A DNA stretch of 39,449 nucleotides from Rhodospirillaceae bacterium (GTDB lineage Bacteria > Pseudomonadota > Alphaproteobacteria > SMXQ01): the NCBI GenBank assembly GCA_947474495.1, contig CANJIM010000027.1, positions 1-39,449 of the forward strand, in the 5' to 3' direction. Made by a program: the position numbers and the translations under genes. Shown piece by piece: positions 1 through 39,449 of this stretch. The notes beneath the pieces are model-generated. The model was not told the origin of the DNA. It ran no database searches and was given only the letters and a program-made list of their open reading frames with translations. Each line of letters starts with the position of its first letter. Position 1 is the stretch's first letter.

Positions 1-105
1 GAACAGCTCGCCTTCCTTGAGCGTGAAGTCGGCGCCGAACACGCCGCCGCCGGGCGTGCCGTCGTGGCTGATATATTGTTTGAACAGGCCGGAAACGCTG
101 AGCAT
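1..105 (-). CDS. ABC transporter ATP-binding protein, N-terminal part (cut by window edge)
   Basis: Only the first 35 codons are visible; the gene runs off the left edge. The reading MLSVSGLFKQY... with a later DFTLKEGELF is the usual first beta-strand of an ABC ATPase just before the Walker A loop, which would lie outside the window. The ATG at 105 has an AGGA ribosome-binding site that overlaps the stop of the permease gene, with 8 bases between the genes, so translation is probably coupled. As the last visible gene of the operon it should supply ATP hydrolysis to the permease and binding protein. The call rests on position and a short match, so the subfamily cannot be told. Confidence 0.75.
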   Translation of the reverse strand, partial: MLSVSGLFKQYISHDGTPGGGVFGADFTLKEGELF

Positions 106-113
106 GACAGGTC

Positions 114-1859
114 CTAACGGATCGAGAGGCCGTAGCGGCGGGCGATGAGATAGAAGATCGTGCTGACAACGGTCATCAACGACATCCAGGTGACGCCCAT
201 GGCGGCAAGCTCGGTCACCTGGCCATTCTCCCAGAGGTCGAACAGTGTGACGGCGATGACTTGCGAGCGCGGGCCGACGAGCAGAATCTGCGCCGCCACC
301 GCCTTCACCGAGAGCAGGAAGACGAACAGCCAACAGGTGATCAGCGCCGGCGTGATCAGCGGCACGACGATGCGGAGGAATGTCGTGGACTGGCGCGCTC
401 CGGACAGCGATGAGGCTTCTTCCAGCTCGCGGTGAACTTGCAGCACGCCGGCGTAGGAATAACGCATGCCATAGGGCAGGTAGCGCACCATGGAGGCGAG
501 GATCACCGAGAGCAGCGTGCCATAGAGCGCGAATGGCATATGGAGGAAGACGTTGAGGAAGGCGACGCCCATGACGATGGCTGGGAAGATTAGCGGCATG
601 GTGGCGAGTTGGTCGAGAATCCAGGCGCCGCGATGGCGCCGCGCCGCGAGCCAGGCGCAAAGCGCGGTGAAGGGGCAGACCAGGCTGGCCGTGGCGGCGC
701 CGAGAATCAGCGTGTTGCCGATCGCACCCTTAAAGGACGCCGAGTTGAACACCTGGGCATAATTGGCCAGGGTGAACTGAGTGAGAGATTTTGCCGTGAC
801 GCCTTCGTAGTAAGGCAGGAACGAGGCATAGATGACGATGCCGACCGGCAGGCCGATCATGATGATGAACATCAGTACAAGAAGCCCGGCCGTGAGGAAG
901 CGCCACTTGCCGAGATCCATGGCGCGCGGTCGGAAACCCTTGCCGGTGATCGTCTGATATTTCTCGGCGTGGCGGGACAACCGATTGTACCAAATCAACA
1001 GCAAGATCACGATCAGCATCAGGGCCATCGAGAAGGCGCCCGCCTGCCCATAATTGGGCGGGTTGGTTGCCTGGATGCTTTGGTAGATGTCGGTGGTCAG
1101 CACGTTGACATTGCCGGGGCGGCCGACAAGGGCCGGCGTCTCGAAGCTCTCGAAGGCGCGGATGAAGATCAGGATCAGCAGCGCCATGATGCCGGGCGTC
1201 GCGAGGCGAAGCGTGATGTGGCGGAAGGTCTGCGAGATGCCGGCGCCGCTCATCATCGAGGCTTCCTCGAAGGAGGCGTCGTTCGAACGGAACACCGACG
1301 AGAGCAACAGGAAGGTGAGGGGCGCGAAGTCGATGCCCTCGATAATCACCATGCCCCACATGCTGTAGACGTTGAGCAGTGGCGTCGCTGAACCCGTCAA
1401 CTCCATCAACAGCTGATTGATGGGCCCAGCTTTGCCGAGAATGAGCAGGAAAGACACGGTGTAGAGCACGCTGGGGATGCCGAGCGAGACGATGGAGATC
1501 AGGAAGACATATTGGCGCAGCGGCGTATTGGTGCGTTCGACGATCCAGGCCTGCAGCGTGCCGAGCGTCAGGGCCACCGCCGCGGAGCCGATGGCGTAGA
1601 TGCTGGCATTCACCAAGTTGTTGAAGAAGCGCGGGTTGGTGAACAGTTCGATGTAGAAGCGGAATGTGAATTGGTCGAACGAGCCGTCGTAGTTCGTGGT
1701 GTAAAGGCTTGTTTGCACCAAATAGATCGTCGGCGGGACCAGGAAGACGAGCAGCAGGGCGGCCAAAATGCCAACGAGTGGCGAAATGCCGAAGCGCCGC
1801 GCCGCACTCGCGGGTGCGGGCGCGGCGGATCCGTCCCACGCTGCGGGTGTCATCGTCAT
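114..1859 (-). CDS. ABC transporter permease, fused double-domain (FbpB/ThiP type)
   Basis: A 581-residue inner-membrane protein with about twelve hydrophobic segments, built as two fused permease halves. Each half carries the EAA loop that docks on the ATPase: EEASMMSGAG at about residues 198-207 and LEEASSLSGA at about 479-488. This architecture is typical of FbpB, ThiP and 2-aminoethylphosphonate-type importers, where one polypeptide forms the whole channel. It lies between its binding protein (32 bases upstream) and its ATPase (8 bases downstream). The first ATG is followed two codons later by another and neither has a strong ribosome-binding site, so the exact start is uncertain by two residues. 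The substrate is not readable from the sequence. Confidence 0.92.
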   Translation of the reverse strand: MTMTPAAWDGSAAPAPASAARRFGISPLVGILAALLLVFLVPPTIYLVQTSLYTTNYDGSFDQFTFRFYIELFTNPRFFNNLVNASIYAIGSAAVALTLGTLQAWIVERTNTPLRQYVFLISIVSLGIPSVLYTVSFLLILGKAGPINQLLMELTGSATPLLNVYSMWGMVIIEGIDFAPLTFLLLSSVFRSNDASFEEASMMSGAGISQTFRHITLRLATPGIMALLILIFIRAFESFETPALVGRPGNVNVLTTDIYQSIQATNPPNYGQAGAFSMALMLIVILLLIWYNRLSRHAEKYQTITGKGFRPRAMDLGKWRFLTAGLLVLMFIIMIGLPVGIVIYASFLPYYEGVTAKSLTQFTLANYAQVFNSASFKGAIGNTLILGAATASLVCPFTALCAWLAARRHRGAWILDQLATMPLIFPAIVMGVAFLNVFLHMPFALYGTLLSVILASMVRYLPYGMRYSYAGVLQVHRELEEASSLSGARQSTTFLRIVVPLITPALITCWLFVFLLSVKAVAAQILLVGPRSQVIAVTLFDLWENGQVTELAAMGVTWMSLMTVVSTIFYLIARRYGLSIR

Positions 1860-1891
1860 GCCGTCATCACGTCTGCCGACTTAAAACGCGC

Positions 1892-2995
1892 TTAGTTCTT
1901 GAAGTATTTCTTGAGCGCATCCTCGGCCTTGTCGTTGAGATCGAACAGCTTCTGCGGCGTGATGAAGTTCTCTTTCAAGCCGGCCTTCTTCGGGATGATC
2001 GAGGCGAGGATGGCGTTGGTGCTGGCGTCCGGATGGGCCGGGAGGTAGTCGGCCGCTTCAAGCGTCGCCTGACCTTCCTTGGACAGCATGTAGTCGATCA
2101 GCAACATGGCGGCGTGCGGATTGGGCGCGCCTTTGACGAACAGCACGGTGCCGTTTAGGCTCGGGACCGGCTGCAGCGGCAGTGCGGCGACCGGCGCACC
2201 CTTCTGGGCGCTGATCACCGGGTGATGCAGGAAGATGTTCAGCGCCATCGGATATTCGCCGGACATCACATTGTTCACCAACGTGCGGGCGCTGCCCGTG
2301 AAGTTGACGATCTTCTGCTGCGCCAGCTTTTGGAAATAGGCGTCGGCCTTCTGCTCGCCCATCTCCATGATGATGTTGGTGATGAACAAGAGATTGCCGC
2401 TGTCGGAGCCTTCGCGCCAGGCGAGCTTGCCCTTCCACTTGGGATCGAGCAGGTCCTCGTAGCTTTTCGGCGCGTCGGCCGCCTTGATCATGTTCGTGTT
2501 GTAGGCGACGCCGAAATAGCTGAAGCGCGTGGCGCCCCAGAAGCGGCGCGGGTCGCGATAATCGGCCGGATAAGCCTCGAGTTGCGGCGAGTTGAAGGGC
2601 AGTACGACATTTGCCTTGATCAACGGCTCGGAGAGGCTGGTGCTCTCGGCCACGTCGGCGACGATGGATTTGGCGCGCGCTTCGGCGAGAATCTTCTGGA
2701 CGATCTTGTTGCTGTCGGCGCGCCAGTATTCCGCCTTGATATAGGGATATTTCTTCATGAACGCTTCGGTGATCGGGCGCAGCGCCTGATCGACGATCAT
2801 GCCGGAATAGATCGTTACCTTGCCTTCCTTGCGGGCGCCGTCCTCCAAGATCTTCTGGCGTTCGGGGCCTTGCAGATCGCCGATCTCCGCTTGCGTGAGA
2901 GCATGAGCAGGCGCGGCCCACAGCAAGGCGGCGCTGATGGCCAACGCGGAAAGGATATCCCGGCTGTTTGTACGGTTGACTATGCGACTGGTCAT
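1892..2995 (-). CDS. ABC transporter periplasmic solute-binding protein (FbpA-like family 1)
   Basis: A 367-residue secreted protein with a classical signal peptide: a basic N-terminus, a hydrophobic core at about residues 14-29, and likely cleavage after AHA at about 32. The mature start GPERQKILEDGARKEG and the following VTIYSG strand are typical of the FbpA/AfuA-like extracellular solute-binding family. A GGGAGA ribosome-binding site precedes the ATG. The family binds ferric iron, thiamine, phosphonates, polyamines or organic acids. An enolase-superfamily enzyme directly upstream on the same strand suggests an organic acid rather than iron, but that is inference. Confidence 0.9.
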   Translation of the reverse strand: MTSRIVNRTNSRDILSALAISAALLWAAPAHALTQAEIGDLQGPERQKILEDGARKEGKVTIYSGMIVDQALRPITEAFMKKYPYIKAEYWRADSNKIVQKILAEARAKSIVADVAESTSLSEPLIKANVVLPFNSPQLEAYPADYRDPRRFWGATRFSYFGVAYNTNMIKAADAPKSYEDLLDPKWKGKLAWREGSDSGNLLFITNIIMEMGEQKADAYFQKLAQQKIVNFTGSARTLVNNVMSGEYPMALNIFLHHPVISAQKGAPVAALPLQPVPSLNGTVLFVKGAPNPHAAMLLIDYMLSKEGQATLEAADYLPAHPDASTNAILASIIPKKAGLKENFITPQKLFDLNDKAEDALKKYFKN

Positions 2996-3043
2996 GGTCG
3001 TCTCTCCCTGTCGTGAGATACGGATTGTTCCGCTTATGTCGTA

Positions 3044-4150
3044 TTAGCGAAGGACGGCTTTTTGTTGCTGCGTTTGCTTGAGGGTAACGCCGCAGCCGAT
3101 TCCGTCTGGTAGGTGCAGATAACCGTTTTCGATTTCTATGCCCTCGAACGGATCATCGAGCAGGCGGTCGAATTCGCCGAGTTCACAGGCGTAATCGATG
3201 CCCGGTGTCGCCGCGGCCAGATGCATGGCGGTGGCGGATAACAGGCGCGAGCCGACTGCCGCGCCGAATCGGTAGCGAATGCCGCCCGCCTCGCAAATGC
3301 GGATGGCGGCGACGGTATTGCGTAAACCGCCGAGCTTGGGAATTTTCAGGCTGACGGCATCGACGTAGCCGCCGGTCACAAGGTTCATGACTTCCTGCAG
3401 CGAGCCGGCGCTTTCGTCGGCTTCGACGGTCACAGGCACGGCCTCAGTCACCATCTTCAGGCCCCGCAGATCGTCGATCTTCACCGGCTGCTCGACCAGG
3501 TCGATATTGAATTCGATCATCTGGTTGATGGCGGTGATTGCCGATTTGGCATCGTAGGACTGGTTGGCGTCGATCGTCAGATGCACGTCGTCGCCGACGC
3601 GCTTGCGGATGGCGCGGACGCAGGCGACGTCTTCGGAGATATCCCCATGCACTTTAATCTTGAGATAGCGGTACCCTTTATCGACCAGCTTTTGTGCGGC
3701 CGCGGCCATCTCGTCTGGCTTCTTGATGGCGAGGATGCGCAAGATCGGCAGCTTGTCGCGCAGCTTGCCGCCGAATAGTTTGTAGAGCGGCAGATCGAGC
3801 GTGCGGGCCATCAGATCGTGCAGTGCGCAGTCGATGGCGGCCTTGGCCTGCTGATGGCCGTACATGTTGCGCTCGAGCGCCTGCAGGATGGGCTCGAGGT
3901 CGAAGATGTCCATCCCGGTGAGCAGTGGTGCGAAGCGGTCCAGGGCCGCCTTCAGCGTCTCTTTGCTGGCCCCCATGTGGGCCGTCGCCGAGGCATAGCC
4001 GTAGCCGCTGAGGCCGTTGTCGCCATGGATGGCGAAGATCCAGCCTTCGGTCGTGGGATTGGCGCCGAGGGCGAACCGCCAGGTGGGGTCGTCCTTCGCC
4101 ATGACACACGGAATCAGACTCGTCTCGCGAATCTGCGTCGAACGCAGCAT
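3044..4150 (-). CDS. Enolase-superfamily enzyme (mandelate racemase/muconate lactonizing type)
   Basis: A cytoplasmic enzyme of 368 residues with the MR/MLE barrel signature in order: KIK at 164-166 (catalytic lysine), metal ligands D194 (TIDAN), E220 (VEQP) and D245 (ADES), and K269 (LKIPK) as the opposite base. The family abstracts an alpha-proton from a carboxylate to racemize, epimerize, cycloisomerize or dehydrate it. The reading frame extends upstream to 4231, but the ATG at 4150 has a strong GGGAGG ribosome-binding site four bases away and matches the usual family start, so I chose it. It is the first gene of the importer operon, 48 bases before the binding protein, so it probably acts on the imported acid. 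The exact reaction is unknown. Confidence 0.9.
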   Translation of the reverse strand: MLRSTQIRETSLIPCVMAKDDPTWRFALGANPTTEGWIFAIHGDNGLSGYGYASATAHMGASKETLKAALDRFAPLLTGMDIFDLEPILQALERNMYGHQQAKAAIDCALHDLMARTLDLPLYKLFGGKLRDKLPILRILAIKKPDEMAAAAQKLVDKGYRYLKIKVHGDISEDVACVRAIRKRVGDDVHLTIDANQSYDAKSAITAINQMIEFNIDLVEQPVKIDDLRGLKMVTEAVPVTVEADESAGSLQEVMNLVTGGYVDAVSLKIPKLGGLRNTVAAIRICEAGGIRYRFGAAVGSRLLSATAMHLAAATPGIDYACELGEFDRLLDDPFEGIEIENGYLHLPDGIGCGVTLKQTQQQKAVLR

Positions 4151-4202
4151 GTGGCCTCCCTGGTCGCGCGTGCCAATTTTTTCGGCAGTTTTCGGCGCGT
4201 TC

Positions 4203-4221
4203 TTATCGTTGTTGCCGATAA
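4203..4221. promoter_or_regulatory. Inverted repeat, candidate operator for the enolase-superfamily/ABC operon
   Basis: TTATCG and CGATAA form a perfect 6-bp inverted repeat around a 7-base spacer, 53 bases upstream of the chosen start at 4150. The size and spacing suit a dimeric repressor such as a GntR-type protein. No regulator gene lies beside it, so this is a candidate only. Confidence 0.3.
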
Positions 4222-4309
4222 CTCTAGTCATCCCCGCCCACCTTGGAAAGGCGCAATTTTCCCCGTTTCGCCTCGCGTGCCGCTGATGGAAGACTCTGTG
4301 CGCCAGGGC

Positions 4310-4337
4310 TTGCCTGACAGGCCCCGCAGTGTATTAA
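4310..4337 (+). promoter_or_regulatory. Candidate sigma-70 promoter of the acyl-CoA operon
   Basis: TTGCCT (4310-4315) and TATTAA (4332-4337) are separated by 16 bases and lie about 70 bases before the GTG start at 4410. Each hexamer matches four of six consensus bases. No better candidate was seen in this divergent intergenic region. Confidence 0.3.
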
Positions 4338-4409
4338 CTGAAGGTCATCAAGCACGGCCGAACGAACGAGACGCGCTGATAAAAAATGAGACAGAGGGAG
4401 AACCACCGC

Positions 4410-5549
4410 GTGACTGGCGCACTCGACGGCATCAAGATTTTAGAAATCGCCAATTACGTCAGCGGCCCCTTCGCGGGCGTGTTGCTGTCGGACCTCGGCG
4501 CCGACGTCATCAAGATCGAAGAGCCCAAGCATGGCGATCCGTTTCGCGGCTGGGGCCCGGCGGAATACAGCGCGACCTTCGGTTCGGTGAATCGCAACAA
4601 GAAGAGCGTCGCGCTTGATCTCAAGTCGAAGGAGGGCGTTGAGGCGGCGCTGCGCCTGGCCGACGAGGCGGATGTGCTGATCGAAAATTTCCGTGTCGGC
4701 ACGCTCGACCGTCTGGGTCTCGGTTATGATGTTCTATCGAAGCGCAATCCGCGACTGATCTATTGCTCGATCACCGCCTTCGGCGCAACGGGGCCTTACG
4801 CCGGCCGCGCCGGTTACGACACGGTGGGCCAAGCGATGAGCGGTCTGCTCGGTTTGTTGACGGATTTCGATAATCCGAAACCGATGGGTATCTCGCTGTC
4901 GGATCATCTCACCGGCATGGTCGCCTGTTACGGCATCCTCGGTGCCCTGATGGCGCGCGAACGCAGCGGCCGCGGCCAGCGGGTCGAGACGTCGCTGCTG
5001 CAGGCGACGATGTCGCTGATGGGCGAGAACGCCGCGCGCTACTTCGAGAATCATGAGGTGCCGGCTCGCGCGACACGCGCCCGCTCGGCACAGGTGTTCG
5101 GTTTCGTCGGCTCAGATGGCAAGCCGTTCGTCGTGCATCTCTCGTCGCCGCCAAAATTCTGGCAAGGCTTGGCGCGCGTCGTCGGTCATCCGGAATGGAT
5201 CGAAGAGGAGCGCTTCATCAACAAGGATGCGCGGCGCAAAGCCTATCCCGAATTGTCCAAGCTGCTCGCCGACGTGTTCAAGACCAATACGCGGGAGTAT
5301 TGGCTCAAGCTGCTGCTCGAAGCCGATGTGCCGAGCGGGCCAATTTACAACTTCGAAGAAGTCTATGCCGATCCGCAGGTGCAGCATCTGAAGATGCGCG
5401 TTGACGTGCCGCATCCGCTTGTCGGTTCGGTCGGGTTGATGGGCAGCGGCGTCAGCTTGAGCGACACGCCGCCGTCGATCCGCAGCGCCGCGCCGGCGCT
5501 CGGCGCGGACAATGATGCGGTGCTTGGCAGCTTCAAGGTGAAATCGTGA
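4410..5549 (+). CDS. CaiB/BaiF (class III) CoA-transferase
   Basis: A 379-residue cytoplasmic enzyme that should move CoA from a donor thioester to a carboxylic acid through an aspartyl-CoA intermediate. The N-terminal sequence around VSGPFAGVLLSDLGADVIKI and the later IENFRVGTLDRLGLGYD are family hallmarks, and D165 in SLSDHLTGM fits the catalytic aspartate. An in-frame ATG at 4386 lacks a ribosome-binding site. The GTG at 4410 has AGGGAG nine bases upstream and gives the usual family start, so it is preferred. It opens a five-gene operon whose next gene overlaps its stop codon. Its role is probably activation of the substrate acid. Confidence 0.92.
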   Translation: MTGALDGIKILEIANYVSGPFAGVLLSDLGADVIKIEEPKHGDPFRGWGPAEYSATFGSVNRNKKSVALDLKSKEGVEAALRLADEADVLIENFRVGTLDRLGLGYDVLSKRNPRLIYCSITAFGATGPYAGRAGYDTVGQAMSGLLGLLTDFDNPKPMGISLSDHLTGMVACYGILGALMARERSGRGQRVETSLLQATMSLMGENAARYFENHEVPARATRARSAQVFGFVGSDGKPFVVHLSSPPKFWQGLARVVGHPEWIEEERFINKDARRKAYPELSKLLADVFKTNTREYWLKLLLEADVPSGPIYNFEEVYADPQVQHLKMRVDVPHPLVGSVGLMGSGVSLSDTPPSIRSAAPALGADNDAVLGSFKVKS

Positions 5550-6730
5550 ACATCAATCCGTCAACCGCCCTGCGCGACAAATGCGCCATTGTCGGCATCG
5601 GCAATAGCCGGCTCGGCAAGGTGCCTGGGGTGTCCTCGCTCGACTTGCTGGTCGAAGCCATGGTCAATGCGCTCGACGATGCCGGTCTGAAAACGTCTGA
5701 CATCGACGGGCTGATCTGCCGTGGGCCCGACGACGCCTATGGCCACCATCAGTTGATCGGCGCGCGCCTCGGCATCAACGCCAACATTTCCACGACGATG
5801 GATAACGGCGGCGCCAGCCAGATCCTCTCCATCGCCATGGCGGTGATGGCGATCGAGGCCGGGCTCGCCACGACGGTGCTGTGCGGCTTCGGCCGCGACG
5901 CCTGGTCGCGCACCCATGTCAGCGAAGAGGCGCGGGTGCGCAACGAGACGCGGCCGGACAGCCAGCGTGCCCAAGAATTCGGCCCGGAATACGGCTATTT
6001 TGGCGCGGTCGCCGCGCATGCCTTCGGCGCCCAGCGCCATATGCATCTCTACGGCACGACGCGCGATCATTTCGCCGAGATCGCCATCGCCTTTCGCGAA
6101 CATGCCCTGCGCAACCCGCAGGCGCAGATGAAGAAGCCGCTGACCAAGGCGGATTACGACGCCGCGCGGTTGATCGTGGCGCCGTTCGGCCTGTTCGATT
6201 GCTCGTTGCGCAGCGACGCTGCCGGCGCGGTGATCGTCACCAGCAAGGCGCGCGCCAAGGACCTGAAACAGCCGCCGGTGCCGATCAAGGGTTTCGGCAG
6301 TTTCAATAATCTGCGCGGCTGGTTCCAGGACGACAACATGGTGGTGACCGCGGCGAAGCAGAGCGGCGAGACAGCCTACAAGATGGCCGGCCTCGGACCG
6401 CAGGATGTCGACACGGCGCAAATCTACGACTGTTTCACCTATATGGTGCTGACCCAGCTGGAAGACTACGGCTTCTGCAAGAAGGGCGAGGGCGGCGACT
6501 TCGTTGCCTCCGGCGCCCTCAAGATGGGTGGACGTCTGCCGACCAACACCTCGGGCGGCCAGCTGTCGGAATCGCACTGCGAAGGCATGCTGCAAATCGT
6601 CGAGGGCGCCCGCCAGATGCGCCACACCTATGCTGCCGAGCGGCAAGTCAAGGATGCCGAGATCGCGCTGATCTCCGGTCATGGCGGCAATCAGGTCTGC
6701 CACTCGACGCTGATTTTGGGGAGGGCATGA
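5546..6730 (+). CDS. Thiolase-like protein (SCP-x/Ltp2 type) lacking the nucleophilic Cys
   Basis: A 394-residue protein with the thiolase fold. It starts with GTG in a GTGA overlap with the CoA-transferase stop. The segment DNGGASQ (86-92) sits where true thiolases have the acyl-accepting cysteine, and the C-terminus carries GHGGNQ (378-383) rather than the CxG motif. The family NTSGGQLSESH motif is present. Members of this Cys-less group, such as steroid-catabolic Ltp2, pair with a DUF35 protein and catalyse retro-aldol cleavage of hydroxyacyl-CoAs. The next gene is exactly such a DUF35 protein, overlapping by four bases. Aldolase activity is therefore plausible but unproven; thiolase chemistry is unlikely. 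Confidence 0.88.
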   Translation: MNINPSTALRDKCAIVGIGNSRLGKVPGVSSLDLLVEAMVNALDDAGLKTSDIDGLICRGPDDAYGHHQLIGARLGINANISTTMDNGGASQILSIAMAVMAIEAGLATTVLCGFGRDAWSRTHVSEEARVRNETRPDSQRAQEFGPEYGYFGAVAAHAFGAQRHMHLYGTTRDHFAEIAIAFREHALRNPQAQMKKPLTKADYDAARLIVAPFGLFDCSLRSDAAGAVIVTSKARAKDLKQPPVPIKGFGSFNNLRGWFQDDNMVVTAAKQSGETAYKMAGLGPQDVDTAQIYDCFTYMVLTQLEDYGFCKKGEGGDFVASGALKMGGRLPTNTSGGQLSESHCEGMLQIVEGARQMRHTYAAERQVKDAEIALISGHGGNQVCHSTLILGRA

Positions 6731-7158
6731 TGAGCGATAGCAGCGCGGCGGCCGCGAAGCCGCAAAAGCCGGTCCCGCGTCCGTCGCCCGAATCGGCGCC
6801 TTATTGGGAGGCGGCGGCGCAGCACAAGCTGCGCGTGCAGAAATGCAATGCCTGCGGCCAGCATTGGTTTCCGCCGTCCTATCGTTGCCCGCATTGCACG
6901 GCGGCCGATTTCACTTGGGCCGAGGTCTCGGGCAAGGGCAAGGTTTTCAGTTTCGTCGTGTTCCACCGCGTCTACCATCCGGCCTTCGAAGGCGACGTGC
7001 CCTACGTGGTCGCGCTGGTCGAATTGGCGGAAGGGCCGCGGTTGTTGACCAATATCGTCGGCATCTCGCCCGACGACGTGCGTTGCGAGATGCCGGTCAA
7101 AGTGACGTTTGACGACGTGGCGTCCGGCGTCGCAGTGCCAAAGTTCACGCCGGCCTGA
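6727..7158 (+). CDS. DUF35 zinc-ribbon/OB-fold acyl-CoA-binding partner protein
   Basis: A 143-residue protein with an N-terminal rubredoxin-like zinc ribbon, C40-x2-C43 and C54-x2-C57, followed by an OB-fold domain, the standard architecture of COG1545/DUF35 proteins. The gene starts with ATG in an ATGA overlap with the thiolase-like gene, as expected for two subunits made in equal amounts. In characterised systems (ChsH2 DUF35 with Ltp2, and archaeal HMG-CoA synthase complexes) this protein docks on the thiolase-fold subunit and shapes CoA-substrate binding. The first 25 residues are rich in Pro, Ala and Lys and probably disordered. I infer that it forms a complex with the upstream protein. 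Confidence 0.92.
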   Translation: MMSDSSAAAAKPQKPVPRPSPESAPYWEAAAQHKLRVQKCNACGQHWFPPSYRCPHCTAADFTWAEVSGKGKVFSFVVFHRVYHPAFEGDVPYVVALVELAEGPRLLTNIVGISPDDVRCEMPVKVTFDDVASGVAVPKFTPA

Positions 7159-7191
7159 TCGCCGGTGATGTCAAAAAAAGGGGAGAGCGTG

Positions 7192-8220
7192 ATGAGGGCT
7201 TGTTGGATTGTCGGCGTAACCGCGTCTGTGGCTTTAACCATGTCCTGGGGGGCGCGCGCCCAGGATTTTTTCGCCAATAAGCAGATCAATCTGATCGTCG
7301 CTTCGGGCGCCGGCGGCGGTTACGACGGGAATGCCCGCGTGCTGGCGCGGACCTTCGGCAACCACATTCCGGGGCAGCCGCGCATCGTTGTGCAAAACAT
7401 GCCGGGCGCCAGCGGCATTCAAGCGACCAATCATCTCTATACGATCGCCGAACGCGACGGCACCGTCATCAGCGCCACGGCGAACACCATGCCGCTCGAT
7501 CCGCTGCTCGGCGGGCCGGCGGCGCGATTCAATCCCCGCGAACTCGGCTGGATCGGCTCGATCGGCAAGCAGATCAACGTCTGTCTCGCCTGGGCGGCCA
7601 ACAATTTCGACAAGTTCCAGGACGTGCAGCAGCGCGAGATGAAGGTTTCGGCCACGGGCGCGACCGGTTGGCGCGCCCTCATGCCGCGCATTCTCAATTC
7701 GGTGGCCGATGCGAAATTCCGCGTCATCACGGGCTATGCCACGACGGAAAGCATGCTGGCCGTCGAGCGCGGCGAGGTCGATGGCATCTGCACGACGTAT
7801 GAGACGCTTCTGGCGTCGCAGCAGCAATGGCTGACCGATAAGAAGGTGACCTTCCTCGCCCAGTTCGGCTTCGAGCCAATTCCGGCGATCAAGGACGTGC
7901 CGATGGGGCTGGCCTACGTCAAGGACCCGGCCGATCTGGAGGCCATCCGCGTCATCTTCCTGCAGCAGGAGACGGGGCGCCCGATCGTCGCGCCGCCCGG
8001 CATCCCCAAGGATCGTTTGGCGATTTTGCGCAAGGCCTTCGATGCGACCATGCAGGACCCGGCCTTCCTGAGCGAAGCGACCAAGGCGCAATTGGACATC
8101 AGCCCGCTGACCGGCGCGGCGATCGACGACATGCTTGCCAAGGCCTATTCATCGCCGCCGGAGATCGTCGAGCGGGCGAAGGTTATCCTGGCGCGCGCCA
8201 GCGGCGAGAAAAAGGACTGA
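7192..8220 (+). CDS. Tripartite tricarboxylate transporter TctC/Bug-family binding protein
   Basis: A 342-residue periplasmic binding protein with a signal peptide ending near ARAQ (about residue 18) and the family segments INLIVASGAGGGYD and VVQNMPGASG. The open frame begins upstream at 7165, but the ATG at 7192 has a strong AGGGGAG site six bases before it and yields a compact signal peptide. No TctA or TctB membrane subunit is encoded in the window, so it either shares a transporter encoded elsewhere or acts in sensing. Its place between the thiolase-like pair and the acyl-CoA synthetase suggests it binds the acid that the operon degrades. Confidence 0.93.
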   Translation: MRACWIVGVTASVALTMSWGARAQDFFANKQINLIVASGAGGGYDGNARVLARTFGNHIPGQPRIVVQNMPGASGIQATNHLYTIAERDGTVISATANTMPLDPLLGGPAARFNPRELGWIGSIGKQINVCLAWAANNFDKFQDVQQREMKVSATGATGWRALMPRILNSVADAKFRVITGYATTESMLAVERGEVDGICTTYETLLASQQQWLTDKKVTFLAQFGFEPIPAIKDVPMGLAYVKDPADLEAIRVIFLQQETGRPIVAPPGIPKDRLAILRKAFDATMQDPAFLSEATKAQLDISPLTGAAIDDMLAKAYSSPPEIVERAKVILARASGEKKD

Positions 8221-8226
8221 CGTTGG

Positions 8227-10314
8227 ATGGCTGCATTACCGCTTGAGAAGTTGCTGGCGCCGAGATCCATTGCGGTCATCGGCGCCAGCGAAAAAGCCAA
8301 TGTCGGCGGTCGCGTGTTTCGCAATGCCCTGGCCGCCGGCTTCGGCGGCGCGATTTATCCGGTCAATCCCAATTACGAGTCGGTCGACGGCCACCGCTGC
8401 TACGCCTCGCTCGCGGCTCTGCCGGCGGTGCCCGATTGCGCCATTGTCGCGGTGCCGGCGAGCGCAGCCCTGGCGGTGCTGAAGGACAGTGCCGACTGCG
8501 GCATTCCCTCGGCCGTCCTGCTGGCGGAAGGCTTCGCCGACGCCGGCACGGACGAGGGCACGGCGCGCAATGAACGCCTGCTCGCGCTCGCCCGCGAGTC
8601 GGGCATGGCGATTTCCGGCCCCAACAGCATGGGCATCGTGTCGCTTGGACGGCGCTTCGCCTCGGCGTTTGTCAATTTGCCGAAGGGTCTGCAACGCGGG
8701 CATTTGTCGCTGGTGTCGCAATCGGGCGGGCTGATGAACGCCGTACTCGAACTCGGGCGTAACCGCGGTCTCGGTTTCGACTATCTGATTTCTGCCGGCA
8801 ACGGCGCCATCGTCGGCCTGCCCGATTATCTCGATTGGCTGGCCGACGACAGCAGCACCAAAGTGATTGCCTGCGTCATCGAGGGGGTGCGCGACGGCGC
8901 GCGCTTCTTCGACGCGTTGCGCCGCGCTGCTCGCCGCAAGCCCGTCGTCGTGCTGAAGCTCGGCCGCACCGAGGAGGGCCAGCGCGGCACGCTGACCCAC
9001 ACCGGCTCGCTCGCCGGCTCCGATCTGGTGTTCCGCTCGGCCTGCCGTCAGGCCGGCGCTTGTGTGGTCGACGATGTCGATGCGCTGATCGAGACGGCCT
9101 CGCTGCTGCTCTCCTGCCCTTTGCCGAAGGGCGACAATGTGGTGATCTTCTCCGTGTCGGGCGGGGCGACGGTGCTGACCGCCGACCTTGGCGTCAAAGC
9201 AGGGCTCACATTTAAGCCGCTGACGCCCGCCACCAACCGGCGCCTACAGGACATTCTCGAAGTCGAGCATCCGTTCAACAACCCGATGGACGTCGTCGGC
9301 AATCCGCGGCTGGTCAAGGGCGACAATCTGCGCCTGTGCCTGGAAGCGATGAACGACGACGACGCGATCGACGCCATTTCCTTCGTCCTCGCCATGCAGC
9401 GCGATCCGGCGGCGAGCCATGAGAAGCTGATGGGCTCGATCAAGGCCTTCGCGCCGCAGCTGAAGAAACCCTTGATCGTCATGTCGGAGATGACTTGGCA
9501 TTGGCGCGAGACGCCGCCCGATATCGGCGTGCCGGTGGCGGCGACCCTGGCCGAGGGCCTACTCGCCATCCGTCAACTCGTCGATTATGCCGCCTGGCGC
9601 CGCCGGCCGGAGGCGCTGGCGGCCGCGCCCACGGCGGTCCTGGCGCTGCCAGAGCATCGCGGTGCGCTGGCCGAGCATGAGAGCAAGGCAATTTTGTCGG
9701 CCGCCGGTTTTCGCGTCCCAGCGTCGGTGCTCACCACCGATGCCGATCAAGCCGTCGCTTTTGCACAGGCGCAGGGCGCGCCGGTGGTCATGAAGGTGCA
9801 GTCGCGCAAGCTGCTACACAAGACGGAGATCGGCGGCGTCGAGGTCGGCTTGCGCGGCGAGGCGGACGTCCGCTCCGCTTACGAGCGGTTGACGGTCGCG
9901 GCGCGGCGCGCCGATCCGACCGGGCCTCTCGACGGCATCCTGGTCGAGACGATGGCGGCCAAGGGCCCAGAATTCATTCTGGGCCTCCATGCCGATGCGC
10001 AATTCGGGCCAGTGATCCTGCTCGGTGTCGGCGGGACCTTTGCCGAGATGGTCGCCGACAGCACGGTGCGCATGCCGCCGCTCGACGCGGCGGAGGCGCG
10101 CGACATGCTCGACGAGTTGAAGTTCGGGCGCAAGTTGCTGGCCGGCTTTCGCGATCTGCCGGCGTCGGATGATGCCGGCCTGATTGCGGCGATTGTGGCG
10201 TTCTCGCGATTCGTGACGGTCCATCGCGAGCGCCTCGACAGCATCGACATCAACCCGATCCGCATCCTCGATGGCCAGGCGGTCGTCCTCGATGCCACGC
10301 TGATCCTGCACTAA
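8227..10314 (+). CDS. ADP-forming acyl-CoA synthetase (acetate-CoA ligase type, fused subunits)
   Basis: A 695-residue cytoplasmic enzyme with domains in the order CoA-binding Rossmann domain (about 1-130), succinyl-CoA ligase-like domains (about 150-460), and C-terminal ATP-grasp domain (about 475-695). H258 in GTLTHTGS corresponds to the phosphorylated histidine of the family, and KVQSRKLLHKTEIGG is the typical ATP-grasp segment. The reaction is acid + CoA + ATP to acyl-CoA + ADP + Pi, or the reverse, recovering ATP from a thioester product. It is the last gene of the operon, six bases after the TctC stop. It either primes the substrate or harvests ATP from the final acyl-CoA. Confidence 0.92.
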   Translation: MAALPLEKLLAPRSIAVIGASEKANVGGRVFRNALAAGFGGAIYPVNPNYESVDGHRCYASLAALPAVPDCAIVAVPASAALAVLKDSADCGIPSAVLLAEGFADAGTDEGTARNERLLALARESGMAISGPNSMGIVSLGRRFASAFVNLPKGLQRGHLSLVSQSGGLMNAVLELGRNRGLGFDYLISAGNGAIVGLPDYLDWLADDSSTKVIACVIEGVRDGARFFDALRRAARRKPVVVLKLGRTEEGQRGTLTHTGSLAGSDLVFRSACRQAGACVVDDVDALIETASLLLSCPLPKGDNVVIFSVSGGATVLTADLGVKAGLTFKPLTPATNRRLQDILEVEHPFNNPMDVVGNPRLVKGDNLRLCLEAMNDDDAIDAISFVLAMQRDPAASHEKLMGSIKAFAPQLKKPLIVMSEMTWHWRETPPDIGVPVAATLAEGLLAIRQLVDYAAWRRRPEALAAAPTAVLALPEHRGALAEHESKAILSAAGFRVPASVLTTDADQAVAFAQAQGAPVVMKVQSRKLLHKTEIGGVEVGLRGEADVRSAYERLTVAARRADPTGPLDGILVETMAAKGPEFILGLHADAQFGPVILLGVGGTFAEMVADSTVRMPPLDAAEARDMLDELKFGRKLLAGFRDLPASDDAGLIAAIVAFSRFVTVHRERLDSIDINPIRILDGQAVVLDATLILH

Positions 10315-10361
10315 CCCAGCCACTGGGGCGGGGTAAAAGCAGGCTCTTGTCGGTCGACGTG

Positions 10362-10499
10362 ATGAACTCGCTCGCGGTTTGGCTGGCTTCGTATCTGTCT
10401 GACGGCAAGAGCGGCGGCCGCTACGTCGGTAAGTTGTGGGATGCGTCGTTACCGCCCAAAGTGGCGGCGGATCGTTGCCTCAAAAAGTTAGTGTTGTGA
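10362..10499 (+). pseudogene. Short ORF resembling the C-terminal tail of an SDR enzyme (remnant)
   Basis: A 45-codon frame in the gap between the acyl-CoA synthetase and the amidohydrolase-like gene. Its translation contains LAVWLASYLSDGKSGGRYVG followed by KLWDASLPP. This resembles the last helix and tail of short-chain dehydrogenases, where an LAxFLAS...DG.(S/T)G pattern precedes an xxWD motif. There is no convincing ribosome-binding site and no nucleotide-binding part upstream, so it is best read as the remains of a deleted gene. The similarity is from memory; the alternative is a chance ORF. Confidence 0.35.
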
Positions 10500-10510
10500 A
10501 AGACTGTGCC

Positions 10511-11569
10511 ATGAAGATCGACTGCGAAAGTTATTACTGGCCGGTCGACTTTCTCGAACGTGTTGATCATCCCGGCAAGGGCCGCATTGAGCGCGAGGAC
10601 GCGAGTACGGTGATCTACTATCGCGACGGCGAGCTGATCCAGCGCTTCCGGAGCACGCGCTGGGATCTCGACATGCGCAAGGCGGCAATGAATCAGGAAG
10701 GTTTCGATGCACAGTTGTTATTGCCCGATCCGCTGCCGTTCCTTTACGAGATCAACCATAACCTCGGCCCGCTGATGGCGACGGCCTACAATACTTATCT
10801 TGCTGGGGCCATCGCCCACCAGCCGCGGTTCATCGGCGCGGCCTGGCTGTATCTGCCGGACATGGACGAGGCGCTCGCCGAGTTGCAGCGCGCGGCGTCG
10901 TTAGGTCTCGGCGCCGTCAAAATCAACGGCGGTTTTGCCGATGAAGATATCGACGGCGAAGAATTGTGGCCGCTCTATGAAGCGGCGGAATCGCTGGACT
11001 TGCCGATCCTATTGCAGCCAATCGAACGGGTCTTCGAGGATCAAACCGGCCACCCCTGGTTGATCGGCGCTGACCGCTACGCCGGCATGCGCTTTCTCGC
11101 CAGCAGCTTGGGCTTTCCCTTCACCTATATGCAAAGCATCGCGCGGCTGATTTTCAGTGGCACGCTCGATCGCTTTCCGAACCTGCGCTTTGCCTTCCTC
11201 AAGGGGGGTGCCGGCTGGGTGCCCTATCTGCGCGAGCGGCTCGACCGGCAAGCGGAGCATCGGGCCTTTCGCAGCTATGTCATGAAGAGGGGGCTCAAAC
11301 TACGACGCAAGCCGAGCGAATATTTCGACCAGCTTTACATCGCCGCTGGTGCTGACGAATCCTATCTTGCCGATGTGGTGAAGCGCTGGCCCGATCATCG
11401 CTTGATCGTCGGCAGCGGTTATGATTCGACCGAAGCGGGGGCGACTTGGCCCGATACCGTCTCGCGCATCGTTGCTTTGCCAGACCTCGCCGCCGTCGAG
11501 CGCGACGCCATTCTCGGCGGCAACGCATTGCGTTTATTCGGTTTGCCGCCGGTTCCCCACGAGGCTTGA
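10511..11569 (+). CDS. Amidohydrolase-2-like protein with all metal-ligand positions changed
   Basis: A 352-residue protein with the PF04909 (ACMSD/resorcylate decarboxylase-like) barrel layout. Each place where family members carry a metal ligand is altered: the N-terminal HxH is E6-S-Y8 in IDCESYYWP, the strand-5 His is Q169 in LPILLQPIE, the next His is K231 in FLKGGAG, and the Asp of GSDYP is G303 in IVGSGYDS. The fold-defining residues around them are kept. The frame extends upstream to 10436, but the ATG at 10511 matches the usual family N-terminus. It is probably not a metal hydrolase; it may be a cofactor-free decarboxylase or hydrolase, or a binding protein. No terminator separates it clearly from the upstream operon. 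Confidence 0.8.
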   Translation: MKIDCESYYWPVDFLERVDHPGKGRIEREDASTVIYYRDGELIQRFRSTRWDLDMRKAAMNQEGFDAQLLLPDPLPFLYEINHNLGPLMATAYNTYLAGAIAHQPRFIGAAWLYLPDMDEALAELQRAASLGLGAVKINGGFADEDIDGEELWPLYEAAESLDLPILLQPIERVFEDQTGHPWLIGADRYAGMRFLASSLGFPFTYMQSIARLIFSGTLDRFPNLRFAFLKGGAGWVPYLRERLDRQAEHRAFRSYVMKRGLKLRRKPSEYFDQLYIAAGADESYLADVVKRWPDHRLIVGSGYDSTEAGATWPDTVSRIVALPDLAAVERDAILGGNALRLFGLPPVPHEA

Positions 11570-11800
11570 GCGTCTATCATCGGCGCGCCTGACAGGCTAT
11601 GATAGCAGCCGCGTTTCCAGGGGATTTGATCATGTTCGGCGCGAATTATAGGGCCAAGTTGGCTGCGGCGGCATCGCACCTTTGCGCAACATCGACGACC
11701 CCGTCGAATTCCGCAAACATGTGATCTCCCTATAGATCTTGATGGCAGCGCCGGTCCCGCCCATGCGAGGCGATCGACGCAGCAGACTGCGCCGGAAACG

Positions 11801-11833
11801 GTAAAGGCCACGTCTTTTGGACGTGGCCTTTAC
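11801..11833 (-). terminator. Perfect 14-bp hairpin downstream of tRNA-Pro
   Basis: GTAAAGGCCACGTC (11801-11814) is repeated inverted without mismatch at 11820-11833 around a 5-base loop. It lies 15 bases beyond the 3' end of the tRNA gene on the minus strand. On that strand it is followed by CGTTTCC, a weak T tract, so it may end tRNA transcription or act only as a processing barrier. The rest of the gap 11570-11800 holds only a loose CTATCAT/ATGATAG repeat at 11574-11605 and no supportable gene. Confidence 0.55.
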
Positions 11834-11848
11834 GCGATCGGGAAAGTT

Positions 11849-11925
11849 TGGTCGGGGAAAGAGGATTCGAACCTCCGGCCCCCACGTCCCGAACGTGGTG
11901 CTCTACCAGGCTGAGCTATTCCCCG
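11849..11925 (-). tRNA. tRNA-Pro (anticodon CGG)
   Basis: The minus strand folds as a complete cloverleaf of 77 bases. It has a 7-bp acceptor stem CGGGGAA/TTCCCCG, the D-loop AGCTCAGCCTGGTAGAGC, anticodon stem CCACG/CGTGG around the loop TTCGGGA, and the T-arm GGAGG TTCGAAT CCTCT. The anticodon CGG (11891-11889) reads the proline codon CCG. The 3' CCA is encoded (11851-11849). It is a single tRNA gene with its own promoter. Confidence 0.97.
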
Positions 11926-11936
11926 AAGAGGCGAGG

Positions 11937-11965
11937 GTTATATACCGGCGATTTGCCGATGACAA
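11937..11965 (-). promoter_or_regulatory. Sigma-70 promoter of the tRNA-Pro gene
   Basis: Reading the minus strand, TTGTCA (11965-11960) and TATAAC (11942-11937) are separated by exactly 17 bases. The -10 box ends 11 bases before the tRNA 5' end. Both hexamers match the consensus at five of six positions. Confidence 0.65.
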
Positions 11966-12062
11966 CCGTCCCCGCGTGCTTTTCGGCGGGCCTGCAGATT
12001 CCTCGCAAAGCGGCGGAATCCGTGGGGTTGCGAGCAAATGACGGGGCGCGAAACGCGGCTGT

Positions 12063-13085
12063 TTAATGCCCGCGGGACATGTTGAAGCCGATGACTTCGA
12101 GCAGGGCCGTCTTCTCCGGCGAGGCGGGGAAGATATCGAGCGCGTCGCGCGCCAGGGCGCTGTAATGGCGCGCCCGCTCCATCGTGTCGGCCAGCACGCC
12201 ATGCTGGTTCATCAGGCGCATGGCATGGGCGAGATCGCCCTCGGTCTGGTCGAGGTCTTCCAGCGTGCGGCGCCAGAAGGTCTTTTCCTCGTCATTGCCG
12301 CGCCGGAAGGCGAGGATGATCGGTAGGGTGATCTTGCCTTCGCGGAAATCGTCGCCGACCGATTTGCCGAGCGTCGCCTGCACGGCGGTGTAGTCGAGCA
12401 CGTCGTCGAGCAGTTGGAAGGCGATGCCGAGATTGAGGCCGTAGGACTCGAGCGCCTGCTCCTCGACCTTGGGGCGGTTGGCGACGACGGCACCGATTCG
12501 CGCGGCGGCGGCGAACAGCACGGCGGTCTTGCAGCGGATCACGTCGAGATATTGCGCTTCGCTGGTTTCGGTGTCGTTGGCGGTGGTGAGCTGCATCACC
12601 TCGCCCTCCGCGATCACGGCCGAAGCGTTGGATAGAATGGCGAGCACGTCGAGCGAGCCGTCGGCCACCATCAGCTGGAAGGCGCGGCTGAACAAGAAGT
12701 CGCCGACCAGCACGCTGGGCTGGTTGCCCCACAGGGTGTTGGCGGTGGCCTTGCCGCGGCGCAGGTCGCTGTCGTCGACCACGTCGTCATGCAGCAGGGT
12801 AGCGGTATGGATGAATTCGACCGAGGCGGCGAGGCCGATATGGCGCGGGCCGCGATAGCCGCACATGCGCGCGGCGCCGAGCAGCATCATCGGGCGCAGG
12901 CGCTTGCCGCCGGCGGCGATGATATGGCCGGCGAGCTGCGGGATGAGCGCGACCGGACTTTCCATGCGCGTCAGGATGACCGCGTTGACCTTGGCGATGT
13001 CGTCCGCCACCAGCGCCTGCAGGGCGTCCAGCGAGGGTTGCGGCCCTTTGCCGCGTGCCGCTTCGAGATCGACGATGACCGCCAA
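12063..13085 (-). CDS. ispB: Polyprenyl (probably octa-/decaprenyl) diphosphate synthase
   Basis: A 340-residue all-trans prenyl transferase with both aspartate-rich motifs: DDVVDD at 100-105 and DDVLD at 227-231, plus the GGKRLRP segment that binds isopentenyl diphosphate. It elongates farnesyl or geranyl diphosphate to the long side chain of ubiquinone. The frame is open to an ATG at 13148, but a TTG at 13085 has AGGAG seven bases upstream and gives a normal family N-terminus, so the TTG start is preferred. It is divergent from the DUF2007 gene. Chain length cannot be read reliably from the sequence. Confidence 0.93.
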   Translation of the reverse strand: MAVIVDLEAARGKGPQPSLDALQALVADDIAKVNAVILTRMESPVALIPQLAGHIIAAGGKRLRPMMLLGAARMCGYRGPRHIGLAASVEFIHTATLLHDDVVDDSDLRRGKATANTLWGNQPSVLVGDFLFSRAFQLMVADGSLDVLAILSNASAVIAEGEVMQLTTANDTETSEAQYLDVIRCKTAVLFAAAARIGAVVANRPKVEEQALESYGLNLGIAFQLLDDVLDYTAVQATLGKSVGDDFREGKITLPIILAFRRGNDEEKTFWRRTLEDLDQTEGDLAHAMRLMNQHGVLADTMERARHYSALARDALDIFPASPEKTALLEVIGFNMSRGH

Positions 13086-13244
13086 CGAAACTCTCCTGAT
13101 GTCGGGAAACCCATGCAGCGCCTTGACGGCGGCAGGGGTCTTGAGCATAAGCCCGTCTCCGCGCCGGTCAAGGCTGCGGTCGGGCCGACCTCGGAGGTGC
13201 GAGGCGCGGCATTTTTCGGCGGTTTCCTGTATGATACGGGCAAG

Positions 13245-13487
13245 ATGAAGGAATTGCTGCGCACCAATGACTATGTTTTGTTGTCCTACGCCGACGCGCT
13301 GTTACGCGACGCGGGGATCGACGCTGTTCAATTGGATAACCATACCTCCATACTCGAAGGCAGCATTGGCGCGATTCCGCGCCGCTTGATGGTTCCCGAT
13401 GCCGATCATGCCGCCGCCCAAGCGCTGATCGATCAGGCGATGGCCGATGTCGCGGCGGGCCTCACGATTGAAGAGACCTCAGAATGA
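13245..13487 (+). CDS. DUF2007 family small protein
   Basis: An 80-residue protein with the DUF2007 pattern: an opening MKELLRTNDYVLLSYADALL, a central NHTSILEGSIG and a closing PRRLMVPDADHAAAQALI. The family folds like a GlnB-type alpha/beta unit and is called a putative signal-transducing protein, but no function is proven. A TATGAT box at 13230-13235 lies only nine bases before the ATG, so the message may have almost no leader. It lies ten bases before the methyltransferase gene, the common arrangement in alphaproteobacteria. Confidence 0.85.
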   Translation: MKELLRTNDYVLLSYADALLRDAGIDAVQLDNHTSILEGSIGAIPRRLMVPDADHAAAQALIDQAMADVAAGLTIEETSE

Positions 13488-13497
13488 GCATGGGGTC

Positions 13498-14286
13498 ATG
13501 AGCATGGCTGAAACCGGCGGCGCCAATGTCGGCGTAGGGATCTCCCCCATGGAAATCACGGAGGATCGCATCCTCGGCGGGCGTATTCGTTTGCGCCAGC
13601 CCAAGCAGGGTTATCGCGCCGCCATCGACCCGGTGTTCCTCGCCGCGGCGGTGCCCGCCGTGCGCGGCGATCGCGTGCTCGATCTCGGCATGGGAGTCGG
13701 CGCCGCGGCGCTCTGCCTCGCCCTGCGCGAGCCGGGCTGCCGGGTCAGCGGCATCGAGATCAACCGCGATCTGGTGCGCCTCGCCGCCGACAATATCGCG
13801 CTCAACGACATGGGCGCGCGCGTCGACGTCATGGTCGGCGATTTGATCCGCCCGCCGTCGCGCCTGGTGCCGGGTTCGTTCCATCACGTCATGGCCAACC
13901 CGCCCTATGTCGAGGAAGGCGCCGGCACGCCGGCCCCCGATCCCGGCAAGGCGCGCGCCAATATGGAGGGCGAGGCGACGCTCGGCCACTGGCTGCGCAT
14001 GGGCCTGATGATGCTGCGCCCGCGCGGCACGCTGACCATCGTCCACCGCGCCGACCGGCTCGACGGCCTCTTGGCCGAGCTGTACGGCAAGACCGGCGGC
14101 ATCGTCGTTTTCCCGCTGTGGCCCGACCAGACCAGCCGACCGGCCAAGCGGGTGCTGATCCGCGCCGTGAAGGGCTCGCTGACGCCGCTCCGCCTCGCCG
14201 CCGGGCTGGTGCTGCATGAGGCGGGCGGCGGCTATAGCCCGACCGCCGACCAGATCCTGCGCGACGGGGCGGCGCTTCCTCTCTAA
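13498..14286 (+). CDS. NPPY-type SAM-dependent methyltransferase (tRNA1(Val) m6A-like, COG4123)
   Basis: A 262-residue methyltransferase with the SAM-binding motif VLDLGMGVG (60-68) and the NPPY catalytic motif (134-137), which marks N6-adenine or glutamine N-methylation. The overall layout fits COG4123 (TrmN6/YfiC-like), which modifies A37 of tRNA-Val in enterobacteria; the substrate here is inferred. Two in-frame ATGs two codons apart (13498 and 13504) both lie close to a GGGG tract, so the start is uncertain by two residues. It is ten bases downstream of the DUF2007 gene and probably cotranscribed. Confidence 0.85.
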   Translation: MSMAETGGANVGVGISPMEITEDRILGGRIRLRQPKQGYRAAIDPVFLAAAVPAVRGDRVLDLGMGVGAAALCLALREPGCRVSGIEINRDLVRLAADNIALNDMGARVDVMVGDLIRPPSRLVPGSFHHVMANPPYVEEGAGTPAPDPGKARANMEGEATLGHWLRMGLMMLRPRGTLTIVHRADRLDGLLAELYGKTGGIVVFPLWPDQTSRPAKRVLIRAVKGSLTPLRLAAGLVLHEAGGGYSPTADQILRDGAALPL

Positions 14287-14335
14287 AAGCTTGGCAAATC
14301 CGGCTTTTTGCCCGCCCGAAGGGCTGTGGCGGCGC

Positions 14336-14365
14336 TTGACGCTCTCCAAGCCCTGCCACTACAAC
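14336..14365 (+). promoter_or_regulatory. Promoter of the small PP0621-like gene, likely leaderless
   Basis: TTGACG (14336-14341) and TACAAC (14360-14365) are separated by 18 bases, each with five of six consensus bases. The -10 box ends only five bases before the ATG at 14371, so transcription should start at or next to the start codon. No ribosome-binding site is present before that ATG, which agrees with a leaderless message. Confidence 0.5.
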
Positions 14366-14370
14366 AAGCC

Positions 14371-14583
14371 ATGTTCGGACTGAGCTTTACCAAACTCCTG
14401 CTGCTCGCCGCCGTTGCCGCCATCCTGTGGTACGGCTTCAAGGCCGTGCGCCGCCGCGACCAGCGCCGCGCCGAAGCCGCGCAGCCGCCCAAAAGCGTGC
14501 AACCGGCGACGGAGCTGATGGTGAAATGCCCGGTCTGCGGCACCTATAACCCGTCGGGCGTCGTCTGCACGCACCGTCCCTGA
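14371..14583 (+). CDS. Small membrane-anchored zinc-ribbon protein (PP0621-like)
   Basis: A 70-residue protein with one N-terminal membrane segment (about 7-22), a basic stretch ([10 protein letters not shown]), a Pro/Ala linker and a C-terminal [16 protein letters not shown] metal-binding knuckle. This layout resembles the PP0621 family of tiny proteins of unknown function. The promoter just upstream suggests a leaderless transcript. It lies 20 bases before glyQ, so it may be cotranscribed with the glycyl-tRNA synthetase genes. Confidence 0.7.
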
Positions 14584-14603
14584 TCTCAGTCACTGGTTTT
14601 GAT

Positions 14604-15479
14604 ATGTCCGCTCCCAAGAAAGCCCCGAGCTTCCAGGACCTGATCCTGCGCCTGCAGACCTTCTGGGGCGCGCAAGGCTGCGTGCTGCTGCAGCCCTACG
14701 ACGTCGAGATGGGCGCCGGCACCTTCCATCCGGCCACCACCTTGCGTGCGCTCGGCCCCGAGCCGTGGCGCGCCGCCTACGTGCAGCCGTCGCGCCGACC
14801 GAAGGACGGCCGCTATGGCGAGAACCCCAACCGCCTGCAGCACTACTATCAGTTTCAGGTCATCCTCAAGCCGTCGCCGGCCAACGTGCAGGAACTCTAT
14901 CTGCAGAGCCTCGCCGAATTGGGCCTGACGCCGGCGACGCACGACTTGCGTTTCGTCGAGGACGATTGGGAGAGCCCGACGCTCGGCGCCTGGGGACTCG
15001 GCTGGGAAGTCTGGTGCGACGGCATGGAGGTGACGCAGTTCACCTACTTCCAGCAGGTCGGCGGCATCGAATGCGATCCCGTCGCCGTCGAACTGACCTA
15101 CGGCCTCGAGCGCCTCGCCATGTATGTGCAGGGCGTCGAGAATGTCTATGACCTCGCCTGGAACGACCAGGGCGTGAAATACGGCGACGTCTTCAAGCAG
15201 AACGAACGCGAGCAGTCGGCCTATAATTTCGAGTTCGCCAACACCGAAGTGCTGTTTCGCCATTTCACCGAGGCCGAGGCCGAATGCCAGGCGCTGCTCG
15301 CCAAGGGCGTGACGCTGCCAGCCTACGACCAATGCATCAAGGCGAGCCACAGCTTCAACCTGCTCGATGCGCGCGGCGTCATTTCGGTCACCGAGCGTGC
15401 CGCTTACATCGGCCGCGTGCGCGCGCTGGCGAAAGCCTGCTGCGAAAGCTGGCTGGTCAGCCGTGGCCATAACGTCTAG
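14604..15479 (+). CDS. glyQ: Glycyl-tRNA synthetase alpha subunit
   Basis: A 291-residue catalytic subunit of the heterotetrameric bacterial glycyl-tRNA synthetase, which charges tRNA-Gly with glycine using ATP. The near-invariant blocks are present: [20 protein letters not shown] at the N-terminus, [20 protein letters not shown], and [17 protein letters not shown]. The length equals the usual 290-300 residues. It lies 14 bases before glyS, the standard operon. Confidence 0.98.
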
Positions 15480-15493
15480 AAGGGGGCTTGATC

Positions 15494-17548
15494 ATGGCCG
15501 AGCTTCTCGTCGAACTGTTCTCCGAGGAAATCCCGGCGCGCATGCAGGCGCGCGCGGCGGACGACTTTAAGCGCCTCGCCGCCGACGCCTTCAAAGCGGC
15601 GGGCCTGACATTCACCAAGGCCGATGCTTACGTGACGCCGCGCCGTCTGGCGCTGGTGGTCGACGGCCTGCCCGTCGCGCAGCCGGATGTGAAGGAAGAG
15701 CGGCGCGGGCCACGCGTCGATGCGCCGCCAAATGCCATCGACGGCTTCCTGCGCGCCAGCGGCCTGACGCTCGACCAATGCGAACAGCGCGATACCGGCA
15801 AGGGTGTGTTCTATTTCGCCGTCGTCGAAAAGAAGGGCCGTGTCACCGCCGACGTGCTGGCCGAATTGCTGCCGAAGGTTTTTGCCGAGTTGCCGTGGCC
15901 GAAATCTATGCGCTGGGCGAGCGAGCCGACGCGCTGGGTGCGCCCGCTGCACTGTATCGTCGCCCTGTTCGACAGCAAGGTCGTGCCGGTCACCTTCGCC
16001 GGCGTGACCTCATCGGATGAATCGCGCGGCCATCGCTTCTTGGGGCCGAAGCCCTTCAAGGCCAAGTCGTTCAGCGAATACAAGGCCAAGCTGCGCGAGG
16101 GCTACGTCATCCTCGATGCGGCCGATCGCCGCGACTCGATCCTCGCCGACGCCTCCGCCGTCGCCAAGGATGCCGGCTTCGCGCTCAAGCGCGATGACGG
16201 CCTACTCGACGAAGTGACCGGCCTGGCCGAATGGCCCGTCGCCCTGCTCGGCAAAATCGACGAGCAATTCATGGACGTGCCGGCCGAGGTGCTCACCACC
16301 TCGATGCGCACGCATCAGAAATATTTCGCTGTTGAGAAGCTGGACGGCGCTCTGGCGCCGCGCTTCGTCGTCATCGCCAACATGCTGACGGAAGACGGCG
16401 GCAAGCAAATCGTCGCCGGCAACGAGCGCGTGCTGCGCGCCCGTTTGTCCGATGCGCGCTTCTTCTGGGACCAGGACCGGAAGCAGACTTTGGCGAGCCG
16501 CGTGCCGGCGCTGAAGGACATCAAGTTCTACGACAAGCTCGGCACCGTCGCCGAGAAGGTCGCGCGCGTGCAGAAGCTTTCGCGCGAGATCGCCGGCTTG
16601 ATCAAGGCCGATGCCGATCAGGCCGAACGCGCCGCCGAATTGTGCAAGGCCGATCTCGTCACCGGCATGGTCGGCGAATTCCCTGAGCTGCAAGGCATCA
16701 TGGGCCGCTATTACGCGCGTCATGACGGCGAAAAGCTGGACGTGGCCGAGGCCATTGCCGCGCATTATTCGCCCAAGGGCCCGGACGATGCCTGCCCCAC
16801 GGCACCGGTCAGCGTCGCCCTGGCGCTGGCCGACAAGATCGACACGCTCGTCGGCTTCTTCGCCATCGAGGAAAAGCCGACCGGTTCGCGCGATCCCTTC
16901 GCGCTGCGCCGCGCCGCCCTCGGCGTCATCCGCCTCGTGTTGGAAAACAAACTGCGCCTGTCGCTTGCTGGACTATTTGAAGCCGCCCACAAGCTCTGTG
17001 CCGGCAACGGCACAGTGCCAACCGCTGCCTTACTCGACTTCTTCGCCGATCGCCTGAAGGTGACGCTGCGCGAGAAGGGCGTGCGTCATGATTTGATCGA
17101 TGCCGTCTTCTCGCTGGGTGGCGAAGACGATCTGGTCCGCCTGATGGCTCGTGTTGATGCACTGCAGAGTTTCATCGCCAGCGACGACGGTGCGAACCTG
17201 CTCACCGCCTACAAGCGCGCGTCGAACATCGTTGGCATCGAAGAGAAGAAGGACAAGACGACCTACGATCAGGCCGTCGATCCGGCGTTGCTGACGCTTT
17301 CCGAGGAAAGCAAGCTCGCCCAGGTGCTGACGCAGGCCCACAGCGGCACCAAGCTGGCCTTGGACAAGGAAGAGTTCGGCGCGGCCATGACCGTGCTGGC
17401 GCTGCTGCGTGGCCCGGTCGACGCCTTCTTCGACAAGGTGAAGGTCAACGCCGACGAGACGGCGGTGCGTCAGAACCGCCTGCGCCTGCTGTCGCAAATC
17501 CGCGCGACACTCGGCGAAGTCGCCGACTTCTCGAAGATCGAGGGCTAG
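15494..17548 (+). CDS. glyS: Glycyl-tRNA synthetase beta subunit
   Basis: A 684-residue subunit that binds tRNA-Gly and completes the alpha2beta2 enzyme. The start [17 protein letters not shown] and internal [14 protein letters not shown] are diagnostic of GlyS. An in-frame TTG lies two codons upstream, but the ATG at 15494 has AGGGGG seven bases before it and is the expected start. A large palindromic element with a T tract follows the stop by ten bases and probably ends the message. Confidence 0.98.
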
Positions 17549-17558
17549 GCTACACCAC

Positions 17559-17654
17559 AAATCGTCATGCTCGGGCTTGACCCGAGCATCCATCAGGCCG
17601 ATGCCTGAGCGCTTGAGGCATGGACCCTCGGGTCAAGCCCGAGGGTGACGATTT
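17559..17654. repeat. REP-like palindromic element, probable bidirectional terminator
   Basis: Two 35-base arms (17559-17593 and 17620-17654) are inverted copies of each other with four mismatches. Each arm contains its own hairpin, GCTCGGGCTTGACCCGAGC on the left and CCTCGGGTCAAGCCCGAGG on the right. The mismatches are paired within each arm, so both small hairpins stay perfect. Five Ts follow on the plus strand after glyS. It fills the gap between the convergent glyS and ygfZ genes. Repeats of this GTCAT-CGGGCTTG-CCCG type are scattered in alphaproteobacterial genomes. Confidence 0.75.
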
Positions 17655-17658
17655 TTGA

Positions 17659-18621
17659 TTAGCCGGCGTTGTCCGGTACGGGTGGCAGTTCGCCGGTTTC
17701 CTGCGTCTCTTCACTACCGTCCGGCAGCCAGGGCGGGTGCTGCGGCGTCAGGCGAGTCTCGCCGGCGCGGAGCGGCACATCCGCCTTCACCGACGCCAGC
17801 ACGGCTTCCAGACGCAGCAGGGCAATGCCTTGTTCGCCCATGCCGGTGCGCATCTCGCCGATTTCTTCGCCCTCGTAGAAGATCGGCGTGCCGAAGCTCG
17901 GCACGTCGCCCTCGATGCCGACCGGCAGCAGGCGCTTCTTGAGCAGCGCGCGGTAATGCATGCGCGCCGTCAGCTCCTGGCCGATATAGCAGCCTTTCTG
18001 CCAGTCGATGGCGTTGAGCAGGTCGAAGTTGCTCTCCATCGGCAGGGATTTTTCCGGCTGCAGATCGAACAAGCCTTCGGGAATGCCGAACAGCAAGCGC
18101 AGCGTCTCGTAGGCCATGCGGTCGTTGGCCTGAAAACCGGCGGCGTCGAACATCGCGAAGGTGTCTTTCGGCACCAACGCGCGCACGCCGATACCGGTAT
18201 AGCGCGGATCGACGTAGCAGAAGCCGTTGGCGAAGGGTCCACCGCGGCCTTCGAAGCCACGCAGTGCCTGGCTATCGTGCGGTCCGTCGCCGAGCAGGGC
18301 GATGACGCGGAAGATGCCCGAGACGTCGTCCACATCGACCTTGCTGCGCAGGCGGTATTTCAGGAGGCGCGCTTGCAGATCTTCGAGTTTTTTCTTGGCG
18401 ACGTCGAGGAACAGCACGCCGTCCATCTCGATCACGAAGAAGTCGTGCAGGTAGCGCCCCTGCGGGGTCAACAGCGCGGCATAGATCGCCTGGCCGGGCG
18501 AGACCTTGTCGATGTCGTTGGTGACGAGATTTTGCAGGAAGGCGCGGGCGTCGTCGCCGCTGACGGCGAGCACACCGCGGTCGTCGAGCGGCACGAAGGA
18601 TTTCTGACCGAAGCCGAGCAT
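17659..18621 (-). CDS. ygfZ: YgfZ/GcvT-like folate-binding iron-sulfur cluster repair protein
   Basis: A 320-residue protein with the family signature KGCYIGQE at 209-216, whose cysteine is essential in the E. coli protein. It resembles the glycine-cleavage T protein but acts in folate-dependent maturation or repair of certain iron-sulfur enzymes. The open frame begins at 18825, but the family start is the ATG at 18621, preceded by a modest AGGT site. Upstream codons would overlap the divergent glycosyltransferase promoter. The C-terminal 30 residues are Pro/Glu-rich and poorly conserved. Confidence 0.92.
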   Translation of the reverse strand: MLGFGQKSFVPLDDRGVLAVSGDDARAFLQNLVTNDIDKVSPGQAIYAALLTPQGRYLHDFFVIEMDGVLFLDVAKKKLEDLQARLLKYRLRSKVDVDDVSGIFRVIALLGDGPHDSQALRGFEGRGGPFANGFCYVDPRYTGIGVRALVPKDTFAMFDAAGFQANDRMAYETLRLLFGIPEGLFDLQPEKSLPMESNFDLLNAIDWQKGCYIGQELTARMHYRALLKKRLLPVGIEGDVPSFGTPIFYEGEEIGEMRTGMGEQGIALLRLEAVLASVKADVPLRAGETRLTPQHPPWLPDGSEETQETGELPPVPDNAG

Positions 18622-18793
18622 GGGACCTGGAGATAAAAGGTGAGGGATTGACGGCAAACTACCAGGGATCGCGCCGCTGGCCAAATAGCGCGTCAGGCGC
18701 CGATCTTGCCGGTTTCCCGCCACATAGCCCCAACCCTGGCAATATGGGGCGTGGGGCCTTATAACCCCCCAAAATGCTCCGAAAGCTGGCCCC

Positions 18794-19759
18794 TTGAACG
18801 TCCTCTTCGTGACCTCCACGCGCATCGGCGACGCCGTGCTTTCGACGGGGCTGCTCGATCACGTCCTGCGCACGCGCCCCGGCGCGCGCGTGACCGTCGC
18901 CTGTGGCCCCGCCGCCGCCGGTTTGTTCGCTGGCCTGCCCGGCCTGGTCCGCGTCATCGCGATGCCCAAGCAGCGCTACGGCGGCCATTGGTTCGATCTG
19001 TGGCGCCAGGTCGTGCCGACCGCCTGGTCGCTGGTGGTGGACTTGCGCGGCTCGGCGCTGGCCTGGGGATTGCTCGCTCGCCAGCGGCGCGTCTATCGCA
19101 CATCGGATGCGCTGGTGCATCGCGTGCGGCAGCTCTCGGACCTATTCGCGCTGCCGGAGCCCGCCGCGCCGCGCCTCTGGACCTTGCCGGTCCATGAGGA
19201 GGCCGCCGCGAAACTCATTCCGGCGGCCGGACCCATTTTACCCCCCGTGCTGGCTTTGGGCCCGACCGCCAATTGGATCGGCAAGCAGTGGCCGGCCGAA
19301 CGCTTCGCCGCCCTGATGGATCGGCTGACATCTCCGAACGGTATCTTGCCCGGCGCGCGCGTCGCCGTGTTCGGCGGGCCGGGCGAGCGTGACGCCGCGG
19401 CGCCGGTGCTGGCGGCGATCCCGGCCGACCGCCGCATCGATCTCGTCGGCAGCGTCGACCTGCTCACCGCCTATGCCGCGCTCAAGCGCTCGGCGCTCTA
19501 TGTCGGCAACGATTCGGGCCTGATGCACATGGCCGCCGCCGCCGGCATCCCGACCCTCGGCCTGTTCGGCCCGTCGCGCGACGAGCATTATGCGCCGTGG
19601 GGCACCAAAGCCGCCGTGGCGCGCGCGGTTCCCTACGACAAAATCTTTCCGCCGGGGTACGATTGGCGCAACACCGGCACGCTGATGGGCAGCCTGTCGG
19701 TCGACAGCGCGGTCGCCGCCGCCGAAGACCTATGGCGCCGCTGCGGGGAGACGACGTGA
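18794..19759 (+). CDS. Glycosyltransferase family 9 (heptosyltransferase-like)
   Basis: A 321-residue GT-B enzyme with the N-terminal IGDAVLSTGLL motif (11-21) and the nucleotide-sugar motif GNDSGLMHMAAAAG (238-251) of ADP-heptose:LPS heptosyltransferases. It should add a heptose or related sugar to lipopolysaccharide core at the inner face of the membrane. The start is TTG at 18794, since no ATG or GTG fits and the family begins just here. A TATAAC box at 18760-18765 may be the operon promoter. Its stop overlaps the next gene's GTG. Confidence 0.9.
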   Translation: MNVLFVTSTRIGDAVLSTGLLDHVLRTRPGARVTVACGPAAAGLFAGLPGLVRVIAMPKQRYGGHWFDLWRQVVPTAWSLVVDLRGSALAWGLLARQRRVYRTSDALVHRVRQLSDLFALPEPAAPRLWTLPVHEEAAAKLIPAAGPILPPVLALGPTANWIGKQWPAERFAALMDRLTSPNGILPGARVAVFGGPGERDAAAPVLAAIPADRRIDLVGSVDLLTAYAALKRSALYVGNDSGLMHMAAAAGIPTLGLFGPSRDEHYAPWGTKAAVARAVPYDKIFPPGYDWRNTGTLMGSLSVDSAVAAAEDLWRRCGETT

Positions 19760-20514
19760 CCAAGCTTTCGGCCCTCATCGTCGCGCATAACGAGGAAGAG
19801 CAGCTCGCCGCCTGCCTCGATGCCTTGCACTTCGCCGACGAGATCGTCGTCGTCCTCGACAAATGCACCGATGGCACCAAGGACGTCGCCGGTCGCTACA
19901 CCGACAAGCTGATCGAGGGTTCCTGGGCGATCGAGGGCGAGCGGCGGAATCTCGGCATCGACGCCTGCTCCGGCGACTGGATCTTGGAAGTCGACGCCGA
20001 CGAGCGCGTGCCCGAGGGCTTGGCGCGCGAAATCCGCGCCGTCATCGCCACCGCGCCGTTCGGCCATTTCCTGATCCCCTACGACAATTACGTCGGTGAG
20101 CGCCTGGTGCGCTACGGCTGGGGCGCCTCCTGGGGCGTGAGCGCCACCGTGCGGCTGTTCGCCAAGGGCGCCAAGCGCTGGGGCATGAACCGCATCCATC
20201 CGCCGGTCGAATTGCTGGGGCAGCGCGGCACCCTGGCGACGCCGATGGTGCATTATGTCGACCGCGACATCTCCGACATGATCGGCCGCCTCGACCGCTA
20301 CACCACGGCGCGCGCCGCCGATCTGCGCGCGTCGGGTGACATCGGCACGTTCGGCAACAACCTGCGCCGGTTGTTCTCGCGCTTCTTCAAATGTTTCGTC
20401 GGCCGCAAGGGCTACCGCGAAGGCTATTACGGTTTCCTCATCGCGCTGTTCGCCGGTCTATTTCCGCTGCTCTCTTGGCTGAAGGCCAAGCTCGAGCCGG
20501 GAGCCAAAAAGTAA
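19756..20514 (+). CDS. Glycosyltransferase family 2 (WaaE/KdtX-like)
   Basis: A 252-residue GT-A enzyme opening with LSALIVAHNEEEQLAACLDA and carrying the metal-binding D80-A-D82 motif in EVDADERVP. Its overall form matches LPS-core glucosyltransferases of the WaaE type. The GTG at 19756 lies in a GTGA overlap with the GT9 stop and has GGGGAG five bases upstream; the longer frame upstream is a shadow of the GT9 gene. A hydrophobic C-terminal segment (about 228-245) may anchor it to the membrane. The acceptor sugar is unknown. Confidence 0.9.
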   Translation: MTKLSALIVAHNEEEQLAACLDALHFADEIVVVLDKCTDGTKDVAGRYTDKLIEGSWAIEGERRNLGIDACSGDWILEVDADERVPEGLAREIRAVIATAPFGHFLIPYDNYVGERLVRYGWGASWGVSATVRLFAKGAKRWGMNRIHPPVELLGQRGTLATPMVHYVDRDISDMIGRLDRYTTARAADLRASGDIGTFGNNLRRLFSRFFKCFVGRKGYREGYYGFLIALFAGLFPLLSWLKAKLEPGAKK

Positions 20515-21569
20515 TGCGCGTTCTGCAGGCCATGGCCGGAGCGCCGCAGGGCGGCGCGGAGGCGTTCTTCGTGCGCCTGACCGCCGGCCTGGCCGATGTC
20601 GGTATTCACAGCCACGCCGTCTTGCGGCCGCATCCGCAGCGCAGCGATGACTTGCTGGCGGCGGGCGTCGGCGTGACCGAATTGCCGTTCGGCGGCGTCG
20701 CCGACCGCCTGTTCGGCGAGACCCGACGCGGACTCAACCGCACCATCCGCAGCTTCAAGCCCGACGTGGTGCTGAGCTGGATGAATCGCGCGACGCGATT
20801 CCTGCCGCCGGCCAAGGCGCGGCCGCTGCCTTACGTGCATGTCGCGCGGCTCGGCGGCTATTACGACCTGAAATACTACAAGCGCTGCGACTGGCTGATC
20901 GGCAACACCAAGGATATTGTCGATTACATCGTCGATGGCGGCTGGCCGGCCGGCCGCGTCCGCTACTTGCCGAATTTCGCCGACGAAACCACGGCGCCCG
21001 CCGTGTCGCGCGCCAGCTTGACCACGCCGAACGACGCGCCGCTGTTCCTGGCCTTGGGCCGCCTGCATGCCAACAAGGGCTTCGACGTGTTGCTCGACGC
21101 CATGGTGCGCCTGCCGCGCGCGTATCTTTGGCTTGGCGGCGACGGACCGTTGCGCGGCGATCTCGAAGCCCAGGCGGCGCGCCTCGGCATCGGCGCGCGC
21201 CTGCGCTTTCTCGGCTGGCGCGACGATGGCCCGGCCCTGATGGCCGCCGCCGACGCGCTGGTCTGCCCGTCACGCCACGAGCCGCTTGGCAATGTGGTGA
21301 TCGAGGCGTGGGCGCGCGGCCTGCCGGTCATCGCGGCGCGCGCGCAAGGGCCGTCGGCGCTGATCGACGACGGTGTCACCGGCCTGTTGGTGCCGACGGA
21401 GGACAGCGTGGCGCTCGCCGCCGCCATGACGCGCCTCGCCGCCGACCGCTCGATTGCCGCGACGCTCGGTGCTAGCGGCCGTTCGGCCTATCGCGAGCAG
21501 TTTTCCAAAGCCGCCGTGGTTGGCCGCTATGTCGATTTCCTGCGGGAAATCACCGCGAACAAAACCTGA
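20514..21569 (+). CDS. Glycosyltransferase family 4
   Basis: A 351-residue GT-B enzyme. The C-terminal domain shows ALGRLHANKGFDVLLDA, followed by the EPLGNVVIEAWARGLPVIAA motif typical of GT4 retaining transferases. The ATG at 20514 shares one base with the preceding TAA stop, showing tight coupling in the glycan operon. It probably extends the same lipopolysaccharide core or a surface polysaccharide. The sugar donor and linkage cannot be told from the sequence. Confidence 0.9.
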   Translation: MRVLQAMAGAPQGGAEAFFVRLTAGLADVGIHSHAVLRPHPQRSDDLLAAGVGVTELPFGGVADRLFGETRRGLNRTIRSFKPDVVLSWMNRATRFLPPAKARPLPYVHVARLGGYYDLKYYKRCDWLIGNTKDIVDYIVDGGWPAGRVRYLPNFADETTAPAVSRASLTTPNDAPLFLALGRLHANKGFDVLLDAMVRLPRAYLWLGGDGPLRGDLEAQAARLGIGARLRFLGWRDDGPALMAAADALVCPSRHEPLGNVVIEAWARGLPVIAARAQGPSALIDDGVTGLLVPTEDSVALAAAMTRLAADRSIAATLGASGRSAYREQFSKAAVVGRYVDFLREITANKT

Positions 21570-22171
21570 TGCGGGGAAGCTTCATAAAAATCCTGCCGAT
21601 CGCGTGTCTCGGGTTGTTGATGGCCTTGACCGCCTGTTCGTCGAGTCAGAAGCGATTCGAGCCCAAGCGCTACACCGCGCCCAACAAGGCCTTTTCGATC
21701 GGCATGCCGAGCCCCGATTGGCTTTTGGTCGACGATAAGGCGGATGCCAAGCAAATCTTCGCGCGCTTCGCGTTTAAAGGCGACATCGCGGCGTTCAGCA
21801 CGTTCGGCCAATGCGCCATCGACTGGAATCTGCTGCCGGAGGCGCTGTCGGCGCCGCAGTTCGCGTCGGCGGCACCGTCTCTGGCGCAAGAACATCTCAG
21901 CGAAAAAGTCTGGAAATCGGCGACGAGTTTCGTGATCCGCGACTCTGAGCTGTCGCCCGAGCCGCAAGGGCCGACCTTTCTTTACGTTGCGACGGGACGC
22001 TATGAGGGGCGCGTGACCTATTGGATCGGCGCGATCGCCATGCATGGCAATGAATTGGTGTTTTGGGATTGCTTCGAGCCGGTCGGTTCGCTCGGCGCGC
22101 GCAACCGCTCGTCCGTTTCCGAGATTTGGCCCGGCTTTCTCACCTGGGTCTCATCCTTGACGCGGCCATGA
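21569..22171 (+). CDS. Hypothetical lipoprotein
   Basis: A 200-residue protein with a lipoprotein signal peptide: a short basic start, a hydrophobic core and the lipobox LTAC with C23 as the lipidated residue, followed by SSS, which favours outer-membrane sorting. The mature part is soluble and shows no motif I recognise. The start ATG shares a base with the stop of the GT4 gene, so it belongs to the glycan operon and may help envelope assembly. I give no function. Confidence 0.8.
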   Translation: MRGSFIKILPIACLGLLMALTACSSSQKRFEPKRYTAPNKAFSIGMPSPDWLLVDDKADAKQIFARFAFKGDIAAFSTFGQCAIDWNLLPEALSAPQFASAAPSLAQEHLSEKVWKSATSFVIRDSELSPEPQGPTFLYVATGRYEGRVTYWIGAIAMHGNELVFWDCFEPVGSLGARNRSSVSEIWPGFLTWVSSLTRP

Positions 22172-22212
22172 GCGTGGCGGCGACCGGGCAGCTGGAGTAA
22201 AGTCGCGTCATC

Positions 22213-23973
22213 ATGTGCGGTATCGCGGGACTCATGCGGGCGGACGGCGCCCCGCCACAGGCGGCGACGCTCGATCAGCTGGCGAGCGCGCTGGCCCATC
22301 GCGGCCCCGACGGCTTTGGCCGTTACGTGAACGGCGCGGTCGGCTTGGTGCAGACGCGCCTCGCCATCATCGATCTCGCCACCGGCGATCAGCCGTTCCA
22401 CGAACCGGGCGGCGCGGCGCTTGTCGCCAACGGCGAAATCTACAATTACATCGAGCTGCGCGCCGAGCTGCAGGGCGTCAATTTCGCCACACAGTCGGAT
22501 TGCGAATTGCCGCTGCATCTCTATCGCCGCCTCGGCTTGCGCTATACGAGCAAGCTGCGCGGCATGTACGCCATCGCCATTCACGATCCGGAAGCCGACC
22601 GGCTGATCCTGTCGCGCGACCCGTTCGGCATCAAGCCGCTGTATTATGTCGAGAACGCCGAAGGCTTCGCCTTCGCCTCCGAGCCGGCCGTGCTGGTGCG
22701 CGCCGGGCTCGCCAAGGCCAGCGTCGATCCGCAGCGCCGCAACGAGTTGCTCCAACTGCAATTCACCACCGGGCGCGACACGATGCTCGCCGGCATCCGC
22801 CGCGTGCTGCCGGGCGAGACGCTGGTGATCAGCCACGGCCGCATCGTCGAACGCCACCGCCAGGAAGCTTTGCCGCAGGGTCGCCCCATGGAGATCGACG
22901 AGGGCGCCGCGCTCGCCCGCCTCGATGCGGTGTTGGAAGACAGCGTGCGCATGCATCAGCGCTCCGACGTGCCTTACGGCATGTTCCTGTCGGGCGGCGT
23001 CGATTCGAGCGCGATCCTGTCGCTGATGGCGCGGCTCAACACACGCCCGGTGCTCGCCTACACGGCGGGCTTCCCCGAAACCGGCGTGCGCGACGAGCGC
23101 GATCATGCGCGCAAAGTCGCCCATGCGCTCGGCGCGCGCCACATCGAGGTCGAGTTCACCGAGAGCGATTTCTGGGCGCTGCTGCCCGAGATCGCCGCCG
23201 TCATGGACGATCCCGCCGCCGACTACGCCATCCTGCCGACCTACAAACTGGCGCGCGAAGCCAAGCAGGACGTGAAGGTCATCCTGTGCGGCGAGGGCGG
23301 CGACGAATTGTTCGGCGGCTACGGCCGCTACCGCAGCGTCATGCGCCCCTGGTGGCGCGGCGGCCGCACGTTGCGCGCACGCGGCGCGCTGGAGCGGCTT
23401 GACATCCTGCGCGTCGATCTCGCCGGTTGGCGCGACGGCATCGCCGCCGCCGAGGCGACCGAAGCGACGGCGGGGCGCACGCGCGTGCAGATCGCCCAGG
23501 CGGTCGATTTCGCCGACTGGATGCCGCACGATCTGCTGACCAAGCTGGACCGCTGCCTGATGGCGCACGGCGTCGAGGGGCGTACGCCGTTCCTCGATCC
23601 GGAAGTCGCCAAGTTCGCCTTCCGCCTGCCGGACAATCTGAAGATCCGCAGAGGCGTCGGCAAATGGCTGCTGCGCCGTTGGCTCGATGCGCAGCTGCCC
23701 GAGGCAGACGCCTTCAGCCGTAAACGCGGCTTCACCGTGCCGGTGGCGCGCTGGATCGCGCGGCGCGCCGACAAGCTGGGGCCATTGGTGGCGGCGTCGC
23801 CGGCCATCGCCGAGATATGCCAGCCGGGCCGTGTCGAAAAACTGTTCCGCGAGGCCGACGACAAGCACAAGGGCTTCGCCGCTTGGATTCTGTTGTTCTA
23901 CGCCCTGTGGCACCGCGTCAATATCCAAGGCGTAGCGCCCGCCGGCGACGTGTTCGAAAGCTTGGCCGCCTGA
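22213..23973 (+). CDS. asnB: Asparagine synthase (glutamine-hydrolysing)-type amidotransferase
   Basis: A 586-residue two-domain enzyme: an N-terminal class II glutaminase with C2 as nucleophile (MCGIAG) and RGPDG at 30-34, then an ATP-pyrophosphatase domain with the SGGVDSS loop at 260-266 and the [14 protein letters not shown] segment. The reaction is aspartate (or another carboxyl) + glutamine + ATP to the amide. Its place after three glycosyltransferases suggests it may amidate a sugar acid or peptide of the surface glycan, as homologues in polysaccharide clusters are thought to do. A plain asparagine synthetase is equally possible. Confidence 0.93.
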
Positions 23974-25037
23974 TGACAACCCCCTTGCCCGATCGCATCA
24001 CCATCCGCCGGCCCGACGACTGGCATTTGCATCTGCGCGACGGCGCCATGCTGGCGAGCGTGTTGCCGCATAGCGCCAAGCAATTCGCACGCGCCATCGT
24101 CATGCCCAATCTGGTGCCGCCGGTGACGACGCCGGAGATGGCCGTCGCCTATCGCGATCGCATCAAGGCATTGCTTGGCGGCCCCTCTGCAGGGAATACG
24201 GACTTCACGCCGTTGATGACCTGCTATCTGACCGACGGCACCGATCCGGCGTTGTTGGCGCAGGGCCACAAGGACGGCATCTTCACTGCCGCCAAGCTTT
24301 ATCCCGCGCATGCCACGACCAACTCGGCCCACGGTGTCAGCGACATCACGAAGATCGATGCAGTGTTGGACAAGATGGCCGAAATCGGCATGCCGCTCTT
24401 GGTGCATGGCGAGGTCACCGATCCGGCCGTCGACATCTTCGATCGCGAGGCGGTCTTCATCGAGCGCGTGCTGATCTCGACGTTGAAGCGCCATCCGAAC
24501 CTGAAGGTAGTGATGGAGCACATCACCACGGAGGAGGCGGCAAGCTTCGTGCTCGGCGGCGGCGCGAATATCGCGGCGACGGTGACGCCGCATCATCTCG
24601 TCATCAACCGCAACTCGCTGTTCGCCGGCGGGCTGCGCCCGCATGCCTATTGCCTGCCGGTCGCCAAGCGCGAGAAGCACCGCTTGGCTTTGCGCAAGGC
24701 GGTGGCGTCGGGCAGCGCCAAACTGTTCATCGGCACCGACTCGGCGCCGCACGCGCGCGAGGCCAAGGAAAGCGGCTGCGGCTGCGCCGGTATTTTCTGC
24801 GCGCCAACGGCGCTGGAGGTTTACGCCACCGTGTTCGCCGAAGAGGGCGCGCTCGAGCATTTCGAAGCCTTCGCCTCGCTCAATGGCGCGGCCTTCTACG
24901 GCCTGCCGCCCAACACGGGCACGGTGACGCTGCTGCGCGAGCGCTGGCTGGTGCCGGAAAGTCTGCCGGCGGCGGACACGACGGTGGTGCCCTTCATGGC
25001 CGGGCAGACCTTGAGCTGGAAGCTTAACGGCTTTTAA
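23973..25037 (+). CDS. pyrC: Dihydroorotase (type II)
   Basis: A 354-residue cytoplasmic zinc enzyme of pyrimidine synthesis that interconverts carbamoyl-aspartate and dihydroorotate. All metal-site residues are seen: H18 and H20 in [10 protein letters not shown], the carbamylated lysine K107 in [11 protein letters not shown]144 in LLVHGEV, H182 in MEHITT and D255 in GTDSAPH. The ATG at 23973 shares a base with the asnB stop; the longer upstream frame is a shadow. It is the last large gene of the operon, with no evident separate promoter. Confidence 0.97.
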
Positions 25038-25116
25038 CCATAACGCCCGCTGGCGCGGCGTGCGGCGCTTCGTTAGGCTTGACCGGTCGCGAACAGGCAA
25101 GCCAGGGAGGCACGCC

Positions 25117-25341
25117 ATGCATCGGATCCATTTCAGCGTCACGCGTTCCATGATCGTCGCAGGCTGTGCGCTTTTGCTCGCCGCTTGCGCCGACGCGCCG
25201 CGCACCTGGCCCGGCGGGCCGGCGTTCCAGCCCGAGATCGCTTATTGCTACGTGACCTTGGCCAACGTCGATTGCTACGCCAATCCGCAAGTCGCCCAGG
25301 AATACCGCCAAGTGACGCGGGCGCTCAGCGCCCCGCATTGA
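25117..25341 (+). CDS. Very small putative lipoprotein
   Basis: A 74-residue protein starting at an ATG with a strong GGGAGG site six bases upstream. It has a hydrophobic segment and the lipobox LAAC with C24. The mature part is about 50 residues with two cysteines (in YCYVTLANVDCYANPQ) that could form a disulfide. No family is recognised. It follows pyrC by 79 bases and converges with a minus-strand membrane protein gene twelve bases further on. Confidence 0.7.
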   Translation: MHRIHFSVTRSMIVAGCALLLAACADAPRTWPGGPAFQPEIAYCYVTLANVDCYANPQVAQEYRQVTRALSAPH

Positions 25342-25353
25342 GATGCGGCATTG

Positions 25354-25620
25354 TCACATTCTTGGTTCGATGTAGTTCTTTGTAGGAACTGCGCCGGTTC
25401 GACGTGTTTCATTGAGCAATTCTCGCAATGTGTCGCGGATGTCTACTAAAAGCGCGAAGTAGCCGCATACGAGTACGGCTGCGAGAAAACCAAGCCCTAG
25501 GCCGATGAGCGTTTTATCTGGGCCGCCAAATATTTGAGCGAAGTAGCCGCCGGCGGCGATAAGCGCCAATGCATAAAGCATATTCAGAAAGCCAAATGCG
25601 CTCGCTAATAGCCTATTCAT
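25354..25620 (-). CDS. Small two-pass membrane protein
   Basis: An 88-residue protein with two hydrophobic segments (about 7-28 and 38-60), a small glycine-rich turn between them, and a charged tail. I recognise no family. Its ATG is preceded by one A and then twelve Gs, so the homopolymer occupies the ribosome-binding position. It is 22 bases downstream of the zinc-ribbon gene on the same strand and probably cotranscribed. Codon use (ATA, CTA and TTA are present) is more AT-rich than its neighbours, a possible sign of recent acquisition. Confidence 0.6.
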   Translation of the reverse strand: MNRLLASAFGFLNMLYALALIAAGGYFAQIFGGPDKTLIGLGLGFLAAVLVCGYFALLVDIRDTLRELLNETRRTGAVPTKNYIEPRM

Positions 25621-25621
25621 T

Positions 25622-25633
25622 CCCCCCCCCCCC
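25622..25633 (-). repeat. Homopolymeric G12 tract at the ribosome-binding site of the small membrane protein
   Basis: Twelve consecutive Cs on the plus strand give G12 on the minus strand, ending one base before the ATG at 25620. Tracts of this length slip easily during replication. In this position slippage would change ribosome-binding strength or spacing rather than the reading frame. The exact length may also be a sequencing uncertainty. Confidence 0.8.
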
Positions 25634-25642
25634 GTTAGGTTG

Positions 25643-25834
25643 CTAATCTTCTGGCGCGAGATCGCAGTCGGCGCCCTGGCAGCAATCCAGAATATTGGAG
25701 CCGCAGGCGCTGCATTGCGCGTGGCCGTGCACGTAGATCATCGTCGCCGGTTGGCCGCAGCGCGGGCAGCGCCCGGCGTCGGGCGTCGGCGGGGCCAATT
25801 TGGGCCTTATATCGCTCGGTTGATCGCCAGCCAT
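25643..25834 (-). CDS. Small zinc-ribbon protein
   Basis: A 63-residue protein with two CxxC knuckles, C23-x2-C26 and C41-x2-C44, and a CC pair plus a cysteine (51, 52, 58) near the acidic C-terminus. This looks like a structural zinc ribbon of the kind widespread in alphaproteobacteria, without known function. There is no ribosome-binding site, and a TATAGT box ends seven bases before the ATG, so a leaderless message is likely. It is divergent from the HExxH gene across only 21 bases. Confidence 0.7.
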   Translation of the reverse strand: MAGDQPSDIRPKLAPPTPDAGRCPRCGQPATMIYVHGHAQCSACGSNILDCCQGADCDLAPED

Positions 25835-25871
25835 GCCGGGGACTATAACGCCCGCATGATTTTGACTCCAA
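25820..25871. promoter_or_regulatory. Overlapping divergent promoters sharing one symmetric -10 element
   Basis: ACTATAAC at 25842-25849 reads TATAAC on the plus strand and TATAGT on the minus strand. On the plus strand TTGATC (25820-25825) lies 18 bases upstream. On the minus strand TTGGAG (25871-25866) lies 18 bases upstream. The -10 boxes end six and seven bases before the ATGs at 25856 and 25834, so both messages would be leaderless. Confidence 0.5.
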
Positions 25872-26491
25872 TAGCGCCCGAAGACCTGCCGCGCCTGCTG
25901 GCCGACTTTGGCGGCGGCCTGCCGGTGGGCGACGCCGTGGCGCGAGCGGCCTTCATGCGCATCGCCGGCGGGCCGTCAGCCTTCGCGGATCAGGCGGCGG
26001 AAGAGGCGGCCCGGCGGCAGGCGGTCGACCTGGCCGCGCGATTCGGCATTCCGACGCTGGAAGAAGAGCCTGCCCGCGCCTTCAGCTGGGACGGCAGGGG
26101 GATCCGCGCCCTGAGCGAGCCCTGCGTGCTGCTGCATGAGATCGCCCATTGGCAGATCTGTCCGATGGCGCGGCGCGGGCTCTATGATTTCGGCCTAGGC
26201 GCCGGGCCGGAGACCGGCCGGCGCGACGAGGCCGAAGCAGCGCGCCAAGCCGACTTCGCCACCCAAGAGCGCGAGGAGGCCATGGCCTCCTTGCTCGGCA
26301 TTCTGTGGGAAACCGAATTGGGCCAACCGGCGGTGTTGGCCTTCGCCGAGCAGAACTGGCTGGAGCGGGCGGATCATCCCGGCACGCCAGGCTATTTCGC
26401 CACCGTCATCGGCTGGCTCCATGCCGCCGGCTTGATCGATGACCAGGCGCGGCCGCGCATGACGGCCATCGCAGACAACGCCGCCGCCTAA
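25856..26491 (+). CDS. HExxH-containing protein, EpmC-like
   Basis: A 211-residue soluble protein with HEIAHW at 94-99, which fits an HExxH metal site. The context (LLHEIAHWQ, then ARRGLYDFGLGAGPETGR and a Glu-rich helix) recalls EpmC, the iron enzyme that hydroxylates modified lysine of elongation factor P, but I cannot exclude a small metalloprotease or a protein of unknown function. The reading frame is open upstream to 25640, but that part is the shadow of the zinc-ribbon gene. The ATG at 25856, just after a TATAAC box, is the sensible start. No epmA or epmB gene is in the window. Confidence 0.6.
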   Translation: MILTPIAPEDLPRLLADFGGGLPVGDAVARAAFMRIAGGPSAFADQAAEEAARRQAVDLAARFGIPTLEEEPARAFSWDGRGIRALSEPCVLLHEIAHWQICPMARRGLYDFGLGAGPETGRRDEAEAARQADFATQEREEAMASLLGILWETELGQPAVLAFAEQNWLERADHPGTPGYFATVIGWLHAAGLIDDQARPRMTAIADNAAA

Positions 26492-26594
26492 GCCCCGGTA
26501 CGGCGCTGCTCAGATCGAACAGCGTCTCGTGATTGGGAAATTCTCGCGTGCTTCTGGGCATGGCACGCATTTTGCTGATTGCGGCGAGAGATCG

Positions 26595-26623
26595 GCTTGC
26601 ATCGTTCGCTGCGAACGGCAAGC
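26595..26623. promoter_or_regulatory. Nested inverted repeat upstream of a TctC gene, candidate operator
   Basis: CGTTCGC-T-GCGAACG (26603-26617) is flanked by GCTTGC (26595-26600) and GCAAGC (26618-26623). The half-site ATCGTTCG recurs at 26634-26640, and ATGTG-TG-CACAT lies between. The region is 35-60 bases before the ATG at 26658. The dyads suggest a dimeric regulator; none is identified. Confidence 0.35.
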
Positions 26624-26657
26624 ATGTGTGCACATCGTTCGTTTATAGGAGCAATCA

Positions 26658-27764
26658 ATGCTGAATCTTATGGCCTCGCCTCGTCGCGCGGCTTTCCGCC
26701 GCACTTTGCGCGAGGGCATGTCGGTTCTCGCTGTGTCGCGCGCGGCCGTTCGGCATTGCGCGCATTTGAGCCTGGGGCTGCTCGCGCTCTGCGCAACGGT
26801 CACGACCGCCCAGGCCGACGACTTTTACAAAGGCAAACGGATGAGCATGATGGTCGGCGCCGGCCCTGGGGCCAGCTTCGACATTTATGCTCGCCTCGTC
26901 GCTGACAATATCGGCAAGTACATCGAGGGCAAGCCGGTGTTTATCGTGGAAAATCGTCCCGGCGCGGGATCGCGCCTGGCGATGAATCACGTCTATAACG
27001 TCGCCGCGCAGGACGGCTCCGTCGTCGGCATGATGGTCAACACGCTGGCGCTCGACGAGTTCATCCATCCGGAACGGTCGCAGCAGATGGATCTCGCCAA
27101 ATTCAAATGGATCGGCAGCGCCGCCTCGCTCAGCAGCGCCATCGTCGTCTGGCATACGTCGCCGGTCAAAAGCATCGAGGACGCCAAGAAGATTTCGATT
27201 CCGCTCGGGTCGGTCTCGCGCACCTCTGAATCTTTCATGATGCCGAGCATCATCAACGAGATGCTGGGCACGAAGTTTAAGCTGGTCGGCGGCTACGTCA
27301 CCTTCACGGAAATCACCCTCGCGGTGCAGCGCGGCGAAGTGAACGGGCAGGGCGGCGGCTGGGGCGGCGTTCTCGCCGCGACGCCGCAATTCGTCGAGAG
27401 CAAGGAGCTGATCCCGATCGTTCAGGTCGGCGTGAAGAAGGATCCGACGATTCCCGGGGATGTGCCGCTGCTCAGCGATCTAGCGCAAACCGACGATCAG
27501 AAAGCCGTCTTGGGGCTGCTCACCAAAGCCACGGCCTTTTCGCGCCCCTTCATGATGGGTCCCAAAGTGCCGGATGAGCGCGTCGCCATCGTCCGCAAGG
27601 GCTTCGCCGACATGACGTCCGATCCGGCCTTCGTGAGCTATGCGGCGAGCAAGAACATCGAAATCTCGCCGATCATGGGCGAGGAGATCACCAAGGCGCT
27701 CGTCGAACTGCAAAGGGATTTCAAACCGGAATATGCCGCCCGGTTGCGGGCCGCGCTCGACTAG
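26658..27764 (+). CDS. Tripartite tricarboxylate transporter TctC/Bug-family binding protein
   Basis: A 368-residue periplasmic binding protein with the family pattern: KRMSMMVGAGPGASFDIYAR at the first strand, VENRPGAGSRLAMNHVYNVA, and a C-terminal VRKGFADMTSDPAFVSYA. The signal region is unusually long, about 54 residues, with the hydrophobic core at about 38-50 and cleavage near AQA. A clear AGGAG site six bases before 26658 supports this start, but a later ATG at codon 21 would give a normal-length signal. It converges on a cupin gene through a hairpin. No TctA or TctB gene is nearby, so its transporter partner is unknown. Confidence 0.92.
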   Translation: MLNLMASPRRAAFRRTLREGMSVLAVSRAAVRHCAHLSLGLLALCATVTTAQADDFYKGKRMSMMVGAGPGASFDIYARLVADNIGKYIEGKPVFIVENRPGAGSRLAMNHVYNVAAQDGSVVGMMVNTLALDEFIHPERSQQMDLAKFKWIGSAASLSSAIVVWHTSPVKSIEDAKKISIPLGSVSRTSESFMMPSIINEMLGTKFKLVGGYVTFTEITLAVQRGEVNGQGGGWGGVLAATPQFVESKELIPIVQVGVKKDPTIPGDVPLLSDLAQTDDQKAVLGLLTKATAFSRPFMMGPKVPDERVAIVRKGFADMTSDPAFVSYAASKNIEISPIMGEEITKALVELQRDFKPEYAARLRAALD

Positions 27765-27788
27765 GCGCCAGCGCTGCAGCGAGCAGGC

Positions 27789-27823
27789 GCGGCCGCGTAT
27801 GCCATCACGGGCAACGCGGCCGC
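27789..27823. terminator. GC-rich hairpin between convergent TctC and cupin genes
   Basis: GCGGCCGCGT (27789-27798) pairs with ACGCGGCCGC (27814-27823) around a 15-base loop, with partial pairing beyond the stem. It lies between the stop codons of two convergent genes and could block read-through from both sides. There is no T tract. Confidence 0.45.
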
Positions 27824-27839
27824 CTGATCGTTCGGACCG

Positions 27840-28304
27840 TTAGCGCGTCCCGTCGACGTGCAGGCCAGTGCCGACGGCGTAGCGTTGCGGCGACGCGTCG
27901 GTGCGGCCGCTCTTCAGGCCGGGCTCGGGCGATGCCGCGACCTGCAGCAGCTCAAGATCGTCATCGCCGGAATTCTCGAACCAGTAGCGCGAGAAGCGCG
28001 GCGTGATGATGCCCTCGCCGGGGCCGAACTCGCCGAACAGCACGTCCTCGGGACCATAGAACTTCACGCGGCCGCTGATCACGAACCAGAAGGTCTCGGC
28101 ATGCGTGTGGTAGTGCAGGTTGTTCTCGCCGCCGTTCTTTTTCACGATCTGCACGGCGCCGCGGATATGCTCGCCGCGACCGATCTTGACGAAGCCTTTG
28201 GTCGTGATCTCCGCCGTGGGCTTCTTGTAGCTGAAGATCGAGACCTTGGATTCGGCTTCGAGATGACGTGCTTCCAGATCGTCGGGCTTGTGCTGCTCGT
28301 TCAT
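27840..28304 (-). CDS. Cupin-domain protein
   Basis: A 154-residue single-domain cupin. The first motif lies in NLHYHTHAETFWFVISGRV, with candidate metal ligands H64, H66, H68 and E70, and the second half shows FGPGEGIITPRFSRYWFENS. A GGGAGA site precedes the ATG. The family includes small dioxygenases, isomerases and decarboxylases acting on ring-cleavage products, as well as sugar enzymes. Association with TctC genes on both sides suggests a role in the same organic-acid catabolism, without a specific reaction. Confidence 0.85.
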   Translation of the reverse strand: MNEQHKPDDLEARHLEAESKVSIFSYKKPTAEITTKGFVKIGRGEHIRGAVQIVKKNGGENNLHYHTHAETFWFVISGRVKFYGPEDVLFGEFGPGEGIITPRFSRYWFENSGDDDLELLQVAASPEPGLKSGRTDASPQRYAVGTGLHVDGTR

Positions 28305-28821
28305 GGCGCTTCTCCCTTGAGGATGTCTGGCGAATTATCCGGTTCGGCAATCCGCTGCCGCGACCGATCCGCTCGATGTCATATGCGGCCAGCCTAAATG
28401 CGAACGCAGGGAGCGACAAGACGATCGCGGCGCGGGGCAGCCGTCGTCGGCGCCGCAGACAGTCTGCGGGCGGCGTCGGGAGCGGGGGTTCGGCGAATTT
28501 GTTTGGGAATGGTGCGCCGAGAGGAACAGAATAATACTTTTAAGTACTTGTTTTTTATATAATATTTTATTATTATAGAGGCAAATGCCCCCTAAAGTAC
28601 CCCCACACGCTAGGCGCTGGGGCTTGGAGGCGGCCCTGTCAAAGCGATGCTCCCGGGCAGTGTCGGGCTTGGAGATTCGTCGGGGGTCCCTCGGCTTCTC
28701 AAAGTTTTTCCAAGCTGGGTGAAATATGAAGTTGGGGCGGGCGAGGACCTACCCGGCTCAGCACCTAATACGCGCGATGAGCGTCGTGTAAGCTTGATCA
28801 AGATCGACAGCGGGGGCCCCG
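28305..28821. other. Gene-poor region with an AT-rich island
   Basis: No supportable gene was found here. At 28453-28469 there is a perfect palindrome (CCGCAGAC-A-GTCTGCGG). At about 28530-28580 a sharply AT-rich island contains AAGTACTT (28542-28549) and a consensus TATAAT (28558-28563), foreign to the GC-rich surroundings. At 28587-28606 the minus strand shows repeated G5 blocks (GGGGGTA and GGGGGCA) like those I recall upstream of tyrosine integrases, but no integrase is present. I read it as the scar of a lost mobile element; this is inference. Confidence 0.4.
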
Positions 28822-28956
28822 ATGGGTGTGACGCTTATGACCGTACTCGGCCTGCTAGTGACGTTGACTTGGTGGCGGGTCCAGCTGATCGGCAAGAGAC
28901 GCTTCGAGGTTGCGGAGGAGGCGCTCATGACCTTTGCCAAAGCACATGACGCCGAG
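28822..28956 (+). pseudogene. Truncated N-terminus of a one-pass membrane protein
   Basis: The frame starts MGVTLMTVLGLLVTLTWW, a clear membrane segment. It goes on with KRRFEVAEEALMTFAKAHDA, which resembles hypothetical proteins having a membrane helix followed by a juxtamembrane helix of this kind. After about residue 45 the reading turns into the antisense of a TctC fragment, so the original gene was cut by rearrangement near an A8 run at 28961-28968. The open frame formally continues to 29136. A G-rich site precedes the ATG, but a functional product is doubtful. Confidence 0.5.
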
Positions 28957-28971
28957 CGCGAAAAAAAAGAG

Positions 28972-29121
28972 ACGCACGATCGCCTGAATGCGCTCGCCGC
29001 TGACCGGTTCGACTTCAAGCTGCTGCGCCTTGGACGCGGCGACGAACGCCGGATCCTTGGCGACCGCCATGAACGCGTCGCGCAGCGCCTTGACGCGCAC
29101 GAGCGAGTAGTCAGTCCCGCA
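28972..29121 (-). pseudogene. C-terminal fragment of a TctC/Bug-family gene
   Basis: Within a minus-strand frame (28855-29175) about 50 residues match the end of TctC proteins. The segment LRDAFMAVAKDPAFVAASKA, then LEVEPVSGERIQAIV, parallels the helix and tail seen in the four intact TctC proteins of this window (for example LRKAFDATMQDPAF...DISPLTG). Everything N-terminal is missing. Directly upstream on the same strand lies a copy of the LysR promoter module, so this fragment was joined to a decayed lysR start. Confidence 0.7.
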
Positions 29122-29134
29122 GGCCCAAGCTTTT

Positions 29135-29209
29135 AATTCTTTCCCATTTTGCATCAATCGCTCCGCGCTTCGCATTTCTCAAGTGGCCGGCGCACGTGAT
29201 ACGCGTCCT
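29135..29209. promoter_or_regulatory. LysR-type operator/promoter module, copy A (with vestigial lysR start)
   Basis: This 75-bp block matches 32096-32170 at 59 positions, or 56 of 62 if a variable 13-base spacer is left out. Shared cores are TTGCATCAAT, TTCGCATTTCTCAA (a T-N11-A LysR box) and GTGATACGCGTCCT, with equal spacing. Pairing bases around the box differ but stay complementary (CTT...AAG here, GTT...AAC in copy B). On the minus strand it ends in ATG GGA AAG AAT TAA, a lysR start stopped at codon five. It lies about 140 bases upstream of a TctC gene. Confidence 0.7.
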
Positions 29210-29351
29210 AGTGAATAGCGCAGGAAAAGGGCGCTGCGACCGACACTCTCTAGACCGCCTCCACGGCGGTTTGGCGGGTGGCGGCGCAAAAAAGACGACA
29301 GGGACGGCCTGCCGGCGCGCATAGACGCGTCGCTGCTCGGAAAGGGAGATG

Positions 29352-30392
29352 ATGAAAAAACTGACCATGACGATGGCGGCGCTTGCCCTTTGCTTGGCGG
29401 CATTCCAAGGCAGCCAGGCCAGCGCGCAGAACGTCGAAGGCGCATTCAAAGGTAAAACCGTCCGAATCCTAATCCCCACCGGGCCGGGCGGCGACCGCGC
29501 GCTTTATACGCTGCCGTTTGCCAGCTATTACGGCCGGCATATTCCGGGCAATCCGACCGTTATCGCGGTGTTCATGCCCGGCGCCGGCGGCTCGCTTGCG
29601 CTCAACAACATCGCCAACGTCGCGGCGCCGGACGGCTTAACGATCACCACACCGCTCGGCTCTGTACTGAATGCGCAGATCATCGGCGATGAGTCGGTGA
29701 AGTACGACGCGCGCAAATTTAAGTGGATCGGCCGCACCGATTCCAGCACACGCGTGCTGACCGTTTCCAAGACGGTGACGGCGCAGACGCTCGATGATTT
29801 GCGCAAAACTGAAATCATCATCGGCGCGGTCGGTCAGGCCTCTGATACGGCGACCAACGCCTATTTCATGAACAAGTTGTTCAACACGAAATTCAAGGTG
29901 ATCGCCGGTTACGGCGCCGCGAACAAGGTGGTGCTGGCGATGCTGTCGGGAGAAACCCAAGGCTCGTTCGGCACCTGGAACAATGTCAGCACCAACCACG
30001 CACAGGCGCTGCGGGATGGCGATATCCGCCCCTTGCTGCAGATCGCCCTCACAGCCGACCCGACGATGCCGAACGTGCCGCTGCTGCTCGATATGGCGGA
30101 AGGCGAAGAGGCCAAGCAGCTGGTGCGCATCATGTCGTCATCGACGCTGATGGGGCAGTCCTTCGCCGGCCCGCCGGCCCTGCCGGAGCCGATCCTGACC
30201 GCGTTGCGCCGCGCGTTCGATGCGACGATGGTCGACAAGGAATTTGTCGAGAAGATGAACAACATCGGCGTCAAATTCACGCCAATGACTGGCGAAGACC
30301 TGACCAAGCAAGTCGACCAGATCATGAACACCTCACCGGAACTGGTCGAACGCTACAAGGCGATCAGTGGCGAAGGCGGGGCTGCGCCTTAA
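29352..30392 (+). CDS. Tripartite tricarboxylate transporter TctC/Bug-family binding protein
   Basis: A 346-residue periplasmic protein with a standard signal peptide (MKKLTM, hydrophobic core, cleavage near ASA|QN at about 25). It shows VRILIPTGPGGDRALY, MPGAGGSLALNNIANVA and a C-terminal LRRAFDATMVDKEFVEKM. Two adjacent ATGs (29349 and 29352) follow GGGAG very closely; I take the second. The leader is about 140 bases long, contains an ACCGCC/GGCGGT hairpin at 29254-29270, and begins at a LysR-type module shared with the monooxygenase promoter, so the gene is probably under the same regulator. The partner permease is not in the window. Confidence 0.92.
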   Translation: MKKLTMTMAALALCLAAFQGSQASAQNVEGAFKGKTVRILIPTGPGGDRALYTLPFASYYGRHIPGNPTVIAVFMPGAGGSLALNNIANVAAPDGLTITTPLGSVLNAQIIGDESVKYDARKFKWIGRTDSSTRVLTVSKTVTAQTLDDLRKTEIIIGAVGQASDTATNAYFMNKLFNTKFKVIAGYGAANKVVLAMLSGETQGSFGTWNNVSTNHAQALRDGDIRPLLQIALTADPTMPNVPLLLDMAEGEEAKQLVRIMSSSTLMGQSFAGPPALPEPILTALRRAFDATMVDKEFVEKMNNIGVKFTPMTGEDLTKQVDQIMNTSPELVERYKAISGEGGAAP

Positions 30393-30400
30393 TGGAAATG

Positions 30401-30429
30401 CGGCGCCGCTACTGATAAAAGCGGCGCCG
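30401..30429 (+). terminator. GC-rich hairpin between TctC and cupin genes
   Basis: CGGCGCCGC (30401-30409) pairs perfectly with GCGGCGCCG (30421-30429) around an 11-base loop, nine bases after the TctC stop and 33 bases before the cupin start. There is no T tract, so it may reduce read-through or protect the upstream message rather than stop transcription fully. Confidence 0.4.
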
Positions 30430-30462
30430 ATCCCGCTTATCGGATGAGAGCAGGAGATGGCG

Positions 30463-30849
30463 ATGGCCAAGACGATGATCGTGACGGAAAAGCAGATCGC
30501 CCTGACCCCCAGCACGGGGAAGGTCGGCGGCCTGGAATCCATGCATCTCATGCCGGAGTTTCCCTACATCGTCTATCTCGACTCGAAAGCGCATCACTAC
30601 GCGCGCGTGCACTCTCACAGTGAGCCGGAGATCATGGTGGTGGTATCGGGCCGCATGATCTTCAACGGCGTCTGGTGCGGCGTCGGCAGCGTGATCCACG
30701 TGCCGGCGAACGAAGAATATTGGTATGCGACAGGTGAGGACCGCTGCATGGTGGTTCTTGCCCGTCTCGCCGGGCGCGGCGTGATCACGATTGCGCGGGA
30801 GGAACCTGCGTTCGAAGCCGAGCGCGCCGCCGACTATGTGCCGAATTGA
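30463..30849 (+). CDS. Small cupin-domain protein
   Basis: A 128-residue single-domain cupin. The motif ARVHSHSEPEIMVVVSGRM gives candidate ligands H50, H52 and E56. The second part, GVGSVIHVPANEEYWYAT, lacks the usual second-motif histidine at the expected place, so metal binding may be incomplete. The frame has an ATG at 30457, but AGGAG is six bases before the ATG at 30463, which I prefer. It probably shares a transcript with the TctC gene before it and the CDGSH gene after it. The reaction is unknown. Confidence 0.85.
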   Translation: MAKTMIVTEKQIALTPSTGKVGGLESMHLMPEFPYIVYLDSKAHHYARVHSHSEPEIMVVVSGRMIFNGVWCGVGSVIHVPANEEYWYATGEDRCMVVLARLAGRGVITIAREEPAFEAERAADYVPN

Positions 30850-30881
30850 TCTCTCGCACGCCGAGCCGGAGAGACCAGGAC

Positions 30882-31139
30882 GTGTCGATAGATTATCCGT
30901 TCCGCACAGCCCTCAAGGCGGACAAGCGTATTTTTTGGTGTAGTTGCGGCCTCAGCTCGAAACAGCCATATTGCGACGGCTCGCATAAAGGCGCGCCGCT
31001 CAAGCCGTTGGCCCATACGGAACAGATTGATATCACCGTTGCCCTGTGCGGCTGCAAGAAAACTCAACGGCCGCCCTATTGCGATGGCAGCCATGTGGAT
31101 GACCGTAGGGTCCTCGGCGAAACCGCCGAAAAGGCCTAA
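30882..31139 (+). CDS. Twin CDGSH iron-sulfur domain protein
   Basis: An 85-residue protein with two complete CDGSH motifs: C20-x-C22-x8-C31-x3-H35 and C56-x-C58-x8-C67-x3-H71. Each should hold a [2Fe-2S] cluster with one histidine ligand, and both in one chain resemble the class of MiNT/Miner2-like proteins. It could carry electrons or act as a redox sensor. The frame opens upstream at a TTG overlapping the cupin stop, but a GTG at 30882 with GGAGAG eight bases upstream is the better start. It is 32 bases downstream of the cupin and convergent with lysR. Confidence 0.9.
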   Translation: MSIDYPFRTALKADKRIFWCSCGLSSKQPYCDGSHKGAPLKPLAHTEQIDITVALCGCKKTQRPPYCDGSHVDDRRVLGETAEKA

Positions 31140-31145
31140 CGTCTG

Positions 31146-32108
31146 TCAGGAGGCGACGGCTTCGCGCCGGCGCGGCTTTTTAAGCGCCCTCGGACGCGGT
31201 GCTTTCGCAGTCTTCCATTCGGCACAGGCTTCGAGGATCAGGTGACGCAGCGTCGTCGCGCTGCGCGACAATTGCCGCCCGCGCCGTTCGATGATGCCGA
31301 CGGTGCGCGTCACCACCGGATCGTAAAGCGGCACCACGGCGACCGACGGATGCTTCTGCAGGCTGCGGCTGAGCCTCGGAATGATCGAGAGGCCGAGGCC
31401 GGCTTCGACGAGGCCAAACGAGGTCGCCAGATGCCCCACCTGGAACGACCAATTGAGCGTCAGATTGGAGCGCGCCAAGGCTTGATCGACCACCATGCGG
31501 TTGTCGCTCTTCTGACTGACGATGAGCGGATATTGCACGAGGTCGCGCCAGCGCACCTTGTCGCAGGCGGCCAATGGATGGTCGGTGCGGCAAGCCAAGG
31601 CAAATTCGTCGTCCATGATGGGCGTGAACTTCAATTCGGGCCGTGATGCGCCCATCGAATTGATACCGAATTCCGCTTCGCCTCGGGCGATACACTCCAG
31701 GCCTTCGGCCGGTGTCACGTCGCGGATTCGGATGTGGATGTCGGGATAATCGGCGGTGAAGCGTTTGAGCACATGCGGCAGAAAGGCCGAAGCCGCAGTG
31801 GGGATCGCGGCGATGGTCAAAACGCCGGACGGCTGCACGCCGTGATCGCCGAGACTGAAGATGCAGTCGTCAAATTCGCGCACCATGCGGCGAAAGCCCG
31901 GCTCCAATTCGGTGCCGATGCGCGTCGGCGCGACATGACGCGTGCTGCGTTCGAGCAGCTTTGCGCCGAATGTCTCTTCCAGGGCCTGAATGCGGCGCGT
32001 CAGCGCCGGTTGCGACATGTTCAATGCTTCAGATGCCTTGTGGAAGCTCCGCATGTCGAAGATGGCTAGGAAAAGCTTCAGATCGAGGATTTCACAATTC
32101 TTGCGCAT
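31146..32108 (-). CDS. LysR-family transcriptional regulator
   Basis: A 320-residue regulator with an N-terminal winged helix-turn-helix (about 8-65; FHKASEALNMSQPALTRRIQ is the recognition region) and a C-terminal periplasmic-binding-like effector domain. It is divergent from the NicC-like monooxygenase gene, the classical arrangement in which LysR proteins activate the neighbour and repress themselves. Its first codons lie inside the 75-bp module found again at 29135-29209, so it probably also acts on the TctC gene at 29352. The effector is probably a pathway intermediate; this is inferred. The C-terminal tail is rich in Arg and Lys. Confidence 0.95.
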   Translation of the reverse strand: MRKNCEILDLKLFLAIFDMRSFHKASEALNMSQPALTRRIQALEETFGAKLLERSTRHVAPTRIGTELEPGFRRMVREFDDCIFSLGDHGVQPSGVLTIAAIPTAASAFLPHVLKRFTADYPDIHIRIRDVTPAEGLECIARGEAEFGINSMGASRPELKFTPIMDDEFALACRTDHPLAACDKVRWRDLVQYPLIVSQKSDNRMVVDQALARSNLTLNWSFQVGHLATSFGLVEAGLGLSIIPRLSRSLQKHPSVAVVPLYDPVVTRTVGIIERRGRQLSRSATTLRHLILEACAEWKTAKAPRPRALKKPRRREAVAS

Positions 32109-32170
32109 CTTGCATCAATAGCTCCGAGGTTCGCATTTCTCAACCCCATAATGCCCGTGATACGCGTCCT
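32096..32170. promoter_or_regulatory. LysR-type operator/promoter module, copy B
   Basis: This block lies in the divergent region between lysR and the monooxygenase gene and overlaps the first codons of lysR. It holds the T-N11-A box GGTTCGCATTTCTCAACC (32128-32145), with dyad ends GGTT/AACC, and a second element GTGATACGCGTCCT (32157-32170), placed 62 bases before the monooxygenase ATG. Near-identity with copy A supports selection on the sequence. Confidence 0.7.
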
Positions 32171-32231
32171 GTCATCACGAGGCACCGCAAATGATCGGCA
32201 AACGTAATGCCGCACTGCAACAGGAAATAAA

Positions 32232-33419
32232 ATGTCCAGCCAAAAGCCAGAGATCGCCATCGTCGGCGCCGGCATGGGCGGCCTGACGGCCGCCGCCACC
32301 CTTCTGCGGCGCGGGTTCAAGGTTCAGGTTTATGAACAGGCCGAGCGTTTCCTGCGCATCGGCGCCGGCATCCAGATGGCGGCCAATCCGATGAAGGTGC
32401 TGCGCGCTCTGGGATTGGAAGACCGCTTGCGGCAGACCGCGTTCCAGCATCGTGCGCGCTTGCATCGCGATTACGATACCGGCCGTATCAACTCCGAGTT
32501 CGATATGTACAGCGTCGAGCAGAAGTACGGCGCGCCGCATCTGATGATGCATCGTGGCGATCTTCATGCGGCGCTGCTCTCTCTGCTGCCGCCGGACATC
32601 GTGCATCTTAACAAGAAGATGAAGGGCTTCACGCAGGATGCCGATGGCGTCACCTTGAATTTCGTCGACGGCACGCAGGCGCGTGCCGACGCCCTGGTGG
32701 GCGCCGATGGCGTGCACTCGATCGTCCGCAGCCAGCTGTTCGGCAATGAATCGCCGAACTACACGGGCCGTCTCGCCTACCGCGCGACTTTCCCGGCCCA
32801 TCTGCTCAAGGGCGTCGATATCGGCGACGTCGCCACCAAATGGTGGGGGCCCGATCGCCATATCGTCATCTATTACATCACGGCGAAGAAGGACGAAGTC
32901 TACTTCACGACGAGCATTCCCGCGGAGAAGCCCGATCTCGAATCCTGGTCGCTCAAGGGCGATCTCGGCGAATTGCGCGCGGCGTTCAAGGATTTCCATC
33001 CTGACGTCCGCGCCGTGCTGGACGCCTGCCCCGACACGCACAAATGGCCGATCTACGACCGCGAGCCGCAGACGAGCTGGGGCAGGGGCCGTGTCTATCT
33101 GCTGGGCGATGCCTGCCATCCGATGACGCCCTACATGGCGCAGGGCGCCGCCTCGGCGATCGAAGACGCGGCGGTGCTGGCGCGCTGCTTCGAGGGGGTC
33201 GATAAAGCCGGCATCAACGGCGCGTTCCGTCAGTACGAGGCGACGCGGTTGCCGCGCGCATCGAAAATCCAAAGCTTGTCGCATCTCAACAAGCGCGAGT
33301 GGATGCGCGTGGACGCCGCCGCGCCGGAAGCCGCCACCAAGGAAAAGGCCGATCCTGGTTGGGTCTACGGCTATGACGCCTGGACCGCACCGCTCGCCAA
33401 GCCAGAGATGGCCGTTTAA
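32232..33419 (+). CDS. FAD-dependent monooxygenase, NicC-like (6-hydroxynicotinate 3-monooxygenase family)
   Basis: A 395-residue class A flavoprotein hydroxylase with GAGMGG (12-17) for the dinucleotide, GADGVHS (157-163) and GDACHPM (292-298) for FAD. From memory it shares unusually specific stretches with Pseudomonas NicC: HRGDLHA, KWW..DRH (with H210 and Y214 kept), MAQGA...AIEDAA and DPGWVYGYD near the end. The NicC histidine of the GAGIH segment is Q48 here, so the substrate may differ. Hydroxylation with NAD(P)H and O2 of a hydroxylated pyridine or benzoate carboxylate, perhaps with loss of CO2, is expected. It is the first gene of the LysR-controlled cluster. Confidence 0.85.
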   Translation: MSSQKPEIAIVGAGMGGLTAAATLLRRGFKVQVYEQAERFLRIGAGIQMAANPMKVLRALGLEDRLRQTAFQHRARLHRDYDTGRINSEFDMYSVEQKYGAPHLMMHRGDLHAALLSLLPPDIVHLNKKMKGFTQDADGVTLNFVDGTQARADALVGADGVHSIVRSQLFGNESPNYTGRLAYRATFPAHLLKGVDIGDVATKWWGPDRHIVIYYITAKKDEVYFTTSIPAEKPDLESWSLKGDLGELRAAFKDFHPDVRAVLDACPDTHKWPIYDREPQTSWGRGRVYLLGDACHPMTPYMAQGAASAIEDAAVLARCFEGVDKAGINGAFRQYEATRLPRASKIQSLSHLNKREWMRVDAAAPEAATKEKADPGWVYGYDAWTAPLAKPEMAV

Positions 33420-33478
33420 GTCTCCGCACAACGGCCCCTGAAGGCCGATCAAGACGCAATAGGACAGGGAAAAGCAAA

Positions 33479-34528
33479 ATGCACAGCAACCCGACGATGA
33501 TCACCGGGGATTTGAAATATATTCGCTTGCCGTTCACCACCAACGTGAAGCCCGGCATGCAGGTGCTGGTTGTCACCGATACGGCACATGATCCGCGCGT
33601 GTGGCAGGTGATCATGAGCACCATCAGCGAGATGGGCGCCGAGCCCACGCTGGCGATGTTCGATCCGCGCCCGGCCGACTATTTCGATCCGCCGAAGGCC
33701 GTCTGCGAGGCCATGCTGAAGGCAGACGTCAACGTGCTGCTCTGCACCACGGGCATGCTGCACGCCAAGGCGAACTTCGAAGCGATGCGCGCCGGCGTGC
33801 CGGTGATCTGCATGGACGGCGGGATGACGCTGGAGATGTTCCAGTCCGGCGCCGTCACCGAAGATCAGAAGCAGATGGCGGTGCGCCAGCATTACGTAGC
33901 CACCAACATCTTCGGTCGGGACGCCAAGATGGTGCGCGTAACCACCAAGTTCGGCACCGACTTCACCTATAGCGTCGAAGGCCGCATCCATGTTCCGGCG
34001 CTGCCGGGCGACGATTTCGTGCCCTACAAGATCACCTCGATGACGCGTAACAAGAACTTCCCGCGTCCGCGCTTCCTCTACCCGAACGGCGAATTCAACA
34101 TTCCGCCGGTCGAAAACTCGGCCAACGGCAAGCTCGTCATCGACCTGTCGATGCACCAGTTCGACCGCCTGAAGAGCCATATCGAGCTGACCGTGAAAGA
34201 CGGCATCATCACCGGCATCGACGGCGGCCCGGAAGCCTGGACCTTGCGCAACTATCTTGAGAAGTTCGGCGACGAGAATTGCTACGTCTGCCCGGCGGAA
34301 GCCTCGGTCGGCATCAATTCCAAGGCCGTGGTGCGCGGCGTGCAGCGCGAAGATAAGAACATCATGGGCTCGATGCATTTCGGCATCGGCACCAACATCG
34401 ACGTCGGCGGCACTATTCATTCGAACATCCACCTCGACGGCGTGGTTCTCGAGCCAACGGTCTATGTCGATGGCGACAAGCGCATGGAGCATGGCCGCTT
34501 CCTGCGCAACGTCGAAGGACCGATGTAA
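33479..34528 (+). CDS. NicX-like (2,5-dihydroxypyridine 5,6-dioxygenase/M29-like) enzyme
   Basis: A 349-residue protein of the fold shared by M29 aminopeptidases and NicX. The blocks RVTTKFGTDFTY, LVIDLSMHQFDRLKSHIEL and DGIITGIDGGPEAWTLRNYL run parallel to NicX as I remember it. NicX binds iron through two His and one Asp. The pair H318 and D320 in NIHLDG is present, but the first histidine position falls in CPAEASVGIN, probably E274. It may be a ring-opening dioxygenase with altered metal site or a hydrolase of the same fold. It lies 59 bases after the NicC-like gene, with a GGACAGGGA ribosome-binding region. Confidence 0.75.
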   Translation: MHSNPTMITGDLKYIRLPFTTNVKPGMQVLVVTDTAHDPRVWQVIMSTISEMGAEPTLAMFDPRPADYFDPPKAVCEAMLKADVNVLLCTTGMLHAKANFEAMRAGVPVICMDGGMTLEMFQSGAVTEDQKQMAVRQHYVATNIFGRDAKMVRVTTKFGTDFTYSVEGRIHVPALPGDDFVPYKITSMTRNKNFPRPRFLYPNGEFNIPPVENSANGKLVIDLSMHQFDRLKSHIELTVKDGIITGIDGGPEAWTLRNYLEKFGDENCYVCPAEASVGINSKAVVRGVQREDKNIMGSMHFGIGTNIDVGGTIHSNIHLDGVVLEPTVYVDGDKRMEHGRFLRNVEGPM

Positions 34529-34556
34529 GCAAGCGGTTCGGCAGAAGAGCCAAGCG

Positions 34557-35336
34557 ATGCGCTTCCGTCTGACGTCAGGAAGGAGCGTCAGCTACTCGGT
34601 GCGCGGCACCGGGCTGCCGATCGCCTTGTTGCATCCGATAGGCCTTTGCGGAGATTTCTGGGAGCCGGTGGTCGAGCGCCTCGCGTCTGATTACCGGCTG
34701 CTGGCCATCGATTTGCCAGGCCATGGCGACAGCGATGTCTCGGCCGGTGCCTACACATTGGACGGCATCGCCGGCGACTGCCTGGAAATGTTGGGCGTGT
34801 TGACAGGCCCTAGCATCGTTGTCGGCTGCTCCATGGGTAGCGCGGTGGCGCAATCGATGGTGGTTAAGGACGCCGGCATGGTGAAGGCAGCCGTATTCGC
34901 CAACGGTTCGGGCCCCCGCACCGGTGGTCGCACGGATGTCTTGGAACAACGCGCGGCGCTTGCCGAGCGCGGCATGACTAACATTGTCGATGACAACATC
35001 GACAGATGGTTCAGCAAAAGCTTCGCGGCGTCTCATCCGGACGTCGTCGCCAAGGTCTCCGGCTGGCTGCTGAACGGCGATCCAACGGTTCACGCCTGGG
35101 GCTGGCGCGCGCTGGCCGGACGCACCGACGCCTACGCCAAGATTCGCGTGCCGGTTCTCACCATTGCGGGTTCGGAGGATGCCTCTGCGTCGCCGGCCTC
35201 GGTCAAGGCGCTGGCCGATGTCTTGCCGGATGCGCGCTACGTCGAGCTGGCTGGCGCCGGACATATGGCGCCGATCGAACAGGCGGACGCGTTCGTCGCC
35301 GCCGTGCGCAGTTTTTTGAAGGATGTCGGACTTTAA
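34557..35336 (+). CDS. Alpha/beta-hydrolase, NicD/enol-lactonase-like
   Basis: A 259-residue cytoplasmic alpha/beta-hydrolase with the catalytic triad S92 (GCSMG elbow), D208 (GSEDAS) and H236 (GAGHMAP), and the LPGHGDS segment. Its size and pattern fit 3-oxoadipate enol-lactonases and NicD, the N-formylmaleamate deformylase that acts just after NicX. The order NicC-like, NicX-like, NicD-like supports hydrolysis of the ring-cleavage product. A longer frame from 34257 is a shadow of the preceding gene; the ATG at 34557 gives the normal start, though its ribosome-binding site is weak. Confidence 0.88.
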   Translation: MRFRLTSGRSVSYSVRGTGLPIALLHPIGLCGDFWEPVVERLASDYRLLAIDLPGHGDSDVSAGAYTLDGIAGDCLEMLGVLTGPSIVVGCSMGSAVAQSMVVKDAGMVKAAVFANGSGPRTGGRTDVLEQRAALAERGMTNIVDDNIDRWFSKSFAASHPDVVAKVSGWLLNGDPTVHAWGWRALAGRTDAYAKIRVPVLTIAGSEDASASPASVKALADVLPDARYVELAGAGHMAPIEQADAFVAAVRSFLKDVGL

Positions 35337-35491
35337 GAACGCCTAGAGACGATAGAGACAGGGATGGCCGTCAGAAGCGCAACTGAAGACGCTTCGTAGC
35401 TTGGATAAGCGAGTGAAGAGCGATATCGGCCGGTCCGAAGGACTGATGAGTCGAAATTTTGCCAATTCAGAAAGAACTGGGAGACTTTATA

Positions 35492-36523
35492 ATGAAGACC
35501 TTGCGTGTGGTGGGAAGCTTGGCCGTTGTGGCGGCTGCCATGGCGTTGCCGGCGCCGGCTTTCGCACAATCCGTCGAGCAGTTTTACAAGGGCAAGCAGG
35601 TCAAGCTGCTGGTGGGCTCGGGCGCGGGCGGCGGCGGCGATGTCTTCGCGCGCATCTTCGCTAAGCATCTGCCGAAGCACCTGCCGGGCGCGCCGACCAT
35701 CGTCGTGCAGAACGTGCCGGCGGCCGGCGGCGTTGTCGCTACGGCGCAGCTCTACAATACGCAGCCGCGCGACGGCACGGCGATCGCCGCGGTAATGCGC
35801 ACCATTCCGATGATGCCGCTGCTGGTCGAAAAAGACGTCAACTTCGATTCTCGCAAGCTGAACTGGCTCGGCAGCCTGAACAAGGAAAGCAATGTCATCA
35901 TCGTGTGGCATACCTCTCCGGTGCAAACGTTCGATGACGTTTTCAAGCGCGAGACCATCGTCGGCACCACCGGCGGCAGTTCGGACAGCAACGTCTACGC
36001 GCTGCTACTGAATCAGACGCTCGGCACGAAATTCAAGATCGTCGGCGGTTACCCCGGCGGTCCCGATATCGATCTCGCCATGGAGCGCGGCGAAGTCGAA
36101 GGCCGCGTCAGCATCACCTGGACGTCTTTGAAGAGCGGCCGTTCGGAATGGCTGCGCGACAAGAAGGTGCGGGTGCTGGCGCAGATGGCTTTGACCGCGA
36201 ATCCGGAACTGCCGGGCGTTCCCAACGTCCTCGATCTGGTCAAGGATCCCAAGGATAGCCAGGTCTATGAATTCCTCTTCGCGCGCCAAGAAGCCGGGCG
36301 CCCGTTCGTCGCCCCGCCGGAAGTGCCGGCGGACCGTCTCGCCGCGCTGCGCAAGGCCCTGGCCGATGTCGCCAACGACAAGGCCTTCGTCAGCGAAATC
36401 GAAAACGGCGGCGGCTCGATCGAGCTACTGACCGGCGAGGAGACCCAAGCCCTGGTCGAGAAGTACTACGCGACGTCTCCCGACGTCCTCAAGGCGGTGC
36501 GCGCCGCCTTGGACCCGACCTGA
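35492..36523 (+). CDS. Tripartite tricarboxylate transporter TctC/Bug-family binding protein
   Basis: A 343-residue periplasmic binding protein with a textbook signal peptide (MKTLRVVGSLAVVAAAMALP, cleavage near AFA|QS at about 24), then VKLLVGSGAGGGGDVFAR and VVQNVPAAGGVVATAQLY. GGGAG eight bases before the ATG at 35492 fixes the start; the frame extends eleven codons further upstream without a ribosome-binding site. TATAAT overlaps the start codon, probably by chance. It sits inside the nicotinate-like cluster, so it is the best candidate for binding the substrate of that pathway. No membrane partner is encoded here. Confidence 0.93.
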   Translation: MKTLRVVGSLAVVAAAMALPAPAFAQSVEQFYKGKQVKLLVGSGAGGGGDVFARIFAKHLPKHLPGAPTIVVQNVPAAGGVVATAQLYNTQPRDGTAIAAVMRTIPMMPLLVEKDVNFDSRKLNWLGSLNKESNVIIVWHTSPVQTFDDVFKRETIVGTTGGSSDSNVYALLLNQTLGTKFKIVGGYPGGPDIDLAMERGEVEGRVSITWTSLKSGRSEWLRDKKVRVLAQMALTANPELPGVPNVLDLVKDPKDSQVYEFLFARQEAGRPFVAPPEVPADRLAALRKALADVANDKAFVSEIENGGGSIELLTGEETQALVEKYYATSPDVLKAVRAALDPT

Positions 36524-36539
36524 GCGACGGGAATATCCC

Positions 36540-37307
36540 ATGGCCAGGGAAACGTCCCAAGCCCTGCAGCCCGAACTGTCCGGCAAAGTCGCCATCGTCA
36601 CCGGCGCGTCGCGCCGGATGGGGAAGGCGATCGCCTTGAGGTTGGCGGAGGCGGGCGTCGTCGTGGTGGTGAACGCGAAGACTTCGGCGGCGAGCGCCGC
36701 CGAAGTCGTCCGCACCATTGAAGGGCGCGGCGGCAAGGGGATTTCCGTGCTAGCCGACGTGACCGACCCGGAGGCCGTGCGTGGCATGGTCGAGAAGACC
36801 GTTGGCGCTTTTGGGCGCATCGACATTCTCGTCAACACCCTTGCCATCCGCCATCACGATTCCTTGGCGGAAACGACGCTGGCCTCCTGGCATGAGGTGC
36901 TGGCGAGCGTACTCGACAGCACTTTTCTTTGCGCCCAGGCCTGCGCGCCGCATTTGATCGCCAGCAAGGGCGCCATCGTCAATATCGGCGGCGCGTCGGC
37001 GCATTTCGGACAAAAGCACCATGCGGCGGTGATGACCGCCAAGATGGGCCTGATCGGCCTCACCCGTGCGCTCGCGCTCGATCTCGGCCCCGACGTGGTG
37101 GCCAATTGCCTTATTCCGGGCCGCATCGAAGCGTCGGAAGACCGCCGATCCGCCACGCCGCGCTATCCGATGGAGCGAATTCCCGCCGGCCGCGCTGGCA
37201 GCCTCGAAGAAGTCGCCGAAGCCGTTATCATGCTGTGCAATCCGCGCAGCCGCTTCATCAACGCGCAGGCGATCCACATCAGCGGCGGCATGCTGTTCGG
37301 GATTTAG
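36540..37307 (+). CDS. SDR-family protein lacking the catalytic Ser-Tyr pair
   Basis: A 255-residue Rossmann protein with the SDR cofactor motif TGASRRMG (21-28), DVTD (73-76) and a closing INAQAIHISGGMLFG. The active site is altered: the Tyr-x3-Lys pair reads V164-MTA-K168, and the usual Ser position is Gly in NIGGASAHFG; the NNAG motif is NTLA. I recall similar Tyr-less members in TctC-rich proteobacteria, so this is a subgroup rather than a mutation. It may bind NAD(P) but reduce poorly or act by another mechanism. It starts 17 bases after the TctC stop. Confidence 0.85.
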   Translation: MARETSQALQPELSGKVAIVTGASRRMGKAIALRLAEAGVVVVVNAKTSAASAAEVVRTIEGRGGKGISVLADVTDPEAVRGMVEKTVGAFGRIDILVNTLAIRHHDSLAETTLASWHEVLASVLDSTFLCAQACAPHLIASKGAIVNIGGASAHFGQKHHAAVMTAKMGLIGLTRALALDLGPDVVANCLIPGRIEASEDRRSATPRYPMERIPAGRAGSLEEVAEAVIMLCNPRSRFINAQAIHISGGMLFGI

Positions 37308-37342
37308 TAGGTCAGCGCTTCTCTAAGTTAAACGGGTGAGAC

Positions 37343-38725
37343 ATGGGCCACGGCGGCCAAGAGATCAGCGGCGAGATGCGGACCCTCAGCACCTTCATAG
37401 CCGAAGCGCGCAACGCAACCTTGCCCGCACACGCCGTGGAAGCGGCCGAACATCACATTCTCGATACGCTGGCGGCGATTATCTCTGGCACGCGGCTGCA
37501 GCCCGGCTGGCTGGGTATCGGCTATGCCCGTGACCTGGGCGGCGTGCCGGAAGCCTCGATCCTCGGCACGCCCATCGTGACAAGCGCCGCCACCGCCGCG
37601 CTCGCCAACGGCATCTCGGCCCATTCCGACGAAACCGACGATTCGCACTTCACGTCGCGTACCCACCCGGGTGCCGCCATCCTTCCGGCGGCCCTGGCGG
37701 TCGCCGAGCTGCGTCATGCCGGCGGCGGCGAGTTCTTGCGCGCGGTGACCGCCGGCTACGATGTCGGCTGCCGTCTCGTTCATGCCCTCGACATGCGCGG
37801 CTTCGCCGCGTTGCACCGTAGCTGCCACGGTTTCGGCGGCACCTTCGGTGCCGGCGTCGCCGCCGGCGTGCTGCATGGCTTTGATGCGGCGCAGATACGC
37901 CATTTGCTGTCCTACTGCGCGCAGTCGGCGTCCGGCTGCGGCGCTTACATGCATGACCGCGGCCATATCGAGAAAGCCTTCGTCTATTCTGGCAAGCCGG
38001 CGCAGAGCGGCGTCATGGCGGCCGGCATGGTGGCAGCGGGCTTCACCGGCGCCGACGACGTATTCAGCGGCGACCGCAATTTCCTCGATGCCTATGCGGC
38101 CAAGCCGGATCGCGCGGCTTTGATCGACGGCCTCGGCGAGCGCTATGAGATCGTCCGGACCAACATCAAGAAATGGTGCGTCGGCTCGCCGATCCAGGGG
38201 GCGCTCGACGGCATCGCGGCGATCCGCGAAGCGCGCGCCGTCCTGGCCGACGACGTCGATCATGTGCGCGTGCATTTGGCGCCGGCCAACTTGAAGACGG
38301 TGGATAACCGGCCGATCCCGAACGTGAACATTCAACATCTCGTCGCCTTGATGTTGATTTCCGGCACGGTCGGCTTCGCCGAATCGCATGATCCGGCCTT
38401 GATGGACGATCCTGCGCTGAGCGCCCTGCGCAAGCGCGTGAGCCTGGTGCCGAGCGACGAGTTGGATCGCGCCAAGCCGCCGCGCCAAACCATCGTCGAG
38501 ATCGCCCTGAAGGACGGCAGCCTTTTGTCCCAGCGCGTTGTGGCGGTGCGCGGCACGGCGGACAATCCGATGACGCGGGACGAGGTCGCCGCGAAGGCGC
38601 GTGATCTCATGACGCCGATCTTGGGCCAGGATCGCTGCGCGCGCCTGATCGATCAGGTCTTCGCGCTGCAGGGCGTCGCCGACATGGCGTCCCTGCGGCC
38701 TTTGCTGACGGCGGATGCGCCGTGA
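37343..38725 (+). CDS. MmgE/PrpD family protein (first of a pair)
   Basis: A 460-residue protein of the MmgE/PrpD fold, which includes 2-methylcitrate dehydratase, cis-aconitate decarboxylase and iminodisuccinate epimerase. Family blocks are ISAHSDETDD, RTHPGAAILPAALAVAE, AGYDVGCRLVHAL, and KKWCVGSPIQGALDG in the C-terminal lobe. The chemistry is usually dehydration, isomerisation or decarboxylation of a di- or tricarboxylic acid. The gene begins 36 bases after the SDR gene, and its last codons overlap the GTG of a second PrpD-type gene, suggesting a two-protein enzyme or consecutive steps. Confidence 0.9.
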   Translation: MGHGGQEISGEMRTLSTFIAEARNATLPAHAVEAAEHHILDTLAAIISGTRLQPGWLGIGYARDLGGVPEASILGTPIVTSAATAALANGISAHSDETDDSHFTSRTHPGAAILPAALAVAELRHAGGGEFLRAVTAGYDVGCRLVHALDMRGFAALHRSCHGFGGTFGAGVAAGVLHGFDAAQIRHLLSYCAQSASGCGAYMHDRGHIEKAFVYSGKPAQSGVMAAGMVAAGFTGADDVFSGDRNFLDAYAAKPDRAALIDGLGERYEIVRTNIKKWCVGSPIQGALDGIAAIREARAVLADDVDHVRVHLAPANLKTVDNRPIPNVNIQHLVALMLISGTVGFAESHDPALMDDPALSALRKRVSLVPSDELDRAKPPRQTIVEIALKDGSLLSQRVVAVRGTADNPMTRDEVAAKARDLMTPILGQDRCARLIDQVFALQGVADMASLRPLLTADAP

Positions 38726-39449
38726 CGCTGGCCATCGAACAACTCGCCGCGTGGAGCCTGGCGCCGCACGAAGCGTTTCGCTCGGACCTGGCGCAGCGCC
38801 AGGCCCGACTCCTGCTGCTGGATGTGATCGGCTGCGCCTACGCGGCGATCGAGAGCGGCGCAGTCGATGCCGTTCTGGGGCTGACCGACGACATCGGCGG
38901 GGCGCCGCAGGCCACCGTGATCGGCCGCGCGGGCAAGACCTCCGTGCCGAACGCGGTGTTCGCCAACGGCGCCTTGATCCGCGTGCTCGACCTGAACGAC
39001 GTGATGTTCGCCGAGCGCGACGGCAAGCTCGCCGTCGCCGGCCATCCGAGCGAGAACATTCCGGCGGCTCTTGCCGTGGCCGAGGCCTTCGGTCTCACGG
39101 GCCGCAAGATGCTCGAAGCCGTCGTGCTCAATTATGAAGTTTACGGCCGCTTGCGCGAATTGATACCCGATACAGGCGCCTGGGATGGCGCGTCGGCGTC
39201 CGGCATGGCGGCAGCGGCGATAACGGGACGGTTGCTCGGCCTCGATTCCGAACGCCAGGCCCATGGGCTGGCGCTGGCGGCGGCGCGGTCGCCGACGCCG
39301 AAGATCGTGCGCAACGGCGAAATATCCGCCGCCAAATCCCTGGCCAACGCCTTCGCCATGCAAAGCGGCGTGCATTCGGCTTTGCTGGCGGCGAAGGGCG
39401 TGACGGGGCCGCTCGAAATTCTCGATGACCGCAAGGCCGGGCTTTTCCA
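38722..39449 (+). CDS. MmgE/PrpD family protein (second of a pair, 3' end outside window)
   Basis: The frame opens with GTG in a GTGA overlap with the preceding stop and stays open for 242 codons to the window end. It shows DVIGCAYAAIESGAVDAV, GHPSENIPAALAVAEAFG, a YEVYGRLREL segment and RNGEISAAKSLANAFAMQ, all typical of the MmgE/PrpD N-terminal helical domain. About 200 residues should be missing. It differs clearly from its neighbour, so the two are not a recent duplication. It probably forms a complex with it or catalyses the next step. Confidence 0.9.
   Translation, partial: MTLAIEQLAAWSLAPHEAFRSDLAQRQARLLLLDVIGCAYAAIESGAVDAVLGLTDDIGGAPQATVIGRAGKTSVPNAVFANGALIRVLDLNDVMFAERDGKLAVAGHPSENIPAALAVAEAFGLTGRKMLEAVVLNYEVYGRLRELIPDTGAWDGASASGMAAAAITGRLLGLDSERQAHGLALAAARSPTPKIVRNGEISAAKSLANAFAMQSGVHSALLAAKGVTGPLEILDDRKAGLF

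Follow-up and report, generated by a model that had tools for sequence, protein, structure and literature searches.

The 21 bp that separate two divergent genes in a Rhodospirillaceae bacterium probably hold a compact bidirectional promoter of the sigma70 type, in which one symmetric -10 region would serve both strands and both genes would be leaderless, the + direction being much better supported than the - direction. The locus lies in contig CANJIM010000027.1, of which 39,449 nucleotides constitute the window (the whole stretch of DNA that was analysed). A single sister genome, the other genus member in the collection, was compared (G001, with G000 denoting the genome of this locus); loci L002 and L036 share 900 identical bases over the locus and are counted as this one genome, G001. 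The features of the locus are the following:

25643..25834, - strand: the - gene, coding for a 63 aa Cys-rich zinc-ribbon protein (CPRCG...HGHAQCSACG...DCCQG), identified from homologues and the comparison with G001
25820..25825, + strand: candidate -35 element TTGATC, spacer 18, inside the - gene at codons 4-5 (Asp-Gln); sequence and spacer identical in G001
25835..25855, no strand: the 21-bp gap separating both start codons; equal length and 18/21 identical in G001
25842..25849, both strands: shared pseudo-symmetric -10 region ACTATAAC with a TATA core, by direct reading; ATTATAAC in G001
25844..25849, + strand: -10 hexamer TATAAC of the + gene, with the ATG 6 bases on (GCCCGC between)
25847-25842, - strand: -10 hexamer TATAGT of the - gene, with the ATG 7 bases on (CCCCGGC between); TATAAT in G001
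25871-25866, - strand: candidate -35 element TTGGAG, spacer 18, inside the + gene at codons Thr4-Pro5-Ile6; TTGGCG in G001
25856..26491, + strand: the + gene, 211 aa, of an HExxH family beginning MILTP, identified from homologues, with a sub-threshold Pfam match to EpmC (PF04315) around HEIAHWQI

The A's of the two start ATGs (25856 for the + gene, 25834 for the - gene) are 22 bases apart, and TATAAC (+) and TATAGT (-) overlap by 4 bp, an overlap that is retained in G001; the locus thus has the overlapping opposite-strand -10 elements of a bidirectional sigma70 promoter. Direct reading of 25820-25871 revealed no SD-like 4-mer before either ATG, and the base at -1 is C in both genes. A preliminary description of this DNA had proposed a symmetric box giving both hexamers, -10 boxes 6-7 bases ahead of ATGs that lack a ribosome-binding site and start codons 21 bases apart, all of which is borne out (box at 25842-25849; 6 bases for the + gene and 7 for the - gene, no SD-like 4-mer; 21 bases between the two starts). 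Its TTG-containing -35 elements at 18 bases hold in part: TTG and spacer are present on both strands, but the match to TTGACA is poor (4/6 for TTGATC, 3/6 for TTGGAG) and both elements lie inside the opposite coding sequence. The -35 assignments on both strands are weak, candidates only, and the - promoter is weak as well. Support for the proposal of leaderless starts around a shared symmetric -10 box is good in the case of the + gene and moderate in that of the - gene, and from this we infer that the box is used on both strands.

RNA polymerase holoenzyme would bind the one TATA core in either of two mutually exclusive orientations; because the two footprints overlap fully, polymerases could not occupy both orientations at once. 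Initiation is predicted within a base of A25856 (+) and of 25834 (-), the A's of the two ATGs, and both mRNAs would begin with AUG and presumably undergo leaderless translation by 70S ribosomes. That both strands are transcribed, where exactly the +1 positions lie, that 70S ribosomes initiate and that the two orientations compete are predictions, and they build on hexamers, spacings, a missing SD, conserved genes and an arrangement found again in one sister genome, all of which are read directly in the DNA.

The start of the + gene is conserved, as 32/34 homologous loci in the genome collection align from residue 1, with ATG as the start codon in 30 and GTG in 2 (L006 and L016). In a 28-sequence alignment, which omits L006 and L016 (both with GTG starts), L020, L026 and L032 and in which most rows are C-terminally trimmed, residues H94, A97, H98, Q100 and D111 do not vary and E95 and W99 hardly do, forming an HExxHW motif; the invariance of Met1 in this alignment does not extend to the GTG rows because L006 and L016 are absent from it. 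No SD-like 4-mer was found 3-13 bases before the start in 36/40 + homologues. Within 60 nt upstream, these 40 starts have TA..AC a total of 15 times, in 11 cases at a distance of 5-10 bases, and a TA-box 4-10 bases before the start is absent from 27/40 with the pattern used here. The 40 homologues comprise 31 of the 34 loci (without L002, of the same genus, and L034 and L035, which are partial) and 9 of 17 further loci (L046-L062), after exclusion of L052, L053, L055, L056, L058, L061 and L062 (other start or partial match) and of L060 (a short contig, yet one that begins ATGATC); some genomes may be counted twice across the two locus sets. The + gene itself has no SD and a conserved start, with its -10 box 6 bases away, within the 6-8 bases expected of a leaderless gene. 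As an observation apart, the box before the + homologue start is TAAGAC in L003, L010, L013, L015, L017, L024, L026 and L029, and several of these loci show CTRGAC further upstream (by eye), possibly a -35/-10 variant of that group.

Regarding the - gene, residues 17-62 of its protein are identical in G000 and G001 with 6 synonymous changes in the DNA, and the variable N-terminal part carries a 15-nt in-frame indel between the two genomes. The protein matches at E 0.001 or better in 9/385 class genomes, including G000 and G001; the other 7 comprise 3 strong matches (E 1.5e-11 to 1.2e-10), 3 weak ones (2e-6 to 1e-4) and L045 (4.5e-4), which looks like a different zinc-ribbon protein. The three strong relatives come from other families and all have the Cys/HGH pattern in common. 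In this genome, the ATG at 25834 is the sole ATG/GTG/TTG of the open frame upstream to and including residue 1, and the same frame in G001 has two ATGs further upstream. The codon score is near zero (0.29). Among the 32 + gene loci, only L002 encodes the - protein (next best E 1.2); in L022, the Cys-rich ORF found upstream of the + homologue does not encode the zinc ribbon. The - gene likewise has no SD and a -10 box within this range, 7 bases before its start, with start conservation taken from two genomes. Both the + and the - ORF look like real genes.

In G001 the locus reads CAT GCCGAGGATTATAACGCCGGC ATG, with gap length and both ATGs kept, TATAAC 6 bases before the + ATG and the consensus TATAAT 7 bases before the - ATG. 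Conservation of the gap was proposed earlier as a check: the 21-bp length, both ATGs and the TATA core are retained, but only two genomes enter the comparison and the 3/21 differences are not significantly fewer than those at 4-fold sites (31/112 in the + gene, 5/28 in the - gene). Since 3/21 against the + gene 4-fold rate gives a P of about 0.13, the gap is not demonstrably slower-evolving, and its conservation was rejected as proof of constraint. A deep comparison of the gap is impossible because the collection contains 2 genomes of the genus and 11 of the order (the same 11 make up the family), of which 2/11 carry the pair while in 9/11 neither protein finds a match at E 0.001. The Pro5 codon of the + gene, which is the source of the TTG in the minus -35 element, is CCA in both genus members and in 1/31 other homologues (L029), while CCA accounts for 4.7% of the Pro codons in the genome sample; this rare codon fits retention of the minus TTG and is suggestive, from a single lineage.

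Leaderless starts appear to be a feature of this genome beyond the locus. In a sample of 1.22 Mb (41%), a simple gene caller yielded 1,073 genes, 900 of them with an ATG and 60 nt upstream, and in these 900 SD-like 4-mers are most frequent 5-10 bases before the ATG. TANNNT at gap 6 precedes 23/900 ATG genes, the top of 50 gaps (mean 6.1 over gaps 10-45); at gap 7, the spacing of the - gene, it precedes 13/900, a count exceeded only at gap 39 (14) when gap 6 is left aside. Both gaps together give 36/900 start ATGs against 37/7,249 internal in-frame ATGs. For the 57 boxes with TA...Y at gap 6 or 7, TTG at spacers 16-18, a range picked after the table was seen, was counted 13 times, compared to 14 times for 202 control boxes elsewhere. 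The excess of TANNNT at gaps 6-7 and the TTG spacing therefore suggest that leaderless sigma70-type promoters form a genuine minority class in this genome, with spacings as at the locus, and the + gene is among the 42 leaderless-like genes of the sample. A C at -1 is no marker of these genes (27/42 against 461/858 other genes). SD-like motifs are found in 9/42 of them against 380/858 others, a depletion that was set aside as evidence because it is partly mechanical, the TA box filling the SD zone; SD-less starts are common here, and a broad SD-like 4-mer is absent before 432/900 ATG genes. The gap-7 count (13) and a start alignment without the GTG rows slightly lower confidence in the bidirectional leaderless reading.

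A centred RNTATANY is present in 2/3,003 CAT-N17..26-ATG arrangements over 1.22 Mb of the genome (any frame, genic or not), this locus being one and L105 the other. The pattern CATN7AYTATARYN6ATG, designed after both sequences were known, has a single occurrence in each of G000 and G001, both at this locus, and its control gave 0 in both genomes. With a looser pattern (TANNNY 6-7 bases before both ATGs, boxes overlapping), the sample contains 13 sites, whereas 20 mononucleotide shuffles average 5.3. The symmetric motif alone is uncommon, not unique, and it is its exact placement between two conserved divergent genes that sets the locus apart. A consensus scan of 25600-26100 returned no promoter-like site (shuffles 0.1); it misses both boxes because its rules need T at the last -10 position and 4/6 per hexamer. 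The promoter/terminator scan gave no terminator site, and no Rfam match reached the gathering score in 25000-26600.

Other readings of the same bases have to be weighed against the bidirectional one. The -10 box could serve the + gene only, with the - box arising from the self-complementarity of TATA; the - gene would then rely on a different promoter, within the antisense strand of the + gene, and on translation without an SD. TATAAC necessarily gives TATAnn in the complementary strand, and the - box may thus be incidental; in addition, the - hexamers are weaker than those of the + gene, + homologues without the - gene also tend to have no SD (some with a TA..AC box near the start) and the - gene adjoins the + gene only in L002 among the 32 homologous loci. 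We nevertheless consider this unlikely, as G001 has TATAAT for the - box, likewise 7 bases from the ATG, the minus TTG at spacer 18 is kept through a rare codon and the - gene has no SD of the kind expected of a leadered message.

That both genes are transcribed from promoters further upstream in each other's coding regions, with short leaders, SD-independent initiation and ACTATAAC incidental, is improbable: the boxes stand at the genome's leaderless spacing on both sides, the arrangement is retained in G001 and the consensus scan of 25600-26100 offers no alternative promoter, against which can be set the 432/900 ATG genes without a broad SD-like 4-mer and the one other place in 1.22 Mb (L105) where a centred RNTATANY lies between CAT and ATG. 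It is very improbable that the - ORF is a chance ORF and the locus a one-directional leaderless promoter; the ORF is short (63 aa), has a low codon score and was missed by the simple gene caller, but its differences over residues 17-62 are synonymous only, its 15-nt indel is in frame and it has homologues in other families.

Bidirectional promoters, leaderless mRNAs and a half-leaderless divergon (csoR-cueA) are already known. Warman, Grainger, Wade and colleagues described bidirectional promoters in which one pseudo-symmetric -10 fires both strands, mostly between divergent genes on the chromosome, and at which opposing polymerases cannot bind together (PMC12825309; PMC10268837, in the accessible portions of both). 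According to the available part of PMC12825309, their common TSS distances are 18, 10 and 23 bp, with small variations possible; the distance predicted here is 22, with a shared TATA core. For the bidirectional promoters of E. coli, the same portion describes little competition while basal activity is low, with competition emerging once one direction becomes strongly active (PMC12825309). The word 'leaderless' is absent from the accessible texts of PMC12825309 and PMC10268837. The csoR-cueA divergon of Bradyrhizobium liaoningense resembles the locus in being divergent with partially overlapping -10 elements, and its csoR mRNA starts from the A of the ATG by 5'-RACE; it differs in that only one side is leaderless, the cueA mRNA having a leader of 42 nt, and its promoters are overlapped by a CsoR box (PMC5057107, accessible sections). 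The lysG-lysE pair of Mycobacterium tuberculosis is likewise divergent with overlapping -10/-35 motifs and has one leaderless lysE promoter, but its intergenic region is 108 bp, the leaderless lysE promoter (P2) does not overlap that of lysG and the system is LysG-regulated (PMC5648196, in the part available). Leaderless mRNAs are frequent in Caulobacter crescentus (375), and 171 are quoted for Sinorhizobium meliloti in the available text of PMC4117421, where the word 'divergent' is absent and shared-box pairs are not discussed under that word. No pair that is leaderless on both sides with a shared -10 was found in the open-access literature examined, and the doubly leaderless 21-bp form is plausible as a new variant of bidirectional promoters.

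Among 130 adjacent divergent called pairs of this genome, 3 have an ATG-ATG gap of 14-24 bp, and one of them also has a shared box:

L119 9691/9711 (G000:C22, about 29691-29711), divergent: mutY/dciA pair, MutY-like (HhH-GPD, NUDIX_4) versus DciA (PF05258)

In its 20-bp gap GGCCAGCTACGATAGCGGAC, TACGAT stands 7 bases ahead of the + ATG and TATCGT 8 bases ahead of the - ATG; the two hexamers share TACGATA in a TANNNTA overlap. Both this pair and the locus are compact with a shared box; mutY/dciA differs by its TANNNTA overlap and by its boxes at 7 and 8, the overlap being that of the 18-bp type of bidirectional promoter by our reading of the -7/-11 pairing in the accessible part of PMC10268837. 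The gap is 20/20 identical in G001, within a 351-bp stretch that is 81% identical; the chance of 0/20 changes is 0.015 at the rate of the 351-bp stretch and 0.0015 at the + gene 4-fold rate, figures uncorrected for a pair that was hand-picked. In the class, the fully symmetric core CTATAG was found in 5/30 loci (in the 166 bp that precede the first aligned residue of mutY; shuffles mean 0.5) and in 0/30 control stretches inside mutY, the loci being the best 30 of 283 genomes with a match, which supports a recurrence of putative symmetric -10 elements upstream of mutY. Paired boxes are not clear by eye in the other two compact pairs (gaps 14 and 24). No paper on mutY together with DciA was found in the open-access literature. 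We put forward tentatively, as a possibility a little short of even, that these bacteria have a minimal 'doubly leaderless' divergon consisting of about 20 bp of shared non-coding DNA with one symmetric -10, in which both mRNAs would start from AUG and each -35 would lie in the first codons of the opposite gene; it would recur in one genome (the locus and mutY/dciA) and subject synonymous codons to selection for the promoter.

Should both starts map to the ATGs, the locus would come close to the limit of compactness for a divergent regulatory unit, with no leaders, promoter elements overprinted on both coding sequences and one polymerase site for two genes. It would then be a clean natural system in which to test the coupling of two genes by a bidirectional promoter, and leaderless annotation together with -10 symmetry could predict such pairs from sequence.

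As for the proteins, neither the + nor the - product reached the Pfam cut-off for any family; NCBIfam has no family for the + protein and gave 7 matches to the - protein, all far under the cut-off. The + protein is probably a metal-binding enzyme. Its family is patchily distributed, with matches at E 0.001 or better in 18/385 class genomes, the weakest of which is doubtful. The nearest relatives of the + gene locus are a MAG of Rhizobium sp. Q54 (88%), followed by numerous Rhodospirillaceae, with some MAGs titled Marinimicrobia. The predicted structure is confident (pLDDT 88.7), and in a PDB fold search 0/23 listed matches were at E 0.001 or better. The best second-look row was ArdC 6sna_A (Z 5.2, rmsd 5.8, 132 aligned), a resemblance of the model that may merely reflect a common arrangement. 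The + family profile matched 3wtr over 28 positions (E 0.001), an entry recorded as an uncharacterized protein which we take to be EpmC; its absence from the fold lists of the + protein is uninformative. The - protein (25643-25834) and L039-L041 form a small zinc-ribbon family with the pattern CPxCG...HGHxQCxxC...CCxG. The G001 sequence differs just downstream of the zinc-ribbon gene. In the same area of the window, a run of 12 C (25622-25633) lies two bases from a minus-strand ATG at 25620, forming a poly-G ahead of an 88-aa ORF and possibly a slippage tract; C/G runs of at least 9 are found at three other places in 1.22 Mb.

Follow-up and report, generated by a model that had tools for sequence, protein, structure and literature searches.

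A conserved, putatively catabolic gene cluster related to the nicotinate pathway, with a NicX-like protein carrying M29-type residues

Three adjacent genes of this stretch, coding for a flavin monooxygenase (FMO), a NicX-like protein and an alpha/beta hydrolase (ABH), were likened in a preliminary description to the order of chemistry of the lower nicotinate pathway, which raises the question of whether the locus belongs to that pathway or to a related one. The window, meaning the whole stretch of 39,449 nucleotides analysed here, is a complete contig (C27) of an assembly of 2.99 Mb in 127 contigs. The gene positions proposed earlier for the cluster were borne out, as all reading frames from FMO to PrpD1 are intact and co-directional:

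31146..32108, minus strand: LysR-type regulator (PF00126 and PF03466), divergent from the cluster; a 63% orthologue lies at the same position in the Rhizobiales locus L013
32232..33419, plus strand: FMO, group A flavin monooxygenase from a clade sister to NicC (tree, motif table); best PDB matches NicC 8uiq/5eow, 337/335 bits
33479..34528, plus strand: NicX-like protein, predicted NicX/M29-fold metalloenzyme (alignment, tree, fold); putative ligands E205, E274, H300, H318, D320
34557 (ATG) to 35336 (stop), plus strand: ABH with a GCSMG nucleophile motif, on the PcaD/esterase side
35492..36523, plus strand: TctC-type periplasmic solute-binding protein (PF03401, 49.5 bits)
36540..37307, plus strand: short-chain dehydrogenase-like protein (SDR), Val at the Tyr position of YxxxK; Tyr-less subfamily adjoining PrpD1 homologues
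37343..38725, plus strand: PrpD1, MmgE/PrpD family; closest solved structures are those of iminodisuccinate epimerase and cis-aconitate decarboxylase
38722..39449, plus strand: PrpD2, MmgE/PrpD family (PF03972), cut by the contig end

From FMO to PrpD2, the successive intergenic gaps measure 59, 28, 155, 16, 35 and -4 bases, and these short distances make a single transcript over all seven genes plausible. Promoter- and terminator-like sites showed no excess over shuffled sequence. None of the cluster's proteins reached a curated function cut-off. The remainder of PrpD2 was sought in the same assembly, and no contig-start fragment matched it. Cupin-like and CDGSH genes are found at 30457-31139; the CDGSH gene was considered as a cluster member and set aside, as it is not conserved in L013.

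Distribution and conserved neighbourhood

The NicX-like family is patchily distributed. A member was detected at the threshold used in 1 of the 11 genomes that thinly sample the order, namely this one, and at E <= 1e-30 in 9 of 385 genomes of the class. Scanning genomes with the family gave 32 loci, comprising 18 of the close clade (239 kb) and 14 of more distant relatives that served as controls (265 kb). Carriers of the NicX-like gene include Shinella lacus, Pelagibacterium lacus, Propylenella binzhouense and Nocardiopsis sp. ATB16-24. In L013 the order LysR-FMO-NicX-like-ABH ... TctC-SDR-PrpD1 is kept, with proteins 55-84% identical to those of the window; no PrpD2 follows PrpD1 there. Homologues of the window ABH occur at 10 of the 18 close-clade loci and at none of the 14 controls, and FMO homologues at nine and one, respectively. 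UbiD decarboxylase, the large subunit of a molybdenum hydroxylase and an enoyl-CoA hydratase-like protein are each encoded at 5/18 close-clade loci versus 0/14 controls. Because the order is kept in L013 and the counts differ sharply from the controls, the association goes beyond chance. The earlier view of an undescribed catabolic cluster is supported, and the cluster is conserved.

Loci with a window-type FMO carry no UbiD gene and loci with UbiD carry no window-type FMO (the FMO of L029 belongs to another branch), an exclusivity that is only suggestive, since many of the contigs are short. The NicX-like proteins of L018 and L019 are 94.5% identical, yet their neighbours are of the two different kinds, FMO in one case and UbiD in the other. 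From the gene content, UbiD and a molybdenum hydroxylase appear to take the place of the FMO in other genomes. A ring carboxylate can be removed by a NicC-type FMO and by UbiD alike, from which we infer an aromatic or heteroaromatic carboxylate as the substrate. The furoate (Hmf) pathway was considered for the loci with UbiD and molybdenum hydroxylase and rejected, as no CoA synthetase is present among their annotated neighbours. A Nocardiopsis locus has additional genes for a P450, a ferredoxin and a ferredoxin reductase, with homologues of the P450 and the reductase in Streptomyces triticisoli.

Comparison of the three enzymes with NicC, NicX and NicD

The FMO is 43% identical to NicC, the 6-hydroxynicotinate 3-monooxygenase. 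Reference NicC proteins were taken from genuine nic clusters with adjoining NicD, NicE, NicF or NicAB genes, on plasmids of Rhizobium, Mesorhizobium, Pararhizobium, Pantoea, Azospirillum and Pseudomonas, and from Burkholderia and Caballeronia. The 10 NicC proteins formed one clade with a support of 100/100, and the window FMO fell outside it, together with proteins from L013 (73-74% identity), Rhizobium and Sinorhizobium (57-58%) and Hyphomicrobiales metagenome-assembled genomes (MAGs; 50-55%). In the tree this group is, with support, sister to NicC and nearer to it than any other in the sample. Compared with the NicC active site, the FMO has Q for H47, A for C202 and Y for H302, and it keeps the equivalents of the substrate-binding H211 and Y215. 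In the sister set the same Q and Y are found and the positions of H211 and Y215 are likewise conserved, with F beside Y215 in one MAG member.

The Gln at position 48 of the FMO, giving GAGIQ in place of the NicC motif GAGIH, was correctly noticed in the preliminary description; its use there as a sign of another substrate carries little weight. NicC 8uiq has GAGIQ where NicC 5eow, from P. putida, has GAGIH. In Aspergillus, genetics show that the 6-hydroxynicotinate step requires HxnX, which has Gln at the His47 position, and Q48 alone is therefore no bar to 6-hydroxynicotinate (PMC9304392). Judged by its clade and conserved residues, the FMO likely hydroxylates an aromatic or heteroaromatic carboxylate, with or without decarboxylation, and indole-3-carboxylate monooxygenase (PMC6692525) is a possible function that we considered. 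The nearest FMOs from outside MAGs (57%, on Rhizobium and Sinorhizobium plasmids) lie in LysR-FMO-ABH-MFS sets that have no NicX-like gene, so the product of the FMO and the substrate of the NicX-like protein need not be linked.

At the default threshold, neither Pfam nor NCBIfam matched the NicX-like protein, and a sequence search of the PDB retrieved NicX only (E 1e-8). Its AlphaFold model (pLDDT 91.7, pTM 0.88) gave significant Foldseek matches in the PDB only to NicX, the 2,5-dihydroxypyridine 5,6-dioxygenase (7cn3; TM 0.67-0.68, E 1.2e-21), and to M29 aminopeptidases (TM 0.57-0.62), and of these only NicX matches over the full length at a similar size. The NicX fold and the gene's place after the FMO thus agree with the earlier label. 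However, the protein is only 19-24% identical to full-length NicX proteins. In the tree, the seven NicX proteins form a 100/100 clade and the window protein belongs to a separate clade of 16, a result that came with long-branch warnings and does not conflict with the residues.

The Fe(II) of NicX is held by His265, Ser302, His318 and Asp320, each of which is essential, mutation of H265 or S302 abolishing all activity (PMC7910607). We aligned about 40 sequences and compared these positions, using window numbering. NicX proteins from genuine nic clusters have F205, H274, L or M at 300, S302 and the HxD motif. The window protein and every relative in the alignment instead have E205, E274, H300 and G or A at 302. 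HxD is kept in the close clade, and in a branch further away R and E replace it. In the window protein, Glu (E274) stands for H265 and Gly for S302, and H318 and D320 are kept; the preliminary description was thus right that the first metal ligand differs from NicX, but two of the four are changed, not one.

The three residues that NicX lacks, E205, E274 and H300, are of M29 type. The M29 catalytic set is EEHYHD (PMC7023490), and in alignment with the M29 peptidase of L079 and with AmpS/AmpT, the residues E205, E274, H300, H318 and D320 occupy the columns of the catalytic E, E, H, H and D. Five of the six M29 catalytic residues are therefore kept, and the sixth, Tyr352, has no counterpart. Unlike the M29 aminopeptidases AmpS, AmpT and PepS, with which it shares these columns and a TM of about 0.6, the window protein is shorter, lies in a catabolic-cluster context and does not match PF02073 (Peptidase_M29); 16 of 18 relatives match that profile weakly (E <= 1, best 7e-15). 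The contigs of the genome contain no M29 match and a single NicX-like gene. An earlier proposal, as quoted in PMC7356986, derives NicX from an aminopeptidase by modification and loss of one metal site, and by their residues the NicX-like proteins resemble relatives in which the ancestral ligands were retained. In public records the NicX-like group is annotated 'aminopeptidase', and some true NicX proteins are annotated 'leucyl aminopeptidase'.

The ABH is also distant from its presumed nicotinate counterpart. It scores about 100 bits against PcaD and esterase structures in the PDB and 38 bits against 4l0c ('Deformylase'); in direct comparison, NicD proteins from nic clusters give 26-35 bits and PcaD 104-106. 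NicD forms its own 100/100 clade without the window protein, and the motifs differ as well (VPGITSPA and GHSMGA in NicD, LHPIGLCG and GCSMGS in the window ABH). Its score against TIGR02427, the NCBIfam model for PcaD (3-oxoadipate enol-lactonase), is 161.1 bits, below the cut-off of 255.85. By sequence, the protein is best described as PcaD/esterase-like, neither a NicD, as had been suggested, nor a certified PcaD.

All three enzymes are thus placed outside the NicC, NicX and NicD clades, an outcome that the preliminary description itself had named as a refutation. Of the earlier labels, what stands is that the FMO is sister to NicC and that the second enzyme has a NicX fold; the NicX and NicD labels fail. 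The parallel drawn with the sequence of nicotinate reactions is not supported, since the NicX-like protein has no H/S/H/D iron site and the ABH is nearer to PcaD and esterases. Neither the gene list nor profile matches revealed nicE, nicF or nicAB in the window, in agreement with the preliminary description. On these comparisons, the cluster is best regarded as a relative of the nicotinate system and not as a member of it.

The adjoining TctC-SDR-PrpD genes

Two further observations made earlier hold: there are two MmgE/PrpD proteins, the second incomplete at the contig end, and the SDR lacks the catalytic Tyr, Val replacing it both in the window and in L013. At L033, L037 and L063, where SDR homologues adjoin related PrpD proteins, the Tyr is likewise absent from these homologues. 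PrpD1 is a full-length homologue of iminodisuccinate epimerase (2hp3, 110 bits) and cis-aconitate decarboxylase (73 bits). It is paired with a Tyr-less SDR and falls far below the NCBIfam prpD cut-offs for 2-methylcitrate dehydratase (32.6 of 950 bits; PrpD2, incomplete, 39.5 of 458 bits). The genome encodes a second PrpD1 (56.6%) on contig C51, where TctC and an ornithine-cyclodeaminase-like gene are its neighbours.

In L037 and on a Pacificitalea plasmid (L063), SDR and PrpD1 are both present and a window-type FMO is not, the plasmid also carrying genes for a Tct transporter, tartrate dehydrogenase and PdxA. As the pair also occurs without the FMO, we treat TctC-SDR-PrpD as a second, separate organic-acid module, which may serve products of the ring pathway. 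A citrazinate-to-cis-aconitate route, prompted by PrpD and TctC, was dropped, as we found no paper on it and no specific support. A literature search for PrpD and TctC in aromatic clusters returned nothing matching.

Proposed pathway and its alternatives

From the gene content, clades, residues, predicted fold and conserved neighbourhood, we infer the following substrate and reactions. With moderate confidence, we propose that the cluster is an operon for the catabolism of an aromatic or heteroaromatic carboxylate, whose ring or cyclic product would be opened by a two-metal hydrolase of the M29 fold. The NicC-sister FMO would hydroxylate the ring, probably at the carbon that bears the carboxylate (ipso) and with loss of CO2; in other genomes, UbiD and the molybdenum hydroxylase would act in its place. 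The NicX-like protein, proposed as a ring-opening or cyclic-amide hydrolase with all the ligands for two metals, would then hydrolyse either the lactam tautomer of the hydroxylated ring or a product that is a cyclic amide, without O2, as its ligands, fold and neighbourhood suggest. The PcaD-like ABH would cleave an enol-ester, enol-lactone or acyl bond. TctC, the Tyr-less SDR and the PrpD proteins, as an adjoining module, would take up and process a product or co-substrate of di- or tricarboxylic type. The missing Tyr352 counterpart and the lack of a PF02073 match for the window protein argue against an M29-type hydrolase, and a literature search for an M29-like ring opener found nothing matching.

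The plan of an FMO, a dioxygenase of metallo-hydrolase fold and an alpha/beta hydrolase is also that of the nic and kpi systems, which suggests oxygenolytic cleavage as an alternative. The NicX-like protein, whose closest solved fold is NicX, would then be a dioxygenase with different ligands, its substrate a dihydroxylated heterocycle supplied by the FMO, and the ABH would be a deformylase, the cluster working like nic or kpi with enzymes that are members of neither. In Arthrobacter sp. IN13, KpiA is an FMO, KpiB an alpha/beta hydrolase and KpiC a protein of metallo-hydrolase fold that acts as an extradiol dioxygenase (PMC7356986), and this example means that the type of ligand does not prove hydrolysis. 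However, KpiC belongs to another fold family (amidohydrolase, PF01979) and the kpi substrate is 4-hydroxypyridine. The two essential NicX ligands H265 and S302 are absent here, the ABH lies outside the NicD clade, no convincing NicE was found in the genome (best E 0.009), and the only NicF-like isochorismatase (39%) is on another contig (C55). We consider this reading rather improbable.

It is less probable still that, instead of opening a ring, the NicX-like protein frees a ring acid from an amide or amino-acid conjugate as an amidase, peptidase or other side-chain hydrolase, with FMO and ABH acting afterwards. Its M29-type residues fit such a role, as do the P450 sets (L027, L028) and hydantoinase genes (L024) near close relatives, but Tyr352 is missing, its size and fold are nearer to NicX than to M29, and the context offers no peptide transporter or peptidase. 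A divergent form of the ordinary nicotinate or 6-hydroxynicotinate lower pathway seems very unlikely. The 43% identity to NicC and the working HxnX with Gln at the His47 position speak for it; against it, all three enzymes fall outside their reference clades, NicE was not found, and the nicAB/nicEF-type genes present in the genuine nic clusters examined have no counterpart in the window.

Returning to hydrolytic ring opening, a wider form of the proposal is tentative and somewhat doubtful as a whole: that an enzyme of M29-peptidase fold with an intact two-metal site, a hydrolytic sister of the NicX dioxygenases, opens aromatic or heteroaromatic rings without O2 in Alphaproteobacteria and actinomycetes, and that the first step can be taken interchangeably by FMO or by UbiD together with molybdenum hydroxylase. 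If the two-metal reading is true, the NicX-like group would be an intermediate between the M29 peptidases, with two metals and hydrolysis, and the NicX dioxygenase, with one iron and O2. For annotation, E/E/H versus F/H/L-M at positions 205, 274 and 300, together with S302, gives a residue rule that separates look-alikes from true NicX. As the group is annotated 'aminopeptidase', a family of catabolic pathways is hidden under a peptidase name, and this gene set, widely shared among bacteria yet unstudied, probably serves the breakdown of aromatic rings.

Genes around the divergent LysR gene and the solute-binding proteins

Three distinct TctC-type periplasmic binding proteins are encoded inside 10 kb of the window, and no TctA or TctB permease genes were recognised between them. 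They are given here with four further genes of the window.

26658-27764: TctC-type binding protein
29349-30392: TctC-type binding protein
35492-36523: TctC-type binding protein
23817-25037, forward strand: amidohydrolase (PF01979), upstream
27840-28304, reverse strand: short cupin-like protein, matching Cupin_2
30457-30849, forward strand: short protein, cupin-like by eye
30882-31139, forward strand: small protein carrying a pair of CDGSH iron-sulphur motifs (PF09360)

Both short cupin-like proteins adjoin TctC genes; the one at 30457-30849 has no Pfam match. The CDGSH gene is placed between the second TctC gene and the LysR gene, and its product has no counterpart in the syntenic Rhizobiales locus L013. 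A homologue of the amidohydrolase is found in Propylenella (L023, 12115-13263), where it adjoins a NicX-like gene.

Related gene sets within the genome and beyond

A second cluster in the same genome (L080) carries a PrpD1 paralogue:

G000:C51:6496-16523: PrpD1 paralogue, ornithine-cyclodeaminase-like gene, TctC, molybdenum hydroxylase large subunit

A gene set similar to the window cluster is also present in archaea: a haloarchaeal plasmid, from Natronosalvus (L007, 9959-17101), encodes a NicX-like protein whose five M29-type residues are all present, and after its gene come those of the alpha/beta hydrolase, SDR and MmgE/PrpD families. In a distant NicX-like branch (L030, L031, L033, L035, L037-L039, L041, L008), R and E replace the HxD metal ligands, and the genes often adjoin PrpD and SDR genes.

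A Caballeronia cluster with true NicX

A Caballeronia plasmid (L045, 5090-9631) encodes a true NicX together with NicE-, NicD- and NicF-like genes. As its flavin monooxygenase falls outside the NicC clade, it is likely that a different substrate feeds 2,5-dihydroxypyridine in this cluster.
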